A DNA stretch of 64,000 nucleotides from Arachnia propionica (GTDB lineage Bacteria > Actinomycetota > Actinomycetes > Propionibacteriales > Propionibacteriaceae). The DNA lies in NCBI RefSeq assembly GCF_003859805.1, contig NZ_RQZG01000001.1, positions 310,001-374,000 on the forward strand, in the 5' to 3' direction. Positions within the stretch are counted from its first letter, which is position 1. Each line of letters starts with the position of its first letter. Below are positions 1-64,000 of the stretch, in pieces. The position numbers and the translations under genes are program-made. The notes beneath the pieces were generated by a model. It worked only from the letters and a program-made list of their open reading frames with translations. It had not been told where the DNA came from and did no database searches.

Positions 1-63
1 GAGGAAGAGTTGCATCGTGTACCCCTCCACCAGGAAATCGAGATGGGCCTTCCTGCTGTCCAT
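1..63 (-). CDS. Partial protein with N-terminal VEGxT motif, possible TOPRIM/DUF4276-like partner of the upstream ATPase
   Basis: Only the first 21 residues lie in the window; the frame stays open to the left edge. It starts with ATG three bases after the stop of the AAA ATPase gene, so the two are very probably one transcription unit. The visible part reads DFLVEGYT at about residues 9-16. A hydrophobic strand followed by VEGxT is how many TOPRIM-like DUF4276 or RloB-type nuclease partners of AAA ATPases begin. That assignment rests on one short motif plus gene context and is inference. It could equally be an unrelated protein. Confidence 0.45.
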   Translation of the reverse strand, partial: MDSRKAHLDFLVEGYTMQLFL

Positions 64-66
64 CCG

Positions 67-1236
67 TCACACCAATCCCGGATCAGCCAAGCGGAGGTAA
101 CCCTCCGCCCACAGCTCGGACAGCGACGCCCCGGTCTCCAGCATCTTCATGACCCGCTCGTCGTCCGAGACCCGGTGGACGTGGGCATAGCCCTGGTCGT
201 CGCGGGAGATGGTACGAACCTCCTGGGGCCTCACCGCTGACAGGAAATCACGGGAGTGGGTGGTGACCAGCACCTGGGAATGCGCGGACAGTTGCCGGAA
301 ATCCTCCACCAATGCCGGGATCAGTCGAGGGTGCAGTTGGTTCTCCGGCTCCTCGACACCGATCACCGTCGGAGGATTCGGGTCATGGAGCATGGTGAGG
401 TAGGCGAGCAGCTTCAGTGTGCCATCGCTGGTGAACCGGTCCAGCACCGGATCGTCGAAGGGACGATCCTTGAGTCGCAACAGCAGCCTGCCATCCTCGA
501 GCAGCTTGGGGCGGATGCTCTCCAACTGAGGCACGCGCGTACCAAGGGCCGTGAAAACCTGCTCCAGGGCATCAGGGTGTTGCTCCTGCAGGTACTGCAC
601 CACATTGGCCAGGTTGTCCCCGGTCTGACTGAGCCGGGGCTCGGGGCGACCGGTCGGAGTGGTGCGGGTGTTGTCCGCGCTCAGGTAGGACAGGTACCAG
701 CCCTGGATGAAGTGGCGCAATGCCTGCACCCGTTGATGGCGCTGCATCTGGCCGAGAGCAGAGACCGCCAACAAATCGGGGGAATCCATCGTCTCGTCCT
801 CATAGGCCTGGGTCTGCTCGTTGTACACCTTGCCCTGGCCATGCTTGAACACGAGGATGCCTCGGGGACGGCCCTGGGCCGGGGCGGTGGTCCAGCGCAG
901 TTCCTCACGCTCCACCACCGGCAGACCGTGCTCCTCCCCCACTGCCAGTTGGTATGTGGTCCGGCGTGGTCTGCCGTTGATCTCCACCGTGTACGTCAGC
1001 TCGAACTCGACGGGACCTTCGCTGCCTCGGCTGCGAATGGCGGCCATCCGGTTGCGGCGATCCCAGGCTGATCGAAGCCCGAGGGTGAAGGCCTCGTGCA
1101 GGAAGGCGAAGGCGTCGAAGACGGTGGACTTGCCACTCCCGTTCGCCCCGACCAGCACGGTCAGCGGGGTCAGGTTGTCGAGGCGGACATCACGCAGCAC
1201 CCGGTAGTTCCTGATGCGGAAACTCACGATCTTCAC
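67..1236 (-). CDS. AAA family ATPase (RecF/OLD-like, SMC-type nucleotide-binding fold)
   Basis: A 389-residue ATPase with a Walker A at about residues 30-38 (GANGSGKST), an acidic Walker B region [11 protein letters not shown] near 295-305 and a VTTHS histidine loop near 325. The N-terminal [12 protein letters not shown] is typical of RecF/OLD-type AAA_21/AAA_15 ATPases. There is no obvious nuclease domain of its own; one may be supplied by the next gene. The GTG start overlaps the carA stop as GTGA, so translation is probably coupled to carA. Such ATPase plus VEGxT pairs often belong to defence or DNA-processing systems, but the function here is inferred. It is not a nucleotide-metabolism gene despite following carA. 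Confidence 0.85.
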
Positions 1237-2351
1237 GTCCGTGCCTCCATCAGGGTGGCGAAGCGGTCGAACAGGTGGTTGGCGTCGTGGGGCCCGGCGG
1301 CGGCCTCCGGGTGGTACTGCACCGAGAAGGCGACCAGGCGACCATCGCGTTCCAGCTCCAGTCCCTCGACCACCTGGTCGTTGAGACCGAGGTGGGAGAC
1401 CCGGGCCGTCCCGAACTCGGTCCGGGTTCCCTGCTCCAGCGGCGCATCGACGGCGAAGCCGTGGTTCTGGGCGGTGATCTCCACCCTACCGGTGCTGCGG
1501 TCCAGCACCGGCTGGTTGATGCCACGGTGACCGAATTTCAGCTTGAAGGTGCCAAAGCCCAGGGCCCGCCCGAAGAGCTGGTTGCCGAAGCAGATCCCGA
1601 AGTAGGGCATCCCGGCCTCCAGGACCTGGCGCAGCACCTCGACCTGATGGTCCGCCGTCGCCGGGTCCCCCGGGCCGTTGCTGAAGAACACGCCATCGGG
1701 GGAGACGGCCCGGATGTCCTCGAAGGTCGCGGTCGCGGGCAGCACATGGACCTCCATCCCCCGCTCGGCCATCTGCTTCGGGGTCATGGTCTTGATGCCC
1801 AGATCCAGGGCGGCGACGGTGAACCGTTTCTCCCCCACCGCGGGAACCACGTAGGACTGCTCGGTGGAGACCCTCGCGCACAGGTCCGCCCCGCTCATGG
1901 CGGGCTGCTGCAGCACCCGGGCCAGCAGCCGCTGCGGGTCCTGCTCGATCGTCGAGATGCCGACCCGCATGGCACCGAGGCTACGGATGTGCCGGGTCAG
2001 CGCACGGGTGTCGATGCCACAGATCCCGACGATCCCCTGACGGGCCAGTTCGGCATCCAGGCTTCGATTGCTGCGCCAGTTGGAGGGGCGGGGCGACGGG
2101 TCGCGCACGACGTAGCCCGCCACGTGGATCCGCGTGGACTCGTCGTCCTCGTCGTTCCAGCCGGTGTTGCCGACGTGGGGGGCGGTGGCGAGCACCACCT
2201 GACCGTGGTAGCTCGGGTCCGTGAGGGTCTCCTGGTAGCCGGACATCCCGGTGGAGAACACCAGTTCCCCGAAGGTCTCCCCCGCCGCGCCGAATGATCT
2301 GCCGACGAAACAACGCCCGTCCTCGAGAACCAACAGTGCTGAGGTGTCCAT
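1233..2351 (-). CDS. carA: Carbamoyl-phosphate synthase small subunit (glutaminase)
   Basis: This glutamine amidotransferase chain hydrolyses glutamine and passes ammonia to CarB for carbamoyl phosphate, feeding pyrimidine and arginine synthesis. The N-terminal domain carries [14 protein letters not shown]. The class I glutaminase domain has its nucleophile in GICFGNQ (Cys about 254), and the His-Glu pair lies in QYHPE near residue 347. At 372 aa the length is normal. It lies 18 nt after nusB and overlaps the following ATPase gene by 4 nt. carB is not the next gene, which is unusual, because carA and carB are normally adjacent. Confidence 0.96.
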
Positions 2352-2369
2352 GGGCGCTCCTTCGAAGGG

Positions 2370-2792
2370 TCAGATGTGGGGCCTCGTGTTCGCGGCCTTG
2401 CTCAACAAGCCGTTGAGGAAGCCGGGTGAGTCATCGGTGGAGAGGTCGCTGGCCAGCTTGACCGCCTCGGCGATGACGACAGGGGTGGGGGTGTCGGTGT
2501 GGTCCAGTTCGAAGACCGCGATGCGGGCGATGTTGCGATCCACCGCGGGCATCCGGTCCAGGGTCCACGACGAGTCGAGCGACTCCGCGATCCGTCGGTC
2601 GATCTGCTCGCCGTGCTCGGCGATGCCGTGGACGAGGGTGGCGGTGAGGTCGCGGATGGTGACACCCGCGACATCCCTCACCTCGATGAAGGTCTCGACG
2701 ATACCCCGGCCCCGCAGCTCGGCGGAGAACAGGATGTCCAGGGCCCCTCGCCGAGCCTCCGTCCTGGGGCCGTGGCGGCCAGACTCAGCCAT
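2370..2792 (-). CDS. nusB: Transcription antitermination factor NusB
   Basis: A 140-residue all-helical NusB-family protein that, with NusE, binds boxA RNA and promotes antitermination of rRNA transcription. The family pattern is clear: [19 protein letters not shown] at the N terminus, a central [13 protein letters not shown] segment, and the C-terminal [27 protein letters not shown]. It overlaps the end of efp by 8 nt and precedes carA by 18 nt. The efp-nusB order is usual for actinobacteria. Confidence 0.95.
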
Positions 2793-3348
2793 TCACCCGG
2801 GAGATGTAGGAACCGTCACGGGTGTCCACCTTGACCTTCTCGCCGGTGGTGATGAACAGCGGGACCTGGATCTCCTTGCCGGTCTCCAGGGTGGCGGGCT
2901 TGGTGCCGCCGGTGGAACGGTCGCCCTGCAGGCCGGGCTCGGTGTAGGTGATCTCCAGCTCGACGCTGGCTGGCATCTCCACGAACAGCGGGATGCCCTC
3001 GTGCATCGCGATGGTCGCCACCTGGTTCTCCAGGAGGTAGTCCTTGGCCTCCCCCAGCACGTCGGGGGCGATGTTGATCTGGTCGAAGGTGGTGTTGTCC
3101 ATGAAGACGTAGTCCTCACCGTCGAGGTACAGGTACTGCATGTCCCTGCGGTCGATGGTGGCGGTGTCCACCTTCGTGTCGGAGTTGAAGGTCTTGTCGA
3201 TGATCTTGCCGGTGAGCACGTGCTTCAGCTTCGAGCGCACGACCGTGTTGCCCTTGCCCGGCTTGTGGTGCTGGAACCACTGCACCTGCCAGAGCTGACC
3301 GTCCAGGTCGAGCACCATGCCGTTCTTCAGATCATTGGTGGATACCAC
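2785..3348 (-). CDS. efp: Translation elongation factor P
   Basis: EF-P rescues ribosomes stalled at polyproline stretches. The 187-residue protein has the three-barrel family sequence, from [18 protein letters not shown] at the start to [12 protein letters not shown] at the end. The loop that contacts the peptidyl-transferase centre reads KPGKGN at about residues 30-35. It uses a GTG start with an AAAGG ribosome site about 8 nt upstream. It sits between aroB and nusB. Several proline-rich proteins in this window, such as the one at 53481-54623, are plausible EF-P-dependent clients. Confidence 0.96.
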
Positions 3349-3390
3349 GCCCGTTGCCTTTCATCCGCTTGCGGGGGCCGTCGCCGAATC

Positions 3391-4485
3391 TTACCCGTCA
3401 GTCACCGCTTCTCGAAAAACCGCTGTCCACGCCCGGGAGAGTTCCTGCTCGTCAGGGGCCTCGAGGATCACCGGGCTGCCCTGCTCCCTGAGCCCGACCA
3501 GTCGCAGCGTCGTACCACGCGACTTCTTGTCGAGGCTCATCAGGGCCCGAAGCTCCTGCCAGGCCTGCTCCGGGTACGAGATGGGCAGCCCCAGCCCTGC
3601 CAGCAACCGCGAGTGGTCGTTGACGCACCGTTTCGACAGCCCGAGCAACCGGCGCGAGACCTCGGCCATGAAGACCATGCCGACGGCGATCGCCTCACCG
3701 TGGCGCCAGGAGAAGTTCTCACGTGCCTCGACGGCATGTCCCAGGGTGTGACCGTAGTTGAGGGCCTCACGGCCCACCGCGTCCCCCACCGAGGTGCGCT
3801 CGGTCAGGTCCCGGCTGACCACCTCGGCCTTGACGGCCACCGCCCGTCCCACGAGTTCGGCGAAGGTGGCCGAGGTCACGTCGAGGGCTCCTGGCAGGTC
3901 GTCGTCGAGCAGCTGGAGGATGCGCGCATCCCGGATGAAACCGCACTTGACCACCTCGGCCAGTCCTGAACGGACCTCCACCTCAGGGAGACCGGTCAGC
4001 AGGTCCAGGTCGCACAGCACGGCCACAGGCTCGTGGAAGGCCCCGACCAGGTTCTTGCCGGTCGGCAGGTTGATCCCGGTCTTGCCGCCCACCGCGGCGT
4101 CCACCATGCCGAGCACCGAGGTGGGGATGCTGATGAAACCGACCCCGCGCAACCAGCTGGCCGCGACGAACCCCGCCAGGTCCGTGGTCGTGCCGCCGCC
4201 GAGACCGATCACGAGATCACTGCGGGTGAACCCGGCCCCGGCGAGTGCCTCCCAGCACCGGGTGAGCACCTCAGGGGTCTTGGCCGCCTCGGAGTCGGGT
4301 ACCGGGATCAGGGTGACCTGCCGGTCGCCGCACCGGACCGCCACCAGCCCGGCCTGCCCGGCGAGTGTCTCCGGGACGATGATCGCGATGCGGGTGGCCG
4401 ACCCCAGCACCCCTGGCAGCTCGGCCAGGGCACCATGGTCGATCACCACGTCATAGGGAACTGCTGCCGTCACGCCGATCCTCAT
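3391..4485 (-). CDS. aroB: 3-dehydroquinate synthase
   Basis: AroB converts DAHP to 3-dehydroquinate, the second step of the shikimate pathway, using NAD and a divalent metal. The NAD-binding stretch GLGGGTTTDLAGFVAA and the PTSVLGMVDAAVGGKTGIN segment are diagnostic. Metal-ligand regions are visible in GLAEVVKCGFI, NYGHTLGHAVEA and WRHGEAIAVGM. Length 364 aa is normal. The ATG start overlaps the aroK stop by 4 nt. The order aroE-aroC-aroK-aroB-efp is the actinobacterial arrangement, although here 42 nt separate aroB from efp. Confidence 0.97.
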   Translation of the reverse strand: MRIGVTAAVPYDVVIDHGALAELPGVLGSATRIAIIVPETLAGQAGLVAVRCGDRQVTLIPVPDSEAAKTPEVLTRCWEALAGAGFTRSDLVIGLGGGTTTDLAGFVAASWLRGVGFISIPTSVLGMVDAAVGGKTGINLPTGKNLVGAFHEPVAVLCDLDLLTGLPEVEVRSGLAEVVKCGFIRDARILQLLDDDLPGALDVTSATFAELVGRAVAVKAEVVSRDLTERTSVGDAVGREALNYGHTLGHAVEARENFSWRHGEAIAVGMVFMAEVSRRLLGLSKRCVNDHSRLLAGLGLPISYPEQAWQELRALMSLDKKSRGTTLRLVGLREQGSPVILEAPDEQELSRAWTAVFREAVTDG

Positions 4486-4979
4486 GTCACCATCCTGGTT
4501 GATGCGAGTTCTGCTGCGATGTCATCGATGGATCGGCCATCGGTGTCCACCCGGGTACCTGCCAGCTCCTGGTAGAACGGGGTGCGTTCACGCAGCTGTT
4601 CGATGAGCCGTGCCCGGATGTTGCCGAGCAGCAGCGGGCGGGCGGTGTTCAACCCCACCCTGCGGGCCGCCACCGGGGCCGAGACCTCCAGCCAGATGAC
4701 GTCGTGCCCCGCCAGGGCCTGCCGGATCGTCGGGTTGACAACGGCGCCACCCCCCAGGGCGATCACTCCCCCGCTCCCGAGCAGTTCCAGACTCGCGGAC
4801 TCCTCGAGGGTGCGGAAGTGTTCCTCCCCCTCGTCGGTGAAGATCTCCGCGACCGGTTTCCCGACCACCTGCTCGATCCTCGTGTCCACATCCACGAAGG
4901 CCGTTCCCAACCGGTTCGCGAGTTCGACACCGACGCTGGTCTTGCCCGCGCCGGGGGCACCGATCAGGACGATGCTCAC
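4482..4979 (-). CDS. aroK: Shikimate kinase
   Basis: Phosphorylates shikimate with ATP. The P-loop [11 protein letters not shown] is at about residues 7-17. The shikimate-binding FVDVDTRIE follows near 30, and ALGGGAVV near 74-81 forms the conserved glycine motif. The lid arginine region is [10 protein letters not shown]. At 165 aa the length is standard. It uses a GTG start that overlaps the aroC stop (GTGA) and itself overlaps aroB by 4 nt, so the three genes are translationally coupled. Confidence 0.96.
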
Positions 4980-6172
4980 GAGTGCACCTCGAGGCCACGC
5001 AGCTCCAGGTCCGCGAGGTAGGCGTCACGGTTCCGGCGGGTCTCGGTGACGGAGTCTCCCCCGAATTTCTCCAGCACCAGTTCCGCCAGCACCAGGGCGG
5101 TCATGGCCTCGGCGACCACTCCCGCCGCGGGCACGGCACACACGTCGGAACGCTGGTGGTGCGCGGTCGCGGCCTCCCCGGTGCTGACATCCAGGGTCCG
5201 CAGCGCCCGCGGCACCGTCGCGATGGGCTTCATCGCGGCACGCACCCGCAGCACCTCACCGGTGGACATGCCACCCTCGACGCCTCCGGCATGGTGGGTG
5301 GCCCGGATGATGCCACGCTCACCGGGCAGGATCTCGTCGTGGGCGGCGGAGCCACGACGCCGGGCCAGGTCGAAGCCATCACCGAACTCCACCCCCTTGA
5401 TGGCCTGGATCCCCATGAGCGCCCCGGCCAGGCGCGAGTCCAGACGGCGATCCCCCTGGATGTGGGAGCCGAGCCCGGGCGGCAGCCCCCACACCACGAC
5501 CTCGACCACCCCACCCAGGGTGTCCCCCTCGCGGCGGCAGGCCTCCACCTCGGCGGCCATGGCCGCTGCGGCCTCCGGGTCGAGGCACCGGGTGGGGTCC
5601 GCATCGATGGCGGAGAGATCCTCCCACCGGGGAGGCGGCCCCGGCCGGGCCGCGACGGGGCCCAGCTCGACGACGTGGCTCAGGATCTCCACGTCGCAGG
5701 CCTGCCTCAGGAAGGCTGCTGCAACAGTTCCGAGCGCCACCCGTGCCGCGGTCTCACGTGCCGATGCACGCTCCAGGATCGGGCGGGCCTCGTCGAAGTC
5801 GTACTTCTGCATCCCGGCCAGGTCGGCGTGTCCGGGCCGAGGCCGGGTGAGCTTCGCGTTGCGGGCCTGCTCGATCAACACCTCAGCGGGGACCTCACCG
5901 GGGGCCATGACGGTCTCCCACTTCGGCCACTCGGTGTTGCCGACCATGATCGCGACGGGGGACCCGAGGGTCTCGCCGTGTCGGAACCCGCCGAGCACCG
6001 TCACCTCATCCGCCTCGAACCTCATGCGGGCTCCACGACCCACTCCCAGCCGTCGACGCGCCAGGGCGGCGGAGATCTCCGGCTCACCGACGCGCACGTG
6101 CGCGGGGATGCCTTCCATCGTGGCGATCAGGGCTTGGCCGTGGGACTCCCCAGCGGTGAGGTAACGCAGCAT
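4976..6172 (-). CDS. aroC: Chorismate synthase
   Basis: Catalyses the FMN-dependent elimination that yields chorismate, the precursor of the three aromatic amino acids, including the tryptophan made by the trp genes later in this window. Family signatures are [16 protein letters not shown] at the N terminus, [29 protein letters not shown], and [22 protein letters not shown]. At 398 aa it is full length. The ATG is preceded by a CACAAT hexamer six bases upstream rather than a good ribosome site, so a leaderless transcript starting here is possible besides readthrough from aroE. Confidence 0.97.
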
Positions 6173-6178
6173 TGGGCC

Positions 6179-6184
6179 ATTGTG
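6179..6184 (-). promoter_or_regulatory. Putative -10 element (CACAAT) for aroC
   Basis: CACAAT lies six bases before the aroC ATG and directly after the aroE stop. The surrounding 12-mer GACACAATGGCC is repeated exactly in front of hisI (59807-59818). Spacing fits a transcript beginning at or next to the start codon. No convincing -35 was seen; assignment is by pattern only. Confidence 0.35.
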
Positions 6185-6991
6185 TCAGGCCCGGGCACGC
6201 CGCTCGCACTCCGTCTGCGCGGCGGACAGGGCGAGGTCGAAGTCCAGGGGATGTCCGGTCAGCAGTTGGAACTGGTCGACGGCCTGTCCTGCCAACAGCT
6301 CCAACCCGGTGATGACGAGCTGTCCCGGGAGTGCCGCGGCGGCCAGTGGTGTGGGCCAGGGATCGTAGACCGCGTCGAAGAGCACCTCGGCCCTGGCCGC
6401 CCAGTGCGCGGCGCGAGGCGTCGTCGCATCGGCGGGCACGGTGCTGGCGACCAGGTCCACGGGCCGGAAGGTCTCATCCATCGGGATCACGGTGGTGTCG
6501 ACGCCGAGGGCCAGTCCCAGATCGAGGACCCCGGTGGCCCGACCCGGGTCGCGGGCCAGCACGCTGACCTGCCGGACCGAGAGGCCTGCCAGGGCCACGA
6601 GCAGGGAACGGGCCGTCGCGCCGTTGCCGATGATGGCAGCGGTCCCCACTCCCGTGACCCCTCGACGGCGGCATGCCCGGACGAACCCGGGGACATCGGT
6701 GTTGAACACCTTCGGGGTGTGTCCGAAGGTGATGGTGTTGCCCCCTCCCACGAGACGGGAGACGGCATCGGGCTCCCCCAACTCCAGCAGGGCCCGCTTG
6801 TGCGGGGCCGTGACGCTGAGTCCCGCCCAGTCACCGTCCTCACGACGTGAGGCCACGAACCAGTCGAGTTCCTCCGGTGTCACCGTGACGGCCCGGTACT
6901 CCCAGTCCAGGCCGTGGACTTGATACCCGGCCCGATGGATGGCGGGTGAGAGGGAATGTGCAGCCGGATCACCGATGACGGCGCAGCGCAT
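6185..6991 (-). CDS. aroE: Shikimate dehydrogenase
   Basis: NADP-linked reduction of 3-dehydroshikimate to shikimate. Substrate-site motifs are HSLSPAIHR near residue 12 and SVTAPHK, which carries the catalytic lysine (family consensus NVTxPHK). VGGGNT follows, then the glycine-rich dinucleotide turn IGNGATARSLL and FDAVYDPWPTPLA. I chose ATG at 6991, giving MRCAVIGDP and 268 aa. An upstream start at 7036 would add 15 atypical residues and overlap mltG. It is the first shikimate gene of the run, following mltG by 14 nt. Confidence 0.93.
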   Translation of the reverse strand: MRCAVIGDPAAHSLSPAIHRAGYQVHGLDWEYRAVTVTPEELDWFVASRREDGDWAGLSVTAPHKRALLELGEPDAVSRLVGGGNTITFGHTPKVFNTDVPGFVRACRRRGVTGVGTAAIIGNGATARSLLVALAGLSVRQVSVLARDPGRATGVLDLGLALGVDTTVIPMDETFRPVDLVASTVPADATTPRAAHWAARAEVLFDAVYDPWPTPLAAAALPGQLVITGLELLAGQAVDQFQLLTGHPLDFDLALSAAQTECERRARA

Positions 6992-7005
6992 CGCGACACC
7001 GTGGT

Positions 7006-8118
7006 TCACTTGCACTTGCCGGGGTTGGCGGAACACCAGGTGCGCAGTTCCTGGACGTTCGCCTCATGTCCTGCGGCATCCACGGCGTACTTGGTCTCCC
7101 CGGTCTCCAGGTTGACGGCGGTGAAGAACAGGTAATCGTGGGTCTCCGGGTGCAGTGCGGCCTTGATCGCCGCCTCGCCGGGGTTGCTGATCGGCCCGGC
7201 GGGCAGACCCTTGTGGAGGTAGGTGTTGTAGGGGGAGTCGGTGGCACGGTCCTCCTCGGTGGTGAAGACCCGTGAGAAGTCCCCGATGGCGTAGTGCACG
7301 GTGGAGTCGAACTGCAGCGGCATGTCGGCCGCCAACCGGTTGTAGACCACCTGGGCGACCCTCGCCCGGTCCTCCGGACGTGCAGCCTCCTTCTCCACCA
7401 GTGAGGCCGTGATGAGCACCTCGTACGGAGTGCGTCCCACCTCTTCCGCGGCGGTCTCCAGGTTGATGGTGCCGGCCACCTTGTTGAACTGTTCGACCTG
7501 CTGCTTGAGCACCGCCAGCGCCTCCACGGGTTCGGCCACCTCGTAGGTGTCAGGGAACAGGAAGCCCTCGGGGTTGCCGTTCGCCCAGGAGGGCAGGCCG
7601 AGCTCCGGGGAACCCAGTGCCTCGCTCAGCTGCTCCTGCGTCAGTCCCAACTCGGTACTCAGTGTCTGCCACTGCTGGACGCGGGCCTGTCCTTCCTTGA
7701 GCTGCACCTTGAGGGCGACCTTGTTGTTGGGGTCCTGGAACAAGTCCAGGGCGGTCTTGGCGGGGATCTCGGTGCGCAGCCGCCACCGTCCGGCCTCGAG
7801 TTTGGCCGTCGGGTTGTTCCGGGCCACCTTGCGGAAGGTCGCAGCCGATTTGATCACCCCGTTCTCCACCAGGATGTTGCCGATGGCCGCCGCGGAGGAA
7901 CCTTGTGGGATGACGATCTCGATCTGCTCGCGGCCTTCCCCGATGAAGTCCTCCTCCGCACGCATCGCCACCCAGGCCTCCTTGGCCTTGGCGTAGACGA
8001 ACCAGCCACCACCCAGCAGGACCACGAGGGAGAGAATGACCGCGAAGGCACTGCGGGCGTGATAGCCGAACTTGCGCCAGTCGAACTTCGCGTCGTTGTC
8101 GACGAATGCGGGACTCAC
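7006..8118 (-). CDS. mltG: Endolytic murein transglycosylase MltG (YceG-like)
   Basis: A membrane-anchored enzyme that cleaves nascent glycan strands and is thought to end peptidoglycan polymerisation. It has a short cytoplasmic N terminus, one transmembrane helix at about residues 24-46, a LysM-like region (IEIVIPQGSSAAAIGNIL) and a YceG catalytic domain. The catalytic glutamate is in ASLVEKEA, followed by RARVAQVVYNRL. The C-terminal half keeps YNTYLHKGLPAGPISNPG. It is 370 aa. It overlaps ruvX by 4 nt. The ruvX-mltG-aroE order is common in actinobacteria. Confidence 0.94.
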   Translation of the reverse strand: MSPAFVDNDAKFDWRKFGYHARSAFAVILSLVVLLGGGWFVYAKAKEAWVAMRAEEDFIGEGREQIEIVIPQGSSAAAIGNILVENGVIKSAATFRKVARNNPTAKLEAGRWRLRTEIPAKTALDLFQDPNNKVALKVQLKEGQARVQQWQTLSTELGLTQEQLSEALGSPELGLPSWANGNPEGFLFPDTYEVAEPVEALAVLKQQVEQFNKVAGTINLETAAEEVGRTPYEVLITASLVEKEAARPEDRARVAQVVYNRLAADMPLQFDSTVHYAIGDFSRVFTTEEDRATDSPYNTYLHKGLPAGPISNPGEAAIKAALHPETHDYLFFTAVNLETGETKYAVDAAGHEANVQELRTWCSANPGKCK

Positions 8119-8573
8119 GATTCCTCCTCATCAAGCCCCCATCCGGCAGGTGAGCCGGTGGTTTCAAGGTCCACAGCACGTTGCAGGATCTCGACGGCCG
8201 CCGCCTGGTCGATCACCGAGCGTTGCCGACGCCTCGAGCGACCGGCACTGCCAAGACTACGTGATGCCCCGGCCGTGCTCAGCCGCTCATCGACGAGCCT
8301 GATCGGTACGCGGGGGACCCGGACCGCGAACCGCCTCACCTGCTCCAGGACGTACTGGGCGGCGATGTCGCGCTCCCCTGCCAGGGTCAGGGGAAGGCCG
8401 ATGTAGACGATGCCCGGCTCGTACTCGGCGACCAACGCGGTGAGCCGGTCGAGCTCCCGTCCGTCGACGGGCACGGTCTCCACCGGATAGGCGAACCGGG
8501 TGCCCCGGTTGCAGGCCGAGACCCCGATGCGGGCCTTGCCCCAGTCGATCCCCAGCCGGGGTCCCTCAGGCAC
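8115..8573 (-). CDS. ruvX: Putative pre-16S rRNA nuclease / Holliday-junction resolvase-like RuvX (YqgF)
   Basis: A 152-residue RNase H-fold protein of the YqgF family, linked to 16S rRNA maturation. Conserved acidic positions are in LGIDWGKARIGV, VDERLST and SVIDQAAAVEIL. GLPLTLAGE matches the family GLP motif. I chose GTG at 8573, directly before PEGPRLGIDWG, which overlaps alaS by 8 nt. A much longer in-frame extension inside alaS looks non-coding. Gene order alaS-ruvX-mltG supports the call. Confidence 0.9.
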   Translation of the reverse strand: MPEGPRLGIDWGKARIGVSACNRGTRFAYPVETVPVDGRELDRLTALVAEYEPGIVYIGLPLTLAGERDIAAQYVLEQVRRFAVRVPRVPIRLVDERLSTAGASRSLGSAGRSRRRQRSVIDQAAAVEILQRAVDLETTGSPAGWGLDEEES

Positions 8574-11220
8574 GATCAGCCAATGCGGCCTCGACGGCGG
8601 CGATGGCCTCCGGGGCCGCGCCGGGATCAGTACCGCCGCCCTGGGCCAGGTCGTCCTTGCCGCCGCCCTTGCCACCCATGGCCTGACACGCGACGGAGAT
8701 GAGCGCCCCTGCCCTGATGCCGAGCTGTCGGGCAGCCGCATTCGTGGCGACCACCCCGGCGGCCTTGCCCTCCACGCCACCGGCCAGGGCGACCACCGCA
8801 GGTTCCTGTCCCAGCCTCTCCCGGATGTCGAGGGCCAGGGTCCGAAGGTCTCCCCCGGTGACACCGGGCAGGGCCGCCGCGACCAGGTTGACCCCACCGA
8901 CCGGCCGGGCGGCGGCCGCCAGTTCACCGGAGCGGGCCAGCAGCTTCTCGGCCTGCAGCGCCGCGATCTGCTTCTCAGCGCTCTTCAGCTGGGAGAGGAG
9001 TTTCTCGACCCGCTCCACGAGTTGGTCGGGCTGAACCCGCAGGCTCTCGGTCAGGGTGGTCACCAGGGCACGCTCGGCAGCGAACCGATCGAAGGCATCC
9101 GCGGAGACGAGGGCCTCGATGCGGCGCACCCCGGAGCCGATCGAGGACTCGCTCAGCAGGTTGAGCACCCCGATCTGCGCGGTGTTGGGGACATGGGTAC
9201 CACCACACAGTTCCCGCGACCACGGTCCGGCCAGCTCCACCATCCGCACGATCCGGGGGTACTTCTCCCCGAACATGGCCATCGCTCCCAGCTCCCTGGC
9301 CTCCTCGAGCCTCATCTCCTGCGCGGTCACCTCGAAGGAGTCACGGATGGCCTGGTTCGCCCGTTGCTCGACCTCGAGGCGGAGCGCCTCCCCCAGTCCC
9401 TGCGTCGAGGAGTAGTCGAAACGCAGGTAGCCGGGTTTGTTGTAGGAGCCGGCCTGGGTCGCGGTGGATCCGACGAGTTCCCGCAGTGCCGCGTGGACGA
9501 TGTGGGTGGCGGTGTGGGCCTGGGATGCCGCGTGGCGGGCTGCTGCGTCCACCCGGGCCGCGGCGACGGCACCCACCCCGAGCTCACCGAGCAGCTGGAC
9601 CCGGTGCACGATCAGTCCCGGGACGGGACGTTGCACGTCCAGCACCTCGGCCTGCCAGCCGTCACCGGAGATCGTCCCGGAATCGGAGTCCTGACCACCG
9701 GCCTCGGCGTAGAAGGGCGTGGCCTCCAGCACCAGTTCGACGACGTCACCGTCACCGGCGGAGTCCACCACCCGACCGTCGGCGATGATGCCGACCACAC
9801 TGGCCTCGTGCTCCAGGTCCGTGTAACCGACGAAGGGGGTCTCGAAGCGTTCGCGGAGCGTCTTGTAGGCCTCCAGGTCGGCCGCGCCCCCCTTCTTCGC
9901 CCTGGCATCGGCCCTGGCCCGGTCCTTCTGCTCCTGCATGAGGGTCTGGAAACGTTCCCGGTCGACACCGAGCCCGGCCTCGGTGGCCATCTCCAGGGTC
10001 AGGTCGATGGGGAAACCGTAGGTGTCGTGCAGCTGGAAGGCGTCGTCCCCGGGCAGCACCGCCGAGCCCTCGGACCTCGCGCGGGCGACCGCGAGATCGA
10101 AGATCTGCGTGCCGGCGGCCAGGGTGCGCCGGAAGGTCTCCTCCTCGTGGGTGCTGATCTGGGCCACCCGGTCCCAGGCCTCCAGGATCTCCGGATAGGA
10201 GACACTCATCACGTCGCGACTGACCGGCAGCAGCTCACCCAGCACCGGCTCGTCGACACCGAGCAGCCGCATCGCCCGGATGGAGCGACGCAGCAGGCGG
10301 CGCAGCACGTAGCCACGGGCCTCGTTGCCGGGGGTCACGCCGTCGGTCATGAGCATCAGGGAGGACCGGATGTGGTCCGCCACCACCCGGAACCGGACGT
10401 CGTCGACCTGATCGGCCCCGTAGCGACGCCCGGACAGCTCGGCGGCCTTCGCGATGACCGGGTAGACCTCGTCGGTCTCGTACATGTTCGCCACGCCCTG
10501 CAGCAGGTAGGCGGTGCGTTCCAGACCACCACCGGTGTCGATGTTGCGGGTGGCGAGAGGACGCACCACGTCGAACCGGTCCTTGGCGGAGACATTGGTG
10601 ATCTCCTCCTGTTGGAAGACCAGGTTCCAGATCTCGAGGAACCGGTCCTCATCGGCCTCGGGACCACCGTCGGGACCGAACTCGGGTCCGCGGTCGATGT
10701 AGATCTCGGAGCAGGGTCCCCCCGGGCCGGGAACCCCCATGTGCCAGTAGTTGTCCTTCAGCCCACGCTCCTGGATGCGGTTCCTCGGCACCCCGGCCCG
10801 CTGCCACAGCTCGATGGTCTCCTGGTCGCCGTGCAGGGCCGTCACCCAGACCCGGTCCGGGTGGAAACCGAAACCGCCGTTGTGGGCCTCGGTGGTCACC
10901 AGTTCCCACGCGAAGTTGATGGCTCCCTCCTTGAAGTAGTCCCCGAAGGAGAAGTTGCCGGTCATCTGGAAGAAGGTGCCGTGACGGGTGGTCTTGCCGA
11001 CCTCGTCGATGTCCAGGGTGCGCACGCACTTCTGCACGCTGACGGCCCGCTCGTAGGGGGTTGGTTCCTCCCCCATGAAGTACGGCTTGAACGGCACCAT
11101 GCCGGCGTTGACGAACAGCAGTGTGGGGTCGTTGTAGAGCAGCGACGCCGAGGGGACGACGGTGTGCCCGTTCCTGGCGAAGTACTCGATGAAACGGCTC
11201 CGGATCTCGGAGATCTTCAT
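8566..11220 (-). CDS. alaS: Alanyl-tRNA synthetase
   Basis: Charges tRNA-Ala. The class II core opens with MKISEIRSRFIEYF, followed by VPSASLLYNDPTLLFVNAGM and the RHGTFFQMTGNFSFGDYFK region. The editing domain carries the zinc/hydrolase motifs HTATH and CGGTH, so proofreading of mischarged Ser or Gly should be active. A C-Ala region with coiled coil and a glycine-rich tail follows. Length is 884 aa. ATG at 11220 has AAGGA eight nt upstream; 45 further upstream residues are low-complexity and rejected. Confidence 0.96.
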   Translation of the reverse strand: MKISEIRSRFIEYFARNGHTVVPSASLLYNDPTLLFVNAGMVPFKPYFMGEEPTPYERAVSVQKCVRTLDIDEVGKTTRHGTFFQMTGNFSFGDYFKEGAINFAWELVTTEAHNGGFGFHPDRVWVTALHGDQETIELWQRAGVPRNRIQERGLKDNYWHMGVPGPGGPCSEIYIDRGPEFGPDGGPEADEDRFLEIWNLVFQQEEITNVSAKDRFDVVRPLATRNIDTGGGLERTAYLLQGVANMYETDEVYPVIAKAAELSGRRYGADQVDDVRFRVVADHIRSSLMLMTDGVTPGNEARGYVLRRLLRRSIRAMRLLGVDEPVLGELLPVSRDVMSVSYPEILEAWDRVAQISTHEEETFRRTLAAGTQIFDLAVARARSEGSAVLPGDDAFQLHDTYGFPIDLTLEMATEAGLGVDRERFQTLMQEQKDRARADARAKKGGAADLEAYKTLRERFETPFVGYTDLEHEASVVGIIADGRVVDSAGDGDVVELVLEATPFYAEAGGQDSDSGTISGDGWQAEVLDVQRPVPGLIVHRVQLLGELGVGAVAAARVDAAARHAASQAHTATHIVHAALRELVGSTATQAGSYNKPGYLRFDYSSTQGLGEALRLEVEQRANQAIRDSFEVTAQEMRLEEARELGAMAMFGEKYPRIVRMVELAGPWSRELCGGTHVPNTAQIGVLNLLSESSIGSGVRRIEALVSADAFDRFAAERALVTTLTESLRVQPDQLVERVEKLLSQLKSAEKQIAALQAEKLLARSGELAAAARPVGGVNLVAAALPGVTGGDLRTLALDIRERLGQEPAVVALAGGVEGKAAGVVATNAAARQLGIRAGALISVACQAMGGKGGGKDDLAQGGGTDPGAAPEAIAAVEAALADRA

Positions 11221-11242
11221 GCGGGAATTCCTTGAGATGGGT

Positions 11243-11473
11243 TCAGTCGGTGATCTCGAGGTCGAGCTCGCGGCGGAGCTCCTCCTCACGGTTTCGTCTG
11301 GCGGCATCGAAGGTGGCGTAGAACTCACCGAGTCCGGCGGCAGCCCGGCGACCACCGCGTTCGACGCGTTCCGCCACCCCCTGAGGGGTGAACTGCCGCA
11401 GCCAGCGCTTGCCGTTGACGAGCAGGAGCAGGGTGACGACGATTCCGGCGAGGAACCACAGCAGGCGACTCAC
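11243..11473 (-). CDS. Small single-pass membrane protein (DUF6167-like)
   Basis: A 76-residue protein with an N-terminal transmembrane helix (LLWFLAGIVVTLLLLV) and a basic, then charged, helical tail ending EEELRRELDLEITD. I chose GTG at 11473, which overlaps the upstream stop as GTGA and has GGGG/GGA purines upstream; ATG at 11491 is possible. Small proteins of this kind sit beside a DUF948 protein and alaS in other actinobacteria. Function is unknown. The family name is from memory and position. Confidence 0.75.
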   Translation of the reverse strand: MSRLLWFLAGIVVTLLLLVNGKRWLRQFTPQGVAERVERGGRRAAAGLGEFYATFDAARRNREEELRRELDLEITD

Positions 11474-11847
11474 TTCCGACGCCCCTTCCACGCGGTGCGG
11501 ACCCCATGGGTCAGCGCGGCTGCCTTGATGAGCGGGGAGCCGAGGGTGACCGCGAACAACTGGGAGAGCCGTGCGGCGTTCTCGGTGACGACGGTGGCGT
11601 GTCCGGAGGCCCTGCTCAGGTCCTCGGTGACGAGCGACAGCTTCGCGAGCTCGTCGTTGGTGTTCTCCACGGTGCCACGCAGCTCGGTCAACACGGGGAC
11701 GGAGTGCTGACCGAGGTCTCGGATCGCCAGCCTGGCCTCATCGAGGGTGCGGCCGAGTTTGAGGAGCGGGACGGCGGCCAGGCCGACCAGTACGCACAGT
11801 GCCACTGCGGCGATGAGGCCAGCCACCTCACCCAGGGTCACGGTCAT
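11470..11847 (-). CDS. DUF948 membrane protein
   Basis: 125 residues: an N-terminal transmembrane helix at about 6-30 (GEVAGLIAAVALCVLVGLAAV), then a long amphipathic helical region with ELRGTVENTNDELAKL, typical of DUF948 proteins. These resemble chemotaxis-receptor or SMC-like helical bundles but have no established role in actinobacteria. It overlaps the next small membrane protein by 4 nt, and both lead into alaS. Confidence 0.82.
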   Translation of the reverse strand: MTVTLGEVAGLIAAVALCVLVGLAAVPLLKLGRTLDEARLAIRDLGQHSVPVLTELRGTVENTNDELAKLSLVTEDLSRASGHATVVTENAARLSQLFAVTLGSPLIKAAALTHGVRTAWKGRRK

Positions 11848-11901
11848 CTGAGTCCCTCCTCACGTTGCGGGTTCCGCGCCAACTCTAGCCGACACCGCTG
11901 C

Positions 11902-13248
11902 TCAGCGCCCCAGCAGTCGTCGTACCGCGGCGAGCTGCTCGCCGACCGCGGCCTCGGCCCCATGTGTGGTGGGCAGGTAGTAGCGGGCCTCGGCCAGGTC
12001 CTCGGGCAGATAGGTCTGGCGGGAGACCCCCTCCGGGGTGTCGTGTGGATACTGGTAGCCCTGACCGTGGCCCAAGGCCTTCGCACCGGCGTAGTGCGCA
12101 TCACGCAGGTGCGGGGGCACCGGTCCTCCCCGACCGGCCCGCACATCGGCGAGGGCCGCCTCCAGGCCGAGGTAGGCGGCGTTGGACTTCGGGGCCGCCG
12201 CCGCGGCGACGGTGGCATGGGCCAGGGTGATCCTGGCCTCCGGCATGCCGAGGAGCTGCACGGCCTGGGCCGCTGCCACGCAGGTCGCGAGTACCCCGGA
12301 TGCCGCCATGCCGATGTCCTCGCTGGCCGAGATCATGAGTCGGCGGGCGATGAAGCGGGGGTCCTCCCCCGCCTCGAGCATCCGGGCCAGGTAGTGGAGG
12401 GCGGCATCCACGTCAGAGCCGCGGATCGACTTGATGAAGGCCGAGATGACGTCGTAGTGCTGGTCCCCGTCCCGGTCGTAGCGCACGGTTGCCCGATCCA
12501 CCGCCCGGGTCAGCACCTCCGGGGTGATCTCACCGAGTCCCAGCGCCGTGGCGGAGGCCGCGGCCTCCTCGAGATAGGTCAGGGCCCGACGGGCGTCACC
12601 TCCGGCCAGACGCACGAGATCCTCTCTCGCCTCAGGGCTGAGGATGAGCGTCCCGCCCAGGCCACGGTCGTCGGTCACGGCACGTTCCACCAGAGCCGTG
12701 ACGTCGTCGTCGGTCAGGGGTGTCAACCTGAGCAGCAGGGATCGGGACAGCAGTGGTGAGATCACGGAGAAACTGGGGTTCTCCGTGGTCGCGGCGATGA
12801 GGGTGACCAGTCGGTTCTCCACCGCGGGCAGCAGGGCGTCCTGCTGGGACTTCGAGAACCGGTGCACCTCATCGATGAACAGCACCGTGGGTCGGCCGCG
12901 TTCCAGTTCACGTCGGGCCCGCTCCAGTTCGGCCCGCAGTTCCTTGACGCCCACGCTCACCGCCGACAACTCCACGAAACGTGCCCCGGAGGCACGCGAG
13001 ACGATGGCGGCCAGTGTGGTCTTGCCCACCCCGGGAGGTCCCCAGAGGAAGACGCTCATCGGTTGTCCCGCGACCAGACGGCGCAACGGGGAGCCGGGGG
13101 TCAGCAGGTGCTGCTGACCGACGATCTCGTCCAGGTCGAGTGGCCGCATCCTCACCGCCAGGGGTGCCCCCTCGGTGCGGGCATCGGCCAGTGATCCCCC
13201 GAGACGACCGGGGTCCGGGTCAACGTTGCCGAACAGATCCTCGTTCAC
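11902..13248 (-). CDS. rarA: Replication-associated recombination protein RarA (MgsA) ATPase
   Basis: A clamp-loader-like AAA+ ATPase that acts at stalled replication forks. Domain order is clear. [17 protein letters not shown] comes at the N terminus, then Walker [12 protein letters not shown], Walker [10 protein letters not shown], sensor 1 AATTENPSF and sensor 2 [13 protein letters not shown]-terminal tetramerisation region with [14 protein letters not shown] and HDTPEGV follows. I chose GTG at 13248 (448 aa). There is no ribosome site, but TAAAGT lies eight bases upstream, suggesting a leaderless message. The long upstream in-frame stretch lies antisense to the transporter gene and is rejected. 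Confidence 0.93.
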
Positions 13249-13256
13249 GACGATGC

Positions 13257-13262
13257 ACTTTA
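13257..13262 (-). promoter_or_regulatory. Putative -10 element for leaderless rarA transcript
   Basis: TAAAGT reads on the minus strand with eight bases between it and the rarA GTG. The absence of a Shine-Dalgarno sequence there fits a transcript starting at the start codon. Confidence 0.4.
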
Positions 13263-13284
13263 ATCGACGAGGTGCAGCTGGGCG

Positions 13285-13290
13285 TAGGAT
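13285..13290 (+). promoter_or_regulatory. Putative -10 element for the transporter pair
   Basis: TAGGAT lies about 40 nt upstream of the MFS start in the short divergent gap with rarA. The -35 region is not convincing. Directly before the gene GAAGGA provides a good ribosome site. Confidence 0.35.
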
Positions 13291-13329
13291 GCTCTCCTTG
13301 CCTGAATTCTCTCCAGCCGAAGGACACCC

Positions 13330-14550
13330 ATGAGTGAACACCTCGGGGACCGCTTCAGCAGCCGCCGACGTGTCGCGATCATCGTCACCCTGGGCCTGTT
13401 GACGGGGCTCGGTCCCTTCACCATCGACCTGTACCTGCCGACCTTCCCGGACCTCAAACTGGATCTGGACATCATGGATCCACAGGTCCAGATGACCCTC
13501 TCCGCGACGACCCTGGGGTTCGCGCTGGGCCAGTTGCTGGTCGGACCGGTCAGCGATCGGTTCGGGAGGCGGATCCCGCTGGTGGTCGCCTGCGCCGTGC
13601 ACATCATCGCCTCCGTCCTGGTGGCGATCGCCCCGAACGTGGTCTTCCTGACCGTCATGCGCGCCCTCCAAGGGATCGGCGCGGCTGGCGGGGCCGTCGT
13701 CGCGATGGCCATGGCCCGGGACCTGTTCTCCGGCAAACGCCTGGTGGTGATGATGTCCCGGCTCGCCCTGGTCAACGGGTTGGCCCCGATCGTCGCACCC
13801 GTGATCGGCTCCTGGCTCGTGACCGTCACCCACTGGCGGGGCGTGTTCTGGGCACTTGCCGGGTACGGCGCCCTGGTGCTCTCCCTGCTGGTGCTGCTCA
13901 TCCCTGAGACCCGGACCCCGGCGGAGCGCACCCGGGGTGGTCTCGCTCAGCTGTCCCGGGCCTATCGCCGCGTGCTGGGTGACCGGCTGTTCCTCGGGAT
14001 GCTGGGCACGGGTGGGTTCGCCTTCGCCGGGCTGTTCAGCTACGTCTCCACCTCCTCCACACTGCTGCAGGAGACCTACGGGCTGAGTGAGTCGCAGTTC
14101 GGGATGGTCTTCGCCACGTGTTCGGTCGGGGTGTTCCTCGGGGTGCAGAGCGGTAGCCGACTCGCTCCTCGGTTCGGCCCCCAGTGGGTCCTGGTCGTCG
14201 GCACCACCGGTCTGGTCGTCTCGGCGTCGCTGCTGTTGCTGCTCGACGCGGCCCGCATCGGGTACGTGCCACTCATCCCCGCGATGTTCGCCTTCACCTT
14301 CTCCTTCGGCTGCTGTGCCCCGAACGTCAATGTGCTGGCCCTGCAGAACCACCGGGCCGACTCCGGCGTCGCGGCCTCACTCATGGGGGCGAGTTTCATG
14401 ATCCTGGCCGCCGCGGTCGGCCCGATCATCGGGCTGTTCCCCCTCACCTCGGCCGCCCCGATGGCCTTCGCCATGCTCGTCTGCGGAATCCTGTCGACCA
14501 CGATGCTGTGGCTGGTGGCCAGGCCACGGAGCATCTCCTTCCAGCTGTGA
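13330..14550 (+). CDS. Bcr/CflA-family MFS drug exporter
   Basis: A 406-residue 12-helix major facilitator. The N-terminal [12 protein letters not shown] is the hallmark of Bcr/CflA multidrug transporters. The loop 2-3 signature [10 protein letters not shown] is intact at about residues 71-80. Motif C ([14 protein letters not shown]) marks it as a proton antiporter. Substrate cannot be told from sequence; bicyclomycin or chloramphenicol-type efflux is characteristic of the family. It overlaps the following EamA gene by 4 nt. It is transcribed away from rarA. Confidence 0.9.
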
Positions 14551-15410
14551 CCACCTGGCTCACTCGGGTACCCGCCGTCGTCCTCGTGCTGACCGCCATC
14601 GTGTCGGTCCAGCTGGGCTCATCGCTGGCCAAGGGGCTGTTCACCGCGGTGCATCCGGTCGTGGCGGCGTGGCTGCGGGTCACCGGAGCGGCACTGCTGC
14701 TGGGGATCGTGGTCCGACCTCGTCTGCGGGACAGGACTCGGTCCCAGTGGCGGATCGCGGCGACCTACGCGGTCTGCCTGACCGGGATGAACGCGCTGTT
14801 CTACCAGTCGATCCAGCGGATCCCCGTCGGGATGGCCGTCACCTTCGAGTTCCTCGGCCCCCTCGCGGTGGCGATCCTGACCTCCCGACACCGACGCGAC
14901 CTGATCTGGGTGGTGCTGGCCGGGACCGGTGTCGCGCTCCTCGGCCTCAGCCCGGAGCCCCTCGACGGTCCCGGGGTGCTGCTGGCCCTGCTGGCAGGTG
15001 CCTGTTGGGCCTGCTACATCGTGTTGACACCGCGGCTGGCCGCCGCATGGGAGGGATTCACCGGGTTGACCACCGGGATGCTCATCGGCACCGTGCTGCT
15101 CGCCCCGGCGGCACTGGCGGCGACACCGTGGTCCGGTCCCTGGTTCTGCTCTCCCACGCTCTGGGGTCTCGGCCTGGGACTCGGCCTGCTCAGTTCCGCC
15201 CTGCCCTACGGGCTGGAACTACGAGCCCTGGAACGCATGCCCAGGGCCACTTTCGGCATCCTCATGGCCCTGGAACCCGCAGCCGCCGCCCTGGTGGCGT
15301 GGCTGTGGCTCGGTGAGCACCTCGGATGGGGCGGACTCGCCGCGATGACCTCGGTCATCGCGGCGAGCATCGGGGCCGTCCTCACCTCCCGGCGGGCTCC
15401 TTCGCAGTGA
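14547..15410 (+). CDS. EamA-family (DMT superfamily) metabolite exporter
   Basis: A 287-residue protein with about ten hydrophobic helices and two EamA repeats. These include [38 protein letters not shown] in the first half and [31 protein letters not shown] in the second. Family members export amino acids or other small metabolites, but the substrate is unknown. The GTG start overlaps the MFS stop (GTGA), so the two transporters are co-translated. Its 3' end overlaps the end of aspS by 29 nt on the opposite strand. Confidence 0.9.
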
Positions 15411-17166
15411 CGTCGACACCGGCCTCCTTTCGCTGCTGTGCACTGATCGGTGCCGGGGCCGCGGTCAACGGATCGTAGCCACCACCGGTCTTGGGGAAGG
15501 CGATGACGTCGCGGATCGACTCGGTGCCACTCAACAGGGCCACGATCCGGTCCCAGCCGAAGGCGATCCCACCGTGCGGTGGTGCACCGAAGCTGAACGC
15601 CTCCAGCAGGAAGCCGAACTTCTCCTGCGCCTCCTGCGCATCGATCCCCATGACCTTGAAGACCCGCTCCTGCACGTCACGGCGATGGATCCGGATGGAG
15701 CCCCCGCCGATCTCGTTGCCGTTGCAGACCATGTCGTAGGCGTAGGCCAGTGCCTCGCCCGGGTTGGCATCGAAGCTGTCGAGCCACTCGGGTTTCGGTG
15801 AGGTGAAGGCGTGGTGCACCGCCGTCCAGGCCCCGGCACCGACCGCCACGTCACCGTCGGCCCTGGCCTCGGATGCGGGTTTGAACAGTGGGGCGTCGAT
15901 GACCCACAGGAAGCTCCAGGCATCGTCGGCGATGAGGCCGCAACGCTGGGCGATCTCGTTGCGGGCGGCCCCGAGCAGGTTCTGGGACGCGGTGCGTTCC
16001 CCCGCGGCGAAGAAGATGCAGTCACCGGGCTTCGCACCGGTCAGTCCCGGCAACGCCTCCAGCTCGGCCTCGGACAGGTTCTTCGCCACGGGGCCACCGA
16101 GCTCACCGGACTCGGCGACGGTGACATAGGCCAAGCCCTTGGCGCCGCGCTGTCTCGCCCATTCCTGCCAGGCGTCGAAGGTGCGACGCGGCTGTGAGGC
16201 CCCACCCGGCATCACGACCGCCCCCACGTAGGGAGCCTTGAAGACCCTGAACCCGGTGTCGGAGAACAGCTCGGTGAGCTCGGTCAGCTCCAGGTCGAAA
16301 CGCAGGTCGGGCTTGTCGGAGCCGTACCGGTCCATCGCCTCGGCGTAGGGGATGCGCGGGAACGGGGTGGACAGCTCGACGCCCTTGATCGCCCAGATCT
16401 CCTTGACGATGGCCTCGCCGAGCTCGATGACATCCTCCTGGTCCACGAAACTCATCTCGATGTCGAGCTGCGTGAACTCCGGTTGACGGTCTGCGCGGAA
16501 GTCCTCGTCGCGGTAGCAGCGGGCCAGTTGGTAGTAGCGTTCCATGCCTGCGACCATGAGCAGCTGCTTGAACAGCTGCGGGCTCTGGGGCAGGGCGTAC
16601 CAGGACCCCGGGTTCAACCTGGCGGGCACCAGGAAGTCCCGTGCGCCCTCGGGCGTGGAACGGGTCAGCGTCGGGGTCTCGATCTCGACGAAGTCCCTTT
16701 CCCCCAACACCTTCCGGGCAGCCTGGTTCACCTTGGAGCGGAGTCGGATGGCGGCCCCCGGGGCAGGACGGCGAAGATCCAGGTAGCGGTACTTCAGCCG
16801 TGCCTCCTCACCGACGTTGACCCGCTCGTCGATCTGGAACGGCAGCGGGGCGGCCGGGTTGAGCACCTCCAGCTGGGAGATCGCGACCTCGATCTCGCCC
16901 GTGGGTAGATCCGGATTGGCGTTGCCCTCGGGGCGCACCTCGACGACACCGGTCACCTGGATGCAGTACTCGTTGCGCAGATCGTGCGCCCCTGAGGAGT
17001 CCAGCACCTCGTCACGGACCACCACCTGGGCGACCCCTGAGGCGTCACGCAGGTCGATGAAGGCCACGCCACCGTGGTCACGGCGTTTGGCGACCCATCC
17101 GGTGAGGGTCACCTCCTGGCCTGCGTCGGTGGCCCTGAGTTCCCCGGCATTGCGGGTGCGAAGCAT
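15382..17166 (-). CDS. aspS: Aspartyl-tRNA synthetase
   Basis: A 594-residue bacterial-type AspRS. It has an OB-fold anticodon domain ([23 protein letters not shown]), a class II core with motif 2 [19 protein letters not shown], the bacterial GAD insertion and motif 3 [14 protein letters not shown] chose ATG at 17166 (MLRTRNAG) with GGAGAG upstream; 32 further residues upstream would be atypical. Whether it also charges tRNA-Asn cannot be decided from the window. Confidence 0.96.
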
Positions 17167-17216
17167 GTCTCTCTCCAATCCGGCTGCATGGACACCACAG
17201 CTCGTGGCCACGAATC

Positions 17217-18473
17217 CTACTGCGAGAACAGCCGCTCGCCGATGTAGCCGCCCTCCTCGCATCCCGGCGGCACGAGGTACACCCCACTGCCGAGGGTCTT
17301 GAGGTATTCGATGAACATGTCGTCACGGGCCATGTTGCGGTGGACCTTGGCGAATCGGGCGGGTTCCTTGACGTAGGCGATGAAGAACAGGCCGGCCGCG
17401 AGCCTTCCCTGCTCATCCGAGCCGTCCACGTAGTTGTAGGCGCGACGCAGCATCTGGATGCCACCGTTGTTGTCCGGGTGGGTCCGGGCCACGTGCGACC
17501 TGGGATCGATCAGTGGTTTGCCGTTCGAGCCCGTTCGGCCGAAGTCCGGGGCGGTGAACTCATCCCCACCGGAGAGTGGGGCCCCACTGCCCTTGGCACG
17601 TCCCAGCACCCGGTCCTGTTCCTCCAGCTGCAGGCCGTCCCAGACCTCGATGGTCATCGAGATCTTCCGGGCGATCAGGTAGGAGCCACCATGGGCCCAC
17701 TCAGGCCCCTCGGAGATCCAGACGTGTTCGGCGAGCTTGTCGGTCTCCTCCGCCTTGATGTTGTTGGTGCCGTCCTTCTGCCCGAACAGGTTCCGTGGGG
17801 TCTGCTGCTCCTTGGAGGTCGAGGAGGCCCGGCCGAAACCGAGCTGTGCCCATCTCAGGTTGGCACGCCCGAAGGCGATCCGGGTGAGGTTGCGGATGGC
17901 GTGCACCGCCACCTGGGGATCGTTGGCACAGGCCTGGACACACAGGTCACCGTCGGAGATCGCCGGTTTGATGAAGTCGTTGACCATCTTGGGCAGTTTC
18001 GTGAACTGCTCCGGCAGCTGGTCTGCGATGCCGAAACGGTCGTTGCCCTCGGCATCGACGAACAGGGACCGACCGAAGCCGATGGTCAGGGTCAACCCGT
18101 TCGGACCGTGGTCAGCCGCCTCACCCGTGTCGACGGGTGGGGCGAGCGGATTGCCGTCGAAGGCCCCGCCCGCACCGACCGGGGCCCCCAGGGCCATGCG
18201 GGAGGCCGCGTAGGTCCAGTCCTTGAGCAGTTCGACGAGGTCGTCGCGGGTCTGACCGGGCATCATGTCGAAGGCCGCGAAGTGCAGCTGTTCCTGGGCC
18301 GGGGTGATGATCCCGGCCTGGTGCTCCCCGTGATAGGCGTGCACCAACTCCTCGGCACCGGCCACCGTCGGACCGGAGGTGGCGCGGCCTGCGAAGAAGC
18401 CACCCACCCCCAGCCCGACGGCACCCGCGGAGGCGCCCGAGAAGGCCAGCATTCCCCTGCGGGAAAGAGCCAT
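17217..18473 (-). CDS. efeB: Tat-exported DyP-type heme peroxidase EfeB
   Basis: The peroxidase of the EfeUOB ferrous-iron uptake system. The N terminus has a twin-arginine signal ([11 protein letters not shown]) followed by a hydrophobic stretch. The DyP motif GQKDG is at about residues 231-235. A likely proximal heme histidine lies in [10 protein letters not shown], with [15 protein letters not shown]-type C-terminal family sequence. Length is 418 aa from the ATG that overlaps the efeO stop by one base (TGATG); an alternative GTG lies one codon upstream. It is exported folded and is the last gene of the operon. Confidence 0.94.
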
Positions 18474-19753
18474 CACTCCTCCTCGATCCCCAGCACCGTC
18501 ACGGTGAGCCTGGACAGCGGCTCACGCAGGGCGTTGATCTGGTCGCTCAGCTCCTTCTGCTGCTCGGAGGTCACCTGGTCGTAGAGCACGAAACCCTTCT
18601 CCAGGCTGCCGTACTTGTCGAGCAGGGCCTGCAGGGCGTCGAACTCCTTGGTGATCTCGGCCACCAGGGCCTTGCCCTCCTCACCCTTGCGCTCCGCGAT
18701 GGGTGCGACGAGGTCGAAGGCGATGCGGGAGCCCTCCAGGTTGGCCTGGAAGTCCCACAGGTCGTAGTGGCTCCACCAGTTCTCCTCACCGGTGACCTTG
18801 GTGACGGCGATCTCCTCCAGCAGACCCGAGGCACCGTTCGAGACGGTGGAGATGTTCACCTCGTTGTCCGTGACGAAGCTCGGGGAGGAGACGAGCTCGT
18901 TCAGCTGCTTGACGTCCTTGATGAGGGTCTCACCGATCTCCTTGCGCTGCTCCGTGGTGGAGGGCTGCCAGCCCTCGTGGGCGGAGGAACCATCGGGCTG
19001 GACGGCGTCCTGCGCCGGGACCCACAGGTCCTTCTCGATGCGGTGGAATCCCAACCACTGCGTGAACTCCGGGTCGTCGGTCTGCAGTGCCTCCGCCTCC
19101 GCGAGGTAGTCGATCTCGCGGTAGTCGATGCGGGGATCGAGGGTGCCCAGGGCCTCGGCGATGGGCTCGATCCGTTCGTAGTGGACACGGATCTTGGCGT
19201 ACAGGTCGCGGGCCTTCTCGTCGTCGCCGTTGATGTAGGCGGTGGCGAACTCCTCGGTCTTCGGTTCGAGCTCGGAGACCTCGTTGCGCACGAAGGCGAC
19301 GTAGTCGGTCACGACCTGTTCGAACAGGGCCTTGTCCTCACCGGAGAGCTCGATGGCCTCGCCGGTCACCTTGAAGGCCGCCTGGCCGACGTTCTCACCG
19401 CGCATGCCCGGTTTGCACGCGGTGAAGTACTCGCCGGGCTGGAGGGAGACCGTCAGGTCGGCGGAGGCACCGGCGGCAATGTTCTCCTTCTCCGAGACGA
19501 TCCTGAGCCCGTCGGAGCCGAGCAGGTAGAACTCGGTGATCCTGGAACCCTCGTTCTTGATGGAGAAGGTGACGGTACCGGACTTGGCCGAGGAGGCCGA
19601 GACCGTGCACTCGGTGTCGGTGGAGCTGACGGTGATCGGGCCGCCAGCGGCCTCGGAGTCGGAGGTGCTGGCGGGCTTGTTCTCGGTGCAGCCGGTGAGC
19701 ACCAGGGCACTGACGGCCAGTGCGGCGAGGCTACGCAGCGTGAGCGTCTTCAT
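18473..19753 (-). CDS. efeO: Iron-uptake lipoprotein EfeO (cupredoxin plus M75 domain)
   Basis: The extracytoplasmic iron-binding component. It has a lipoprotein signal with lipobox LTGC (Cys about 22). A cupredoxin-like domain spans about residues 38-130, with a Cys-Met pair in CKPGM near 112-116. The imelysin/M75 helical domain follows, and its metal motif HRIE is at about 236-239. I chose ATG at 19753, preceded by GAAAGGA. It overlaps the end of efeU by 23 nt. The two-domain architecture matches the full-length EfeO type, as opposed to the short EfeM type. Confidence 0.94.
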   Translation of the reverse strand: MKTLTLRSLAALAVSALVLTGCTENKPASTSDSEAAGGPITVSSTDTECTVSASSAKSGTVTFSIKNEGSRITEFYLLGSDGLRIVSEKENIAAGASADLTVSLQPGEYFTACKPGMRGENVGQAAFKVTGEAIELSGEDKALFEQVVTDYVAFVRNEVSELEPKTEEFATAYINGDDEKARDLYAKIRVHYERIEPIAEALGTLDPRIDYREIDYLAEAEALQTDDPEFTQWLGFHRIEKDLWVPAQDAVQPDGSSAHEGWQPSTTEQRKEIGETLIKDVKQLNELVSSPSFVTDNEVNISTVSNGASGLLEEIAVTKVTGEENWWSHYDLWDFQANLEGSRIAFDLVAPIAERKGEEGKALVAEITKEFDALQALLDKYGSLEKGFVLYDQVTSEQQKELSDQINALREPLSRLTVTVLGIEEE

Positions 19754-20657
19754 GGGTTTCCTTTCGAGGGGCGGGGTGGCGGACACGTTTGATGAACAGC
19801 GGGAGGACGATGCCGATGTAGCAGGCCCAGGCGGTGATCTCGAGCCAGCTCATGAGCGGTGTGAAGCCGACGGTGCCCTTGAGCAGGGCCGCCGGCCAGC
19901 TGTCGGGCGGGATCACGTCCTGCAGGTCGAACGCCCAGCCGAAGGGGTAGGCGGCCCCCCAGAAGGGGCGCTCGGTGAAGAATCCGACCAGGACCTCCTT
20001 GGTGCGCAGGTCGATGGGGGTGATGGGGGCCCCGGAGAACGGACCGGGCAGGAACCGCGCCTCCTGCAGGTCGTGGATGCCGTAGGCGAGGATGCCCGCG
20101 GTCATGATGATCAGCAGGGTGCCGGTCCAGGCGAAGAAGGTGGAGAACCTGATGCGGAGCATCCCGGTGTAGATGAGGTATCCCATCCCGCAGGCGACCA
20201 GCAGTCCGGCGACGGCACCGAGCAGCGCGATCGGCTCGGTGAGCCAGGCCCACAGCATGAGGGTGGTCTCGATGCCCTCACGACCCACGGAGATGAAGGC
20301 CAGCCAGAACATCCCCCAGCCACGGCCGATGGCGGTGGCCGCGCTGGCCTCCAGCTCGGCCTTCATGGTGCGTCCCGCCTTGAGCATCCAGAACACCATC
20401 CAGGTGACCATGACCACGGCGAGCAGGGACATGCCACCACCCAGCAGCTCCTGGCCCTCGAAGCTCAGCCCGTAGCGACCGAAGGTGAACAGGGCACCCA
20501 GCGCGATCGATCCGAGCACCGCGATGGCGACTCCGAGCCAGATCCGGGACACGACGTCGGCGCGCTCCTGCCTGCGCACGTAGGCGATCAGGATGCCGAT
20601 GATGAGGGAGGCCTCGAGGCCTTCGCGAAGGCCGATGAGGAAGGATCCCAGGAACAT
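19731..20657 (-). CDS. efeU: Ferrous-iron permease EfeU (FTR1 family)
   Basis: A 308-residue seven-helix permease of the oxidase-dependent FTR1 type. Two REGxE iron motifs are intact: REGLE at about 11-15 and REGIE at about 126-130. ATG at 20657 is preceded by TTGGAGACGC; an upstream start adding six residues is less likely. It is the first gene of efeU-efeO-efeB, and an IdeR/DtxR-like box lies about 40 nt before it. Confidence 0.95.
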   Translation of the reverse strand: MFLGSFLIGLREGLEASLIIGILIAYVRRQERADVVSRIWLGVAIAVLGSIALGALFTFGRYGLSFEGQELLGGGMSLLAVVMVTWMVFWMLKAGRTMKAELEASAATAIGRGWGMFWLAFISVGREGIETTLMLWAWLTEPIALLGAVAGLLVACGMGYLIYTGMLRIRFSTFFAWTGTLLIIMTAGILAYGIHDLQEARFLPGPFSGAPITPIDLRTKEVLVGFFTERPFWGAAYPFGWAFDLQDVIPPDSWPAALLKGTVGFTPLMSWLEITAWACYIGIVLPLFIKRVRHPAPRKETHEDAHAA

Positions 20658-20698
20658 GCGTCTCCAATGCGACAACTCCGACAGCGGCCCATTGTGGC

Positions 20699-20717
20699 CA
20701 AGGTGAGCCTAACCAAC
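20699..20717 (-). promoter_or_regulatory. IdeR/DtxR-like iron box in front of efeUOB
   Basis: The 19 bases read CAAGGTGAGCCTAACCAAC on the plus strand. By eye they match the IdeR/DtxR consensus TTAGGTTAGSCTAACCTAA at 14 of 19 positions, including the whole GSCTAACC half. The site lies 41 nt upstream of efeU. A CACAAT hexamer at 20691-20696 follows immediately, so a bound repressor would cover the promoter. Expected behaviour is repression when iron is plentiful. Confidence 0.7.
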
Positions 20718-20789
20718 GTCATCGAACCGATGCAACCAACGCCTCCCCGGTGCCTGCTCCCCGGATGCCGGATCGGGTCGTTCACACGG

Positions 20790-22124
20790 TCACAGGGTGG
20801 AGTGCAGCCGGGGTACCCGATCCGGCTCAGGGGGCAGCCACCGTGCCGGGTCGGCCGGGTGCTGTTCACCGGAACGGATGTCCTTGACCGAGTCGTCGCG
20901 ACCGGCACCGAACCACACGAACGGGATGCCGCGACGTTCGGCGTACCGGATCTGGCGTCCGAACCTGTCGGCCCTGGGGGCCACCTCGCAGGCGACGCCT
21001 CGGGCACGCAGCTGCCGGGCGATGGTGATGGCCCGTTCCCGGCTCTCCTCGTCGTCCACGGCCACCAGCACCGCCGAGGGCACGCTGCGCGACGCGGTGA
21101 GGACTCCCTTCCCGATCAGCGGGGCGAGGATACGGGTCACACCGAAGGAGTACCCGACCCCCGGGAAGGTGACCTTCCCGTCGGAGGCGAGCGAGTCGTA
21201 GCGACCCCCTGAGGCCACGGACCCGAGCTTCTCGAAACCCTCCAGGAGGGTCTCGTAGACCGTTCCCGTGTAGTAGTCCAGGCCACGTGCGATCCGCAGA
21301 TCGGCCACCACCCGTCCCGGTTCCTGGGCCGCGGCCAGGCGTACCAGCACCTCCAGTTCGGCCAGTCCTTCGTCCAGCAGTTCGTGCTGCACACCGAGGG
21401 CCTGCACCTGGTCCACGAAGGACCCGTCGGCCGCCGAGATGCCCGCCAGGGCGACGCATGCCTCGGCCTGGCCCCTGCTGAGGCCGACCTGCGTGGTGAG
21501 CAGCTCCGCGACGGCGCCCGGGCCGATCTTGTCGTACTTGTCCACCCGCTGCAGCACCGCGGCGGGATCCTCGATCCCCAGTCCCCGGTAGAAGCCCTCG
21601 GAGAGCTTGCGGTTGTTGACCCGGATGCGCACCTGTGGCAGACCGAGGTCACGGTGCAACCTGCCGAAGACGTCCAGCGCCACCAGGGGGATCTCCACGT
21701 CATGGTGGGAGGCCAGCCGATCCTGGCCGACGATGTCGATGTCGGCCTGGGTGAACTCCCGGTACCGCCCCTCCTGGGGACGTTCGCCACGCCAGACCTT
21801 CTGGATCTGGTAACGCCGGAAGGGAAAGACCAGATGTCCCGCGTGTTCGAGCACGTACCGGGCGAACGGGACCGTGAGATCGAAGTGGAGCCCCAGCTCG
21901 TCGCCCTCCCCCTCATCGGCGTGCAGGCGACGCACGACGTAGATCTCCTTGTCGATCTCCCCCTTGCGGGAGAGCTGCTCCAGGGGTTCCACGGCCCGGG
22001 TCTCGATGGGGGCGAAACCGTGCAGTTCGAAGGTCGAGCTGATGACCCCGAGGACACGGGACTCGACCATGCGCCCGGCGGGGAGGAACTCGGGGAAACC
22101 GGACATCGGTGTGGGACGGGCCAT
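20790..22124 (-). CDS. hisS: Histidyl-tRNA synthetase
   Basis: Charges tRNA-His. Class II motif 2 appears as VWRGERPQEGRYREFTQAD, the histidine-binding motif as ARGLDYYTGTVYE and motif 3 as GVGYSFGVTRILAPL. A C-terminal anticodon-binding domain follows (ACEVAPRADRFGRQIRYAERRGIPFVW). ATG at 22124 gives 444 aa and lies one base after the stop of the upstream hydrolase gene. The 62 residues upstream in frame are not family-like. Confidence 0.95.
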   Translation of the reverse strand: MARPTPMSGFPEFLPAGRMVESRVLGVISSTFELHGFAPIETRAVEPLEQLSRKGEIDKEIYVVRRLHADEGEGDELGLHFDLTVPFARYVLEHAGHLVFPFRRYQIQKVWRGERPQEGRYREFTQADIDIVGQDRLASHHDVEIPLVALDVFGRLHRDLGLPQVRIRVNNRKLSEGFYRGLGIEDPAAVLQRVDKYDKIGPGAVAELLTTQVGLSRGQAEACVALAGISAADGSFVDQVQALGVQHELLDEGLAELEVLVRLAAAQEPGRVVADLRIARGLDYYTGTVYETLLEGFEKLGSVASGGRYDSLASDGKVTFPGVGYSFGVTRILAPLIGKGVLTASRSVPSAVLVAVDDEESRERAITIARQLRARGVACEVAPRADRFGRQIRYAERRGIPFVWFGAGRDDSVKDIRSGEQHPADPARWLPPEPDRVPRLHSTL

Positions 22125-22125
22125 G

Positions 22126-22806
22126 TCAGCGCTCCAAGAACTCGGGTTGCAGGTAGGGGTTGTGCTGTCGCTCGGCCGCCAGGGTGGTGGCGGCGCCGTG
22201 CCCGGGGAGCAGCACGGCATCGGTGGGCAGGATCTCGAGGAGACGGCGCAGCGTCGCCTGCATCTCGGCCATGTCCCCACCCGGCAGGTCGGTCCGTCCG
22301 ATCGTGCCACGGAAGAGGACGTCCCCGGTCAGGAAGACCGTCTCGGTGTCGTCACCGACCTCCAGCACGGTCGATCCCGGGGTGTGGCCGGGGGCTGGGT
22401 GGGGGGTCACGGTCAGCCCCGCCGTCTCGAGCTTCTCGTGGTCCCGCAGGTCACCCGGTCGAGGCAGCTCATCGGCTCCCAGCACCTGTGTGATGAGCGG
22501 GACCGCACCGGGGCCGAGACCGAGCGACGGGGTCAACAGCATCGGGTGGTCGGCCACGGCACAGTGCACGGGCACCGCCCACACCGCTGCCAGGTCGGCG
22601 GCCTCCCCGACGTGGTCGAGGTGGCCGTGGGTGGCGAGGATCGCCGCCGGGGTCCATCCCACCCGGTCGAGTGTCGCGACGATCACCTCCGACCCCATCA
22701 CGCCGGGATCGACGACCAGGCATCGCGAACCCGCCTCACCGTCGCCCGCGGCGAGGAGATGACAGTTCGCCTGCCAGGGGGACACAGGAACCGTGTGAAT
22801 GCGCAC
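22126..22806 (-). CDS. Metallo-beta-lactamase-fold hydrolase (glyoxalase II-like)
   Basis: 226 residues with the binuclear zinc motif THGHLDH near residue 60, a later GHTPGSTVLE and an FLTGDVLF aspartate segment, as in glyoxalase II and persulfide dioxygenase relatives. The true substrate is unknown. Homologues beside hisS are common in actinobacteria. The GTG start has TAGAGT six bases upstream and no ribosome site, so it is probably translated from a leaderless mRNA. hisS probably shares this promoter. Confidence 0.88.
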   Translation of the reverse strand: MRIHTVPVSPWQANCHLLAAGDGEAGSRCLVVDPGVMGSEVIVATLDRVGWTPAAILATHGHLDHVGEAADLAAVWAVPVHCAVADHPMLLTPSLGLGPGAVPLITQVLGADELPRPGDLRDHEKLETAGLTVTPHPAPGHTPGSTVLEVGDDTETVFLTGDVLFRGTIGRTDLPGGDMAEMQATLRRLLEILPTDAVLLPGHGAATTLAAERQHNPYLQPEFLER

Positions 22807-22812
22807 TCGCCT

Positions 22813-22818
22813 ACTCTA
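22813..22818 (-). promoter_or_regulatory. -10 element for leaderless hydrolase-hisS transcript
   Basis: TAGAGT on the minus strand lies six bases before the GTG at 22806. It forms one half of a compact divergent promoter with the TAGATT element at 22843-22848. Confidence 0.5.
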
Positions 22819-22842
22819 TGGCAGATGGCGGAGTGCGCCCGC

Positions 22843-22848
22843 TAGATT
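22843..22848 (+). promoter_or_regulatory. -10 element for leaderless DUF349 transcript
   Basis: TAGATT ends six bases before the ATG at 22855, so transcription should begin at the start codon. No Shine-Dalgarno sequence is present. Confidence 0.5.
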
Positions 22849-22854
22849 GTTCCC

Positions 22855-24102
22855 ATGAGCGAACAGCAAGCACCCGTGGAGTTCGGACGCGTCGACCCCG
22901 ACGGCACCGTCTACGTCCGCGTCGGTGACACCGAGAGAAGTGTCGGGCAGATCCCCGACTCCACCCCTGAGGAAGCCCTCGCGTTCTACACGCGGCGTTA
23001 CGAGAACCTGGCCGCCGAGGTGGGGTTGCTGGTCTCCCGGGTGGAGGCACAGGCCATGTCGCCGGAGGAGGCGCGCAGGGCCATCACCACGGCCAGGGGC
23101 AATGTCGCCGAGGCCAACGCCGTCGGTGATCTCGCCGCCCTCACGGCCCGCCTCGACGCCCTGGAGGAGCTGCTGCCCGCTCAGATCGAGGCGCGCCGGG
23201 TGGCCAAGGCCGAGCAGAACGCCGCGAGCATCGCCGCGAAGCAGGCGATGGTCGACGAGGCCGAGGCGTTGGCCACCGGCAACAACTGGCGGCACGGCGT
23301 GGACCGTTTCCGGGAGCTGCTGGAGGAATGGAAGGCGCTGCCCCGTGTCGACCGCACCACGGACAACGAGCTGTGGCACCGGTTCAGCTCCGCCCGCACC
23401 CAGTACACCCGTCGACGCAAGGCGCACTTCTCCGAGCTCAACTCGAAGCGGGACGAGGCCAAGCGGCTCAAGGAGCAGATCATCGAGGAGGCCACCCCCT
23501 TGGCCGAGTCCACGGACTGGGGAGCCACCGCCGGGGCCTTCCGCGAGCTGATGACTCGCTGGAAGGCGGCCGGAGCCGCGAAACGCAGTGACGACGACGC
23601 GTTGTGGACCCGGTTCCGAGCCCTCCAGGACCAGTTCTTCAACGCCAGGACCGCTGCCCAGAACGCCGTCGACGGCGAGCAGGCCGAGAACCTCGCGGCG
23701 AAGGAGGAGCTGCTCGGCAAGGTGGAGCAGGACCTGGCCGGGGTCACCGATGTCGACGAGGCCAAGGCCATCCACCGGGAGTTCCTGACCCGCTTCAACG
23801 AACTCGGTCATGTGCCTCGCGGTGCGATGCGGGATCTGGATGCCCGGGTCCGCAGGCTCGGTGACCATGTCGCCGAGCTGGAGGCCGAACGGTGGCGGCG
23901 CACCGATCCCGAGGCCCGCAGGCGTGCCGAGGACACGGTCGCCCTGTTCCAGGCCCAGGTGGACAAACTCACCCGGGACCTGGCGGACGCCGAGGCCGGG
24001 GGCGATGCCCGCAGGGCGAAGGACGCCGCGAAGTCGCTGGAGACCTACACCTCGTGGCTCGACCAGGCCAAGGAGACCCTCAAGGACTTCTCGGAGGGCT
24101 GA
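22855..24102 (+). CDS. DUF349 domain protein
   Basis: A 415-residue, highly charged helical protein with repeated DUF349 units. The best are NWRHGVDRFRELLEEWKALP followed by DNELWHRFSSARTQYTRRRKAHF, and DWGATAGAFRELMTRWKAAG followed by DDALWTRFRALQDQFFNAR. Coiled coil is likely through the C-terminal third. DUF349 proteins lie near relA in many actinobacteria; their function is not established. It is cytoplasmic, with no signal peptide or membrane segment. It is transcribed divergently from the hydrolase-hisS pair and ends at a strong stem-loop. Confidence 0.88.
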   Translation: MSEQQAPVEFGRVDPDGTVYVRVGDTERSVGQIPDSTPEEALAFYTRRYENLAAEVGLLVSRVEAQAMSPEEARRAITTARGNVAEANAVGDLAALTARLDALEELLPAQIEARRVAKAEQNAASIAAKQAMVDEAEALATGNNWRHGVDRFRELLEEWKALPRVDRTTDNELWHRFSSARTQYTRRRKAHFSELNSKRDEAKRLKEQIIEEATPLAESTDWGATAGAFRELMTRWKAAGAAKRSDDDALWTRFRALQDQFFNARTAAQNAVDGEQAENLAAKEELLGKVEQDLAGVTDVDEAKAIHREFLTRFNELGHVPRGAMRDLDARVRRLGDHVAELEAERWRRTDPEARRRAEDTVALFQAQVDKLTRDLADAEAGGDARRAKDAAKSLETYTSWLDQAKETLKDFSEG

Positions 24103-24110
24103 GACGGCGA

Positions 24111-24147
24111 CGGTCCCGGGACGTCCCTCACCGATGTCCCGGGACCG
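24111..24147. terminator. Stem-loop between two convergent genes, probable bidirectional terminator
   Basis: A perfect 12-bp inverted repeat (CGGTCCCGGGAC with its complement) encloses a 13-nt loop. It lies between the DUF349 gene (ending 24102) and the convergent CU044_5270-like gene (ending 24163). There is no T tract on either side, as is common for terminators in high-GC actinobacteria. Confidence 0.7.
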
Positions 24148-24162
24148 ATGTGGGCGGGAGCC

Positions 24163-25257
24163 TCATCCCTCGTCGATCACGACCCGGTTGAACGGTGCCT
24201 GCTCTGCACCCAGCCGCCGGGAGAACTGCTCCGGCAGCACGGCCACCGTCTCGTGGAGGGCGATCTTCCTGGTCAAGGACGTGTCCTGCTGGTCGTCCTT
24301 GACCGCACCGATGATGATGCCCTCGGCGTCGATGAAGACACTGTGTCCGTCCCCGGGGCGTGACGTCGGGTCGTCGAAATGGGCCCGGTACCCGGTGGTG
24401 CCGTCGGAGAAGACGACCTCGTTCAGGGTCACCTTCGGATTGGTCGGGGTGCCCTCCTTGTCGGTGCCCGGGTCCTGCGGATCGACCGCCAGGTTCGCCA
24501 GCACCCGCAACGCGGCTGAACGAAGTTCAGGTGTCCTGAAGGGCGTCAGCAGTTCGGTGACCGACTTGAACACCCGCTCATCATCCGAGTTGGTCCCGGT
24601 CTGTGCCCGGAAGTGGGCATCCAGTGCTCCGGGGTCCGGGGGGAGCTGGGCCAACTCCGGATCCGGTTCGTGCTTGTACCACTCGACCTGTCGGGAGACA
24701 CTCTCCGCGTAGCTGCGCCGTTCCCAGATCCAGCCGTCGGCATCCATGTAGCTCTCCTGGACGGTGTGGTGGTCCAGATCGTCGTCCGAGCCACGACCCC
24801 CGCTCCTCTCGATGATGTGGAGGTACCTCCCGGCGACAGGCCGCCCCACCTCGGAGGAGAGCACCGAGGTCACATCCAGTTCATCCGGCACCACCTCTGC
24901 TCCCAGTTCCCAGGTGAGGGGAGCAGATTCCAGGGATGGCGTCGCTGAGGGCTCCTCCGCCTCATCGTCGACGGTTTCCGCACCCATGTCCACGGTCTCG
25001 GGATGCGGGGAATCGGTGGGCGCGGTCATCGGTTGGGCCACTGGTGCGTGGTCGGGCCGGACGTGCTGGATGACTGCAGGGATCGCGAGGGCGAGGACCG
25101 TGACGGTCGCCGCTGCCACACCCAGCCCGATGATCACCGAGCGACGTCCCCCGGGTCCGGAGCCACGTTCCCGGGTGATCTCGACGTACAGGGCAGCGCG
25201 ACGTTCAGGGGTGAACTCCGACTCGAAATCAGGACGGTGCTTGGACAGATCGGTCAT
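24163..25257 (-). CDS. CU044_5270-like membrane protein, possible sigma-factor partner
   Basis: 364 residues with a short cytoplasmic N terminus, one transmembrane helix at about 41-62 and an acidic, Ser/Thr/Pro-rich linker. A large extracytoplasmic domain follows, with segments such as DADGWIWERRSY and ELRSAALRVLANL. This matches the layout of CU044_5270-type proteins encoded directly after ECF sigma genes. A role as anti-sigma or sensor is plausible but unproven; no zinc anti-sigma motif is visible. It overlaps the sigma gene by 4 nt. Confidence 0.7.
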   Translation of the reverse strand: MTDLSKHRPDFESEFTPERRAALYVEITRERGSGPGGRRSVIIGLGVAAATVTVLALAIPAVIQHVRPDHAPVAQPMTAPTDSPHPETVDMGAETVDDEAEEPSATPSLESAPLTWELGAEVVPDELDVTSVLSSEVGRPVAGRYLHIIERSGGRGSDDDLDHHTVQESYMDADGWIWERRSYAESVSRQVEWYKHEPDPELAQLPPDPGALDAHFRAQTGTNSDDERVFKSVTELLTPFRTPELRSAALRVLANLAVDPQDPGTDKEGTPTNPKVTLNEVVFSDGTTGYRAHFDDPTSRPGDGHSVFIDAEGIIIGAVKDDQQDTSLTRKIALHETVAVLPEQFSRRLGAEQAPFNRVVIDEG

Positions 25258-25817
25258 GAGACCCTCCTCAGTGGGACAGGACGTGCGGGAGTGGTGGGAT
25301 CGAGCAGTTCCTCGAAACGTTGTCGCGCTCGTCCCAGTCGCTTCGTGAACGCAGACTTGCCCATCCCGAGCACCGCGGCCGCCATCTGGTGTGACAGCCC
25401 GTCCCAGCCGACCAGCAGGAGCGCCTCCCGATCGGTCTCACCGAGCCGCTCCAGGGCATCGAACACGGCCTGTCGCTCGGTGACCACCGTCTCGGGAGTC
25501 GGTGTGCTGGCTGAACGTTCCAGCGCGTAGACCTGCTCGGTCAGGCGAAGACGTCTCCCTCGGGCACGCTGATGATCGATGAGGGTTCGTCGCGCCGTGG
25601 TGATGAGCCAGCCGAGTGGCTCCGGCCCCATGGAGTCGAAGTGCCGCCACGCCTTGACGAAGACCTCGGCCGTCACCGTCTCCGCCAGGTCCGGATCGGT
25701 GTGCCTCCGGAGAAAGGCGTAGACCCGCCCTGAGGTCGTCTCGTAGAGTTCCCGGAACCGGGTCTCGATGTCCTCGTCCACACCTGGTACACGATCCGTG
25801 GGCACGGAAGGTGACAC
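25254..25817 (-). CDS. ECF-type RNA polymerase sigma factor
   Basis: 187 residues. Region 2 has FRELYETTSGRVYAFLRRHT, AETVTAEVFVKAWRHF and GWLITTARRTLIDHQR, with the -10-recognising helix. Region 4 has ALERLGETDREALLLVGWDG followed by a helix-turn-helix AAAVLGMGKSAFTKRLGRAR. There is no region 3, typical of the ECF class. The start is uncertain: GTG at 25817 is used, but GTG codons 5 and 13 are also possible. It lies 7 nt after relA and overlaps its membrane partner. Confidence 0.88.
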   Translation of the reverse strand: MSPSVPTDRVPGVDEDIETRFRELYETTSGRVYAFLRRHTDPDLAETVTAEVFVKAWRHFDSMGPEPLGWLITTARRTLIDHQRARGRRLRLTEQVYALERSASTPTPETVVTERQAVFDALERLGETDREALLLVGWDGLSHQMAAAVLGMGKSAFTKRLGRARQRFEELLDPTTPARPVPLRRVS

Positions 25818-25824
25818 CTCGTGG

Positions 25825-28104
25825 TCAGGAATTCAGTCGGAAGGCGTCGTAGACCCCCGGCACCTTCCTCACCTGGTTCAGGACGTGCTGCAGGTGGGTG
25901 GGATCCGGGGACTCGAAGGTGAGACGGCCGATGAACTTGCGGTTGCGCCCTGAGGAGAGCGTGGCCTCCAGGATGTCGACGTGGGCCTCGGAGATGACGG
26001 TCGAGATGTCGGCCAGCAGCCTCGCCCGATCGATGCCCTCCACCTGGATGGTCACCTCGAACTGTCCTCCGGAGCTGCCGTCCCATTCCACCGGGACCAT
26101 CCGTTCCGGGCTCTCCTGCAGGGCGGGCATGTTCGTGCAGTCGTCACGGTGCACCGAGACCCCGTCGCCCCGGGTGATGAAGCCACTGATCCCATCTCCC
26201 GGGATCGGGTGGCAGCACCTGGCCAGTTTCACCGTGATGCTCGGATCCCCCGCCACCAGCACCCGGGCCTCGCCTCCCGGCTTGGGACGACGACGGGGCC
26301 GTACCACCTCGTCCTCGGTGATGGTGTCGACGGCCTCGTCCTCACCCCCGTGCAGATGGATGAGCTGGGTGACCACGGCCTGCGCCGAGACCTGCCCCTC
26401 CCCGATCGCCATGTACAGCGACGGTACGTCCTGGTGCCGCAACTCATTGGCCACGGCCGTGAGGTTCTCCAACGTGAGGAGACGCTGCAGGGGAAGACCG
26501 GTGCGACGCAGCTGCTTCGCCAGCGATTCCTTGCCGTTCTCGATCGCCTCGTCCCGACGTTCCCTGGAGAAGTACTGCTTGATCTTCTGCTTGGCGCGGC
26601 TGGAGGCGACGAAACTCAACCAGTCACGGCTGGGGCCGGCATTGGGTGACTTGGAGGTGAGGATCTCCACCTTGTCACCCTGGGCCAGTTTGGTCGACAG
26701 CGCCACGAGACGTCCGTTGACCCGGGCGCCGATGCAGCGGAACCCCACCTCGGTGTGCACCGAGAAGGCGAAGTCCACCGGGGTCGCCCCGACCGGCAGG
26801 GCCACCACCTCCCCCTTCGGGGTGAAGACGTAGACCTCGTCGGAGTTGATCTCGAACAGCACCGAGTCCAGGAACTCCGTCGGGTCCTCGGTCTCCTTGC
26901 TCATCACCCCGAGCTGGTGCATGGCACGCAGCCCGGCCTGCTCCGGGGTGACACCGTTGCGGAGGTTCTCCTTGTACTTCCAGTGAGCGGCCACACCGTA
27001 CTCGGCGCGACGGTGCATCTCGTGGGTGCGGATCTGGAACTCGACGGGTTCCCCACGGATCCCGAGCACCGTGGTGTGCAGGGACTGGTACATGTTGAAC
27101 TTCGGGTTGGCGATGTAGTCCTTGAACCTGCCCGGGATGGGTTTCCACTTCGAGTGGGCCACCCCGAGCACCGCGTAGCAGTCACGCAGGTCGTCGACCA
27201 GCACACGGAGCCCGATGAGGTCGTAGATGTCGGCGAAGTCACGCCCCCGAACCATCATCTTCTGGTAGATCGAGTAGAGATGCTTGGGACGTCCGTAGAC
27301 GGTTGCCTTGATCCGGTTCTCGGCCAGGAGCTGCTGGAAGTCGGCGATCAGCTCCCTGAGGTAGCGTTCCCGCCCCGGGGCCTGCTGGGCCACCAGTTCG
27401 GAGATCTCCTGGAACACCTTCGGTTCGATGGCCTGGAAACTGAGATCCTCGAGTTCCCACTTGATGGTGTTCATCCCGAGCCGGTGCGCCAGCGGTGCGA
27501 AGATGTTCAGGGTCTCGGTGGCGATCCGCACCTGCTTGTCGGGACGCAGGAACGAGATGGTGCGCATGTTGTGGAGCCGGTCGGCGAGTTTGATGACCAG
27601 CACCCGCACCTCCTCGGATGTGGCCATGATCATCTTGCGGATGGTCTCGGCCTTGGCCGTCTCACCGTAGGTGACCTTGTCCAGCTTCGTCACCCCGTCG
27701 ACCATCCGGGCCACCTCGTCGGAGAAGTCCGCCCGCAGCTGCTCCAGGGTGTAGTCGGTGTCCTCGACGGTGTCGTGCAGCAACGCGGCCGCAAGGACCG
27801 GCTCGGTCATGCCGAGCTCGGCCAGGATCGTCGCCACCGCCAACGGGTGGGTGATGTACGGGTCCCCTGACTTGCGCTTCTGTCCCCGGTGGTGCAGCTC
27901 GGCGACGCGATAGGCGCGCTCGACCACCTCGAGGTCAGCCTTCGGGTGGCTGGCATGGATGATCTTGAACAGTGGATCGAGCACGGCGGAGCGTGGACGC
28001 ACCGCCCCCAGCCGGGCCAGTCGCTGTCGCATCCGCAGCCGCGGTTGCTCAGGCCCACTCGTGAAGCGTTTCAACGCTCCCGCTCCCCTTGCCTGCTCAG
28101 CCAT
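25825..28104 (-). CDS. relA: Bifunctional (p)ppGpp synthetase/hydrolase Rel
   Basis: The long RelA/SpoT homologue of the stringent response, 759 aa. The hydrolase HD domain is intact: ITHPLAVATIL, then LLHDTVEDTDYT with the HD pair near residues 110-111. The synthetase domain includes RPKHLYSIYQKM and RDFADIYDLIGLRVLV. TGS (VFTPKGEVVALPVGATPVDFAF), a helical/zinc-finger region (RCCHPIPGDGISGFITRGDGVSVHRDDC) and a C-terminal ACT domain follow. Both activities are therefore expected. TAGACT six bases before the ATG indicates a leaderless transcript of its own. Confidence 0.97.
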   Translation of the reverse strand: MAEQARGAGALKRFTSGPEQPRLRMRQRLARLGAVRPRSAVLDPLFKIIHASHPKADLEVVERAYRVAELHHRGQKRKSGDPYITHPLAVATILAELGMTEPVLAAALLHDTVEDTDYTLEQLRADFSDEVARMVDGVTKLDKVTYGETAKAETIRKMIMATSEEVRVLVIKLADRLHNMRTISFLRPDKQVRIATETLNIFAPLAHRLGMNTIKWELEDLSFQAIEPKVFQEISELVAQQAPGRERYLRELIADFQQLLAENRIKATVYGRPKHLYSIYQKMMVRGRDFADIYDLIGLRVLVDDLRDCYAVLGVAHSKWKPIPGRFKDYIANPKFNMYQSLHTTVLGIRGEPVEFQIRTHEMHRRAEYGVAAHWKYKENLRNGVTPEQAGLRAMHQLGVMSKETEDPTEFLDSVLFEINSDEVYVFTPKGEVVALPVGATPVDFAFSVHTEVGFRCIGARVNGRLVALSTKLAQGDKVEILTSKSPNAGPSRDWLSFVASSRAKQKIKQYFSRERRDEAIENGKESLAKQLRRTGLPLQRLLTLENLTAVANELRHQDVPSLYMAIGEGQVSAQAVVTQLIHLHGGEDEAVDTITEDEVVRPRRRPKPGGEARVLVAGDPSITVKLARCCHPIPGDGISGFITRGDGVSVHRDDCTNMPALQESPERMVPVEWDGSSGGQFEVTIQVEGIDRARLLADISTVISEAHVDILEATLSSGRNRKFIGRLTFESPDPTHLQHVLNQVRKVPGVYDAFRLNS

Positions 28105-28110
28105 GCCAGG

Positions 28111-28116
28111 AGTCTA
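28111..28116 (-). promoter_or_regulatory. -10 element for leaderless relA transcript
   Basis: TAGACT with a six-base spacer to the relA ATG at 28104, in a 55-nt gap after the potassium channel gene. relA can therefore probably be transcribed independently of the upstream sec/apt genes. Confidence 0.5.
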
Positions 28117-28159
28117 GTCCCTGTGACACCACCGACGCCCGGACCGAGCATCCACCCCG

Positions 28160-29227
28160 TCATTCCTCACTGTCGCGACCGGTCTCCCGGTGCTGTGCCC
28201 GCCGCACCACGATGAGCTGATCACCGGTCTCGATGCGAGCCGCGGTCGAGTCGTAGAACCGGCGCAGGGTGCCGCCCCTGATGATGCCGATCACCCGGTC
28301 GTGCAGCAACGACGTCGGGGACTGCCCCACCTCGTGTGGTGCGGCCTGACGCTGACTCACCTCGAGTCCGGTACCCGCCGTCAGCAGGTCCTGGATGATC
28401 GACCCGAGCTCAGGACCCACCGCGGACAGCCCCATGAGGCGACCGACCGTGTCGGACGAGGTCACGACAGAGGTGGCACCGGACTGCCGCACCAGGGGCA
28501 CGTTCTCCTTCTCCCGCACGGAGACCACGATGGCGGCCCCCGGGTTGAGCTGACGCACCGTCAAGGTGGTGAGGATGGCGGCATCGTCCCGCGAGAGACA
28601 GATGATGATCTTGCGGGCCTTGCTGATCTCGGCCCGACGCAGCAGCTCCCGCTGGGTGGCATCCCCGAGGAAGGCGGCCAGACCATCCAGGTTGGCCTCG
28701 TTGACGGCGACATCACTGTTGTCGATGACGACGATGCGCGCGTCCTTCTCACCGTGCCGACGCAGGGTGTTGATCGCGCTTCGCCCCTTCGTGCCGTAGC
28801 CGATGACGACGACGTGATTCCTCATGGCACTCCTCCACTGCAGATCACGGATGATGCGGTTGCCCTGGTTCGCCAGCACGGCGATGGTGGTACCGACGAG
28901 CACCACCAGGAAGCCGATCCGCATCGGGGTGATGAGGATGGCGTTGAGCAGGCGGGCGTGTGGCGCCAACGGCGTGATGTCGCCGTAGCCGGTGGTGGTC
29001 ATCGTGACCGTCGAGTAGTACAGGGCGTCGATGAAGCTGACACCGTCGCCGCGGACGTTGTCGACGTAGGCGTCCCGGTCCAGCCACACGATCAGGGTGC
29101 TGCCGGCGAGCATGATGAAGGCGAGGCAGAAGCGTTTCGCCAACTCCCTCAGCGGGTGGATGTCCTTCCTCGGCATGGACACCGTCGAGGTGGCATAACC
29201 GCGTTGGACCACTTTCCGGCCCGCCAT
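28160..29227 (-). CDS. Two-helix potassium channel with RCK (TrkA-N) domain
   Basis: 355 residues. Two transmembrane helices (about 33-50 and 95-118) flank a pore loop with the selectivity filter TTTGYGD near 77-83. A cytoplasmic RCK domain begins with VVVIGYGTKGRSA, a Rossmann nucleotide-binding turn, and a TrkA-C-like end follows. The domain order matches MthK/Kch-type ligand-gated K+ channels; the ligand is unknown. Its ATG directly abuts the apt stop codon, so it is co-transcribed. A channel gene between apt and relA is not the usual arrangement. Confidence 0.9.
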   Translation of the reverse strand: MAGRKVVQRGYATSTVSMPRKDIHPLRELAKRFCLAFIMLAGSTLIVWLDRDAYVDNVRGDGVSFIDALYYSTVTMTTTGYGDITPLAPHARLLNAILITPMRIGFLVVLVGTTIAVLANQGNRIIRDLQWRSAMRNHVVVIGYGTKGRSAINTLRRHGEKDARIVVIDNSDVAVNEANLDGLAAFLGDATQRELLRRAEISKARKIIICLSRDDAAILTTLTVRQLNPGAAIVVSVREKENVPLVRQSGATSVVTSSDTVGRLMGLSAVGPELGSIIQDLLTAGTGLEVSQRQAAPHEVGQSPTSLLHDRVIGIIRGGTLRRFYDSTAARIETGDQLIVVRRAQHRETGRDSEE

Positions 29228-29749
29228 CTACTGCATCACCACCGCCGAACAGCTCTCGACCCCGACCGACGCGAGCTTGTCACGACCGCCGAGTGCCGAG
29301 AGCTCCAGCAGCACGCTGACGTGCACCAACTGTGCTCCGAGCCGTTGCAGCAGCGCTGCCGTCGCTGCGACGGTGCCACCTGTGGCCAGGACGTCGTCGA
29401 CGACGAGCACCCTGGCCCCCTTGAACATCGCGTCGACGTGCATCGTGAGGGTCGCGGTGCCGTACTCGAGGGCGAAGCTCTCGCTGACCACCTCACGTGG
29501 CAGTTTCCCGGGTTTGCGCACGGGGACGAACCCAGCTCCCAGCCGCAGGGCGACCGGAGCCGCGAAGATGAATCCTCGCGCCTCCATGCCCACCACGAAG
29601 TCCACGTCCCTCGGGGCGGAGTCGGCGATCGCCTCGATGGCCTGCGCGAACCCTTCCGGCGAGGCCAGCAACGGCGTGATGTCCTTGAAGGTCACCCCCG
29701 GCTTGGGCCAGTCGGGGACGTCGGTGATGTGCGAGTGCACCAGGGTCAT
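29228..29749 (-). CDS. apt: Adenine phosphoribosyltransferase
   Basis: Salvages adenine with PRPP to AMP. The PRPP-binding motif VLVVDDVLATGGTVAA and the flexible-loop EYGTATLTMHVDA region are present, with GVTFKDITPLL near the N terminus. Length is 173 aa. It overlaps secF by 4 nt (ATGA). The secD-secF-apt-relA neighbourhood is typical of actinobacteria. Confidence 0.95.
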   Translation of the reverse strand: MTLVHSHITDVPDWPKPGVTFKDITPLLASPEGFAQAIEAIADSAPRDVDFVVGMEARGFIFAAPVALRLGAGFVPVRKPGKLPREVVSESFALEYGTATLTMHVDAMFKGARVLVVDDVLATGGTVAATAALLQRLGAQLVHVSVLLELSALGGRDKLASVGVESCSAVVMQ

Positions 29750-30852
29750 CGCTTCTGCTTCCTCCGCTGCTCCCGGCTGAGATTGGTCCGACGCTGCTGT
29801 CTGGTCCCGGCACCCACTGCGGCGCCTTCGGCCTCATCGGTCCCGGCAGCGGCTGCCTTCCGCTCGGCGCGCGCCTGGTCACGTTCCTGCTTGCGCTCCA
29901 ACGATCGGCGGTGCGCCACCTGGTCCGGCTCCCTCTCCTTCATCTGCACCAGCAGCGGTGTGGCGATGAAGATCGACGAGTAGGCACCCGCGATCATGCC
30001 GATGAACAGGGCCAGACCGAGGTCGGCGAGCGGACCGCTGTGGAGCATCGCGCCCCCGATCAGCAGGGCGGTGACCGGCAGGATGCCGATGACGGTGGTG
30101 TTGAGGGAGCGGATCAGCACCTGGTTGATGGCGAGGTTCGCGGCCTCAGCGTAGGTCTGACGACTCTCCTTGACCCCCCGGGTGTTCTCCGCGACGCGGT
30201 CGAAGACCACGACGGTGTCGTAGAGGGAGTACCCCAGGATGGTCAACACCCCGATGATCGTCGCGGGAGTGACGGTGAAGCCGACCAGGGCGTAGACCCC
30301 CACGGTGACCAACAGGTCGTGTCCCAACGCGATGACGGCGGCCAGGGACATCTTCCAGTTCCTGAACCACACCCCGATCAGCACCATCACCAGCAGGATG
30401 AACACCACGAGTGCGATGAGGGCCTGCTGCGAGACCTGCTTGCCCCACGAGGCCCCGATGGCGGTGTAGGTGACGTCCTTGACCTCGACCCCGGCCATCT
30501 CGGCGATGGCCGAACGGACGTCGGTGGTCTCCTCCGGGGTCAGCGCCCGGGTCTGGATCCGGACCTTCGAATCCCCCAGGGAGAACACCTGCGGCTCCAG
30601 GTTCCCGACCTCGAAGCCCGATGCCGCGGTCCGCACCTCGTCAACGGTGCTGGAGGTGACCTCCAACGGCACCTGGAAGTCCGTGCCACCTCGGAACTCG
30701 ATGCCGAGTGCGAGTCCTCGCACCACCAACCCGATGACGCACAGCAGCAGGAGCAGGACCGAGAAGGTGTACCAGGTGCGGCGGTTGCGGACGAAGTCGT
30801 AGGAGACCTGTCCGGTGTAGAAACGATGTGCCAGGCCGTGCTTGGTGCTCAT
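29746..30852 (-). CDS. secF: Protein translocase subunit SecF
   Basis: A 368-residue, six-helix RND-like component that, with SecD, uses the proton-motive force to help preproteins through SecYEG. The first periplasmic loop starts with GIEFRGGTDFQV. Later helices contain the conserved SLYDTVVVFDRVAEN segment. The C-terminal tail is long, basic and charged. The ATG overlaps the secD stop by one base (TGATG). Confidence 0.95.
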   Translation of the reverse strand: MSTKHGLAHRFYTGQVSYDFVRNRRTWYTFSVLLLLLCVIGLVVRGLALGIEFRGGTDFQVPLEVTSSTVDEVRTAASGFEVGNLEPQVFSLGDSKVRIQTRALTPEETTDVRSAIAEMAGVEVKDVTYTAIGASWGKQVSQQALIALVVFILLVMVLIGVWFRNWKMSLAAVIALGHDLLVTVGVYALVGFTVTPATIIGVLTILGYSLYDTVVVFDRVAENTRGVKESRQTYAEAANLAINQVLIRSLNTTVIGILPVTALLIGGAMLHSGPLADLGLALFIGMIAGAYSSIFIATPLLVQMKEREPDQVAHRRSLERKQERDQARAERKAAAAGTDEAEGAAVGAGTRQQRRTNLSREQRRKQKR

Positions 30853-32408
30853 CAGGCCTCCTTGACGATCGAGGTGGAACGGCGACGGCGGCGACCGAGC
30901 AGTGAGTCCCGTGTGACCCCCATGTGCGAGGCGTCCAGGCCGGACAGCCTGTGACCCTCACCGAAGAACCTGGTGCGTCCCAGGACCTGCACCAGTGGCT
31001 TGGTGAAGAAGAAGCACACGGCCAGGTCGATGAGGGTGGTGAGTCCGAGGGCGAAGGCGAAGCCCTTCACGCCACCGACCGCCAGGATGAACAGCACCAG
31101 GGCCGAGAGGATCGAGACCATGTCCGCCACGATGATGGTGGAGCGGGCCTTGACCCATCCGGTGGTGAGAGCGGACTTGAGACTGCGACCGTCGCGGATC
31201 TCGTCACGGATGCGCTCGAAGTAGATGACGAACGAGTCCGCGGTGACACCGATGGCGACGATCGCTCCCGCGATCGCGGGCAGGTTCAGGGTGAAACCCA
31301 TCGCCTCACCGAGGATCACCATGGAGGCGTAGGTCCCCAGGGCTGCCACACCGAGGGAGCCGATCACCACGAGTCCGAGGCCGCGGTAGTACGCCAGGCA
31401 GTAGAGAATGACCAGCGAGAGCCCGATCACACCGGCGATGAGCCCGACCCGCAGCTGTTCGCCACCGAGTGTCGCGGAGACGGTCTCGACCTGCGAGGGC
31501 TCGAAGTTGAGCGGCAGGGAGCCGAACCGCAGGACGTTCGCCAGTTCGGCAGCGGACTCGGGGGTGAAGTTGCCACTGATCTGGGCGCTGCCGTCGGTGA
31601 TCGGGGTCTGGACCCGGGCGTTGGACTCGACGATGCCGTCGAGCAGCACGGCGAACTGGTTCGTCGGATCCGGTTTCGACACGAGCGCGGTGGTCATCTC
31701 CCGCATCGCCTCCGTGCCCTCGGCGTCGAAGGAGAGGGCGACCACGTTGTGGATCTCACCCGTCGGCACCGTCGAGACGGCATTGGTGACACGTTCACCG
31801 ACGATGGCGACCGGTCCCAGCAGGAACTTCGTGGTCTTGCCCGGGTCGCAGGCGAAGGTGGCTGCGTCCAGCGGCTGGGTGACCTTGTCCCCGCACTGGT
31901 AGTTCTGGAAGGAGGTCTGCTCCTCAGCGGTGGGCTGATAGGCCAGTACCTCGGCGATCGGGAGCTGGGTTCCGATGGTACCGGGCTCCGGGGTCGGTGT
32001 GGGCAGCCGGTCGAGCCCGGTCTCCTGGACCGGGACCGCGGCCTGACTGCTCAGCACCGGACGGAAGGTCAACTGGGCCGTGCTTCCGATGAGGTCGACG
32101 AGGTCGTCGCGCTGCACGTTCGGCGCGGAGACCACGATGTGCCGCTCACCGGAGGTGGTGACCGCGGCCTCGCTGACGCCGAGGCTGTCCACCCGGTTCT
32201 GGATGATCTGCCGGGCCTGCTCGAGGTTGTCGGCCTCCACGGTGGAGTTGGTGGCGGTCAGTGTGATGGTCATGCCGCCCTGGAGATCGAGCCCCAGCTT
32301 GGGGGTCCAGATCCTGCCGAGGGCCATGATGCCGTACAGGGCCGCCAGGGCGATCAGGAAGACGATGAGGACGAGCCCGGGACGGGGCTTTCGGGATGTG
32401 GTTGCCAT
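30852..32408 (-). CDS. secD: Protein translocase subunit SecD
   Basis: 518 residues with an N-terminal helix and the GLDLQGGMTITL motif. A large extracytoplasmic region and the five-helix RND core follow, with NLPAIAGAIVAIGVTADSFVIYFERI. It works with SecF in late steps of export. It starts 7 nt after yajC. The extracytoplasmic region is extended and rich in acidic and Pro/Thr residues, as in other high-GC Gram-positives. Confidence 0.95.
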   Translation of the reverse strand: MATTSRKPRPGLVLIVFLIALAALYGIMALGRIWTPKLGLDLQGGMTITLTATNSTVEADNLEQARQIIQNRVDSLGVSEAAVTTSGERHIVVSAPNVQRDDLVDLIGSTAQLTFRPVLSSQAAVPVQETGLDRLPTPTPEPGTIGTQLPIAEVLAYQPTAEEQTSFQNYQCGDKVTQPLDAATFACDPGKTTKFLLGPVAIVGERVTNAVSTVPTGEIHNVVALSFDAEGTEAMREMTTALVSKPDPTNQFAVLLDGIVESNARVQTPITDGSAQISGNFTPESAAELANVLRFGSLPLNFEPSQVETVSATLGGEQLRVGLIAGVIGLSLVILYCLAYYRGLGLVVIGSLGVAALGTYASMVILGEAMGFTLNLPAIAGAIVAIGVTADSFVIYFERIRDEIRDGRSLKSALTTGWVKARSTIIVADMVSILSALVLFILAVGGVKGFAFALGLTTLIDLAVCFFFTKPLVQVLGRTRFFGEGHRLSGLDASHMGVTRDSLLGRRRRRSTSIVKEA

Positions 32409-32414
32409 GGGGGA

Positions 32415-32786
32415 TCAGTTCTTCTCGGGGACCTCGTCGAGACTGGCGGTCTCCTCGGTGAGCTCAGACACCTCGGTCGACTCCACGGTGGGGACGGGAC
32501 CGGTCTCGTCGTCGAACTCGAACTCCTCCTCGTCCTCGGCGACCTCACGCAGGATCGCAGCCTTGAGACAGGTCACCTCGAGGCCTGGGGCGAACTCGAT
32601 GATGACCTGCTTGTCACCGACATGTGTCAGGGTGCCGTAGAGCCCACTCTGCACCAGCACCCGGGCACCGGGTTGCAGGGCGTCGATGACCGCCTGGTGT
32701 TCCCGCATCTTCCTCTGCTGCGGGCGAACCATCATAAAGTACATCAGACCGCCGAAAGCGACGATCATCAGGAGCGTTTCGAGCAT
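32415..32786 (-). CDS. yajC: Preprotein translocase accessory protein YajC
   Basis: A 123-residue single-pass membrane protein of the SecDF-YajC complex. The N-terminal helix MLETLLMIVAFGGLMYFMMVRPQ is followed by QQRKMREHQAVIDALQPGARV and an acidic C-terminal tail. ATG at 32786 has GAAGGA eight nt upstream; a TTG five codons earlier is less likely. The gene order yajC-secD-secF supports the call. Confidence 0.92.
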   Translation of the reverse strand: MLETLLMIVAFGGLMYFMMVRPQQRKMREHQAVIDALQPGARVLVQSGLYGTLTHVGDKQVIIEFAPGLEVTCLKAAILREVAEDEEEFEFDDETGPVPTVESTEVSELTEETASLDEVPEKN

Positions 32787-32837
32787 GGACGAGTCCTTCA
32801 AAGGTTCAGGGCAAAAATTGCCAAGGGTCAGGATAGC

Positions 32838-33857
32838 TCAATCGAACAGGGACGGATCTCCACCGGGCGGTTGCAGGCCGAGGTGTCGCCACGCGGCCCC
32901 CGTTGCCACCCGGCCACGGGGGGTGCGCATCATCAGTCCTTCACGGATCAGGAACGGCTCGGCCACCTCGGAGACCGTCTCGGTCTCCTCCCCCACGCTG
33001 AGGGCCAGGGTGGACAACCCGACCGGCCCTCCCCCGAAGAGGGTGCACAGGTTGTTCAGCACCGCACGGTCCAGTCGGTCCAGGCCACGCGCATCCACCT
33101 CGTAGAGGTCGAGAGCCGCCCGGGCGTGAGGGACCGTGACCCGGCTCTCACCGGCGACCTGGGCGTAGTCCCGCACCCGTCTGAGCAACCGGTTCGCGAT
33201 GCGGGGGGTGCCCCTGGAGCGTCCTGCGATCTCCTTGGCGGCATCGGGATGCAGATCAACCCCGAGTTTTCCGGCCGAGCCGGCGACGATCCCGGCCAGG
33301 TCCGCGGCGTCGTAGAACTCGAGCTGCGCGGTGAAACCGAACCGGTCCCGCAGGGGGCCGGGCAGCAGACCTGCCCGGGTGGTGGCCCCGACGAGGGTGA
33401 AGGGCGGCAGCTCGATCGGGATGGCGGTGGCCCCGGGACCCTTGCCGACGATGACGTCCACACGGAAGTCCTCCATCGCCAGGTAGAGCATCTCCTCAGC
33501 GGGGCGGGCCAGACGGTGGATCTCGTCCAGGAAGAGCACGTCACCGTCGTCGAGTCCGGAGAGGATCGCCGCCAGGTCGCCGGCGTGTTGGATCGCCGGC
33601 CCCGACGAGATCCGGAGGTTGACCCCCAGCTCGGCCGCGATGATCATGGCGAGGGTGGTCTTGCCGAGACCGGGTGGGCCCGACAGCAGCACGTGGTCCG
33701 GGCTGCTCCCCCGGTGACGGGCGGCATCGAGCACCAGCCCCAGCTGATCCCTCACCCGTGGCTGACCCTCGAACTCCGCGAGCCGTTTCGGGCGCAGTGC
33801 CGCCTCGAACTCCTGCTCCTCACCCCGGGGTTGCGGATTGACCGCCGAGTCGTCCAT
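32838..33857 (-). CDS. ruvB: Holliday junction branch-migration helicase RuvB
   Basis: 339-residue AAA+ motor of the RuvAB complex. Walker [12 protein letters not shown], Walker [10 protein letters not shown] and sensor 1 [10 protein letters not shown] are all visible. A winged-helix C terminus with [17 protein letters not shown] follows. GGAGG lies just before the ATG. It lies 10 nt after ruvA. Confidence 0.97.
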
Positions 33858-33867
33858 GGCCTCCTCC

Positions 33868-34473
33868 TCAGCGCTTCGCCAGTGAGCTCAGTGCGGCCCG
33901 CATCAGCTGACGGATGCTGGCACCGGTGGCGGCCTGCTCGGCGATGGCGTCGCAGGCGGCTGCGGCGTCCTTCGCGGACCAGCCGAGTCCCTGCAGACCC
34001 TCGGTGACCTGCTCGCGCCAGGCCTGATCACCCTGGGGGGGTCCGGTGACGGTGCTGCTGTCGTCGAGGGCCAGCAGGGCCGCCTTGTCCCGCAGCTCCA
34101 GGATGATCTTCTGGGCCATCTTCGGACCCACCCCGGGGGCGCGCGAGATGGCACGGGTGTCATCACCCGTCACGGCGCGCCTGAGGTCTCCCGGGGAGAG
34201 CACCGAACAGATCGCCAGCGCGACCTTCGGGCCGACCCCGCTCGGGGCCTGCACCAGCTCGAACATCTCCCGCTCGGCCTCGGTCCCGAATCCGAAGAGG
34301 GTGAGGGAGTCCTCACGCACCACCAGCGAGGTGTGGACGGTGGTCACCTCTCCCGGCCGCAGCGCGGCCGCCGTGTCAGGTGTGCACAGGGCCCGGTATC
34401 CCACCCCGGCGACATCGATGACGAACCAGGTCGTCCCGGCGTGGGCGACGGTCCCGGTGAGCTGCGAGATCAT
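33868..34473 (-). CDS. ruvA: Holliday junction DNA-binding protein RuvA
   Basis: 201 residues: an N-terminal OB-fold ([26 protein letters not shown]), two helix-hairpin-helix regions ([15 protein letters not shown] and [15 protein letters not shown]) and a C-terminal RuvB-binding domain. It overlaps ruvC by 4 nt. Confidence 0.96.
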
Positions 34474-35003
34474 GGCGCCTTCCTGGCTGCCGCGACGAGC
34501 GCGGCGTAACGATTGGTGTGACCTCCACGCCAGGCGTGGCAGACGGCCAGTGCGAGGGCGTCGGCCGCGTCAGCCGGGCGCGGTGGTGCGGTGAGTTTCA
34601 AGATGGTGGTGACCATGGCGGTCACCTGGGCCTTGTCGGCCCGGCCGGATCCGGTGACCGCCGCCTTGACCTCGCTCGGGGTGTGGAAGCTGACCGGCAG
34701 AGCGTGGCGTGCCGCGACCAGGGCCGCGACCCCGGCCGCCTGTGCGGTGTCGATCACGGAGGCCCGGTTGTGCTGGGCGAAGACCCGCTCGATGGCGACG
34801 ACATCGGGGCGGTGTTTCTCGATCCAGGTCTCCAGGGCCTGCTCCAGGGTCAGCAGACGCTGGCCGATGTCGAGCTCGGTCCCGGTGCGTGCCACCCCGA
34901 CCGCCACGAAGGATGGTGGCCGCCCGACCGTGCCTCGTACCACGGCCATCCCGCACCGGGTGAGGCCGGGGTCGACGCCCATGATCCGCTTCATCTCGAA
35001 CAT
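34470..35003 (-). CDS. ruvC: Crossover junction endodeoxyribonuclease RuvC
   Basis: Resolves Holliday junctions. The catalytic acidic residues are visible in [10 protein letters not shown] (about 9-18), AIERVF and the C-terminal [13 protein letters not shown]. Length is 177 aa. The start could instead be the fourth codon, also ATG, which gives [10 protein letters not shown]. It heads the ruvCAB order 18 nt after the YebC gene. Confidence 0.95.
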
Positions 35004-35021
35004 CCGTTCGATGGTACCGGA

Positions 35022-35795
35022 TCAGTCCTCGTTCTCCAGAGCCGCCGCGACCTCGTCGGTCAGGTCCAGGTTCGTGTAGACGTTCTGGACATCGTCGGAG
35101 TCCTCGAGTGCGTCGATGATGCGGAACACCTTGGTCGCGACCTCCACGCTGTCAACCTCCTGGTCGAAGGAGGCGACGAACTGCACCTCCGCGGAGTCGT
35201 ACTCCATGCCGGCGGCCTCCACAGCCTTGCGGACCTCGACGATGTCGGCGGGGTCGCAGCGGGCCTCCCAGGTCTCTCCCTCGTCGGTGACCTCCTCCAG
35301 CCCGGCCTCGAGCGCTGCCTCCAGCAGGTCGTCCTCGACGAGTTCACGATCCCCCTGGCGCTTCGGCACCACGACCACGCCCTTGCGGGAGAACAGCCGC
35401 TGCACGGAGCCCACATCCGCCATGGTCCCCCCGTTGCGGGTCACGGCGACGCGCACATCGGAGGCGGAACGGTTGCGGTTGTCGGTGAGGCACTCGATGA
35501 GGATCGCGATCCCGGCCGGGCCGTAGGCCTCGTAGGTGATCGTCTCGTAGTCCGCACCGCCGGACTCGGCCCCGGAACCCCGCTTGACGGCCCGGTCGAT
35601 GTTGTCATTGGGAACCGAGGACTTCTTGGCCTTCTGGATGGCGTCGTAGAGGGTGGGGTTGCCCGCCGGGTCACCGCCGCCGAGGCGGGCGGCGACCTCG
35701 ACGTTCTTGATCAGTTTCGCGAACAGCTTGCCGCGTTTGGCATCGATGACTGCCTTCTTGTGCTTCGTCGTCGCCCATTTGGAGTGGCCGCTCAT
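35022..35795 (-). CDS. YebC/PmpR-family DNA-binding regulatory protein
   Basis: 257 residues with the family N terminus [25 protein letters not shown] and the central [22 protein letters not shown]. It is implicated in transcription and, more recently, in relief of ribosome stalling. An AAGGA site precedes the ATG. It lies directly upstream of ruvCAB, which is its common genomic position. Confidence 0.95.
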
Positions 35796-35849
35796 TCGTC
35801 ACGTCCTTATTGATTACCCGATGGTCACATCTGCAAGGCGCAGCATATA

Positions 35850-36788
35850 TCAGTCGATGGTCCGTTCGAGGGTGACCACGCTGTCGGCCTCCTCGTAACC
35901 GAGGGTTCGGGTGAGCCACGCGGCGATCGTACGGTTCGGCACGTCGACGCTGATCCCGCAGGATTCGATGCCTTCCGCCGCCATCACGCGCATCGATCTC
36001 GCGAGCATCGCCTCGGCGACACCGTGGCGTCGCTCGCTCGGTGTCACCCCCAGGCGGTCACACCAGCCCTGCTCCGCATCCCCGTCGATGCCCGGGACAC
36101 GGGCGTTGAGGCAGTAGCCGATCACCTCTCCATTCCTGAGGGCCACGACCGACCAGTGGGCACGGAAGGACTCCGAGGCCAGGGACTCCTCCCAGGTCTG
36201 GCGTGGGAACGGTGCCTCGAAGCACACCCGGTGCAGATCGAGCACGGGATCGCTCAGCTCCGAGGCGAAGGGAACGAACTCAACCCCTGCCGGGGAAACC
36301 GGGACGGGCAGGGGGTGGAGGGGACGGGTCATGTCGATCAGGCACCGGGTGAGCGTGAACCCACGGTGCAGCAGCAGCTGCTCCAGTCCCGGCTGCCCCT
36401 CGACCACGCAGCGCAACCTCAGTTCCTGTCCGGGGTGGGTCGCATCCCGCCAGGCGATGGCGTGTTCCACCTGCCACCGGAGCAGGTTCGCCCCGATGCC
36501 CTGGTGTCGGTGGGTCGGGTGGACCGCACCGAGGAGGTGCACGAGTGGTCCCTCCTCCTCCGGGTCGATGAAGTTCCAGGCGAAGGCTGACAGGCTGCCG
36601 TAGTCATCCCACCCCCCGACCGCCTCCCCGCGGTCGGCATCAGGGGCGAGGGAGTCCAACAGCTCCGAGGTCGTGCTCAGCAGTGGGTCGTCGATGACCG
36701 CGATCTGGGTCTGCAGTCGGGCCACCTCCTCCCAGTCCTGATCGCCCAACGGCCGCCAGGTGAGGTGCGGGTCGACGAAGCTGTCCAT
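35850..36788 (-). CDS. Tandem GNAT-family N-acetyltransferase
   Basis: 312 residues with two GNAT domains. The first has an acetyl-CoA motif AVHPTHRHQGIGANLLRWQVE near residue 110; the second has LGVTPSERRHGVAEAMLARSM near residue 255. The double layout resembles mycothiol synthase (MshD) and related tandem acetyltransferases, but no substrate can be assigned. I chose ATG at 36788 (MDSFVDPHLTW), overlapping the previous stop by one base. It is the last gene of the five-gene priA unit. Confidence 0.82.
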   Translation of the reverse strand: MDSFVDPHLTWRPLGDQDWEEVARLQTQIAVIDDPLLSTTSELLDSLAPDADRGEAVGGWDDYGSLSAFAWNFIDPEEEGPLVHLLGAVHPTHRHQGIGANLLRWQVEHAIAWRDATHPGQELRLRCVVEGQPGLEQLLLHRGFTLTRCLIDMTRPLHPLPVPVSPAGVEFVPFASELSDPVLDLHRVCFEAPFPRQTWEESLASESFRAHWSVVALRNGEVIGYCLNARVPGIDGDAEQGWCDRLGVTPSERRHGVAEAMLARSMRVMAAEGIESCGISVDVPNRTIAAWLTRTLGYEEADSVVTLERTID

Positions 36789-37525
36789 CACCAACGCCAG
36801 ATGCCGGAGTGCCCTGACGGACGCGGGCTGCTCTGCTCCCAGCGACGTCGCCACCTGGCCATGGGTTGGGACTCACCGCGGATCGGCCCACGGTGCTGCA
36901 GGGCCCACCACGACAGGTCCGTCCGGTTGAACAGGGCGGTCACCGCGGTCTGGATCTCAGCGGTGGCCTCCTCCAGCGACTGGCCACGAACGTAGATGGG
37001 GGCACCGAACCGGACCGAGACCTTGGGGCGTCGTTCGAGGGCCAGCCGCAACACCTCCTTGAGATGGTAGGTCCCCACCAGGGCCACCGGCACCACGGGA
37101 ACGTTGTGCAGGTTCGCCAGTTCGGCCGGCACCCCGGAGAACTCCCCCACGCCCCCCTCCGGTCCGGCTGCCTCGGAGAAGATCACCGTGCTGCGACCAC
37201 GGGCGAGGGCACGACTCGGGCGTCTCCAGGTGGCGCGCAACCGTGCGGGCAGGGCGGCTTCGAGCACCCGCCAGTCGAGGACCCCCTGCTCGTTGCACGC
37301 GAGGATCACCGGGGCGTCGAGACCGTCCAGTGCCCCCAGACCCGCCACCTGGTACTCGAGTCGCCAGGCCAGAGGGTTGAGCAGGTTCGGGCCCTCGCCC
37401 ATCTCCCCCTGACCGAGCCGGTGACGTCGTCGCGCAGTCCGCGACGGCGCCCCCACCGGGCGGGTGGAGCGCAGTCCGAAACCGGTTCGGGCGAACCGGG
37501 CCATGTCGGCGAACCAGGTGATCAC
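36788..37525 (-). CDS. Degenerate PlsC-like acyltransferase-fold protein
   Basis: 245 residues resembling the PlsC/LPLAT fold: GLDAPVILACNEQGVLDW, VIFSEAAGPEGGVGEF and VPVVPVALVGTYHLKE line up with family blocks I, III and IV. The catalytic block I, normally NHxxxxD, reads NEQGVLD near residues 78-84, so the histidine is glutamate. Block III, normally FPEGTRS, reads FSEAAGP. Acyl transfer by the usual mechanism is therefore unlikely. I chose the GTG at 37525, which forms a GTGA overlap with the LarA-like gene and has AGGGGAG at good distance. Confidence 0.72.
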   Translation of the reverse strand: MITWFADMARFARTGFGLRSTRPVGAPSRTARRRHRLGQGEMGEGPNLLNPLAWRLEYQVAGLGALDGLDAPVILACNEQGVLDWRVLEAALPARLRATWRRPSRALARGRSTVIFSEAAGPEGGVGEFSGVPAELANLHNVPVVPVALVGTYHLKEVLRLALERRPKVSVRFGAPIYVRGQSLEEATAEIQTAVTALFNRTDLSWWALQHRGPIRGESQPMARWRRRWEQSSPRPSGHSGIWRW

Positions 37526-39036
37526 TGGCACTCCCCTGTCGCACGTCCCGGACCGTGCAGGTAGGTGATCGACCCGGCACCACCCAGCTCACCCGCCAAC
37601 TCGAGACCGTCGGCCAGGGTGGAGGCCGCCCGGTGTCCGAGCACCGCTGCTGATTCACGGGAACCACCGACCCAGATCACCTCGGACAGCCGGGAGGCGA
37701 CCTCCTGGATCGCGTACCAGGAGTGGAAGACGGCCAGTGGGTGGGGAGCGTGGTGGTCGCGGTACAGCGTGAGGTCCCAGTCCTCGTCGAGCGCCCGGGA
37801 CTCGAAACGCTCGTGGATCTCCCGGCCGTCACGGGTCTGCGGCAGGATCTTGTCGAAGAAGTCGGCACTCGGTGACTGCAGTCGGTTGGAGAAGAGCCTG
37901 CTGAGTGGGTGGAAGGCGATGACGACGCCACCATCCCGCACCAGTGGGGAGGCCCCATGGTTCCCCACCCGATCGACCAGGGCGTGATGAGCGGCGCTGA
38001 TCGGGGATCCGATCGGATCCCCCGGATCGATGCTGCTGCCCCACACCGAGGTGATCACCGTGTCAGCACTCGGGACGAAGACGGCATTGGCCGCCTGCCA
38101 GACCTCCGAGGCCTGGGAGACCACCGCTTCCGGGGACCCCGCGACGACGTCCAGCACCGCGTAGTCGGCCCGCGGTGCTGCGTAGAGCCGGTGGGAGCCC
38201 TGGATCGGCAGGAGCTCCACCAGCTGCCGGGCGGCCGCGAAGGCCAGCTGCTCCGGCAACCGCCACTCCCACTCCCGCTCGTTGAGGAAGTTGAGTGGTT
38301 GCCGCAGGAATGGTTGCCCCAGCACCGCGGAGATCGCGAACACGTTGACGGCGTCCTTGATGGCGCGTGAGACCTCACCCACTGCCGCGGTGGAGCCGGT
38401 GAAACCCGCGATGCGGTTGATCGTGGCGATGTCGGTGGCACCGGTGGCGAGCACGCACCCACCCCGACGACCGTGGCACACGTCCACCACGACCACGAGA
38501 TCGGATTCTGCGATGCGCGGATCCACCAGCACCGACTCCCCGGCCACCCGGGCGATCTCGAGCAGCTCCGGCGAGGTGACGTCGTGACTGTGGATCAGCC
38601 CGTCGGGCAGGAAGGAGGCAGCGACCCGGTCCCCCAGGGCGGCGACCACGTCCTTGGCCGCCCAGCGGGGTGACAGACCCGCCGCGATGACCAGGGCCAC
38701 GTCGTCGACACCGGCGCGGGCCGCCTGTTCGAGCACCCGTTCCACGATGCTGCGCCGGATGTCGAAGCGCATCCGAGGCTGCACCGGATGGACGTTCCCG
38801 ATCACGACGGTGAGTTTCATCCCGGGGCGGAGCTGGGCCGGGAAAGGAATGGCATCGACCGGTGTGGCCAGGGACGCATCGATGAGCGGCACGGGATCAC
38901 TGGAGGGCATGGCGTCCGGCGGGTAGAGCACCCGGGTACCCGTCGGGAAACGTTGCAGCTGCACCCGGCTGCCGGACAGGGTCAGCAGGTCGGGCGTGCG
39001 CTCATCGACCTTGAGGACGAAACCCGGCCGGGTCAT
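37522..39036 (-). CDS. LarA-like DUF2088 protein
   Basis: 504 residues. The N-terminal half follows the LarA/DUF2088 pattern: KLTVVIGNVHPVQPRMRFDI, VDDVALVIAAGLSPRW near 111-125, SHDVTSPE near 150-157 and VVVVDVCHGRRGGCVLATGATDI near 181-203. LarA enzymes use a nickel-pincer nucleotide. The lysine that carries it (GGxK region) and the histidine of the GTHRP-type motif are not found at the equivalent places here (GLSPRW, GCVLATG). A changed chemistry or a non-enzymatic role is inferred. It overlaps the reductase gene by 4 nt. Confidence 0.72.
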   Translation of the reverse strand: MTRPGFVLKVDERTPDLLTLSGSRVQLQRFPTGTRVLYPPDAMPSSDPVPLIDASLATPVDAIPFPAQLRPGMKLTVVIGNVHPVQPRMRFDIRRSIVERVLEQAARAGVDDVALVIAAGLSPRWAAKDVVAALGDRVAASFLPDGLIHSHDVTSPELLEIARVAGESVLVDPRIAESDLVVVVDVCHGRRGGCVLATGATDIATINRIAGFTGSTAAVGEVSRAIKDAVNVFAISAVLGQPFLRQPLNFLNEREWEWRLPEQLAFAAARQLVELLPIQGSHRLYAAPRADYAVLDVVAGSPEAVVSQASEVWQAANAVFVPSADTVITSVWGSSIDPGDPIGSPISAAHHALVDRVGNHGASPLVRDGGVVIAFHPLSRLFSNRLQSPSADFFDKILPQTRDGREIHERFESRALDEDWDLTLYRDHHAPHPLAVFHSWYAIQEVASRLSEVIWVGGSRESAAVLGHRAASTLADGLELAGELGGAGSITYLHGPGRATGECQ

Positions 39037-41384
39037 GACGGCAACTTCCAGCGCGGCTGCACCGAGTGCGACGGCCAGTCGATGATCGACCAGCCTGAGG
39101 CGCGCGCGGCACGCATCAACCCGATGTCGGGACTCACCGCCACCGGATTGCCGACGCTACGGAGCATCGGGAGGTCGACGTGGCTGTCGGCATAGGCGAA
39201 GGAGGCACCCAGGTCGATGCCGTGGAGACCGGCGTAGTGGGTGAGCCAGGCCGCCCTGGAATCCCCCACCATCGGTGGTCCGGTGAGGAAACCGGTGCAC
39301 ACCCCGGCCGCGTCGGTGGCCAGATCCGCGGCGACGATGTGGTCGAACAGCCCCACGAACGGGCGGGTCAGCGGTCGGATCACCCCGGTGATGAGGATGG
39401 TGGTGTGCCCGGCCTCCTTGTGCTCCCGGATCCGCCGGACCGCCTCCGGGGAGGTCCGGTCGAGCACGAAGGGGGTGAGTCTCTCGTCGACGAAACGTTC
39501 CAGTTCCGCCAGGTTCGCACCTTCGTAGCGTCGGTAGACCTGGCGGAGGAACACCCCTCGATCCTTGCGTTCCGCTCCGAGGTAGTTCGGCAGCTGGGCC
39601 AGCACCCGGCAGAGCTCCCCCAGCCGCCCCGGCAGACCGAGTTCGGGCAGCCGCAACCACAGGTAGGTCTCGATGACGTTGGTGGTCATCACCGTGCCGT
39701 CGAGGTCGAAAGCGGCGAGCACCGTTCCCGGTCTGGCAGGCTTGAGGTCCTTGTAGGTCGCGGAACGCGCCCTACGACGTTTGCGTGCCGCATCCAGTCG
39801 ACGCACCGGATCCGTGATGGCCGGGGCGTGGACCTCCTCCAGGTAGTACGTCCAGTCGACATCGGCGGAGTCGAACCCGAAACGCTCCCGGTCCTCCTCG
39901 TGGAGTGAGTTGTGCAGTGCCAGCGTGCAGTCGTCGACGAAGTGGAGCTCGGACTGCAGGTACTCGCCGTAGAGGCTGAGGTACTTGTTGAGGAAGTCGA
40001 GCTGTTTCGCCGTCCTGTCGAGGGCACGTGCCGCGGCGAGGGTGCGGCGCCCCCGCGGGGCGAAACTCAGCATGCGGTTGCCGATGTTCACCCCGAGACC
40101 GGCGAGCCACAGCTTGCGTTCCACCGGTTCCGGGCCGGGGAAGTCCCAGGTGGCGAGTTTCGAGGAGTCCTGTCCCTCGGTGTAGGGGTGCTTGGAGAAG
40201 TAGGAGCGGATGTGCTCGTAGATGCCCCGGAAGGTCAAGGGATTCCGGGCACCGGAGGAGCAGTGGTAGTACTCGGGACGCCCCACCTCCGGTGTGGTGG
40301 CGCACACCGCGACGATGGTGTTGACCACGTAGTCGCAGGGGATGATGTCGATCACCGCGTCGGGCGAAGCGGGGAATTCCGGCAGCTGGCCGCGTCCGTA
40401 GGCGAGGATGATCGGGTCGGCCATCTTGAATCCCTCGATCCAGCCCGGATGGGGATGCCTCAAGGAGGACTCGACGATGGCGGGACGCACCACGGAGACC
40501 CTCATGTCGCGGCAGAGATCCGCCACGACTGCCTCCCCCATGGCCTTGGCGAAGGTGTAGACATCGGTCCACCCGAGGGAACGGGCCCGTTCGGTCCCCG
40601 CAGCCACGAGTTCCTGCTTCACCCATTCGACACGACGGCGTTCGGTGTCCTCGCTCGTGGTCAGGTACCCGGCCTTGCGGTGCAGTTTCTCCGCCTCCTT
40701 CCTGAGCAGCGTGAGCTGCTCCGAGGTGCGGGAGCGGGCCTCCACCATGGCCGCCATGGTCAGGGCCGCCTCCGCCTCACGGGCGTAGTCGACGTCGTGG
40801 GGGTGGGCCGCCTCCGGGATCGGTCCGCGACGACGTCCGGCGGTGTAGGCCGTGGAGATGTGGACGTAGTGCGGCACCCGCTCCAGGTTGCCCTCCTTGT
40901 CGGAGCAGGACTCGCGGAACCTGGCCAGGAGGGCCTCGGTGCCCAGCACGTTCGTCTTGAAGGCCGCGTCGATCGGGGGGTCGAAGGACACGTCGCCGGC
41001 GCAGTGGACCAGCACGTCGATGTCACGGGGCAACACCGGGACCTCAGGCAGGTCACCCTCGATCACCTCGACCCGGGCCGCCATGAGCTCCTCGACCGAT
41101 CCGGCGGCCGCGACGACCTGGGTGAAGATGGGCTTCTTCAGCAGGGATCGCACCCGGTCCTCGGCGCTGAGCGAGCCCTTGCGTCTGACCAGGACGGCGG
41201 TACGGGAGTCAGGGCACTCGGTGAGGAACGTCCACAACAGCTGCTCCCCGATGAAGCCCGTGACCCCTGTCATCGCGATCTTCCTGCCGGCCAGGAGGTC
41301 CTTGATCCGGCCGGTCAGCAATGGCGGGGTGTGGAGTCGTGTGGACTCGGAGGCACCGAAACTGGTGCGGGGGGCCGGGGTCAT
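39033..41384 (-). CDS. Fatty-acyl-CoA reductase-type SDR fused to HAD-IB hydrolase
   Basis: 783 residues in three parts. First comes an extended SDR/NAD_binding_4 domain with dinucleotide motif TGVTGFIG near 39-46 and active-site YTFAK near 276-280. Next is a FAR_C-like region (about 430-530, with [15 protein letters not shown] and DWTYYLEEV). Last is a HAD-IB phosphatase domain with nucleophile motif FDLDGTV near 559-565 and [11 protein letters not shown] near the end. The reductase part should reduce an acyl-CoA or acyl thioester; the HAD part should dephosphorylate an unknown ester. The ATG overlaps the priA stop (ATGA). Confidence 0.83.
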
Positions 41385-42127
41385 CGCATGGTCCTCTCGG
41401 GCTGGGGGCCGGCCACCTCGATGGCCTCGGCGAGGGTGAAACGTCCAAGGTACAGGGCAGTGCCGATGATCGCCCCCTCGACGCCGTCCGCGACCATGCC
41501 ACGCAGCACCCGCAGATCCTCCAACGTCGAGATCCCACCGGAGGCGATCATCGCCGCATCGGTGCGAGCACACATGTCGGCCAACAGATCGAGGTTCGGG
41601 CCGGTCAGCATCCCGTCGGAGTTGACGTCGGTGACCACGAAACGCGGGCAGCCGGCGGTGGCGAGACGTTCCAGGGTCTCGGCCCAGGGACCGCCCTCGG
41701 TGGTCCAACCCCGGGCTGCGAGGTGCTCGCCACGCACGTCGAGGCCGATGGCGATCCGGTCCCCGTGCTCCGCGATCACGCGCTCACACCATGCCGGGTC
41801 CTCCAGCGCAGCCGTCCCGATGTTCACACGTCGGCACCCGGTCTCGAGCGCCCGGGTGAGTGACTCGTCGTCACGGATCCCACCGGAGAGCTCGACGTCG
41901 ATGTCGAGCCTGCCGATGATCTCGGCCAGCAACGGTGCGTTCGAGCCGCGACCGAAGGCGGCGTCGAGATCCACGAGGTGGATCCAGGATGATCCGCCCT
42001 CCTGCCAGCGCAGGGCCGCGGTCAGCGGATCCCCGAACTCCTTCTGGGTGCCCGCCACACCCTGCACCAACTGAACGGCCTGGCCGTCCTGGACGTCAAC
42101 GGCGGGCAGCAACTGCAATGTGTCCAC
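41381..42127 (-). CDS. priA: Phosphoribosyl isomerase PriA (HisA/TrpF bifunctional)
   Basis: A 248-residue beta-alpha barrel of the HisA family: [18 protein letters not shown] at the N terminus, [48 protein letters not shown] and [11 protein letters not shown]. In actinobacteria this enzyme usually acts in both histidine and tryptophan synthesis. No trpF is seen beside the trp genes here, consistent with that dual role. The GTG start at 42127 is chosen with TAGGGT eight bases upstream; a TTG three codons later is possible. It heads the unusual lipid-type gene chain. Confidence 0.92.
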
Positions 42128-42138
42128 GACGTGCAACC

Positions 42139-42732
42139 CTACCGCCTCGGGCCTGCACCCGACAGCGTGTTCAGTGCAGCCCGAAGTCCTCGTTCCTGGG
42201 TGTCCAGGTCGAGGATCCCGGTCGGTGGCAGATGGATGAAACCGCACCGGGGGCGGGTGGCCGTCGGCTGCCCGGCCGCGATGTCGAGCACGGTGTAGAG
42301 CAGGGCGTTGCAGACGTAGGCACCGGCGCTCAGTGAGAGCTCGCCCGGAACCCCTGCGGCACGGGTGGCGTCCAGCATCGACTTCACCGGCAGGGTTGCC
42401 CACAGCGCGGCATCGCCGCCGTCGACGACAGGGACGTCGACGGGCTGCTCACCGGCGTTGTCCGGGATCGAGGCATCCATGAGGTTGAGGGCCACCCGCT
42501 CGAAGGTGATGCCGCTCGCCTGAGCTGACAACCCGAGACAGACCACGTGTCCCGGTCGCCACCGATCGAGCAGCACCCCGAGGCGCTCCCGGAGTCCGGC
42601 GAACTCCACCGGCAGCACCTCGCCGGGATGGGTGTCGGCGAGGCGTTCCACCAGCTGTCCCGAGGGATTGGTGCTGCCACCACCGAACGGTTCGAAACCT
42701 GTGATGAGAACGGAAGGGTCGACTGTCGTCAT
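42139..42732 (-). CDS. pcp: Pyroglutamyl-peptidase I
   Basis: 197-residue cysteine peptidase that removes N-terminal pyroglutamate. The N terminus [14 protein letters not shown] is diagnostic. The catalytic triad is visible as Glu in [11 protein letters not shown], Cys in [12 protein letters not shown] and His in [11 protein letters not shown] at 42732 has GAGAGG upstream. Its stop is 11 nt before priA, so it may drive transcription of the priA chain. It is transcribed divergently from the sirtuin gene. Confidence 0.93.
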
Positions 42733-42807
42733 GGAAACCTCTCGGATGTGGGATCGGGCAGCTGGAAGTGTGACACGGATCAGGGTCGCACGTGGAAGGA
42801 TGGTCCC

Positions 42808-43590
42808 ATGACCGAACACCCGGATCAGGTCCCAGCCCCTCTCCTCGAGCACGCCGCAGCGGCCCGCAGGGTGCTCGTGCTGACCGGGGCGGGGATGTCG
42901 GCGGAGTCCGGGGTGCCCACCTTCCGGGACGAGTCCGCAGGGCTGTGGCACAGCCACTCCCCGGAGGTGATGGCCACGGAGGAGGGATGGCGTGCCGATC
43001 CGGCACTGGTGTGGGCGTGGTACCTGTGGCGGATCGGGATCGTGGCCTCGACCCAACCCAATGCGGGGCACCTCGCCCTGGGCGGGTGGCAACGCTCCGG
43101 CACCCTGGAACGGCTGGACATCGTCACGCAGAACATCGACGACCTCCACGAACGGGGTGGGGCCGAGGTACTGGCCCACCTGCACGGTCGGCTCGACCGC
43201 TTCCACTGCATCGACTGCGGGCTGCCCGGGGACCCCGATCTCACCGCGGCCTCGGGAGCACCCGTACTGCGCTGTCCCCCTTCGCCCTGTTCCGGCTGCG
43301 GAGGCGATCTGCGACCCGGCATCGTCTTCTTCAACGAGATGCTCGACCCCACCGACGTCGACAACGCGGTGGCCGCCACCCAGCAGGCCGATCTCACCCT
43401 GGTGGTGGGCACCTCGTCGGTGGTGTACCCGGCAGCCGCTCTCCCGGGACTCGCACGGCGCAGCGGTTCCTTCGTCGTGGAGATCAATCCCCACCCCACG
43501 GGCATGGACTGCGACCTCCAGTGGCCGACGACCGCGGCCCTCGGACTTCCCGCCCTGGTCGAGGCGCTCGGGCTCCGGGCTCAGGCCTGA
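42808..43590 (+). CDS. Sirtuin-type NAD-dependent protein deacylase
   Basis: 260 residues. NAD-binding motifs are TGAGMSAESGVPTFRD near 26-41 and TQNIDDLH near 107-114; the catalytic histidine is in HLHG near 124-127. Zinc cysteines occur as C134xxC137 and C161xxC164. A Tyr-x-x-Arg pair (Y72, R75 in WYLWR) matches the class III sirtuin pattern that binds succinyl or malonyl groups, so desuccinylase activity is likely. GGAAGGA lies upstream of the ATG. It is the only plus-strand gene in this stretch, and its end overlaps hisH by 10 nt. Confidence 0.92.
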   Translation: MTEHPDQVPAPLLEHAAAARRVLVLTGAGMSAESGVPTFRDESAGLWHSHSPEVMATEEGWRADPALVWAWYLWRIGIVASTQPNAGHLALGGWQRSGTLERLDIVTQNIDDLHERGGAEVLAHLHGRLDRFHCIDCGLPGDPDLTAASGAPVLRCPPSPCSGCGGDLRPGIVFFNEMLDPTDVDNAVAATQQADLTLVVGTSSVVYPAAALPGLARRSGSFVVEINPHPTGMDCDLQWPTTAALGLPALVEALGLRAQA

Positions 43591-44186
43591 GACAACCAGT
43601 TGCCGAGCAGCCGGGTACCCGCCGAACCCGATTTCTCCGGGTGGAACTGGGTGGAGAAGACGTTGTCGCGTTCCACCGCCGCGACGAAGGGCACCTCGTG
43701 GTCGGACAGCGTGGTCTGCGTCCCCTCCGGTGGACCGAGTGCCGCGTAGCTGTGGACGAAGTAGAAACGTTCATCGGTGACGCCTGCGAACAGTCGGCTG
43801 TGCTCCGGTGGCCGCACCGTGTTCCACCCCATGTGGGGCAGCCGTTGCGCGGGGAGCCGGGCCACCTGGCCCGACCACACCCCGAGCCCCGGGGTCACCC
43901 GGCCGTGTTCCGTGCCCCCCTCGAAGAGGATCTGGTGTCCCACGCAGATCCCGAGCAACGGCCGACCGGAGACGATCCAGTCCCGGATCAGCGTCTCACC
44001 GTCGATGGCCCGCAGCCCGGCCATGCAGGCGGCGAACGCCCCGACGCCGGGAACCACGAGGGCGTCGCAGGCCTCCAGCAGCTCCCGGTCCCCGGTGACC
44101 GTCACCGTCGCCCCGACCGCCTCCAGCGCACGACAGGCCGAGTGGAGGTTGCCGGATCCGTGGTCGAGCACCCCGACGCGGATCAC
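43581..44186 (-). CDS. hisH: Imidazole glycerol phosphate synthase glutaminase subunit HisH
   Basis: 201-residue class I glutaminase that supplies ammonia to HisF. The nucleophile is in LLGICVGHQ (Cys about 81), the oxyanion region in VVPGVGAF, and the His-Glu pair in FHPEKSG. The GTG start overlaps the hisB stop (GTGA). Its synthase partner hisF is not in this window. Confidence 0.95.
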
Positions 44187-44791
44187 AGGGCCCCCTTCGT
44201 GGAGGGGACGTCCCCCACCCGGGGATCCAGGGCGATGGCATCCCGCAGCGCGCGGGCCAGGGCCTTGAACTCGGCCTCGACGATGTGGTGGGGATCGCGC
44301 CCGGCCAGCAGACGCAGGTGGATGCACAGTCCGGCGTTGAGCCCGAAGGACTCGAAGACGTGGTAGGTCATCGAACCGGCGTAGGGCACCCCGGTTCCAC
44401 CGATCCGGGCGGTGACCTGTGCCTCGGGCTCCCCTGAGCACACCACGTAGGGTCGCCCGGCGACGTCGACGACGCAGTGGGCCAGCGCCTCGTCGAGGGG
44501 GACGGTGGCATCCGCGTAACGACGGATCCCCACCTTGTCCCCCAAGGCCTCCTTGATGGCCTGCCCGAGCACGATGGCGGTGTCCTCGACGACGTGGTGG
44601 CCGTCGATGTGGAGATCCCCCTCGGCGACGACGTCGATGTCGATGAGTGAGTGCTTGGCCAGTGCGGTGAGCATGTGGTCGTAGAAGCCGACCCCGGTGG
44701 AGATGCTGGAACGGCCGGTGCCGTCGAGGTTGACCGTGACGGTGATGCTGGACTCGCTGGTGGTCCTGGTGCGGCTCGCGGTGCGGCTCAT
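44183..44791 (-). CDS. hisB: Imidazoleglycerol-phosphate dehydratase
   Basis: 202 residues, monofunctional type. Metal-binding motifs are [19 protein letters not shown] with DGHHVVEDT in the first half and [15 protein letters not shown] in the second. It overlaps hisC by 4 nt and hisH by 4 nt. Confidence 0.96.
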
Positions 44792-45867
44792 GGTCGGGGT
44801 CCTTCCGGGTGGATCTCACGCAGGGCGTCACGCAACGCCGCCATCTCCTCGGGCCTGCCCGCCGAGGCGCGCAGGAATCCCTCGGGACCGGTCTCACGGA
44901 TCAGGATCCCCCGGTCCAGGAGACCCTGCCAGACGGCGTGACGGTCAAGGAATCGGCCGAACGACACGAAGTTGGCATCCGAGGGGATCACCTCGTAGCC
45001 GTGCCCGAGCAGCCAGGTCTGGAAGTCACGGGTCTCTCGGGCCAGCTGTTCGACCTGGGCGAGCAACTCCTCACGATGTGCCAGGGCCACGCGCGCCAGC
45101 ACCTGGGTCTGGGTGCCGAGGTGGTAGGGCAACCGCACGATCCGGCAGGCGTCGACCACGGCGGGTGAGGCCGCGAGGTAACCGACCCGGGCCCCTGCCA
45201 TCGCGAAGGCCTTGCTCATGGTCCGGCTCACCACGAGGTGGTCGTGACGATCCAGCAGTGTCAGACAGCTGGCACGGCTCGAGAACTCCTGGTAGGCCTC
45301 GTCGACCACGACGACGGCACGGGTGGCGCGACAGATCTCGTCGATCACCTCCGGGGCCACCGAGGTCCCCGTCGGATTGTTCGGGGTCGCGATGATCACC
45401 ACCGTTGGCCGGTGCCTCTCGATGGCGTCCAGGACGAGGCCGGCGTCAACGGTGTGATCGGGCAACCGCGGCGTCGTGACGTACGTGGTGCAGGTGTTGC
45501 GGGCGTACTCGGGATACATCGAGTACGTCGGGGTGAAGGTCAGCACCCTCCGGCCGGGACCACCGAAGGCGGTCAGGAGATGGGTCATGATCTCATTGGA
45601 GCCGTTGGCCGCCCAGATGTTCTCCGGTCCCACCCCGTGTCCCAGGTGAGTGGCGAGATCACGACGCAGGTCCCAGGCCTCCCGGTCCGGGTAGCGGTTC
45701 AGGCCCCCCGCGGCTTCGTGGATGGCCTCGGCGAGGGCCCGTCGCAGCCCGGGGGACGGCGGGTAGGGGTTCTCGTTGACGTTGAGCACGATCGGCACGT
45801 CCAGCTGCGGAGCACCGTAGGGGGCCTGTCCCACCAGGTCGTCGCGCAGCGGAAGGTCCTGGTTCAT
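44788..45867 (-). CDS. hisC: Histidinol-phosphate aminotransferase
   Basis: 359-residue PLP enzyme of fold type [21 protein letters not shown] and VVDEAYQEF are clear. The PLP lysine lies in [17 protein letters not shown], and the substrate arginine region is [11 protein letters not shown] at 45867 overlaps the hisD stop (ATGA); 56 upstream residues are rejected. Confidence 0.95.
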
Positions 45868-47165
45868 CGCGGCCTCCGAACGGTGATCGCATTGGCGTGA
45901 CCGGGGAGGTCCTCGGCCATCGCGAAACGCTCCACCTCGTCGGCGATCTCGACCAGGGCCCCCGCCGAGTAGGAGATGACGTGGACGGTGCGCATGAAGG
46001 AACGCACACCCAGACCGGAGCTGTGGCAGGCACATCCGGCGGTGGGCAGCACATGGGTGGATCCTGCCGAGTAGTCCCCCAGGCTGACGGGCGAGTAGGG
46101 ACCGACGAAGATCGCCCCGGCGTTGCGGATCCTGGCGGCGACGGCTGCTGCACCACGGGTGTGGATCTCGAGGTGTTCCGCGGCGTAGGTGTTGGCCACC
46201 GCCACTGCCTGGTCGAGGTCACGGACCAGCAGCACGGCCGACTGCTGACCGGTCAGGGCGGTGCGGATGCGTTCGCGGTGTGAGGTGGTGGCCACCTGCT
46301 GCTCCAGTTCGCGCCCGACCTCACGTGCCAGCGAGGGAGAGTCGGTGATGAGCACCGAGGCCGCCATCGGGTCGTGCTCGGCCTGGGAGATCAGGTCGGC
46401 GGCGACGAAACGTGGGTCGGCACCGTCGTCGGCGACGATGGCGATCTCGGTGGGACCGGCCTCCGAGTCGATCCCGACGATGCCGCGGAGCAGCCGCTTC
46501 GCGGCGACGACGTAGATGTTGCCCGGACCGGTCACCAGTGACACCGGGGCGCAGACCCCGGGCACCCCGTGGGCGAACATCGCGATCGCCTGGGCGCCGC
46601 CCACCGCATGGACCTCGGTGACCCCGAGCATGTGACACAACGCCAGGATGTTCGGGTGTGGCCAGCCACCGTGGTCAACCTGTGGCGGGGAGGCCACGGC
46701 GATCTCGGTGACTCCCGCCACCTGGGCCGGGACGACGTTCATGATGACGCTCGAGGCCAGTGGGGCCAGTCCTCCGGGCACGTAGAGCCCCACACGCTCC
46801 ATCGGGATGTTGCGCAGGCCCACCTCGGCACCGTCCGCCAGCAGGACCGGCACCGGGTCGGCGTCCAGCTCCAGTGCCGTCGCCACCTCCCGGCGACGAC
46901 GGATCGCCTCCTCGAAGGCCCGTCGAAGCCCGGGGTCCAACCCCGCGGCGGCCTCGGCGAGCACCTCCGCGGGCACCCGGAAGGAGGGTGGCACCACGTG
47001 GTCGAAACGCCTCGAGTACTCGACCAGGGCCTCGACGCCACGGTCACGGACGTCGTCGACCACCACCCGGACCGCCTCGGTGGCCCGGGCGACATCCAGG
47101 GGGGCACGGGGCATCAGCCCACGACAGTCGCCCTCGACCTTTGTCAGATCAACGGTTCGCAGCAC
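45864..47165 (-). CDS. hisD: Histidinol dehydrogenase
   Basis: 433 residues. Catalyses the last two oxidations to histidine using NAD and zinc. Conserved segments include [70 protein letters not shown] and [13 protein letters not shown]. The GTG start has TAGACT eight bases upstream and no clear ribosome site, suggesting its own leaderless transcript, although the preceding membrane-protein gene ends only 6 nt away. Confidence 0.96.
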
Positions 47166-47171
47166 GGTGGC

Positions 47172-47729
47172 TCAGTCTAGCGTCGCGATCCGCCGCGCCT
47201 CCGGTGCCTGTCGAGTGGTGGACTCGTCATCGGGCCAGAACGCCGCACACAACATGATCGGGGTGATGGCCCCGAAAGGGCCCACCAGCAGCGCGGCCAA
47301 GGAGTGCAGGTCGAGATCGATGGGAACGGTGTCACCGACCGCGGCGGTGGCCAGGCGCTGATCGAAGTTGCTCGGGGAGACCAGCAGCCCCAGCCGCCAG
47401 ATGATCAACGCCCCGACCGTCCCACCGAGCAGGGCGTGGACGCACACCAACCATCCCAGGTCCTTGAACCGCAACCACGCGACGATCCCGATGAGGAAAC
47501 CGCTCAGGCCTGCCAGGGCCACGAACAGGGCGTCGGAGGAGAACACATCGGTTTGTCCCCGCTCCGTGAGGTAGGCCCCGAGTCCTTCGGTGACGATGTA
47601 TCCGGGGCGATGTGCGAACACCGCCCACAACCCTGCGCCGACCGCACCGGTGACCACGACGAAGACCGTGAACCACAGGGTGCGCCAGATGGGCCCCGGT
47701 TGGGCCCGGGAGGGCAATGCGCCGGTCAT
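47172..47729 (-). CDS. Four-helix membrane protein (DUF2567-like)
   Basis: 185 residues with four predicted transmembrane helices, for example TLWFTVFVVVTGAVGAGLWAVF and SLAALLVGPFGAITPIMLCAAFW, and a non-membrane stretch after helix 1. It resembles the actinobacterial DUF2567 type; function is unknown. AAAGGAGG, six nt from the ATG at 47729, is one of the strongest ribosome sites in the window. That site is formed by the last codons of dnaE, so the gene is coupled to dnaE. An earlier start 27 codons upstream is inside dnaE and unlikely. Confidence 0.78.
   Translation of the reverse strand: MTGALPSRAQPGPIWRTLWFTVFVVVTGAVGAGLWAVFAHRPGYIVTEGLGAYLTERGQTDVFSSDALFVALAGLSGFLIGIVAWLRFKDLGWLVCVHALLGGTVGALIIWRLGLLVSPSNFDQRLATAAVGDTVPIDLDLHSLAALLVGPFGAITPIMLCAAFWPDDESTTRQAPEARRIATLD
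47174..47179 (-). promoter_or_regulatory. Putative -10 element for hisD
   Basis: TAGACT overlaps the stop codon of the preceding membrane-protein gene and ends eight bases before the hisD GTG. The same hexamer stands before relA. Confidence 0.4.
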
Positions 47730-47730
47730 C

Positions 47731-50700
47731 TCAACCTCCTTTCCCGAAACTGACGGCACTCGGGCCCAGCAACGCCTTGAGATCGGCGAACAGGGGGGAG
47801 CTGGGAGCAACCTTGAAACCGTCCCCGAGCCGGAAGGTCTTGAGGCTCTCCCCCGTGCGCAGCTGCAGGTGCACCTCCGCGCTTCCGGGATGGCCGGAGA
47901 GCACCTGCCGCAGGGCGGTGACCACCCCGGGGGTGCATCTGACCGACGGCAGTGTCAGGACCACCGGGCCGAGACCGCCGTCGGCGTTCACCTGGGGGGC
48001 GTGGACATCGGCCGCCCGCATCCGGACCCGGTCCTCGGAGTCCTCGACGACTCCCCGCACGGCCACGATGGTGTCGGGTGCCAGGCAGTGGGCCACCGTG
48101 TCGTAGACCCGGGGGAAGACCGTCACCTCGATGGCGGCGTCGAGATCCTCCAGCGTGACGATGGCGTAGAAGGCGCCGGTCTTGTTCACCTTGCGCGTGA
48201 CCTGAGTGATGAGCCCGCACACGGTGGTCTCGCCACGGGCCCCACCGTCCCCGGACAGTGACCCGATGGAGTGCTTGCCGTGCTGCAGCAGCACGTGTTC
48301 GAGACCGTTGAGGGGGTGGTCGGAGACGTAGAGGCCGAGCATCTCCCGCTCGAAGGCCAGTTTGGTGCGTTTGTCCCACTCCGGCAGTTCCGGCACGGCC
48401 CGCAGCTCGAGCCCTCCCGATGAGTCGTCATCCATTGCACCGAACAGGTCGAACTGGCCGTTCTCCTCGTTCTTCTTCAGATCGATGACGGAGTCGACGG
48501 CGTCCTCGTGGATCTCCATGAGGGAGCGTCGGGTGTGGCCGAGTTCGTCGAAGGCCCCCGCCTTGATCAGCGACTCGATCACCCGTTTGTTGCACATCAG
48601 CAACGGGGCCTTGTCGAGGAAGTCGTTGAAGTCCTTGGCGGGCCCCAGTGCGGAACGCGCCTCGGTCCAGGCGGAGACCACCTTGTCGCCGACGTTGCGC
48701 ACGGCCCCCAGCCCGAACCGGATGTCCCTGCCGACCGGGGTGAACGCGATCTCGGAGGAGTTCACGTCGGGTGGCAGCACGTTGATGCCCATGTGACGGC
48801 ACTCCGCGAGATAACCGGCGGATTTGTCCTTGTCGTCGCGCACCGACTGCAGCAGAGCGGCCATGTACTCGGTGGGATGATTCGCCTTGAGGTAGGCGGT
48901 CCAGTAGGAGACCACCCCGTAGGCCGCGGAATGGGCCTTGTTGAACGCGTAGTCGGAGAACGGGAGCAGGATGTTCCACAACACGTCGATGGGCTCCTGC
49001 CTGAACCCCCGTTCCTTCATGCCGGTGCTGAACCGTTCGTAGTGGGCGTCCAGTTCCGCCTTCTTCTTCTTGCCCATCGCTCGACGCAGCATGTCAGCAC
49101 CCCCCAGGGTGTATCCCGCCAGCTGCTGGGCGATGGCCATCACCTGTTCCTGGTAGACGATGAGGCCGTAGGTCTCGCCCAGGATCGGCTCCAGCGCCTC
49201 CGCCAGGTCCGGGTGGATCGGCTCCACCTCCTCGCGTCCGGTCTTGCGACGGGCGTACTTGTTGTGGGAGTCCGCACCCATCGGCCCTGGTCGGTACAGG
49301 GCGCCGACGGCGGAGATGTCGTCGAAGCAGTCGGGCTGCATCGAGCGCAGCAACGCGCGCATCGGCCCACCGTCGAGCTGGAACACGCCGAGCGTGTCAC
49401 CGCGCTGCAGCAACTCGTACGTGGCGGGATCGGTCAGGGGCAGGTCCTCCAGCACCACGTCGATCCCCTTGTTGATCTTGATGTTGCGCACCGCATCGTC
49501 GATGACGGTGAGGTTGCGCAGCCCCAGGAAGTCCATCTTGATCAGCCCCAGGGATTCGCATCCCGGGTAGTCGAACTGGGTGATGATCGCCCCGTCGGAC
49601 TCCCGCTTCATCACGGGTATGACGTCCTGCAGCGGGCTGCTGGACATGATGACCCCCGCCGCGTGGACTCCCCACTGCCGCTTCAGACCCTCGATGCCCT
49701 TCGCTGCCTCGACGACGGTGCGCACCTCCGGGTCGGCGTTGTAGAGGTCACGGAACTCCGCCCCCTCGGCGTAGCGTTTGTGCTCCTCGTTGAACAGGTC
49801 CGGCAAGGCCACTCCCTTGCCCATGACATCGGCGGGCATCGCCTTGGTGATCTTCTCGCCCACCGCGTAGGGCATGTCGAGCACCCGGGACGCGTCCTTG
49901 ACCGCGGCCTTGGCCTTGATGGATCCGTAGGTGACGATCTGGGCCACCTTGTCCGAGCCGTACTTGTGGGTGACGTACTGGATCACCTCACCCCGACGCC
50001 GATCGTCGAAGTCGATGTCGAAGTCCGGCATGGAGACGCGCTCCGGGTTGAGGAAGCGCTCGAAGAGCAGGCCGTGCTCGATGGGATCGAGGTCGGTGAT
50101 CCTGAGGGCGTAGGCGCACATCGACCCTGCCCCAGACCCTCGGCCCGGTCCCACCCGGATCCCGTTGTCCTTCGCCCAGTTGATGAAGTCCGCCACCACG
50201 AGGAAGTAGCCGGTGAAGCCCATCGTGGAGATGATCTTGGACTCGAACTCGGCCCGATCCCGCACCTGGTCAGGGACGCCGTCGGGGTAACGCTGGTGCA
50301 GCCCCCGGTCCACCTCCTTGTGGAACCAGGAGTCCTCGTCCTCACCCGCCGGGCAGTCGAAGCGGGGCATGTAGGTTCCCATGCCCTCGTCGAATGCGGT
50401 CTCCATGCGCTCGGCGATGGCCAGGGTGTTGTCGCACGCCTCGGGCAGCTCACTGAAGAGCGCCCGCATCTCCTCGGGGCTCTTCAGGTAGTACCCGGAA
50501 CCGTCGAACTTGAAGCGGTCGGTCTGGGCCTTGCGGGAACCGGCCGAGACGCACAGCAGCGTGTCGTGCGCGTCGGCGTCGTGGGCGTGCACGTAGTGGA
50601 GATCGTTGGTGGCCACCAGGGGCAGGTTCAGTTCCTTGGCCAACCTCAGCAGGTCCTGGCGGACCCGGTTCTCGATCTCCAGGCCGTGGTCCATCAATTC

Positions 50701-51258
50701 GACGTAGAAGTTGCCCGCCCCGAAGATGTCCCGGAACTCGGCGGCTGCTGCGAGTGCGTTGTCGTACTGGCCGAGACGCAGGAAGGTCTGCACCTCACCG
50801 GAGGGACATCCGGTGGTCGCGATCAGACCCCTGCCGTGGTCGTTCAACAGTTCCCGGTCCGCCCGGGGCTTGTAGAAGAACCCCTCCAGCGAGCTGCGGG
50901 AGCTGAGCTTGAACAGGTTGTGCATGGCCTCCTTGTCCGAGGCCCACATCGTCATGTGGGTGTAGGCGCCCTTGGAGGCGACGTCATCGCCGGTGCCGTC
51001 ACCGAACTGGACGCGTTTGCGTTCCGAGCGGTGGGTGCGGGGGGTCAGGTAGGCCTCGAGCCCGATGATGGGTTTGACGTCGTAGTTCTTGGAGGCCTTG
51101 TAGAACTCGTACGCCCCGAACAGGTTCCCGTGGTCGGTCATCGCGAGGGCCGGCATGCCCATCCTCTCCGCCCCTGCGAACAGATCATGGATCCGCGCCG
51201 CCCCGTCGAGCATCGAGAACTCCGTGTGACAGTGCAGGTGCACGAACGAATCCGCCAC
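47731..51258 (-). CDS. dnaE: DNA polymerase III alpha subunit
   Basis: 1175-residue replicative polymerase. The N-terminal PHP domain opens with FVHLHCHTEFSMLDG. The palm carries GRGSGAGSMCAYALRITDLDPI and PDFDIDFDD; finger regions include QWGVHAAGVIMSS. A helix-hairpin-helix/OB region (KTGAFYAIVTLEDLDAAIEVTVFP) and a C-terminal domain follow. This is the DnaE1 type. It starts with GTG and GGGGAG upstream; TAGGGT at 51289-51294 may be its -10. Confidence 0.97.
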   Translation of the reverse strand: MADSFVHLHCHTEFSMLDGAARIHDLFAGAERMGMPALAMTDHGNLFGAYEFYKASKNYDVKPIIGLEAYLTPRTHRSERKRVQFGDGTGDDVASKGAYTHMTMWASDKEAMHNLFKLSSRSSLEGFFYKPRADRELLNDHGRGLIATTGCPSGEVQTFLRLGQYDNALAAAAEFRDIFGAGNFYVELMDHGLEIENRVRQDLLRLAKELNLPLVATNDLHYVHAHDADAHDTLLCVSAGSRKAQTDRFKFDGSGYYLKSPEEMRALFSELPEACDNTLAIAERMETAFDEGMGTYMPRFDCPAGEDEDSWFHKEVDRGLHQRYPDGVPDQVRDRAEFESKIISTMGFTGYFLVVADFINWAKDNGIRVGPGRGSGAGSMCAYALRITDLDPIEHGLLFERFLNPERVSMPDFDIDFDDRRRGEVIQYVTHKYGSDKVAQIVTYGSIKAKAAVKDASRVLDMPYAVGEKITKAMPADVMGKGVALPDLFNEEHKRYAEGAEFRDLYNADPEVRTVVEAAKGIEGLKRQWGVHAAGVIMSSSPLQDVIPVMKRESDGAIITQFDYPGCESLGLIKMDFLGLRNLTVIDDAVRNIKINKGIDVVLEDLPLTDPATYELLQRGDTLGVFQLDGGPMRALLRSMQPDCFDDISAVGALYRPGPMGADSHNKYARRKTGREEVEPIHPDLAEALEPILGETYGLIVYQEQVMAIAQQLAGYTLGGADMLRRAMGKKKKAELDAHYERFSTGMKERGFRQEPIDVLWNILLPFSDYAFNKAHSAAYGVVSYWTAYLKANHPTEYMAALLQSVRDDKDKSAGYLAECRHMGINVLPPDVNSSEIAFTPVGRDIRFGLGAVRNVGDKVVSAWTEARSALGPAKDFNDFLDKAPLLMCNKRVIESLIKAGAFDELGHTRRSLMEIHEDAVDSVIDLKKNEENGQFDLFGAMDDDSSGGLELRAVPELPEWDKRTKLAFEREMLGLYVSDHPLNGLEHVLLQHGKHSIGSLSGDGGARGETTVCGLITQVTRKVNKTGAFYAIVTLEDLDAAIEVTVFPRVYDTVAHCLAPDTIVAVRGVVEDSEDRVRMRAADVHAPQVNADGGLGPVVLTLPSVRCTPGVVTALRQVLSGHPGSAEVHLQLRTGESLKTFRLGDGFKVAPSSPLFADLKALLGPSAVSFGKGG

Positions 51259-51337
51259 GCCAACTCCCCTTCCATCGGCCGGTGCCCAACCCTACCCCTC
51301 CTGCCGGCTTTTCCGGTCAGGCATGCTGGGTGGTGTT

Positions 51338-51370
51338 CTGGCTGGCCCGACCATCGAGGACACCAGCCAG
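51338..51370. repeat. 8-bp inverted repeat upstream of the two-component genes
   Basis: CTGGCTGG at 51338-51345 is mirrored by CCAGCCAG at 51363-51370, 41 nt before the kinase start. It lies in the 152-nt divergent gap with dnaE and could be a stem in the leader or a binding site for the response regulator; this is unproven. Confidence 0.35.
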
Positions 51371-51410
51371 CGGGATGGTCCCGTGCGCTGTGCGGCAGAA
51401 GGATTGAGTC

Positions 51411-52673
51411 ATGATCACTTCATCATGGAACGCCCTGACCTGGCGTCGCGTGAGCTATCTGTTCCTCGGCTTCCCGCTCCGGCTGGCCGCCTTCGTCATC
51501 ACCGTCGTCCTGATCAGCCTCGGGGCAGGGCTGATCGTCATGATCTTCGGGGCCTTCATCCTGGCCGCCGGGATGTTGTTCGCCCGCTCCTGCGCCGTCG
51601 CCGAGCGGCAGGTGATGCACACCCTCCTCGACAACGCCCCGGCTCCCGAGGTGGTCTACCGGCGCGGTGCAGGCACTGCGTTCCAGCGGCTGCGTATCCT
51701 GCTCACCGACCCGCAGAGCTGGTTGGACCTGGCCTGGGTGGGGTTGGCCTTCGCCACCTCGACGCTGACCTGGTCGCTGCTCGTCACCCTGCTCGCCGTG
51801 GGAATCGGTTCCCTGCTCGGCCCGATCGCAGTCCTGGTGCTCCACGGACGGTTCGCCCACCTCGAGGGAAGTATCGGGCTCGGTGAACTGTTGGGGCTGC
51901 CGATGTCCTGGCTGTTCGACATCGGGCTCTACCTGCTGCTGGCGATCGCGTTCCTGCGTTTCGGTCCCGCCGTGATCGGCGGTCTCGCCTCGTTCCAGGC
52001 CGTGGTCGGCGAGCTCATGTTGAACTCCCGGGCCCGTCAGGACCAGCGCTATGACGACCTGTTGGACTCCCGGCAGGCGGCACACCGCGCCGAGGCCGAG
52101 GCCCTGCGTCGTGTCGAACGGGACATCCACGACGGTCCCCAGCAGCGGCTGGTGCGACTCACCATGGATCTGGCCCGCGCCCGTCGCAAGGTCGGCACCT
52201 CCCCCGAGACGGCGGACGACCTCCTGGCCCAGGCGATGCAGCAGACCCAGGACACCCTGGCCGAGTTGCGGAACCTCTCGCGTGGCATCGCTCCCCCGGT
52301 GCTGGTGGACCGTGGTCTCGCGGCTGCGGTGGAGGAGGTGTCGGCGGGCTCCCCCATCCCGGCACGGTGCAGCATCGCCGTCCCGGCACTGCCCACCCAC
52401 ATCGAGCAGGCCGCCTACTTCGTGGTGGCCGAGGCCCTGGCCAATGCCAACAAGCACTCGGCGGCGACACGCATCCTGGTGGAGGTGGGCACCGTCGCTG
52501 ATGAACTGCGGGTCACGGTCGCCGACGACGGTGCCGGAGGGGCTGCCACCGCGAAGGGACATGGTCTGGCGGGCCTGGAGCAGCGGCTTCACGGTCTGGG
52601 CGGTACGCTCACGATCACCTCCCCCGTCGGGGGTCCCACAGTCCTGGAGGCAGTCATCCCATGCGCATCCTGA
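51411..52673 (+). CDS. Two-component sensor histidine kinase (NarL/DesK-like class)
   Basis: 420 residues. The N terminus is an actinobacterial sensor domain with four to five transmembrane helices up to about residue 190. The HisKA_3 phospho-acceptor lies in ERDIHDGPQQRLVRL (His about 240). A C-terminal HATPase has VAEALANANKHSAATRI, VADDGAGG and GHGLAGLEQRL. There is no large extracytoplasmic sensor, so the signal may be within the membrane or at the envelope. AAGGA precedes the ATG. It overlaps the regulator gene by 13 nt. Confidence 0.92.
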   Translation: MITSSWNALTWRRVSYLFLGFPLRLAAFVITVVLISLGAGLIVMIFGAFILAAGMLFARSCAVAERQVMHTLLDNAPAPEVVYRRGAGTAFQRLRILLTDPQSWLDLAWVGLAFATSTLTWSLLVTLLAVGIGSLLGPIAVLVLHGRFAHLEGSIGLGELLGLPMSWLFDIGLYLLLAIAFLRFGPAVIGGLASFQAVVGELMLNSRARQDQRYDDLLDSRQAAHRAEAEALRRVERDIHDGPQQRLVRLTMDLARARRKVGTSPETADDLLAQAMQQTQDTLAELRNLSRGIAPPVLVDRGLAAAVEEVSAGSPIPARCSIAVPALPTHIEQAAYFVVAEALANANKHSAATRILVEVGTVADELRVTVADDGAGGAATAKGHGLAGLEQRLHGLGGTLTITSPVGGPTVLEAVIPCAS

Positions 52674-53305
52674 CCGCTGACGACTCGGTGCTGCTGCGTG
52701 AGGGTCTCAACCTGATCCTCAGCGAGGAAGGGCACCAGATCGTCGCCAGTGTGGGTGATGGTGACTCATTGGTGCGGGCCGCGCTGGAGCTGCGGCCTGA
52801 GCTGATCATCACTGACATCCGCATGCCACCGAGCCACACCGATGAGGGCCTGCGGGCAGCCATGGCCATCCGCTCCGGATGGCCGAAGGCCCCGGTGCTG
52901 CTGCTCAGCCAGTACGTGATCCCCGCCTACGTCTCGGATCTGCTCGAGTCCGGCGACGCTCACCTGGGGTACCTGCTCAAGGACCGGGTCTCGGATCTGG
53001 ACGCCTTCCTCGAGGCCGTGACCCGGGTGGCCGAGGGTGGCCTGGTCCTGGATCCGGAGGTGGTCTCCCAGGCCCTGCGCCGGGGACGCTCCCTCGACCC
53101 GGTGGCCGATCTCACCCCACGGGAGAAGGAGGTGCTGGAACTGATGGCGGAGGGGCACACCAATGCGGGCATCGCCACGCGTCTCGTCGTCACGGAGGGA
53201 GCCGTGGAGAAGCACACCCAGCGGATCTTCAGCAAGCTCGGCCTCCACCCCAACACCTCCGTCCATCGACGGGTGAAGGCGGTGCTGACCCTGTTGAACC
53301 GGTGA
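52661..53305 (+). CDS. LuxR/NarL-type response regulator
   Basis: 214 residues: a receiver domain with acidic pocket (ADDSVLLREGL), phospho-acceptor Asp about 52 in IITDIRMP and lysine in YLLKDRV. A C-terminal LuxR helix-turn-helix (LTPREKEVLELMAEGHTNAGI, VEKHTQRIFSKLGL) follows. GGAGG precedes the ATG. It is coupled to the kinase. Targets are unknown; no export or resistance genes follow directly. Confidence 0.94.
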   Translation: MRILTADDSVLLREGLNLILSEEGHQIVASVGDGDSLVRAALELRPELIITDIRMPPSHTDEGLRAAMAIRSGWPKAPVLLLSQYVIPAYVSDLLESGDAHLGYLLKDRVSDLDAFLEAVTRVAEGGLVLDPEVVSQALRRGRSLDPVADLTPREKEVLELMAEGHTNAGIATRLVVTEGAVEKHTQRIFSKLGLHPNTSVHRRVKAVLTLLNR

Positions 53306-53480
53306 GTCCTGGGGTGCGGACGTTGCGACGGCTCGCGGCCACGCACACCTCACTGCGCCACAACGGTCCCGCGCCGCCGCTTTTCCGACGTCGTGCGACC
53401 CTCCTGCCCCAGAGGTCACGAACCGGACCCGCCGGACCAGTGACCCGAACCCACTGATCCGGGCATGACTGGCCCTCTCA

Positions 53481-54623
53481 TCACTCCGGTGGCCGGAAGG
53501 AGCTGAGCACCTGGCGCTCCAGGGCGACTCCGAGCTCGCCCTCCTTACCGACGTAGGAGACCGCGACGATGCCGTGGGCCTGTTCTCCCGACCCTCCTGC
53601 TCGGATGGCGGCAGAGACCCGGATCGCCGGGAAGTCACAGTCCTGCTTCGTCCTGGGGACGAAGGTGACCGTCGAGAGGTGCCCCGTGGTGCCATCGGCG
53701 AAGGGGAACTCCATCGTGACCGGGTCCGGCACCAGGTAGTAGTCCCCCTCCCACTCGGTGTTGATCACCAGGGCCCAGAGGTGGGCGACGAAACGAGCGT
53801 ACTGCTGGGTGTCGACCGCCTTGTCGGTGGCCTTGGTGATCCCGACGAAGCTCAGGTCACTGTCTCCTTGGCAGGCATCCGCTCCGTGGACCGAGATCCC
53901 ATTGGCCCCGACGGTACGTCCCATCACCTGGTACCCACGAAAGACCCCGGGTTCTTCCACCGTCCAGTCACTGGGCACCTGGTAGGTGCCCCGCTCCCCT
54001 GCCACCGTCTGCCACGCTCCGGTCCAGGGGCCTGGATCGGTGATGGTGGGCCAGGTCTGGTCAGGGGTGGCATCCGGTGCCTCGATCGGGGGACGGTTCT
54101 CGCGGGGTTGGATGAATCCGCCTCGACCGTTCTCGGGGTCGTATCCCGGGTTGGTGGGGTTGGGGCCGGCCGTGGTCGGGGTCGGTGCAGGAAGCTCTGG
54201 GTGGACCGTCACGAGATCGTCGGGTACCGGAGGTGGGGCATCGCCCGGCACCTGTCGTGGTGCTGGCGGGCTCGTCGGCGCGGTGACGGTGGGGGTCGGC
54301 GAGGGCGGTGTGCTCTCGGGGGTCGGGGTCGGGTCAGGTGTGGGTTCGGTGCTCGCCGCGGGCTGAGGCTCGGGGGTGGCCTCGTCGTCGCCCTTCGGCC
54401 ACAGCAGGTAGCCCGCCATGACCGCGATCACCACCACGACTGCGACGATGGCCGCGATGAGCGGGCCGTTGCCCCGCGGCGGTGGAGGTGGCGGGGCCTG
54501 GTACCACCCGCCGTGCGGCGGCTGGGGAGGAAGCGGCGGTTGTGGCGGCAACGAGGGCTGCCAACCGGCAGGCGGCGGTACCTGACCGGTTGGATGCTGG
54601 AACTGGGGGCCCGGATGGGTCAC
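53481..54623 (-). CDS. Proline-rich membrane-anchored protein of unknown function
   Basis: 380 residues. The cytoplasmic N terminus (1-50) is proline-rich with runs such as PPPPPP. A transmembrane helix at about 54-75 follows, then a Pro/Thr-rich linker to about 145 and an extracytoplasmic domain to the end, with CQGDSDLSFVGITK and TKQDCDF that could form a disulfide. No family is recognised. It starts 9 nt after trpA with a GTG and a TAGGAG ribosome site, so it belongs to the trp unit by position. The proline runs suggest dependence on EF-P. Confidence 0.75.
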   Translation of the reverse strand: MTHPGPQFQHPTGQVPPPAGWQPSLPPQPPLPPQPPHGGWYQAPPPPPPRGNGPLIAAIVAVVVVIAVMAGYLLWPKGDDEATPEPQPAASTEPTPDPTPTPESTPPSPTPTVTAPTSPPAPRQVPGDAPPPVPDDLVTVHPELPAPTPTTAGPNPTNPGYDPENGRGGFIQPRENRPPIEAPDATPDQTWPTITDPGPWTGAWQTVAGERGTYQVPSDWTVEEPGVFRGYQVMGRTVGANGISVHGADACQGDSDLSFVGITKATDKAVDTQQYARFVAHLWALVINTEWEGDYYLVPDPVTMEFPFADGTTGHLSTVTFVPRTKQDCDFPAIRVSAAIRAGGSGEQAHGIVAVSYVGKEGELGVALERQVLSSFRPPE

Positions 54624-54632
54624 GGAAGACTC

Positions 54633-55457
54633 CTACTGCTTGACTCCTGCACTCAATTCTGCAGTGAGACAGGACAACTTCTGCAGGTCGGAGGTGAGAT
54701 CGTCACCATCTGCCCCGAGACAACGCACCAGCGCGGAGCCGACGATGACCGCATCCGCCCAGGTCGCCACCTCGGCCGCCTGGGCTCCGGTACCGACCCC
54801 GAGCCCGATCCCGATGGGAAGGCCCGGATCGATCTCCCGGGCCCGTCCGGCGATGACGGGGGCGTCGACGGAGGTGGTGGCGCGTACCCCGGTCACCCCC
54901 ATGACGCTGGTCGCGTAGACCCAGCCACGGCATGCCGTCATCGTCATCGAGATGCGTTCCGGGGTGCTGGAGGGGGCGATGAGGAAGATCCGGTCCAGTG
55001 AGTGGGCATCGGTGGCGGCGACCCATTCGTCGGCCTCGTCGGGGGTGAGGTCCGGGGTGATCACCCCGGCTCCCCCGGCGGCCGCCAGATCGCGGGCGAA
55101 GGCGTCCGGACCGTACTGCTCGATGAGGTTCCAGTAGGTCATCACCACGGGGGTCCGGCCGCAGGCCGCGACGGTCTCTGCTGCGGTGAAGGCATGCCTG
55201 GTGCGCACGCCGCGCTGCAGTGCGCGCGTGGTGGCGTGCTGGATCACGGTGCCGTCGAGGAACGGGTCGGTGTAGGGCATCCCGATCTCGACGATGTCGG
55301 CTCCCTCACACAACACCCGGTAGGCTGCCATGCTGTCGGCGACGCTGGGGTAACCGACCGGGAGGTACCCGACCAGCGCGGCACGGCCCTCGTCGCGGCA
55401 GGAGGCGATGACCCGACCGGAGATCCCGAGTCGGGCGGTGTCGGTGAACGTCTTCAT
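54633..55457 (-). CDS. trpA: Tryptophan synthase alpha chain
   Basis: 274-residue barrel that cleaves indole-3-glycerol phosphate. The catalytic glutamate is in [14 protein letters not shown] and the aspartate region in VMTYWN. Phosphate-binding loops GVTGVR and [12 protein letters not shown] are present. It overlaps trpB by 4 nt (ATGA). Confidence 0.96.
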
Positions 55458-56692
55458 TCCAGTCCTCCCACGATGCGGTCCGGGACCCCTGGCAGGTCGA
55501 ACCAGTCGAAGGCCGTCGCCACGTCCTTGTCCCCCCTGCCGGACAGACAGATCAGGATGCGTGGTCGCAGTCCGGGCTGTTCCTCGGCGAGCCGCAGCGC
55601 CAGCTTGCGGGCACCGGCGACGGCGTGCGCGGACTCGATGGCCGGGATGATGCCCTCGGTGCGACTCAGCAGCCGGAACGCCTCCATCGCCTCGATGTCG
55701 GTGATCGGCTCATAGCTGGCCCTGCCGGTCTCGGCGAGCCAGGCGTGTTCCGGCCCGACCCCGGGATAGTCGAGTCCGGCGGAGATGGAGTGGGACTCCA
55801 TCGTCTGCCCGTCCTCGTCCTGCAGCACGAAGGTGCGGGCCCCGTGCAGCACGCCGGGCCGTCCTGCCCTGATGGTCGCGGCATGGCGCCCCGTCGCCAC
55901 GCCCTCCCCGGCCGCCTCGATCCCGAGCAGCCCGACGGAGTCGTCCTCGATGAAGTCTGCGAAGGCCCCGATCGCGTTGGAACCGCCGCCCACGGCGGCC
56001 ACCACCCAGTCCGGCAGGCCACCGTGCTCGTCGAGCAGCTGTTGCCTCGCCTCGGTGGAGATCACCCGTTGAAGTTCCCGGACGAGGTACGGGAAGGGGT
56101 GGGGCCCGCCGACGGTGCCGATGAGGTAGTGGGTGTGGTCGACGGTGGCCACCCAGTCCCGCATCGCCTCGTTCATCGCGTCCTTGAGGGTGCGCGACCC
56201 GGAGGCCACGGCATGGACCTCCGCCCCGAGCAGCTGCATCCGGGCCACGTTGAGGGCCTGACGTCGGGTGTCAACCTCACCCATGTAGATGCGGCACTCC
56301 AACCCCATGAGGGCCGCCGCCGTCGCGGTGGCCACGCCGTGCTGTCCCGCCCCGGTCTCGGCGATGACCCGGGTCTTGCCCATCCGCCTGGTGAGCAGGG
56401 CCTGGCCCAACACGTTGTTGATCTTGTGTGCCCCGGTGTGGTTGAGGTCCTCACGCTTGAGCAGGATCGTCGCGTTGCCGCACTCCTTCGAGAAGTTCCG
56501 CGCCACCGTGACGGGGGTGGGGCGTCCGGCGTAGTTGCGCTGCAGGTCCGCCAGCTCGGCCGCGAACACCGGATCGGCCTGGGCCGCCTTGAACTCGGCG
56601 TCCAGCTCGGCCAGGGCGGCACGCAGCGCCTCCGGGACGAAGGTGCCACCGAACCGACCGAAGTGGCCGCGGGCATCGGGTAGGGAGGTCAT
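55454..56692 (-). CDS. trpB: Tryptophan synthase beta chain
   Basis: 412-residue PLP enzyme joining indole and serine. The PLP lysine is in [19 protein letters not shown], with [13 protein letters not shown] and GGGSNAIG also present. I chose ATG at 56692 (MTSLPDARG); an ATG three codons upstream is possible. TAGGAT seven bases before it suggests a leaderless transcript that starts at trpB, separate from readthrough. Confidence 0.96.
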
Positions 56693-56699
56693 GCCGGGC

Positions 56700-56705
56700 A
56701 TCCTA
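56700..56705 (-). promoter_or_regulatory. -10 element for leaderless trpBA transcript
   Basis: TAGGAT on the minus strand, seven bases before ATG 56692. A weak -35 (CTGAAG-like) lies about 17 nt upstream. It would give trpBA a promoter of its own after the 480-nt gap from trpC. Confidence 0.45.
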
Positions 56706-56789
56706 CGCTGTCCACTGGGGTCCCTTCAGAGGTGCTCGAAACGTGAAGGCACTCCCTCGTGCACCTCAGCGGCAACACCCGAAGCACTG

Positions 56790-56837
56790 CAGGGGCTGGG
56801 CAGGGACGTCCGTGGTCGTTCCTTGGCCGAGCCCCTG
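56790..56837. repeat. 8-bp inverted repeat before trpB
   Basis: CAGGGGCT at 56790-56797 and AGCCCCTG at 56830-56837 are perfect complements with 32 nt between. It lies between the 32-codon frame and trpB and could form a stem in the trp mRNA. It has no T tract, so termination is only a possibility. Confidence 0.35.
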
Positions 56838-56847
56838 TGTTCTGTCC

Positions 56848-56946
56848 TCAGCACCTTGACTTCTTGCCGCGGACCAGGAAGACCGTGGTGGCGATCGACC
56901 AGGAGAGCGGGTGGACCAGGCCGATCTCGACCGGCCCGACCGGCAT
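56848..56946 (-). CDS. 32-residue small protein in trpX position
   Basis: Frame from ATG 56946 to TGA 56848, with a hydrophobic centre (IGLVHPLSWSIATTVFLV) and a basic end RGKKSRC. Nearly every codon ends in G or C, as in the flanking trp genes, whereas the in-frame sequence just upstream does not. The start overlaps the stop of a 10-codon frame by one base (TGATG). Streptomyces coelicolor has a small gene trpX at this place (trpCXBA); homology is not shown here. It could be a membrane peptide or a decayed gene. Confidence 0.55.
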   Translation of the reverse strand: MPVGPVEIGLVHPLSWSIATTVFLVRGKKSRC

Positions 56947-56978
56947 CACGGCGATTCCAGGAAGAACTCGTCCAGCAT
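56946..56978 (-). CDS. 10-residue coupled leader frame upstream of the trpX-like gene
   Basis: Frame MLDEFFLESP with an AGGAGG about 10 nt before its ATG. Nine of ten codons end in G or C. Its stop overlaps the next ATG as TGATG, so it would be coupled to the 32-residue frame. It contains no tryptophan, so it is not a classical trp attenuator peptide. A one-base frameshift splitting a single former gene is the alternative. Confidence 0.4.
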   Translation of the reverse strand: MLDEFFLESP

Positions 56979-57057
56979 TCCTGGGATTCCTCCTCAGGGC
57001 ATTGTTCATGTCGCTTATCCGCTGCTCTCACCGGCGCGTGAGCGCGGTGGACAGTCC

Positions 57058-57109
57058 GTGTCGAGACCCCTGCGATGGGTCCCAGCGCACGGTCCTGAGG
57101 TCTCGACAC
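57058..57109. repeat. Perfect 11-bp inverted repeat between trpC and the small frames
   Basis: GTGTCGAGACC at 57058-57068 is mirrored by GGTCTCGACAC at 57099-57109 with a 30-nt centre. It may be a transcription terminator or attenuator after trpC, or paired ends of a small decayed element, since GGTCTCGACA-like ends are frequent at mobile repeats in actinobacteria. No reading frame of interest is inside. Confidence 0.55.
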
Positions 57110-57172
57110 ACTCACGTCGCGGTGTGGGCAACTGATGGGCGGACCGCGCGCACGTGGCGTCGTGAACAGCCC

Positions 57173-57952
57173 TCAGCTGGTTCTCAGTGAACTGAACCCG
57201 GTGACGGCCGTCATCGGGTCGCCATGCGTGACCAGGGCCTCACCCACCAGGATGGCGTCGGCCCCCTCGTCCCTGACCCGGCGGGCGTCGTCGACGGTGA
57301 AGATGCCCGACTCGGCCACCTTGGTGCAGGTGTCCGGGATGAGGGAGGCGAGCCTGCCGAACTGGGCCAGGTCCACCTCCAGGGTCTTGAGGTTGCGGTT
57401 GTTGACCCCGATCACCTCGGCCCCGACCGCGACCGCCCGTTCGACCTCCTGCTCGGTGTGGGTCTCGACCAGTGCGGTCATCCCCAGTTCCTCACCGAGG
57501 GAGAGGAAGTCCGCGAGCTGGGCGTCGTCCAGGGCCGCGACGATGAGCAGCACCAGGTCCGCCCCATGGGCCCGGGCCTCGAAGAACTGGTAGGGCTCGA
57601 CCATGAAGTCCTTGCGGAGCAGCGGGGCGGCAACGCTCGCCCGCACAGCGTCGAGGTCCGCCAGGCTGCCGCTGAAACGTCGCTGCTCGGTCAGCACCGA
57701 GATGGCAGCCGCTCCCCCGGTCTCGTAGGCCGCAGCCAGCGAGGCCGGATCTGGGATCGTCGCGAGATCCCCCTTGCTCGGGGAACGCCGTTTGACCTCG
57801 GCGATGACCCCCAGCATCTCCCCCGTCAACTGGACCGGGCGCGCCGGGGATGCGGCCCGAGCGGCGGCCTCCACCTCGGCCAACGGATGGGCCGACTGAC
57901 GCACCGCCAGGTCCTCACGCACACCCTCGATGATCTGATCGAGCACACTCAT
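57173..57952 (-). CDS. trpC: Indole-3-glycerol phosphate synthase
   Basis: 259-residue barrel. Motifs are [56 protein letters not shown] and [15 protein letters not shown] at 57952 overlaps the trpE stop (ATGA). A gap of about 480 nt follows before trpB. Confidence 0.96.
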
Positions 57953-59442
57953 CCCGCCTCCTCCATCCGTGCGGCGCGCCTCAGCGCGGTGATGACGGCT
58001 GCGGCCTTGTGGGAGCACTCCGCGTCCTCCAGCTCCGGCCGGGAGTCCGCGACGATCCCGGCCCCGGCCTGGACGTGGGCCACCCCGTCACGCAGCACCG
58101 CGGTGCGGATGGCGATGGCGACATCGGAGTTCCCGGCGAAGTCGAAGTAGCCGACCACCCCGCCGTAGAGACCGCGCCGACTGACCTCCAGCTCGTCGAT
58201 GATCTCCATCGCGCGTACCTTCGGGGCCCCGGACAGGGTGCCCGCGGGGAAACACGCCAGCGTCGCGTCCAGGGCGGTATGCCCCGACGCCAGTTCCCCG
58301 GAGACCGCAGCCTCCAGGTGCATGATGTGGCTGTATCGATGGATCTGCATGAACTCGTGGACGGTGACGCTGCCCGGTCGACAGATCCGGCCCAGGTCGT
58401 TGCGTCCGAGATCCACGAGCATCAGGTGTTCGGCCCGTTCCTTCGGGTCCGCCAGCAGTTCCTCGGCCAATCGTCGGTCCTCCGCCTCGGTGTGCCCCCT
58501 GGGCCTCGACCCCGCGATGGGTCGGGTGGTGGCGATCCCTTCCTTGACGGTCACCAGTGCCTCAGGGCTGGAGCCGACGACGGCAAAACCCGGCAGGCGG
58601 AGCAGGTAGAGGTAGGGGCTCGGGTTGGTCAGTCTGAGCGCGCGGTAGACCTCCAGGGCATCCGAGCCGGTCTCGATGTCGAACCGTTGCGAGACCACCA
58701 CCTGGAAGGCCTCCCCCGCCTCGATCTCACCGATCGTGGCCCGGACCGCGTCCTGGTACTCCGCCGAACTGCGTTGACGACGCACCGGCAGATCAGCAAG
58801 CCCTTCCTGGAGCGGCGCCGCCAAGGACGGCATCGGCTCCGCCAGTCTGCGCGCCATCTCCTCGATGCCCGCCACCGCGTCGGACCAGGCCCGTTCCACC
58901 CCTTCGTCGGTGTCGTCGTAGTTGATGGCGTTCGCGATGAGGATCACCTCGCCGGTGTGATGGTCGAGCACCGCAAGCTGCGAGGCCAGCATCATCACCA
59001 GCTCCGGCAGCTGCAGGTCGTCGACGCAGGTGTCCGGCAGCCGCTCCAACCGACGAACCACGTCGTAGCCCAGGTAGCCGACCATGCCCGCGTGGAAGGG
59101 GGGCAGCCCTTCGGTGGCAGGAGTGGCCAGCTCAGTCAGGGTGGTGCGCAGCACCTCCAACGGGTCACCGTCGCCGATCCCGGCGAGCTCCCGTCCGAGC
59201 CACACCGCCCGACCGTTCTGCTCGGTCAACGTCGCGGCGGTGCGGACCCCGACGAAGGACCACCGGGACCACACCCCCTCGGAGGCCGACTCGAGCAGGA
59301 AGGTGCCCTCCCTGGCCCCGCAGAGGGTGGCGTACAGCCCGACCGCGGTGAGATGGTCACCGGTCAGTCGGGTGTGGACGCTGATCACCCGGCGGGTGCG
59401 GGCCAGCTCGGTGAACTCCGTCAGGTCCGGTGTGATCCTCAT
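57949..59442 (-). CDS. trpE: Anthranilate synthase component I
   Basis: 497 residues. Makes anthranilate from chorismate with ammonia from TrpG, which is not seen here. The C-terminal chorismate-binding core has [41 protein letters not shown] and [18 protein letters not shown]. The N-terminal feedback site is seen as [15 protein letters not shown], so tryptophan inhibition is expected. ATG at 59442 overlaps the hisI stop, with GGAGG upstream. The 137 upstream residues are rejected. Confidence 0.95.
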
Positions 59443-59804
59443 GCCGTGGCCTCCTCCACAACCAGGTCGGCCGGTGTCAGCTCGGTGGCGAAACAGGTGG
59501 GGCTTCCGGTGTGGCAGGCGGCACCGGTCTGTCGCACCCTGAGCAGCACCGTGTCGCCGTCGCAGTCCAGGTGCACGGAGACCACCTGCTGGTGATGCCC
59601 GGAGGTCTCTCCCTTGACCCAGTACTCCTGCCTGCTCCTGGACCAGTAGGTGGCACGGCCGGTGGCGAGGGTTCGGGCCAGTGCCTCGACGTCCATCCAG
59701 GCGAGCATCAGCACCGTTCCCGAGACGGCGTCCTGTGCGACGACTGGAACGAGTCCGTCGTCGTTGAGCTTCAACCGTGCGGCGAGATCGTGGGACAACT
59801 GCAT
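59439..59804 (-). CDS. hisI: Phosphoribosyl-AMP cyclohydrolase
   Basis: 121 residues. Third step of histidine synthesis. [27 protein letters not shown] and the metal-binding CDGD, GAACHTG and SCF-like (PTCF) segments are present. There is no HisE domain. It is coupled to trpE by an ATGA overlap, linking histidine and tryptophan genes. The ATG has CACAAT six bases upstream, identical in context to aroC. Confidence 0.94.
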
Positions 59805-59810
59805 GAGGCC

Positions 59811-59816
59811 ATTGTG
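59811..59816 (-). promoter_or_regulatory. Putative -10 element (CACAAT) for hisI-trp
   Basis: CACAAT six bases before the hisI ATG, inside a 12-mer shared with the aroC start region. It is presumed to drive hisI-trpE-trpC. Confidence 0.38.
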
Positions 59817-59853
59817 TCGCCTCGCGCCCGGCCCACTCCACCATGACCATCAT

Positions 59854-60966
59854 TCAGCGTGCCGCCTCGGCACCGGCCGCCGCCAGCAGGGCCATGCCGT
59901 GCAGTCCGGCATCGGCCCCGAGCGATGCGGCCTCGATCCGCAACGCCTCGGTCATCAGGGGGTGGCAGCCGTCGTAGATCCTGGCCCGCACCGCGGAGAT
60001 GAAGTGCTGCGAGGAGGCCAGACCACCCGTCAGGAAGACCGCATCCGGGTTGAAGAAACTCACCACCGGGCTCAGCACCTCCCCCAGGTGGGAGCCGGCG
60101 GTTCGGATCATCGTGGTGGCGATCGGATCACCGTCGGCACAGCGGGCCAGGACATCGGCGGTGCTGCTCACCGGGACCTGCTGTTCCTGCATGCGCGCGA
60201 CGATCCCTGCTCCGGAGGCGATGGTCTCCAGACAGCCGAGCTTGCCACAGGTGCAGGGGCGCGGCCCAGCCGCCTCGACCCGGGTGTGGGTGACGTCCCC
60301 GGATGCGGACGTGGCCCCCCGGTAGAGCTGACCGTCGACGATGATGCCGGATCCGATGGCGGTTCCTGCCTTGACCGTGATGGAGTGTCCACGGCTGCCG
60401 AACTGTGACCGGTGCTCCCCGAGGGCCATGGCGTTCGCGTCGTTCTCGACGACGACCGGAGCCCCGAAACACTCCATGGCAGCCTGACGGATCGGGTACC
60501 CGGCCCAGCCGGGCATCCGCGAGGGCAGTCGCACGGAACCATCGGGCTGGACCGGACCTGGCAGCGCCAGTCCAACCCCGAGCATCGGACCTTCCACTGG
60601 AAGTTCCTCGATCATCAGGCGAAGGGTCTCGAGCACCGCATCGGGACCCTGGCTGACCGCGACCTCCTTGACCGCGGCGCAGGAGATGCTCCCCTGCAGA
60701 TCCGCGATCCCGACCCGGGCGTGATGCCCACCCAGGTCGACCAGCAGCAGGTGCCCGGGTGGCTGACTGAGACGCAACCGACGACGCGGCCTCCCGCCCT
60801 GCGAGGCGAGGATCCCGTCCTCGACGACCACTCCTTCGGCGATGAGCTGCCCCACCCAGGCGGAGGCCGTGGACGCGGAAACCCCCAGGTGGTGGGCAAG
60901 CTCAGCCCTCGATGTGACGGAACCGTCAGCCAGCAGCTGCCGGATGGAGAGATCGGGTCGAGCCAT
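59854..60966 (-). CDS. ROK-family transcriptional repressor
   Basis: 370 residues. An N-terminal winged helix-turn-helix (SRAELAHHLGVSASTASAWVGQL) precedes a ROK domain with VDLGGHHARVGIADLQG, ENDANAMALGEH and the zinc motif CTCGKLGCLE. It probably senses a sugar or sugar phosphate and regulates the neighbouring ABC importer. The intact ATP- and zinc-site motifs do not exclude kinase activity, but the DNA-binding domain argues for a regulator. TAAAGT six bases before its ATG suggests leaderless expression. Confidence 0.92.
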   Translation of the reverse strand: MARPDLSIRQLLADGSVTSRAELAHHLGVSASTASAWVGQLIAEGVVVEDGILASQGGRPRRRLRLSQPPGHLLLVDLGGHHARVGIADLQGSISCAAVKEVAVSQGPDAVLETLRLMIEELPVEGPMLGVGLALPGPVQPDGSVRLPSRMPGWAGYPIRQAAMECFGAPVVVENDANAMALGEHRSQFGSRGHSITVKAGTAIGSGIIVDGQLYRGATSASGDVTHTRVEAAGPRPCTCGKLGCLETIASGAGIVARMQEQQVPVSSTADVLARCADGDPIATTMIRTAGSHLGEVLSPVVSFFNPDAVFLTGGLASSQHFISAVRARIYDGCHPLMTEALRIEAASLGADAGLHGMALLAAAGAEAAR

Positions 60967-60972
60967 GCCCCT

Positions 60973-60978
60973 ACTTTA
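60973..60978 (-). promoter_or_regulatory. -10 element for leaderless ROK transcript
   Basis: TAAAGT on the minus strand, six bases before ATG 60966. Confidence 0.5.
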
Positions 60979-60992
60979 ACCAGAACTGCACT

Positions 60993-61045
60993 AAGGAGGT
61001 ACATGAATCGGCACTCGTGACACGGGTCACCGTTCTGGCCTCCTT
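60993..61045 (+). other. Strong ribosome site, five-codon frame and complementary anti-site
   Basis: AAGGAGGT (60993-61000) lies two bases before a five-codon frame, MNRHS (61003-61020). CCTCCTT at 61039-61045 is complementary to the AAGGAGG and could sequester it in a stem. This lies in the 306-nt gap between the ROK gene and the importer, about 230 nt before the latter. It may be a leader peptide or remnant; no convincing promoter for it was found. Confidence 0.3.
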
Positions 61046-61182
61046 CGATCAGTCCACCGGGCGAGGTCAGCCCAGTCGCCACTCGGTCACCCAGGCCTGC
61101 ACACGGACCGCAAATGCCCATCGGCGAAACCTCCGGGAAGCCCCGGGAAGGGTCACGGTTCTGCAACGGTTGCCCCTGCGGC

Positions 61183-61212
61183 TTGCGCGTCCGCACCGTC
61201 GCCCCCTACTCT
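61183..61212 (+). promoter_or_regulatory. Putative promoter of the ABC importer
   Basis: TTGCGC (61183-61188) and TACTCT (61207-61212) are separated by 18 bases. Transcription would begin near 61219, inside the first of two palindromes, which fits repression by a bound regulator. Confidence 0.5.
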
Positions 61213-61215
61213 CAG

Positions 61216-61235
61216 TTGTGCCAGTAAGGGCACAA
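61216..61235. promoter_or_regulatory. Palindrome, probable operator 1
   Basis: TTGTGCC and GGCACAA, separated by six bases, form a perfect inverted repeat at the predicted start of transcription of the importer operon. The binding protein is not known; the adjacent ROK repressor is one candidate. Confidence 0.5.
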
Positions 61236-61236
61236 A

Positions 61237-61258
61237 CTTAATTCGAAGACGAATTAAG
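61237..61258. promoter_or_regulatory. Palindrome, probable operator 2
   Basis: CTTAATTCG-AAGA-CGAATTAAG is a perfect 9-bp inverted repeat with a four-base centre, unusually A/T-rich for this genome. It ends 14 bases before the binding-protein ATG. It is a good candidate for the ROK-protein site. Confidence 0.6.
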
Positions 61259-61272
61259 CAGAAGGAGGATCA

Positions 61273-62544
61273 ATGAAGGTCAACTTCCGCCAGGTCATCG
61301 CGCTGACCGCCGTCACCGCACTCGCACTCACCGGTTGCGGCGGCAACAAGGGAGGCGGGGCCGAGACCGGTTCAGACGGTCGGCCCAAGGTCATCGTCGA
61401 CATGTGGGCCGGCGGGGACAAGGACATCGCCGCCATCAAGCAGCAGGTCGAGATCGCCCAGACCGCGCTGCCCGACATCGAGATCGAACTGCGCACCGCA
61501 CCATGGGGCGACTTCTTCACCAAACTCACCACCAACATGGGAACCGGGAACATGGCCTGCGTCACAGGCATGAACTCCGGCAAGCTCAGCGACTTCAAGG
61601 AGGGCTTCGTCGAACTGACCGAGGCCGATCTCACCACGGCAGGCCTCAGCGCCTCCGACCTCGCGCCGGGAGCGACCGAGATCCTCAGCGACTCGGGAAC
61701 GATGTACGGGGTGCCCTTCGACATGGCCACCATGCTGGTCTACTACAACATCGACATGATCAAGGCCACGGGAGCCCCCGAGCCGAGGAACGGCTGGACC
61801 TTCGCCGACTTCGAGGCCACCGCGAAGGCGGCCACCAGCGGTGACAAACAGGGCTTCGCCGTCGGCATGGGAGATTTCCAGTGGCAGGCCCTGCCCATCG
61901 CCCGGGCCGGGATGCAGCCCGTCACCGCAGAGGGCCGACTCGACATCGCCAACCCGACCTTCGTCGAGGCCGCCACCTGGTACGCCGGACTGGTGACCGA
62001 CCAAGAGGTCGCCCTGCCGGTGGCCTCCGCCTCCGATGCCGGATGGGGCGAGGAACAGTACAGCAACGGCAACGCGGCCATGGCCGTGGACGGCACCTGG
62101 AACGCCGTCAGTTACCTCGGCAACGACGCCGGGTTCGAGGTCGGCATGGTCAACCTGCCGAAAGGACCCAGCGGCAACTCACTCGGACTGGTCCTCGGTT
62201 CCGGCTACGGCGTGGCCAAGACCTGCCAGAACAAGGAGGCCGCACTCAAGGTGATGGGGGCGCTGCTGAGCAAGGAGGCCCAGGACCACATCGCCAGTTC
62301 CGGCCGTTCCTACCCGGCACGCACCGAGTCCCAGCCGCTGTACTTCACCTCCATCGACGAGCAGTACCGTGAGCGGGTCAAGAGTGCCTACGAGGCCGCC
62401 TTCACCCACGTCGAGGGTCAGCACGTCTCCCCCAACTGGTCGAAGGTCAACGCCTACATCCAGCCCGAGCTGGTGAGCGTCTACACCGGCGCCAAGCCGA
62501 TGTCCGACGTGCTCCAGAGCGCACAGCAGCAGTTCCAGCAGTGA
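61273..62544 (+). CDS. Extracellular sugar-binding lipoprotein of an ABC importer
   Basis: 423 residues. The signal peptide ends in the lipobox ALTGC (Cys about 22). The mature protein is a family 1 solute-binding protein: IVDMWAGGDKDIAAIKQQVEIAQ, GVPFDMATMLVYYNIDMIKATG and NGNAAMAVDGTWNAVSYL. The sugar cannot be named. GAAGGAGG precedes the ATG. It overlaps the first permease gene by 4 nt. Confidence 0.93.
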   Translation: MKVNFRQVIALTAVTALALTGCGGNKGGGAETGSDGRPKVIVDMWAGGDKDIAAIKQQVEIAQTALPDIEIELRTAPWGDFFTKLTTNMGTGNMACVTGMNSGKLSDFKEGFVELTEADLTTAGLSASDLAPGATEILSDSGTMYGVPFDMATMLVYYNIDMIKATGAPEPRNGWTFADFEATAKAATSGDKQGFAVGMGDFQWQALPIARAGMQPVTAEGRLDIANPTFVEAATWYAGLVTDQEVALPVASASDAGWGEEQYSNGNAAMAVDGTWNAVSYLGNDAGFEVGMVNLPKGPSGNSLGLVLGSGYGVAKTCQNKEAALKVMGALLSKEAQDHIASSGRSYPARTESQPLYFTSIDEQYRERVKSAYEAAFTHVEGQHVSPNWSKVNAYIQPELVSVYTGAKPMSDVLQSAQQQFQQ

Positions 62545-63440
62545 CCAGGACGACCGCTGGCGCACTGCGCCGAGCCGAGGAACGCCAGGCCCTGGGCTTC
62601 ATCAGCCCGGCCCTGGTGGGCCTCGGTCTGTTCATCCTCTTCCCCGTCGGCCTGTCCATCGTGATGAGTCTGTTCGACTGGCCGACGTTCGGGACGAGAA
62701 CCTTCACCGGCCTCAGGAACTACCTGAAGCTGTTCACGGCCAGTCCCGACTTCTGGCCTGCGCTGCGCAACACCTTCGTCTTCGCCATCGCCTACGTCCC
62801 CATCAACATCACCCTGTCCCTGGGGTTGGCGGTGGCGCTCAGCTCCCGCATCCGGGGGCGAGGCGCACTGCGGGTGCTGTTCTTCATCCCGGTGGTCACC
62901 CCGATGGTGGCCAACATCCTGGTGTGGAAGATGCTGCTGCAGCCCCAGGGTGCCCTCAACGGAGCCAGTCAGGCCTGGTTCGGCCTCGGTCTGCCGAACT
63001 TCCTGGCCGACCCCCACTGGGCGATGACGATGGTGGTGGTGATGTCGGTGTGGCAGGGCATGGGCTACAACATGCTGATCTTCTCCGCCGTGCTGGAGCA
63101 GCTGCCGGAGACCGTGATCGAGGCCGCTCGGATCGACGGGGCCACAGGCGCCCGGCTGTTCTTCCAGGTGACCCTGCCCATGATCTCCCCTGCGCTGTTC
63201 TTCGCGACCGTCATGACGATGATCGGCTCCCTCCAGGTCTTCGCCCAGCCCCAGCTGCTGACCGGGGGTGGTCCCGGCAATGCCACCCAGCCCATCGTCC
63301 AGTTCATCTACAACCAGGGATTCCGTTTCCAGGATCTCGGACTGGCCGCAGCAGCCGCATGGATCCTGTTCGCGATCATCATCGTCCTGACCGCGTTGCA
63401 GTTCCGGGTGCAGAAGAGGTGGGTGCACTATGAACACTGA
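62541..63440 (+). CDS. ABC importer permease 1 (MalF/UgpA type)
   Basis: 299 residues with six transmembrane helices. The EAA loop reads LPETVIEAARIDGATGARLFFQVTLP near residues 190-215, the site that docks the ATPase. The N terminus (RAEERQALGFISPALVGLGLF) is typical for sugar importers. It starts with GTG overlapping the binding-protein stop. Confidence 0.93.
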   Translation: MTRTTAGALRRAEERQALGFISPALVGLGLFILFPVGLSIVMSLFDWPTFGTRTFTGLRNYLKLFTASPDFWPALRNTFVFAIAYVPINITLSLGLAVALSSRIRGRGALRVLFFIPVVTPMVANILVWKMLLQPQGALNGASQAWFGLGLPNFLADPHWAMTMVVVMSVWQGMGYNMLIFSAVLEQLPETVIEAARIDGATGARLFFQVTLPMISPALFFATVMTMIGSLQVFAQPQLLTGGGPGNATQPIVQFIYNQGFRFQDLGLAAAAAWILFAIIIVLTALQFRVQKRWVHYEH

Positions 63441-64000
63441 CGCCCTTGGTCCGAGGACGGGCCGCCCCCACCGGGTCCGCCTGGTCCTGGCCCACCTGAC
63501 GATCTACCTGGCCGCCCTGCTGTTCGCCTCGCCGCTGATCTACGCGGTGTTCTCGGCGATGAAACCGAACAACGAGATCTTCGCCTCCCCGCCCCGCCTG
63601 GTCGGCTCCCAGCTGAAGTGGACGAACTTCCTCGAGGTCTTCACCTACGGTCCGTTCGTCACCTACATCTCGAACTCCCTGTTCGTGTCCGTGACCGGAA
63701 CCCTGCTGGTGCTGTTCGTCTCCTCCACGGCCGCCTTCGCGTTCGCCCGGCTGCGGTGGCGGGGCCGGGACGTGGTCTTCATCCTGTTCCTCGCCACACT
63801 CATGGTGCCCGCCGAGGTGGTCGTGATCCCGCTCTACACCCTCATGGGCTGGTTCGGCTGGGTCAACTCCTACCAGGCGCTCATCATCCCGTTCGCCTTC
63901 AGCGCCTTCGGCACGTTCCTGCTGCGGCAGTTCTACCGAGGCATCCCCTATGAACTCGATGAGGCGGCCCGGGTGGACGGCGCCGGTGCCATCCGCATCT
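63430..64000 (+). CDS. ABC importer permease 2 (MalG/UgpE type), cut by window edge
   Basis: The first 190 residues are visible, without a stop. LTIYLAALLFASPLIYAVFSAMKPNNEIF and the start of an EAA loop, YELDEAARVDGAGAIRI, identify the second permease. It overlaps permease 1 by 11 nt. An ATPase gene is not in view and may be encoded elsewhere, as for many actinobacterial sugar importers. Confidence 0.92.
   Translation, partial: MNTDALGPRTGRPHRVRLVLAHLTIYLAALLFASPLIYAVFSAMKPNNEIFASPPRLVGSQLKWTNFLEVFTYGPFVTYISNSLFVSVTGTLLVLFVSSTAAFAFARLRWRGRDVVFILFLATLMVPAEVVVIPLYTLMGWFGWVNSYQALIIPFAFSAFGTFLLRQFYRGIPYELDEAARVDGAGAIRI

Follow-up and report, generated by a model that had tools for sequence, protein, structure and literature searches.

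Described relatives of the locus

Members of the LarA superfamily are racemases and epimerases of 2-hydroxyacids that depend on the nickel-pincer nucleotide (NPN) cofactor. The solved structures closest to the LarA-fold protein described below are those of LarASp (9q2u and 9q3k) and LarABw (9q3j), and PMC12393405 gives His115, Lys195 and His211 (also printed as His221) for LarASp. In PMC7583248, LarA groups 12, 13 and 16 are set aside with the remark that their NPN residues are not conserved and that they may not be LarA homologues at all, and no activity is reported for the LarAH14 protein of a Frankia sp. that was assayed. Further LarA activities are covered in PMC11770544.

Two other described families contribute to the locus, namely the fatty acyl reductases and the PlsC or 1-acyl-sn-glycerol-3-phosphate acyltransferases (PF01553). 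Fatty acyl reductases are used in wax ester synthesis, and the initial annotation names the mycobacterial PlsC Rv2483c as a case in which HAD-IB and PlsC are fused. Within the literature searched, most of it openly readable and supplements aside, a block of fatty-acyl reductase/HAD fusion, dehydrogenase, LarA and PlsC genes is nowhere described; the initial annotation, which did not recognize its gene set as a characterized one, is borne out in that no description of that set was found either.

The gene chain in Arachnia propionica

The window, meaning the whole 64,000-nucleotide stretch of A. propionica DNA that was analyzed, contains a chain of five genes on the minus strand at 35850-42127. 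They follow one another with successive overlaps of 4, 4, 4 and 1 nt, so that the chain and the junction overlaps of 1-4 nt reported for it at first reading are real and were reproduced. The genes and the positions that matter for their interpretation are as follows.

41381..42127, minus strand: priA, which opens the chain and encodes a bifunctional HisA/TrpF isomerase (TIGR01919, 352.5 bits, cut-off 306)
39033..41384, minus strand: FAR-HAD, a fusion of fatty-acyl reductase and HAD-IB phosphatase (PF07993, PF12710, 7eoz)
37522..39036, minus strand: LarA-fold protein without an NPN site, a putative pseudoenzyme
38671..38673, minus strand: codon for Ser122 of the LarA-fold protein, aligned with the catalytic His (H108)
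38455..38457, minus strand: codon for Cys194 of the same protein, aligned with the NPN-anchoring Lys (K184 in LarA, K200 in the Kribbella protein)
38407..38409, minus strand: codon for Ala210 of the same protein, aligned with the nickel-ligand His (H200)
36788..37525, minus strand: PlsC-fold protein without catalytic motifs, a putative pseudoenzyme
37274..37294, minus strand: degenerate form of NHxxxxD at N78-D84 of the PlsC-like protein, with the His replaced by Glu79
35850..36788, minus strand: tandem GNAT acetyltransferase (PF00583, 57.9 bits, two stretches)

Between 34900 and 43700 there are no sigma-70-like promoters and no terminator-like sites, against shuffle means of 0.3 and 2.1, respectively, and Rfam at gathering thresholds has no match across the window. 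An identification of the GNAT protein as mycothiol synthase was dropped, as TIGR03448 scores 26 bits against a cut-off of 163. On the opposite strand there is a SIR2-family deacylase gene (42793-43590, plus strand), with hisH (assigned by eye) on one side and the pyroglutamyl-peptidase and priA genes on the other. By position only, this deacylase and the GNAT protein downstream could be an acylation/deacylation pair.

The ancestral four-gene block

The block has the order FAR-HAD, MDR, LarA and PlsC, with MDR a zinc-type dehydrogenase, in Kribbella, Actinopolymorpha and some Nocardioides. Among 147 order-level genomes, 128 match FAR-HAD at 1e-10, many of them in the HAD part only, and 79 have matches of at least 54% identity across most of the length (our own count). 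Among the 296 genomes sampled across the class, FAR-HAD is found in 65 (E 1e-60). Twenty of these class-level loci were fetched; 16 carry FAR-HAD, MDR and LarA, and 15 also PlsC (L072 stops at the contig end). The 16 come from families f15, f17, f21, f23, f26 and f43, while in the other four FAR-HAD is a more distant paralogue and neither MDR nor LarA accompanies it. The same synteny is seen in loci of f2, f3 and f4. In addition, 29 of 80 named loci combine MDR, an H-K-H LarA (the three key residues above) and an intact PlsC; these are from Kribbella, Actinopolymorpha, Nocardioides and one unclassified MAG. One named locus (L166) has FAR-HAD alone. The named and unnamed loci overlap (e.g., L136 and L112 are identical in FAR-HAD to L029 and L055), so the named-locus counts and the LarA residue counts given below are not independent. 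Statements on synteny come from tblastn because ORF calling was unreliable in these high-GC loci, where some MDR and PlsC genes were overridden by frames called on the reverse strand. With the same imperfect ORF calling, no other gene family recurs across these families as the four do.

The priA gene was not found in the neighborhood of FAR-HAD in any of the 20 fetched class-level loci or in four f3 loci (L030, L033, L034 and L037), and GNAT is found, at the thresholds of the locus survey, only in Propionibacteriaceae-type loci. Both genes are outside the ancestral block: priA is a neighbor in only part of the order, and GNAT was added in the Propionibacteriaceae. The three middle genes of the chain recur together both with and without priA, and are therefore a unit rather than accidental neighbors. 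The first reading of the locus as one lipid or acyl pathway joined to a histidine gene thus holds as far as the unit of middle genes goes; the attachment to priA is incidental, and the MDR member of the unit is missing here.

That the genes are unrelated neighbors gathered beside priA, in a housekeeping operon without a common pathway, is very improbable. The variable membership of GNAT and priA is what such an operon would show, but the four block genes are found together in several actinobacterial families whose other neighbors at the locus differ, and two lineages have each inactivated or lost LarA and MDR, as described below. The four-gene block is widespread and apparently undescribed.

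Eight Nocardioidaceae loci (L030, L033, L034, L037, L160, L163, L165 and L167) have an acyl-CoA synthetase-like gene (AMP-binding) near the block, checked against Pfam in three of the eight, and some of them also encode a DUF4331 protein. The synthetase-like gene is a candidate supplier of the acyl substrate.

The FAR-HAD fusion

Residues 39-357 of FAR-HAD match NAD_binding_4, the fatty acyl-CoA reductase domain (PF07993, 155.9 bits, cut-off 20.1), and are followed by a FAR_C-like region at about 457-518 (PF03015, 34.5 bits, slightly below the cut-off of 35.4) and by a HAD-IB phosphatase domain at 557-742 (PF12710, 115.5 bits; TIGR01490, 95.5 bits, slightly below the cut-off of 98.3). The fatty acyl-CoA reductase of PDB 7eoz aligns across residues 27-527 (E 9.5e-48) and shares the NAD-binding and YxxxK motifs, but the window protein has the HAD-IB phosphatase as an extra C-terminal domain. 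The reductase motifs are TGVTGFIGE at 39-47 (GxxGxxG) and YTFAK at 276-280 (YxxxK). The phosphatase motifs are likewise present, as DLDGT at 560-564 (the DxDGT nucleophile motif) and YADSHVDLP at 731-739 (DSxxDLP type).

Among the FAR-HAD, LarA-fold and PlsC-fold proteins of the window, only FAR-HAD has intact motifs, and it still looks active by this measure. The block sequences of other Propionibacteriaceae retain the reductase motifs and the DLDGT of the HAD domain, and a few (L022, L060) differ in the second HAD motif. Elsewhere, the nucleophile motif reads DLDGA in genus f21g55 and DLEGT in L083 and L178, both of which have an intact block. FAR-HAD paralogues of about 40% identity (L038-L041 and L084-L087) were omitted from the block counts; they lack MDR and LarA, and a PlsC-like gene lies near L084-L087.

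The LarA-fold and PlsC-fold proteins

The LarA-fold protein of the window is modeled by AlphaFold with a confident two-domain LarA fold. Compared to the LarA superfamily, however, the NPN-anchoring Lys, the nickel His and the catalytic His are all missing, with Cys194, Ala210 and Ser122 standing where K184, H200 and H108 align. In addition, 14 residues of the ancestral loop after the nickel-His position are absent, and the NCBIfam model for LarAH14/15/16 (NF052592) gives 301 bits against a cut-off of 740.

In ancestral-type block sequences, the H108, K184 and H200 equivalents are H, K and H in 36 of 36 rows. The ALHRR of the block LarA aligns with GLHRK of LarASp, and its GGHK is followed 16 residues on by the third His of the HHH set, with the same Lys-His spacing as in LarASp. 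The block LarA of the ancestor is therefore a predicted NPN enzyme. The anchor Lys is found in none of 22 Propionibacteriaceae rows, the window included (L177 was too partial and was left out of the residue table). Proteins without the NPN residues occupy the place of the NPN-type LarA in the block and align with it end to end. These alignments establish that a LarA-fold gene can be entirely without a recognizable nickel-cofactor site.

The PlsC-like protein has likewise kept its fold. It reads NEQGVLD where NHxxxxD is expected and FSEA-AG at the place of EGTRS, lacks about 45 aa of the PF01553 acyltransferase core and has no Pfam match; three PF01553 matches occur elsewhere in the genome. The PlsC protein of ancestral-type blocks retains NHxxxxD and EGTRS and is a true PF01553 member. 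The early suspicion that the PlsC-like protein is degenerate was correct, since both motifs are lost. The accompanying view of the LarA-like and PlsC-like proteins as working pathway steps is not supported, because in the window both have lost their catalytic residues and should not be read in that way.

Two independent losses of the NPN site

The losses extend across the Propionibacteriaceae. In 50 named loci of Propionibacteriaceae type, some of them cut by contig ends, a LarA of at least 450 aa is encoded in 43; none of the 43 has the Lys or the HHH, and a His at the H108 position survives in two (L090 and L118). Of the 50, 37 have a PlsC-like frame that reaches 200 aa or more, five of them with both motifs (EGxRS allowed). 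MDR is present in one (L114), and there the Cys of its GICGSD motif is changed to Ser. Both LarA and PlsC are absent from L094 and L105, as well as beside FAR-HAD in L025, L026 and L061, and L128 has LarA without PlsC. LarA and PlsC are thus not always needed. This distribution suggests an order of loss in which LarA function and MDR went first and the PlsC motifs next, until in some loci both the LarA and the PlsC gene were gone.

A second loss is found in f21g55, a genus of family f21 that retains the block. The anchor Lys of its LarA is lost in 8 of 8 rows, with a His at the H108 position in three and at the H200 position in six. Its MDR has lost the GICGSD Cys and the GHE His and has a disrupted four-Cys lobe in all seven rows shown, and its PlsC rows keep both motifs. 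LarA is H-K-H in the other f21 loci (10 sequences read). In a careful FAR-HAD tree of 28 rows, the Propionibacteriaceae and the f21g55 proteins that lack the site form separate clades, each supported at 100/100, and a single clade of both is rejected (AU p 1e-69). Two changes suffice in this tree and in a quick tree of 48 rows. On these phylogenies, the predicted NPN site of LarA was lost twice independently. Because LarA and MDR were both lost or changed in each lineage, they may share one step, which suggests that the two proteins act together.

NPN synthesis genes across genomes

LarC is a protein of NPN synthesis, and its distribution follows that of the block LarA. In the 296 class-level genomes, block LarA is found in 45, LarC in 75 and both in 35 (Fisher p 5e-16). 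With the window's genome and f21g55 set aside, LarC is present in 34 of 35 genomes that have a block LarA. Ten genomes have a block LarA but no LarC; one is G288, whose assembly is fragmented and which does encode LarE, and the other nine belong to f21g55. None of these nine yielded LarC or a LarE above cut-off. Among the 43 genomes tested, LarE is above cut-off in 23, including six of six from f3, 14 of 14 from the rest of f21, none of nine from f21g55 and three of 14 from the window's own genus. In f3, LarC is present in six of six block genomes compared to seven of 45 others (p 9.5e-5), and in five of these six (G010, G028, G038, G112 and G115) the block LarA is the sole Lar_N match. LarC (PF01969) is also found without a Lar_N match in the same genome (G041, G047, G055, G109 and G140 in f3; G071 and G104 in the window's own family), reflecting either an undetected LarA or another role for LarC. 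LarC is an imperfect marker of a LarA client.

The most direct genomic tie between NPN synthesis and the block is in genus f23g78. At L083 (8702-13952), the gene immediately upstream of FAR-HAD, in the same orientation, is that of LarE; LarC is encoded on the other strand beyond an unassigned 213-aa frame. In the second genome of the genus (G299), LarC shares a contig with LarA at a distance of about 5.5 kb.

In the window's own genus, LarC and an above-cut-off LarE were both not found in 11 of 14 genomes. The window's genome and two of the 13 others carry both, and each of these also has a second Lar_N protein. In the window's genome they are found at L188 (C24:157000-172000), which encodes LarC, LarE, a LarA family protein, a PfkB kinase, a 6-phosphogluconate dehydrogenase, a GH2 glycosidase and a LacI-type regulator. 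The LarA family protein there is closest to the hexonate-epimerase model (162 bits, cut-off 500), and L188 is probably an NPN-dependent hexonate locus. G077, which belongs to the same genus and lacks both LarC and a LarE above cut-off, has a second Lar_N match in two pieces (C16:198783-199263), probably a decaying canonical LarA.

Constraint on the retained frames

The LarA-fold and PlsC-fold frames are open in 13 of 13 same-genus loci. Between the window and L088, dN/dS is 0.16 for LarA and 0.17 for PlsC, and the range for both genes in the two closest pairs is 0.16-0.21. In f21g55, the values for LarA and MDR are 0.15 and 0.21 in L171-L176 and 0.22 and 0.35 in L078-L176. This means that close pairs in both lineages have open frames with dN/dS of about 0.15-0.35. 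Between ancestral and own-genus proteins, dN/dS for LarA reaches 1.06 (L029-L045), and constraint was therefore relaxed at some stage. Moreover, LarA and PlsC change faster than FAR-HAD, as in L042-L045, where identity is 58% for LarA and 80% for FAR-HAD. The substitution patterns demonstrate that the LarA-fold and PlsC-fold frames are still under apparent selection at the protein level.

Two other accounts of these frames bear on this point. LarA and PlsC could be incipient pseudogenes in slow decay, kept open only through translational coupling to the downstream GNAT gene. The overlapping stop and start codons of the chain, the relaxed constraint relative to FAR-HAD and the absence of both genes from lineages such as L094 and L105 would fit such decay. 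It is nevertheless improbable given the 13 open loci, the low dN/dS of the two closest pairs, the presence of LarA and PlsC in most loci of the whole family and the retention of LarA and MDR in f21g55. In addition, the stop/start overlap is absent in four of the seven relatives looked at, so coupling is not the general reason for the open frames.

It is also conceivable, if unlikely, that the LarA-fold and PlsC-fold proteins gained a new, cofactor-free catalysis, in which case the operon would still carry out a lipid pathway of several steps. The confident LarA fold and dN/dS values well below 1 in close pairs would agree with this, as would 28 invariant columns, including E255, W256, W258 and D392, with H376 nearly so, in a 48-row LarA alignment (A5). 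However, A5 takes in NPN-type relatives, which share the invariant residues, so that these may merely hold the fold, and the faster change of LarA and PlsC compared to FAR-HAD also argues against new catalysis.

A proposed history of the block

The chain is probably a reduced form of the four-gene block, in which an active-looking FAR-HAD is accompanied by retained LarA-fold and PlsC-fold pseudoenzymes. Judging by family names, the ancestral reductase would convert a long-chain acyl thioester to an aldehyde or alcohol, the HAD-IB phosphatase and PlsC would dephosphorylate and acylate a phosphorylated glycerol-type acceptor, and the NPN-dependent LarA and the zinc MDR would form one linked redox or isomerization branch acting on a hydroxylated intermediate. 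The sequences show that the LarA/MDR branch was closed down twice independently: the NPN site of LarA was lost, MDR was either inactivated or lost, and LarC and LarE went as well in f21g55 and in the majority of genomes of the window's genus. The PlsC motifs are gone too in most Propionibacteriaceae, the window included. Most likely, the LarA-fold and PlsC-fold proteins were kept as non-catalytic partners of FAR-HAD, for example as scaffold, lipid-binding or regulatory subunits. The position next to priA would be incidental, and GNAT would have joined later. More tentatively, the ancestral block may be an undescribed NPN-dependent lipid pathway with a zinc dehydrogenase, and the LarA-fold protein may have become a structural or regulatory subunit of FAR-HAD after the two cofactor losses.

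Given the identities of FAR and PlsC, the block plausibly acts in the synthesis or modification of a lipid. A fatty acyl reductase is common to the block and to the wax ester and triacylglycerol pathways that use WS/DGAT, but a WS/DGAT match is missing from the window's genome and from G163, which has an intact block. A wax ester made via WS/DGAT is therefore an unlikely product for the window. WS/DGAT matches occur in 16 of 30 genomes tested and have no fixed relation to the block. An ether-lipid product was also considered; literature searches on this and on dimethyl acetals in Propionibacteriaceae returned nothing usable.

Significance

To our knowledge, the substrates of the single-histidine LarA groups have not been identified. 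Through the conserved block, which in one lineage has LarE directly upstream, a single-histidine LarA is linked to PlsC, to a dehydrogenase and to the fused fatty-acyl reductase and HAD phosphatase, and the substrate search thereby narrows to lipid intermediates. If this is true, a nickel-pincer enzyme would act in lipid metabolism rather than in hydroxyacid or sugar metabolism, and the block would offer a natural before-and-after series from an organometallic enzyme to a pseudoenzyme. For genome annotation, this means that the functions of LarA and PlsC are not transferable by name to the Propionibacteriaceae genes.
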